8,309 nucleotides of DNA from Kiritimatiellia bacterium. Lineage in GTDB: Bacteria; Verrucomicrobiota; Kiritimatiellia; RFP12; UBA1067. The position numbers were made by a program, and so were the translations under genes. Positions 1 to 8,309 of the stretch are shown here, one piece after another. The stretch is taken from positions 1-8,309 of the forward strand of contig JAFYQC010000098.1 in NCBI GenBank assembly GCA_017547265.1, written 5' to 3'. The notes beneath the pieces are model-generated. The model ran no database searches, was not told the origin of the DNA, and was given only the letters and a program-made list of their open reading frames with translations. Each line of letters opens with the position of its first letter. The stretch's first letter is position 1.

Positions 1-678
1 CTCGAGAATCCACTCGGTGACGTCGGAAAGGAAGTAGCGGTCGTGAGTGACGACGATGAGCGTTCCCTTGAACTCCTTCAAGTACGCCTCGAGGCGAAAG
101 GTAGTCTCGGCGTCGAGGTGGTTCGTCGGTTCGTCGAGAAGAAGGACGTCGGGGTTCGAGAGGAGAAGCCGCGTAATCGCGACGCGACGGCGCTCGCCGC
201 CAGAGAGAACGCCGACCTGCTTCGACCCGTCGGGGCATCCGAGATCAGCCATGCGCCGTTCGACGAGGTTCTCGAGGTTCCAGTAGTCGTTAGCGTCGAT
301 GATCGCCTGAAGCCGTTCCATTTCCGCCGCGGCCTTCGGATCGTCGAGCTCGCAGCAGAGGTCCTCGTAACGAGTTACCATCGCCTGCGCGTCCGCAACG
401 CCTTCCATCACCGTCTCGAGGACGGTCTTCGAGTCGTCGAGTTCTGGTTCCTGCGGGAGATAGCCGACCTTCGTCCCCTTCGCGACCTGCACCGTTCCCA
501 TGAGGTCGGTGTCGAGACCTGCGAGGATCTTGAGGAGCGACGACTTGCCCGCGCCGTTCGCGCCGATGACGCCAATGTGCGCGCCGTAGAAGAACGAAAG
601 GTTGACGTCCTTCAGGATCGTCTTGGTGCCGACCTGCTTTGTGACGTCGATCAAACTGAACTGGTATTCGCCTGCCAT
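1..678 (-). CDS. ettA: Energy-dependent translational throttle protein EttA (ABC-F ATPase), N-terminal 226 residues, cut by the window edge
   Basis: ABC-F proteins are soluble twin-ATPase factors that act on the ribosome. EttA binds the E site and gates early elongation according to the ATP/ADP ratio. Read from ATG 678-676, the protein contains a complete first ABC domain: Walker A GANGAGKS (residues 39-46), the Q-loop segment GYLPQEPEL, signature LSGGERRR, Walker B with DEPTNHLD, and the switch histidine in VTHDRYFL. The segments LSFFYGAHIGVIG and YLPQEP, and the WILE run after the H-loop, match EttA better than Uup or YheS. The second ABC domain and the inter-domain linker lie beyond coordinate 1. 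The Walker A serine is followed by Ser rather than the usual Thr. No Shine-Dalgarno sequence precedes the ATG. The leader is a heptamer array instead. recR ends 71 bp upstream on the same strand, so read-through from the purC operon is possible. Confidence 0.93.
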   Translation of the reverse strand, partial: MAGEYQFSLIDVTKQVGTKTILKDVNLSFFYGAHIGVIGANGAGKSSLLKILAGLDTDLMGTVQVAKGTKVGYLPQEPELDDSKTVLETVMEGVADAQAMVTRYEDLCCELDDPKAAAEMERLQAIIDANDYWNLENLVERRMADLGCPDGSKQVGVLSGGERRRVAITRLLLSNPDVLLLDEPTNHLDAETTFRLEAYLKEFKGTLIVVTHDRYFLSDVTEWILE

Positions 679-683
679 AAAGT

Positions 684-732
684 AGTTTAAAGTTTAAAGT
701 TCAAAGTTCAAAGTTTAAAGTGTAAAGTGCAA
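684..732. repeat. Seven tandem heptamers in the recR-ettA spacer
   Basis: Seven head-to-tail 7-bp units run without interruption: AGTTTAA twice, AGTTCAA twice, AGTTTAA, AGTGTAA, AGTGCAA. They differ only at positions 4 and 5 of the unit. The array occupies 49 of the 71 bp between the recR stop and the ettA start and ends 5 bp from the ettA ATG, so it would form most of any ettA leader. Similar AACTTTGAACTTTAAAC arrays occur between genes in many environmental bacteria (memory, not checked). No promoter hexamers are clear within it. Confidence 0.9.
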
Positions 733-749
733 GTGTGACAATGGTGATT

Positions 750-1412
750 TTACGCTTCGCGGCGGCCCGCGATGGCGCGCTTTAGGGTGAGTGGGTCGGA
801 ATAGGCGATGCCGGAATCGGCGGGAAGCCCGAACGCAAGGCGCGTGACCTTGACGCCGGCAGGATGCCGACTTTCCCAGTCAGAGTCGCCGTGACTGGGG
901 GAGCCGCCGTCTCGGCGGCTTGTGACCCCTTTAAGAACTTCAGTAATGTAGCCGGCCGTGGCGTCGCCGTCCATGTCGGTCGAAAGCGCGAGAAGAACCT
1001 CAGCAACATTCTCTTCGCGCACGCGCGCAACGAGCTCTGAAATCCTAAGACGCTCGGGACCCATGCGGTGCGCGGGCGAGAGCTTTCCGCCAAGCGCGTG
1101 GTATCTGCCGCGGAACGCGCCCGACGCCTCGATCGACACGATGTCCGCCGGCTCCTCGACGACGCAGATGACAGAACCATCGCGCGTCGCGTCAGTGCAC
1201 ATGTCGCAAGGATCGCGGTCTATCGTCGTAAACGCGCCGCAGCGCGAGCAGCACCGCACGGAATCGTGGGCCGCCCTTAGCGCCGCGACGAGAGGTTCCG
1301 CAAGACGCGCCGGCTCGCGGACGAGCGCAAGCGCGGCGCGGGAAGCAGAGCGCCGGCCGAACCCCGGAAGCTTCGCGAGGCACTTCTCCAGCTCGGCGAC
1401 CGGCGCTATCAT
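750..1412 (-). CDS. recR: Recombination protein RecR, with an in-frame repeat insertion in the TOPRIM domain
   Basis: RecR works with RecO (and RecF) to load RecA on SSB-coated single-stranded DNA. The 220-residue product shows the family order: an N-terminal helix-hairpin-helix (about 14-31, KLPGFGRRSASRAALAL), a four-cysteine zinc site (C55, C58, C69, C72), then a TOPRIM domain from about residue 80 (VICVVEEPADIVSIE, then RYHALGGKLSPAHRMGP, then STDMDGDATAGYITEVLK). The final conserved strand GVKVTRLAFG follows. Between K161 and G186 there are about 24 residues with no counterpart in the family, encoded by a hairpin repeat. Removing them gives about 196 residues, close to the usual 200. The zinc loop spacing (ten residues between the CxxC pairs) is slightly longer than in E. 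coli. The start ATG overlaps the ybaB stop as ATGA, so translation is probably coupled. The insertion falls between a helix and a strand, a likely surface loop, and the frame stays open, so the protein is probably functional. Confidence 0.95.
   Translation of the reverse strand: MIAPVAELEKCLAKLPGFGRRSASRAALALVREPARLAEPLVAALRAAHDSVRCCSRCGAFTTIDRDPCDMCTDATRDGSVICVVEEPADIVSIEASGAFRGRYHALGGKLSPAHRMGPERLRISELVARVREENVAEVLLALSTDMDGDATAGYITEVLKGVTSRRDGGSPSHGDSDWESRHPAGVKVTRLAFGLPADSGIAYSDPLTLKRAIAGRREA
853..929. repeat. Palindromic repeat element inserted inside recR (three hairpins)
   Basis: Within 78 bp there are three consecutive potential hairpins: GCCGGC/GCCGAC (855-860/866-871, one mismatch), CCCAGTCA/TGACTGGG (875-882/892-899, perfect 8 bp) and AGCCGCC/GGCGGCT (902-908/914-920, perfect 7 bp with a GTCTC loop). 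The 855-900 part matches the tandem repeats at 8185-8309 at about 80 % identity. The element encodes about residues 162-185 of RecR, including RRDGGSPSHGDSDWESRHPA. GTGACC occurs on both sides (844-849 and 922-927), which could be a target duplication, but six bases can also arise by chance. Confidence 0.85.
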
Positions 1413-1726
1413 TTTCCGAAGAGGCCGCCTGCGCCGCCCGCCTGCATCATCTTCTGCATTTCGGCCTGCGTCGCGTCCTTCGCCTTCTTGAGAGCGCCGT
1501 TGACAACATTGAAGAGCATCGTCTCAAAGCGCTGGGGCTTGCCCGCCTTGACCTCGTCGTAGGCCTCGGGCGTGATCGCGATCTTGTCGATCGTCATGTC
1601 GCCCTTCGCGATGACGGTGATGCCGCCATTCGAGTACTCGGCCTTGATCTTCTGGATTTCGTTCTGGATGCGCTTCGCTTCGCTGCGCATCTGCATCGCC
1701 TCTTTAATCTGGTCGAACATTCCCAT
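1409..1726 (-). CDS. ybaB: YbaB/EbfC family nucleoid-associated protein
   Basis: The 105-residue product has the standard size and layout of YbaB/EbfC, a small dimeric DNA-binding protein of the nucleoid. A Met- and Lys-rich N-terminal helix (MFDQIKEAMQMRSEAKRIQNEIQKI) leads to a beta region (GGITVIAKGDMTIDKIAITPEA), then a C-terminal helix (LFNVVNGALKKAKDATQAEMQKMMQ) and a Gly-rich tail ending GGLFGK. YbaB next to recR is a widely conserved arrangement, often with dnaX upstream. Here purC takes that place. The ATG follows the purC stop by one base and the stop overlaps the recR start, so the three genes form a coupled operon. A good ribosome binding site lies inside the purC 3' end. Confidence 0.95.
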   Translation of the reverse strand: MGMFDQIKEAMQMRSEAKRIQNEIQKIKAEYSNGGITVIAKGDMTIDKIAITPEAYDEVKAGKPQRFETMLFNVVNGALKKAKDATQAEMQKMMQAGGAGGLFGK

Positions 1727-1727
1727 T

Positions 1728-2627
1728 TTACACGATCTCCCTTCCGCTGAGGTCCTTGAAGGCCTTTAGGTATATCTCGCGCGTGCGCGAGATGACGTCG
1801 TCGGGAAGGACCGGCCCCGGCGGCTGGTGGTTGAAGTTGATTGAGTCGAGCCAGTCCCTGACGTACTGCTTGTCCAACGACGGCGGGTTCTTGCCAACGG
1901 CGTAGCTCGAAACGGGCCAGAAGCGCGACGAATCGGGCGTAAGCACCTCGTCCGCGAGGATAAGCGAGCCGTCTGCGTCAAGGCCGAACTCGAACTTCGT
2001 GTCGGCGATGATGATGCCGCGCTCGCGCGCGTAGTCCGCCGCCTTCGAGTAGAGCGAGACTGTCGTGTCGCGAAGAAGCGTCGCGGTCTTTTCTCCGACG
2101 AGCTGGACGGTCTCGGCGAAGTTGATCGCCTCGTCGTGGTCGCCGATGGCGGCCTTCGTCGTCGGGGTGAAGAGGACTTCGTCGAGCTTCGAAGCGTTCT
2201 CGTAGCCCTCGCGCAGCTTCATGCCATTGACGGTTCCGGACTTCTGGTATTCCTTCCAGCCAGAGCCCGTGAGGTAGCCGCGGGCGATGCACTCGACCTC
2301 GACCATCTTGACCTTCTTGACAAGCATGGAGCGACCGCGAAGGTCTTCCTTGTAAGGCTGGAGCTCGGCCGGGTACTCGTCGACGTTCGCCGTCACGAGA
2401 TGGTTCTTCATGCCGAAGAATTCCATCCAGAAGAGCGAGAGCTGGTTGAGGACCTTGCCCTTGTCCGGCACTCCGCAGGGGAGAATTACGTCGAAAGCGC
2501 TGATGCGGTCTGTCACGACCATCAGAAGCTTGTCGCCGAGATCGAAAACATCGCGGACCTTGCCGCTCTTCTGCGGCAGCCCGGGGATCGCGCACTCGAG
2601 AAGCGCGTGGTTCTTGTCGTATTTCAT
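1728..2627 (-). CDS. purC: Phosphoribosylaminoimidazole-succinocarboxamide synthase (SAICAR synthetase)
   Basis: This enzyme couples CAIR and aspartate with ATP to give SAICAR in purine synthesis. From Met 2627 the product is 299 residues, the long yeast Ade1-like form rather than the roughly 237-residue E. coli form. Visible motifs are the N-terminal ATP-binding region SGKVRDVFDLGDKLLMVVTD (about 21-40) with RISAFD, the signature VEVECIARGYLTGSGW (109-124), the second signature IIIADTKFEFG, and ILADEVLTPDSSRFWP. The long form's C-terminal KQYVRDWL segment is also present. The frame stays open upstream to 2843, but that extension is Arg/Ser-rich and crosses intergenic hairpins. An in-frame ATG nine bases earlier (2636) would lie upstream of the predicted transcription start, so MKYD is the preferred start. 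There is no Shine-Dalgarno sequence. purC heads the purC-ybaB-recR operon. Confidence 0.96.
   Translation of the reverse strand: MKYDKNHALLECAIPGLPQKSGKVRDVFDLGDKLLMVVTDRISAFDVILPCGVPDKGKVLNQLSLFWMEFFGMKNHLVTANVDEYPAELQPYKEDLRGRSMLVKKVKMVEVECIARGYLTGSGWKEYQKSGTVNGMKLREGYENASKLDEVLFTPTTKAAIGDHDEAINFAETVQLVGEKTATLLRDTTVSLYSKAADYARERGIIIADTKFEFGLDADGSLILADEVLTPDSSRFWPVSSYAVGKNPPSLDKQYVRDWLDSINFNHQPPGPVLPDDVISRTREIYLKAFKDLSGREIV
1737..1743 (-). promoter_or_regulatory. Shine-Dalgarno sequence of ybaB, inside the purC coding end
   Basis: The minus strand reads AAGGGAG, then 10 bases, then ATG (1726-1724). The motif overlaps the last codons of purC (Arg-Glu-Ile-Val-stop), so ribosomes finishing purC are positioned to start ybaB. 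This fixes the ybaB start. Confidence 0.7.
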
Positions 2628-2636
2628 GGTCTGCAT

Positions 2637-2645
2637 ATTATAGCA
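2637..2645 (-). promoter_or_regulatory. Extended -10 promoter of purC (TGCTATAAT)
   Basis: The minus strand reads TGC-TATAAT, a perfect extended -10 element. It ends nine bases before the chosen purC ATG (2627), so transcription would begin about 3-5 bases before that codon, giving a nearly leaderless mRNA. The -35 position (GCCAAT) matches poorly, as is common with extended -10 promoters. No promoter activity has been shown. Confidence 0.55.
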
Positions 2646-2669
2646 AAATCGCCGCCCGAATTGGCGGCG
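2645..2669 (-). terminator. Hairpin plus short T run upstream of purC, possible terminator of ompP1 transcripts
   Basis: CGCCGCC (2650-2656) and GGCGGCG (2663-2669) form a perfect 7-bp stem with a six-base loop. On the minus strand the stem is followed by ATTTTGC. The T run is short, so termination may be weak. The hairpin lies across the -35/spacer of the purC promoter, so it could separate the two transcription units. Confidence 0.4.
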
Positions 2670-2740
2670 GAAATCGAAAGGCGCATCGCAGTTTGCGAGG
2701 CGGTGGAGCGAAGGTCCGAGCGAGGGGATTCGGCGTATTC

Positions 2741-2771
2741 GCCGAGGGCTCCCCGAGGAGGAGCCTTCGGC
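2741..2771 (-). terminator. Strong hairpin just after ompP1
   Basis: GCCGAGGGCTCC (2741-2752) and GGAGCCTTCGGC (2760-2771) form a 12-bp stem with one G-T wobble and a seven-base loop. It begins 17 bases after the ompP1 stop codon. No T run follows, so it may act by stabilising the mRNA 3' end or by needing Rho. A second hairpin, TCGGCG/CGCCGA with a four-base loop (2730-2745), overlaps it. Confidence 0.45.
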
Positions 2772-2788
2772 CGCCGCCTCGCGGCAGA

Positions 2789-4024
2789 TTAGAAGCGGTA
2801 GGTGAGAGTGCAACCGCCCGCATGAGAGAGGCCGTGGCGGCACTCCATGCGGTAATTGCGCCCAAGGGCATCCTTCATGTGCATGCCCTTCGCGTCCATT
2901 ATGACGAGCGCATAAGTAACGTCAATCTGGAGGTTCTCGGTAATGCGCCACGAAATGCCGCTGCCAATGATCTGGCGGTCGCCGGGGGGAAGCATCGTGG
3001 ACTGCTGCTCATACGAACAGACGTTCGTGTCGTAGATATAGGAGACGACGGCCGTCCAGTCCTTCGCGAAATCCCAGGACGGGGCGATGCCGACGCGCCA
3101 GCTGTCATGCCAGTTCAGCTTGATCTTCTTGTCGCCCTGCGAGGAGGGCAGATGGAAGAGAAGCGTGTCGAGCTCGGACCAGTCTGTCCACGAAACCATC
3201 GCGCCGAGATGCCAGTCGGACGTGATGTCCCAGTTGATGCCCGCGGCAATCGACTGAGGGATGTCGAGGTTCGCCGAAGCCGCGCCGCCTGAGACATAAC
3301 CCGGCATGCGAACGTTCGAGTGGCCCTTCACGCGCGTATCGATCTTTGACTTGTAGACCGCGCCGACGGAGAGGTTTTCGAGGATCTTGTAGCGAGTACC
3401 GATCTGCCAGCCGCACGAGGAAAGGCCGTTGTTGCCGTGCAGGTGGTTGCGAATCGACCCATACTGCGGGTTGACGTCGGCGAGATACGCCATCGGATAG
3501 GAATACTGCTCGAAGTCGAAGTAGAGAAGACGCGCGCCAGCACCAATCGACCAGTCGTCGGTGATGCGGTAGGAGACGTTCGGGTTGATGACGAAGCCCT
3601 CAATCGTCGTCTGCTTCGAACTCCAGGTCATAAGGCTGTCATGGGAGTAGCGCGTGCCGAGGCCGTATTCGGGCGTAACGCCGAGACCAAACGTAAAGCC
3701 CCAGAGCGCAGGCGCGACGATCTGGAAGTGAGGAAGGACGAAAAAGCCAGGATCCATGGGCGAGCACTTGTATTGCTTGCCGTCACGGGAAATACTGATG
3801 CGCCCACGCGGGTGTTCCGTAACGAACCCAACCTGGACTGTGATGTTTGTAATGTCGTCGAGAGTAGCCGGGTTGATTGAGTTGGCAGAGCCGTCAAGAC
3901 CCCTGCCGAGCAACGCCCCACCGTGGGCTGTGCCGATGGCCGTAGGCTCGTAGAGAGCAAAACCAGACGCAAACGCAGCCGATGCCGCGAGAACCGCCGT
4001 AGTCAGTGCCAAAAGCTTTTTCAT
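2789..4024 (-). CDS. OmpP1/FadL/TodX-family outer-membrane transport protein
   Basis: The family forms 14-stranded outer-membrane barrels that take up long-chain fatty acids or other hydrophobic compounds. From ATG 4024 the product is 411 residues. It starts with a signal peptide (MKKLLALTTAVLAASAAFA, likely cleaved before SGFALYE). The FadL-type plug/hatch sequence follows: SGFALYEPTAIGTAHGGALLGR then SANSINPATL, with the family's NPA motif. The rest is alternating aromatic/polar strand-like sequence, and the last residues are TLTYRF, the terminal Phe recognised by the BAM machinery. A GTG nine bases upstream is in frame, but a clear ribosome binding site is spaced correctly only for ATG 4024. 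Substrate cannot be inferred. The gene appears monocistronic, with its own strong promoter and a hairpin after the stop. A TetR-family gene lies directly upstream. Confidence 0.9.
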   Translation of the reverse strand: MKKLLALTTAVLAASAAFASGFALYEPTAIGTAHGGALLGRGLDGSANSINPATLDDITNITVQVGFVTEHPRGRISISRDGKQYKCSPMDPGFFVLPHFQIVAPALWGFTFGLGVTPEYGLGTRYSHDSLMTWSSKQTTIEGFVINPNVSYRITDDWSIGAGARLLYFDFEQYSYPMAYLADVNPQYGSIRNHLHGNNGLSSCGWQIGTRYKILENLSVGAVYKSKIDTRVKGHSNVRMPGYVSGGAASANLDIPQSIAAGINWDITSDWHLGAMVSWTDWSELDTLLFHLPSSQGDKKIKLNWHDSWRVGIAPSWDFAKDWTAVVSYIYDTNVCSYEQQSTMLPPGDRQIIGSGISWRITENLQIDVTYALVIMDAKGMHMKDALGRNYRMECRHGLSHAGGCTLTYRF

Positions 4025-4032
4025 TATGTTCA

Positions 4033-4038
4033 CTCCTT
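4033..4038 (-). promoter_or_regulatory. Shine-Dalgarno sequence of ompP1
   Basis: The minus strand reads AAGGAG, eight bases before ATG 4024. It overlaps the in-frame GTG at 4033-4031, which rules that codon out as the main start. This is the clearest ribosome binding site in the window. Confidence 0.8.
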
Positions 4039-4067
4039 GTTGATAATTTGTTTATTACCTGTTTAGG

Positions 4068-4082
4068 TGTAACAGTGTGACA
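4068..4082. promoter_or_regulatory. Palindromic operator candidate at the ompP1 transcription start
   Basis: TGTAACA-G-TGTGACA is a 15-bp palindrome (one mismatched pair) made of two TGTnACA modules. It directly abuts the -10 box and covers the expected start of transcription, where a bound repressor would block initiation. The product of the TetR-family gene ending at 4256 is the obvious candidate to bind it, but that is inference. It could also be the site of an unrelated regulator. Confidence 0.45.
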
Positions 4083-4110
4083 TTATATGCTTTTCTGTCG
4101 CAAACGTCAA
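4082..4110 (-). promoter_or_regulatory. Sigma70 promoter of ompP1
   Basis: The minus strand reads TTGACG (4110-4105), a 17-base spacer, then TATAAT (4087-4082). This is one mismatch from the full consensus at ideal spacing and lies in an AT-rich stretch. Transcription should start near 4075, giving a leader of about 50 bases that carries the AAGGAG site. Confidence 0.8.
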
Positions 4111-4170
4111 TGGGGAAAGTTAAGATTTACACAAAATGGATAGTTTTAATCAGATTTTCAGTATTTTCAA

Positions 4171-4235
4171 CCACAAAGAACACATAGATCACATAAAATT
4201 CCAGATAACCCTCTGTGTCTTTGTGCCTCTGTGTT
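4171..4235. repeat. Dispersed intergenic inverted repeat (CACAAAG/CACAGAG type)
   Basis: The arms CACAAAGAACACA (4172-4184) and TGTGTCTTTGTG (4214-4225) pair with one bulge. The right part, 4211-4235, read on the minus strand matches 20 of 25 bases of 7523-7547 upstream of icd, with four of the five differences being transitions. It lies just after tetR and before the ompP1 promoter. Repeats of this type are familiar between genes in many bacterial phyla (memory). It may form a weak terminator for tetR. Confidence 0.8.
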
Positions 4236-4255
4236 AAAAAAATGAAGCCACAAGT

Positions 4256-4849
4256 TTACGCCGAAATCGAGCGGATCATATCGGAGACGCGAACCTTGAC
4301 GTTCGCGGAATTCGACTCGGTGCCGAGAACAATTCGTAGGACGCAGGACTCGAGAATTGCGTAAAGACCCTCGGCCGTTCGCTCGGGGTCAACTTCGGGA
4401 AGGAACTCGCCCTTCATGACGCCCTCGGTGACAAGCTTAGCAAACACGGCCTTGATGCCGCCAGTGAAGCGCGTAATGCGCGCACCCATGTCCTCGCCCG
4501 AGCGAACCATCGACAGCACGAAGTCGAAAATCGCCGACATGAACTCCTTCTTTTCGAAAAGGACGTCGGCCACATGGAAGCAGACCATCGCGAGGCGATC
4601 CGCCGCCTTGCCGCGCTTCGCAATCTCCGCCTTGCAGTCCTTCATTATCTGCCGCGTCGCAGCGAGAATCGCCGCATCGAGGACTTCGCGCTTCGAGCGG
4701 AAGTAGCGGTAGAGCACCGTGCGGGCGACGCCGGCCGACGACGCTATCATCATGAGCGTCACGTTGTCGTAGCCGACCTGAGAGAAAAGCTTCATCGCCC
4801 TGGAGGCGATCTCAAGCCGACGCGATTCGTGGTCTATTCTTGCGGACAT
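4256..4849 (-). CDS. TetR/AcrR-family transcriptional regulator
   Basis: The 197-residue product has the family's standard size. The N-terminal DNA-binding domain (about 10-57) reads [20 protein letters not shown], then VTLMMIASSAGVARTVLYRYF, then RSKREVLDAAI, with the characteristic helix-turn-helix and the YRYF motif of the recognition helix. The C-terminal two thirds is helical and would bind an unknown ligand and mediate dimerisation. The start is fixed because helix 1 begins at about residue 10. It overlaps the end of the radical SAM gene by 38 bp, so it is probably co-transcribed and translationally coupled. No Shine-Dalgarno sequence is visible. The next gene downstream, ompP1, has a palindrome at its promoter that is a plausible target. 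Confidence 0.92.
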   Translation of the reverse strand: MSARIDHESRRLEIASRAMKLFSQVGYDNVTLMMIASSAGVARTVLYRYFRSKREVLDAAILAATRQIMKDCKAEIAKRGKAADRLAMVCFHVADVLFEKKEFMSAIFDFVLSMVRSGEDMGARITRFTGGIKAVFAKLVTEGVMKGEFLPEVDPERTAEGLYAILESCVLRIVLGTESNSANVKVRVSDMIRSISA

Positions 4850-6278
4850 ACTCTAGTTCGTTTTTCGCGAAGTTGGACTTCAGCGGTTTCACGATTATAC
4901 CAAATTTCTCCGGCTCGCGGGCGATAGGCGAGTGAACGGTGAGCGCAAAGCGGTGCCAGAAGCACGACTGTATGAGCCCCTTCTTCGCAAGCGACTTGAC
5001 GTACCGCTCTGCGCCCTTCTGCTCCTCTTTCGTTTCCGTCGGGAAGTCGTACATAAGGTAGGCGTGGACGAATATCTTCGCAGCCCTGAAGCCCCTTAGA
5101 ACCTTCTCCGCCGACGCACACGTGATGCCTTTGTTCATCAGCTTGAGAAGACGGTCGTTCGCGCACTCGAGCCCACCAGTCACCGCGATGCACCCCGCCC
5201 GCGCCATCTTCTTCGCGAGCGCAGGCGTAAAGGCGTTGTCGAAGCGGATGTTGCCCCACCACTCGACTTCAAGCTTTCTCCGCAAGATCTCGTCGCAAAC
5301 CGCCGAGACGAGGGCAGGCGGCATCGCCTCGTCAACGAAGTGGACGCCGGTGAGAAAAGAGGGGAAGAACTCCTCAATGCAGTCGACGATCTCAGAGGCC
5401 TTGGGCATCTTGAAGCATCCGATGTAGGGAAGCTTCACGTCGCAAAACGCGCACTTCCGCCAGTAACAGCCGCGCGCCATCACGAGCTTCACCCACTTGC
5501 CGCAGTTCCACAGGTTCGTGACGAAGTTGTCTGTCTCGGCGACGTCGAAATACTCGCCCCAGTCGATGCCCTCGTAGTCCGGCTTCACGAACAGCGGCAC
5601 ATCTGCCGCGGTCGTCTTGCGGTCTCCGAGCAGCTTCGCAAACGGCGCATATCCCTCATCGAGCTGGAATTCATCGAAGTACTTGTAAGGCCGCCTGTCC
5701 GTCATCTCGCGAAGTTCCGTCGAGACATATCCGCCGCCTAGCACGAGTCGGACGCCGGGATAGCGGCGCTTTATGTAGCGCGCAATCTTGAATGCCGCGA
5801 CGAGAGTCCCAGGGAACGGGCAGGTTATGCCGACGATCGCCGGTCTCGTCTCTTCCATCGCCGCCTTGAGGTGGCGTTCAAGGGGCTTGTCGATCACTCC
5901 GCGCCGGCGTATCCTGCGCTCTAGTTCACCGAAGTCGGCGACGGCGCGGCACAGGTGTTCGGCGTAGCGCGAGAAGCCGAAGTCGGGATCGACGTTGTCT
6001 CGTATCCATATGGCAAGCTCATCAATCGCCTCGCTTGCCTCGCGCTTCGCCTCAACAGGCGCGAGGCCACCGAGGAACTCGAGAAGCTCGCCCGTCGTCT
6101 CGTCGCCGTATTCGAGAAGAACGTCTCGCACGACCTTTATCGAGAGGTCGCGCTGGGCGACGTCAAACCCGCGCGACTTCAGATACCCCGCCAGATGCAT
6201 CGTCGCCGGATAGGGAGTATTCGGCTGCAGCAGCGGCGGGGTCAGAAGGAGAAGTTTACATCGCCTTCGCGAGGGCAT
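4812..6278 (-). CDS. Radical SAM protein with cobalamin-binding-like N-terminal domain
   Basis: The 488-residue protein has a Rossmann-like N-terminal region typical of B12-binding radical SAM enzymes ([19 protein letters not shown] at about 10-27, later [14 protein letters not shown] and [10 protein letters not shown] at 178-187). The DxHxxG motif that anchors cobalamin is not seen, so cobalamin may not be bound. The radical SAM core follows. The [4Fe-4S] cysteines C271, C276 and C279 lie in [13 protein letters not shown] with Cx4Cx2C spacing instead of the classical Cx3Cx2[20 protein letters not shown] (368-386) and YDFPTET (410-416) are later core motifs. Some uncharacterised families carry the same GCxWxxCxFC form (memory). 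The conserved N-terminus requires the start at 6278, which overlaps icd by 23 bp. The reaction and substrate are unknown. Confidence 0.88.
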
Positions 6279-7479
6279 TTCCGAACTCGGAGCACTTGAT
6301 TTCCTTCGCGCCTTCCATCTGGCGGGCGAAGTCGTAAGTGACGGTCTTCGCGGCGATCACCTTGTCCATCGCGGCGATGATCTTGTCAGCGGCCTCGGTC
6401 CAGCCCATGTACCTGAGCATCATCTCGCCTGAGAGGATGAGCGAACCGGGGTTGACCTTGTCGAGACCTGCGTACTTCGGCGCAGTGCCGTGTGTCGCCT
6501 CGAACACTGCGACGCCCGTCTGGTAGTTGATGTTCGCTCCTGGCGCGATGCCGATGCCGCCGACCGTCGCAGCGAGAGCGTCGGAAACGTAGTCGCCGTT
6601 CAGGTTCAGAGTCGCAATCACATCGTACTCGGCGGGGCGCGTCAGTATCTGCTGGAGAAACGCGTCGCAGATGCAGTCCTTCACCGTAATCATGCGGCCG
6701 GTCTTTGGATTCTTGAACTCGCACCATGGCCCCTTGTCGATCAAGGTCGCGCCGTACTCGCGCTGCGCAAGCTTGTAGCCCCAGTCGCGGAACGCGCCCT
6801 CGGTGAATTTCTGGATGTTACCCTTGTGGACGAGCGTCACCGACTTGCGGTCGTTATCGATCGCGTAGTCAAGCGCCGCCTTCACGAGGCGCTCGGTGCC
6901 CTCAAGCGAAACGGGCTTGATGCCAATCGACGCCGTCTTCGGGAAGCGTATCTTCTTTACGCCCATCTCGCCAAGGAGAAACGCCTTGACCTTCTCGACT
7001 TCGGGCGTGCCGTTCATCCACTCGATGCCTGCGTAGATGTCCTCGGTGTTCTCGCGGAAGATCACCATGTCGGTGAGCTCGGGGCGCTTCACGGGAGAAG
7101 GAACTCCCTTGAACCAGCGGACTGGTCTGAGGCACACATAGAGGTCGAGCTCCTGACGCATCGCGACGTTGATGGACCTGATTCCGCCACCAACCGGAGT
7201 CGTGAGCGGGCCCTTGATGGAGACAAGGTTCTCGCGGCACGCATCGAGCGTCGCCTGGGGAAGCCACTCGCCAGTTGCCCTAAACGCCTTCTCGCCGGCA
7301 AGGACTTCCTTCCACTCGATCTTGCGCTTGCCGCCATAGGCCTTTTCGACCGCGGCATTCCACACCGTCATCGCCGCGCGCGTAATGTCGGGGCCTGTGC
7401 CGTCGCCCTCAATGTATGGAATAACAGGGTTCTCGGGAACGCAAAGCTTCCCGTCCTTCATTGTGATCTTTTCGCTCAT
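6256..7479 (-). CDS. icd: NADP-dependent isocitrate dehydrogenase
   Basis: The enzyme oxidises isocitrate to 2-oxoglutarate in the TCA cycle. The 407-residue product closely resembles E. coli Icd throughout. Substrate residues are S102, N104, R108, R118, R142, Y149 and K219. S102 lies in [18 protein letters not shown] and corresponds to the serine phosphorylated by AceK. Metal-binding aspartates lie in [18 protein letters not shown]-selecting residues K335 and Y336 (HGTAPKYAG), with Y382 and R386 ([10 protein letters not shown]), argue for NADP rather than NAD. The start [12 protein letters not shown] aligns with the family. No Shine-Dalgarno sequence is visible. The stop overlaps the radical SAM start. 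A candidate -10 box lies 21 bp upstream of the ATG. No aceK is seen here, so regulation by phosphorylation cannot be assumed. Confidence 0.97.
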
Positions 7480-7499
7480 GATAGTCAGGTGGTTGATTT

Positions 7500-7505
7500 A
7501 TTATA
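7500..7505 (-). promoter_or_regulatory. Candidate -10 box of icd
   Basis: The minus strand reads TATAAT, ending 21 bp before the icd ATG. The expected -35 position (TGCGTT) falls at the end of the CGCAGAG repeat and matches poorly. A 9-bp direct repeat TTGATTTAT (7493-7501 and 7514-7522, period 21 bp) flanks the box and could bind a regulator. The AT-rich setting in a GC-rich genome supports a promoter here. Confidence 0.35.
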
Positions 7506-7522
7506 TGTTCAAGTTGATTTAT

Positions 7523-7556
7523 AACGCAGAGCCGCAGAGACGCAGAGAACGCGGAG
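7523..7556. repeat. Dispersed (CGCAGAG)n repeat upstream of icd
   Basis: CGCAGAG occurs at 7525-7531, 7533-7539 and 7541-7547 with an 8-bp period, followed by CGCGGAG at 7550-7556. The first 25 bases match the inverted element at 4211-4235 in the opposite orientation. It lies between the stop of the LptA-like gene (7562-7560) and the icd promoter region. Confidence 0.8.
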
Positions 7557-7559
7557 TCG

Positions 7560-8309
7560 CTACTTGCCGAGGGCCTTTTTGAGTGTGCTAGCGCCGCCCG
7601 AGGGCGCTGCACCCGTGAGGTCCGCCTCGTCGACCTCCACCTGCTCGGAGTCGATCCAGAAGCGGATGCGCTTGCCGCGCACGATCTGCGGCTGCGCTTT
7701 CGACTCGTCACGCACTTCGGCCGTGATGCCGTCGCCCGAATAGAGGATGACAAGGCCGTTCTTCTTTGAATAAGTCGCCTTCGCGCCATAAGCGCGGTGT
7801 GCTTCGTTCGTCATCGCGACATGACCGATCGCCACCACGCGGCGGACATCGCCCGCGGCGCGGCGCATGTCGTCCGTGCCTTTTGCGGCTTTGTGAACGT
7901 CGTTAGTGCCCTTTGCCGCACGATGCACGTCGTTTGTGCCCTTTGCCACGCGATGCACGTCGTTTGTCGAGTTGGAGTCCTTATCGACGTCGAAGAAGAG
8001 GAACACGCGGTCGGCATGCAGCTGGTACTGCTCGTCGTCGAGGTGAACGTGACCCTCGAAGCTCGCGATACCTTCCTTGCGGTTGTAGACGGTGGTATCA
8101 GAGGTGATCTTCGCAGGGCGGCCAGTCAGCTTCTTTTCCTTGGATTTCTTTGGGAGGGGTTTCTCGACTTTAGACTCGGCATTGGTGACTGGGGAATCTG
8201 TCGGCACTGTCGCCGGCAAGATGCCGGCTTTCCCAGTTACAGTCTCAGTAACAGGGGCATCCTCCTGCACTGTCGCCGGCAAGATGCCGGCTTTCCCAGT
8301 TACAGTCTC
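7560..8309 (-). CDS. LptA/OstA-like periplasmic protein with internal repeats, N-terminus beyond the window
   Basis: The frame is open from 8309 to a TAG stop at 7562-7560 (249 residues seen). After an N-terminal linker rich in Thr, Pro and Lys, the central part reads PAKITSDTTVYNRKEGIASF, then EGHVHLDDEQYQLHADRVFLFFD, later VRRVVAIGHVAMTN and AYGAKATYSKKNGLVILYSG. This is the pattern of the OstA/LptA beta-jellyroll (G-V-x-L, then A-D, then V-x-A-x-G-x-V), which carries lipopolysaccharide across the periplasm. Two regions are unusual: a 21-residue tandem repeat (TGKAGILPA) near the visible N-terminus, and about three and a half ten-residue repeats (NDVHRAAKGT) between two jellyroll strands. 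A TTG at 8282 is unlikely to be a start, because repeat coding continues upstream of it. No signal peptide is visible since the start is missing. It could also be an LptC-like or chimeric member. Confidence 0.6.
   Translation of the reverse strand, partial: ETVTGKAGILPATVQEDAPVTETVTGKAGILPATVPTDSPVTNAESKVEKPLPKKSKEKKLTGRPAKITSDTTVYNRKEGIASFEGHVHLDDEQYQLHADRVFLFFDVDKDSNSTNDVHRVAKGTNDVHRAAKGTNDVHKAAKGTDDMRRAAGDVRRVVAIGHVAMTNEAHRAYGAKATYSKKNGLVILYSGDGITAEVRDESKAQPQIVRGKRIRFWIDSEQVEVDEADLTGAAPSGGASTLKKALGK
7864..7967. repeat. 30-bp tandem repeat inside the LptA-like gene
   Basis: Three 30-bp units (7864-7893, 7894-7923, 7924-7953) plus 14 bp of a fourth (7954-7967) share the core GTCGTTTGTGCCCTTTGCC with substitutions. 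They encode NDVHRVAKGT, NDVHRAAKGT, NDVHKAAKGT and a degenerate DDMRRAAG. The period is a multiple of three, so the frame is preserved. There are no spacers. Confidence 0.9.
8185..8309. repeat. 63-bp tandem palindromic repeat in the N-terminal part of the LptA-like gene
   Basis: Two units, 8185-8247 and 8248-8309 (the last base lies beyond the window), are identical over most of their right two thirds. Each holds a perfect GCCGGC-AAGAT-GCCGGC hairpin (8212-8228 and 8275-8291). CCCAGTTAC (8232-8240) pairs with GTAACAGGG (8248-8256) with one mismatch. The repeat encodes 21 residues including ETVTGKAGILPATV. It is homologous to the element inside recR and probably continues past the window edge. 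Confidence 0.9.

Follow-up and report, generated by a model that had tools for sequence, protein, structure and literature searches.

The recR gene within an 8,309-nucleotide stretch of Kiritimatiellia DNA (the window, meaning the whole of that stretch) carries an in-frame insert that has the make-up of a REPIN-like doublet, that is, two inverted 29-bp units each composed of TRACTGGGRRA, a hairpin, and a final G. We put the probability at roughly 80% that this is a REPIN-like, non-autonomous element, most likely moved by a RAYT-type transposase and tolerated in recR; movement by a RAYT, the order of events, and tolerance at the protein level are the parts of this account that we infer. To judge from its sequence, the family falls outside the two tagged REP superfamilies, and intragenic in-frame REPs have been published before. 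The window provides an unusually clear polymorphic insertion of a REP doublet in a core repair gene, and the related genomes add Kiritimatiellae REP/RAYT arrangements whose ACTGGG head is untagged.

The recR gene and its insert

The recR gene occupies 750..1412 on the minus strand and encodes 220 amino acids in a frame that is uninterrupted throughout. The protein contains the Pfam Toprim and RecR domains and scored 180.2 bits against the TIGR00615 profile (cut-off 162.55). DNA alignment with L002-L007 places a net insert of 66 bp at 861..926 (minus), and blastn alignments to L002 and L004 break at 860/926. The insert encodes 22 amino acids, residues 163-184 (VTSRRDGGSPSHGDSDWESRHP), with G162 and A185 as flanking residues; its junction is not sharp to the base, since the native GCNGGC is similar to the GCCGGC that ends the repeat. 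A sequence-only reading of this DNA had proposed an in-frame insertion that leaves the gene unbroken, and both the open frame and the 66-bp net difference from empty sister loci bear this out, although its limits (residues 162-185) were one residue too wide at each end. Residues C55, C58, C69, C72, D146, and D150, which we take to be the zinc and Toprim residues of the RecR family, are invariant in a 57-row RecR alignment, in agreement with the same reading's claim that catalytic and zinc positions are kept.

The repeat itself comprises REP unit A, whose 26-base core at 855..880 (minus) has one mismatch to the search pattern and whose edges, from the pattern scan and a 54-unit consensus, lie at about 854-882, and REP unit B at 894..919 (plus), which is inverted relative to unit A and matches the pattern without mismatch. 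The two units lie 39 bp apart from start to start. The spacer between the cores (881..893, no strand), together with both heads, corresponds to the middle hairpin in the fold and the scan. Region 850-932 folds into three hairpins at -39.7 kcal/mol, compared with -30.1 (sd 3.04; z -3.16) for 200 shuffles, only one of which was as good as the native fold. Four of the six reading frames are stop-free over the doublet at 854-920, and three of six over the net insert at 861-926, owing to a stop at 923-925 in one reverse frame.

The window, from an uncultured bacterium, is close to Kiritimatiellae metagenome-assembled genomes of the gut, and these relatives contain both filled and empty versions of this site. 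RecR proteins from RUG14463 (L001), RUG14632 (L002), RUG12612 (L003), and RGIG2266 (L004, goat duodenum) are 87-95% identical to that of the window over the best segment, and alignments of L002 and L004 cover the greater part of window 757-7416, with DNA identities of 82-95% by segment. Among the six nearest genome loci, the insert occurs in one (L001) and the site is empty in five (L002-L006), whose recR genes are 89-95% identical to the window at the DNA level; the same 66 bp set the window and L001 apart from L002-L007. Alignment with close relatives, a check that the sequence-only reading had proposed, thus found the insert missing from its sister loci. A RecR tree built without the insert implies three changes of insert state with weak support, and the insert-free L003 groups with the window, which leaves room for loss, recombination, or more than one gain.

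Protein lengths agree with the earlier claim that the insert has no counterpart in the RecR family. In the best 120 of 2,762 homologues, 112 proteins have 198-199 residues and eight have 220-246. All eight longer proteins (P0001-P0008) contain the window's insert, and seven of them carry extra 10-residue copies and/or a 16-residue block: DGGSPSHGDS is present three times in P0002 and P0003, twice in P0004-P0007, and once in P0001 and P0008, with the additional 16-residue block in the inserts of P0007 and P0008. P0009 has no insert at 96% identity over aligned residues. In the 57 aligned RecRs, the loop measures two residues in 45 rows, 3-7 residues in eight, and 24, 24, 44, and 50 residues in the four element-bearing rows, which speaks against unrelated sequences of similar length at this point across the clade, the finding that the sequence-only reading had named as fatal to its proposal. 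Chance is excluded as the origin of the insert, because the identical peptide stands at the same site in P0001-P0008 and L001 and a near-identical copy lies in an unrelated gene of the related genome G004 (99% over 69 bases).

We found that recR is under purifying selection. Its dN/dS was 0.072 between the window and L001, 0.056 between the window and L002, and 0.043 between the window and L003; insert-free pairs gave 0.068 (L002-L003) and 0.012 (L002-L005). Comparisons with L007 covered only 38-39 codons and were left unused. An AlphaFold model based on 57 sequences had a mean pLDDT of 85.5 and superseded one based on 29 close sequences (pLDDT 59.5). Only residues 166-184 fell below 50, and the blocks after the insert reached 63-83. 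In the solved RecR structure 3vdp, window residue 161 aligns directly beside residue 184. We therefore read the insert as a predicted disordered loop that links helix 147-165 to strand 188-191, in line with the exposed loop for which the sequence-only reading had suggested looking in a structure model.

Two further observations concern this gene and its surroundings. A short tandem repeat of AAAGTTT / AAAGTTC lies at window 684-732, between recR and an ABC-F-type gene. The RecR encoded by L064, a record titled as an Akkermansia muciniphila metagenome-assembled genome (MAG), is 51% identical to that of the window over the best segment, and the label may be doubtful.

Dispersal of the repeat in related genomes and genes

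The unit consensus, derived from 54 units of the window, L081, and L193-L212, is TRACTGGGRRA-GCCGSC-RTCYY-GSCGGC-G, 29 bp in length with sharp edges. In order to count copies, we scanned 49 related genomes with the 26-base core pattern at no more than three mismatches, using the reversed pattern as a control and leaving out L030. The pattern was found in 21 of the 49 genomes, with 284 matches in all; the reversed pattern gave 11, at 0-2 per genome. Fifteen genomes had 2-97 matches, six had one, and 28 had none, so that high copy number is confined to some genomes only; the richest were G035 (97), G033 (74), G009 (27), G007 (21), and G003 (15). In genomes with 1-4 matches, which include G001, G002, G004, and G005, the count is little higher than the 0-2 of the control; both matches of G001 lie in recR. 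The counts also mix subfamilies, because many G009 matches have the variant stem GCGGGC...GCCCGC and many G038 and G033 matches have an ATGG-type head. The regions fetched around pattern places left out G005 C136 and C5, G003 C6, G009 C3, and some others.

Inverted doublets with heads facing each other and 39 bp from start to start were found in recR, in a GH92 gene, in a glycyl-radical-enzyme gene, and in several copies flanking RAYT genes; units also frequently occur singly or in direct arrays. In the set of 54, GRRA mostly precedes the stem and the outer end is TRAC, with no GTAG tag, and CGTC is unconserved at either edge. The native bases after the stem of the recR copy happen to read GTC. 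A distant blastn search with the insert gave no match in phage or plasmid records.

When the search demanded a fixed string for the first 27 bases, the window recR doublet agreed at 65/66 bases with the GH92 doublet of G004 and at 63/66 with the L001 recR doublet; unconstrained blastn of the insert gave 99% over 69 bases in G004 and 95% over 79 in G001. Locus segments shared by the window and G004 are 90.5% (3169 bases), 89.1% (1545), 93.5% (801), 82.2% (867), and 91.3% (104) identical. We read this comparison, in which the two doublet matches differ by only two bases, as pointing to recent movement or exchange of the doublet.

To place copies relative to genes, we used a hexamer coding model trained on 258 ORFs, which scored the true frame highest for 7/7 window genes tested. 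In a selection of matches forming 97 clusters outside the window, with 120-bp flanks, 59 were intergenic-like, 24 had one side coding, nine were in frame, and five had coding sequence on both sides with no single open frame. An earlier rule with 240-bp flanks had placed 3/40 clusters in frame through a coding region, and recR itself escapes both rules, as the end of the gene is too near. The G033 and G035 regions were a selection of 20 each from the listed places, and three clusters at contig ends (two in G033, one in the window) were left unjudged.

Four of the nine in-frame clusters, in G004 and G007, lie in genes for a GH92 enzyme (L202), a PFL-like glycyl radical enzyme (L196), an alpha-2-macroglobulin (L199), and a GH43-like enzyme (L198, named by sequence reading); the other five, in G033 (L265, L271, L283) and G035 (L285, L297), are model-based. 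The glycyl-radical-enzyme loop is 24 amino acids long in 10/10 readable orthologues (L250 being unreadable) and 100 in G007, and the alpha-2-macroglobulin loop has 12 amino acids in 5/5 orthologues as compared with 64 where the repeat is present. Both comparisons show clean empty sites at genes other than recR. The GH92, GH43-like, and LptA cases are weaker, because relatives have other variable linker sequence there. The recR, GH92, and PFL copies use the frame SRRDGGSPSHGDSDWESRHPAG, and the alpha-2-macroglobulin, GH43-like, and LptA copies use the frame AAETAAPPV...LTGKAGILPA. An apparent contrast in spacing, with multiples of three in genes and free spacing outside, was dropped, since 39, 33, and 66 bp also occur outside genes.

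The LptA-like ORF belongs to the window itself (7560..8309, minus, cut by the window end; TIGR03002 37.7 bits, below the cut-off of 71.7). It contains two REP units in frame, which give VTGKAGILPA twice, at 8212..8237 and 8275..8300 (both minus, zero mismatches in the pattern scan), 63 bp apart. The sequence-only reading had stated that the three-hairpin sequence of recR recurs in the window; the hairpins were confirmed, while what recurs is only the repeat unit, at these two places, and not the whole. Sister loci L305 and L306 lack the REP peptide and have different linker sequence in its place. In-frame 30-bp tandem repeats at 7855-7944 of the same ORF are present, with changes, in L305 and L306.

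Other repeats were observed in some of these genes. The GH92 orthologues L232/L233 (G005, G006) have a different in-frame palindrome, GTCGCGTCGGAGACGCGAC, at the loop that holds the REPIN in G004, and among the loci fetched up to that comparison it was found in these two only. L258 (the G001 alpha-2-macroglobulin) and L254 (the G015 GH43-like enzyme) contain more in-frame inserts, of other repeat-like sequence and in neighboring loops, which suggests that several repeat families enter genes in the Kiritimatiellae clade.

RAYT-type genes and the origin of the insert

In two genomes a RAYT-type gene has units of this REP to its left and right, 11 of them in G003 (contig C21) and four in G007 (C23). 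The encoded proteins, 59% identical to each other, score 36.3 bits (G003; cut-off 23) and 33.9 bits (G007 C23) against Y1_Tnp PF01797, and PNHVHV (HxH motif) occurs in both; the G003 protein, at 67.7 bits, stayed below the cut-off of 80 for NF047646 REP_Tyr_transpos. A search with the G007 protein returned 20 places, its own included, in 13/49 genomes. One hairpin type was present on both sides at 16 of these 20 places, compared with 3/2000 random placements in L001-L060, which fell mostly in genes rather than in intergenic DNA; for six of the 20 loci, position 1501 was taken as the start of the match, and these six include L321, which is among the four places without the arrangement.

At the level of whole genomes, the association between REPs and Y1_Tnp is weak. 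Y1_Tnp was detected with Pfam in 10/10 genomes with at least three pattern matches, but also in 37/49 overall; of the 12 Pfam-negative genomes, two have one match and ten have none, and in two of them (G011 and G047) the protein search found a RAYT relative that the Pfam scan had missed.

In the mechanism that we favor, the element would consist of two inverted REP units, each with a short G+C-rich hairpin behind an unpaired 5' head (TRACTGGGRRA), and would be moved as a non-autonomous repeat by a RAYT. RAYTs are single-strand transposases of the HUH/Y1 type, and in two related genomes the RAYT gene is itself flanked by this REP. One copy would have entered recR at a tight turn between the last helix and the last strand of the Toprim fold. 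The insertion would have survived because 66 bp is a multiple of three, the frame used is stop-free, and the 22 residues form a disordered loop. Later, length steps that preserve the frame would have brought in one block of 16 residues as well as units of 10, the latter presumably through tandem duplication of 30 bp.

The palindrome could instead be Rickettsia-like and have spread by another route, such as a different transposase, template switching, or gene conversion between hairpins, with its adjacency to RAYT genes being fortuitous. A protein search (E <= 1e-8) found the G003/G007 RAYT clade neither in G001, G002, and G004, the genomes nearest to the window, nor in G009 and G033, which are rich in REPs. 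All five have pattern matches, and this speaks for such a route; they have other Y1_Tnp proteins. The window's lineage may hold relic copies, imports from elsewhere, or an unassembled RAYT (MAGs may be incomplete). Fortuitous adjacency is spoken against by the REPs on both sides of the G003 and G007 genes, by the 16/20 places against 3/2000 at random, and by the RAYT relatives of 50% identity in G035 and G041, whose hairpins share the ACTGGG head and differ in the stem. We consider this other route improbable. Much less probable still is that the insert arose by slippage or as a natural difference in length within a RecR loop that tolerates it, with no mobile element involved. The slippage-like changes that the tandem 10-residue copies show inside the insert, as well as the loops of 3-7 residues in 8/57 RecRs, would be expected from such a process, and slippage or length variation is the best account of the later copy-number changes. 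As the origin of the original insertion, however, it is refuted by the identity of the inserted DNA with a dispersed repeat that also lies in unrelated genes of other genomes. Least probable of all is an artefact of metagenome assembly or a chimera: all sources are indeed metagenome assemblies, yet the insert was recovered in the window, in RUG14463 (L001), in the JGI protein P0002, and in seven ENA clusters, and P0001 stands for 39 sequences.

Beyond the RAYT-moved doublet, a REP/RAYT lineage of gut Kiritimatiellae might have become partly adapted to genes, as a running source of new protein segments including that of RecR. This idea draws on the doublet period, a multiple of three, on the open frames, on the flexible G/S/P/A-rich peptides, and on loops that expand in 10-residue steps; we regard it as unlikely.

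Several observations were made at the RAYT loci. In L308-L327, most RAYT relatives have a flanking hairpin type of their own, the ACTGGG head persisting in the nearest ones while the stems differ, a possible series of RAYT/hairpin co-evolution. RAYT matches in G035 (C98 and C24), G041 (C39), and G032 (C409) fall in unusually long open frames of 730-797 residues. The stop-to-stop frame of the G007 RAYT (L195:2102-2941, minus) starts and finishes in REP-encoded sequence, and in G009 C21 (L215) a partial Y1_Tnp match at the end of the contig has a variant REP close to it.

Relation to described REP systems

The closest precedent is the set of intragenic, in-frame GTAG/CGTC REPs for which Opitutus terrae and Rickettsia conorii are the chief examples. 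Over half of these REPs form dimers or groups that encode 20-30 residues, and many lie in DNA-repair genes (Di Nocera et al. 2013, PMC3733652). The main text of that paper describes most REP units as intergenic and RAYT genes as REP-flanked, and does not name recR. The likeness lies in hairpin repeats that sit in frame in conserved genes, and O. terrae is also a PVC bacterium; the repeats found here differ in having neither a GTAG nor a CGTC tag and in that the copy number of the encoded peptide varies among close relatives. Filled and empty RecR forms are only about 4% apart in protein divergence, with graded peptide copy numbers of 1, 2, and 3, and this polymorphism and copy series make the question raised in 2013, whether genic REPs are tolerated or useful, testable in one protein.

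REPINs are two inverted REPs with a spacer that form hairpins and are linked to RAYTs (Bertels and Rainey 2011, PMC3116915). The inverted doublet, the hairpins, and the RAYT link are shared with the present elements. In P. fluorescens SBW25, 14 of 1,067 occurrences of the commonest 16-mers are given in that paper as overlapping genes (PMC3116915), whereas several of the present copies are intragenic. For TnpAREP classes 2.6 and 3, a further report describes tyrosine transposase genes whose flanking hairpins lack GT[AG]G, with class 3 mainly in Planctomycetes, Acidobacteria, and Proteobacteria and carrying the foot CnGA (PMC6006769); the four bases before the stem are here mostly GRRA.

Rickettsia palindromic elements are in-frame palindromes that add peptides to unrelated protein genes, of about 150 bp as first reported in one account (PMC10969869), and are listed as CGTC-tagged in another (PMC3733652). 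An in-frame palindrome in conserved protein genes is found here as well; the described length or CGTC tag sets those elements apart. The suggestion of the sequence-only reading that a mobile or amplifying palindrome, resembling the Rickettsia ones but of different sequence, had entered recR agrees with the dispersal of the repeat in related genomes and its presence in frame in other genes; the repeat is probably mobile. Judged by titles and the starts of abstracts, none of the matches listed in the open-licence PMC literature describes REPs of Kiritimatiellae. In the window itself, a G+C-rich, inverted-repeat-like stretch at 2640-2790, read by eye between purC and an outer-membrane-type gene, is possibly another palindrome family.
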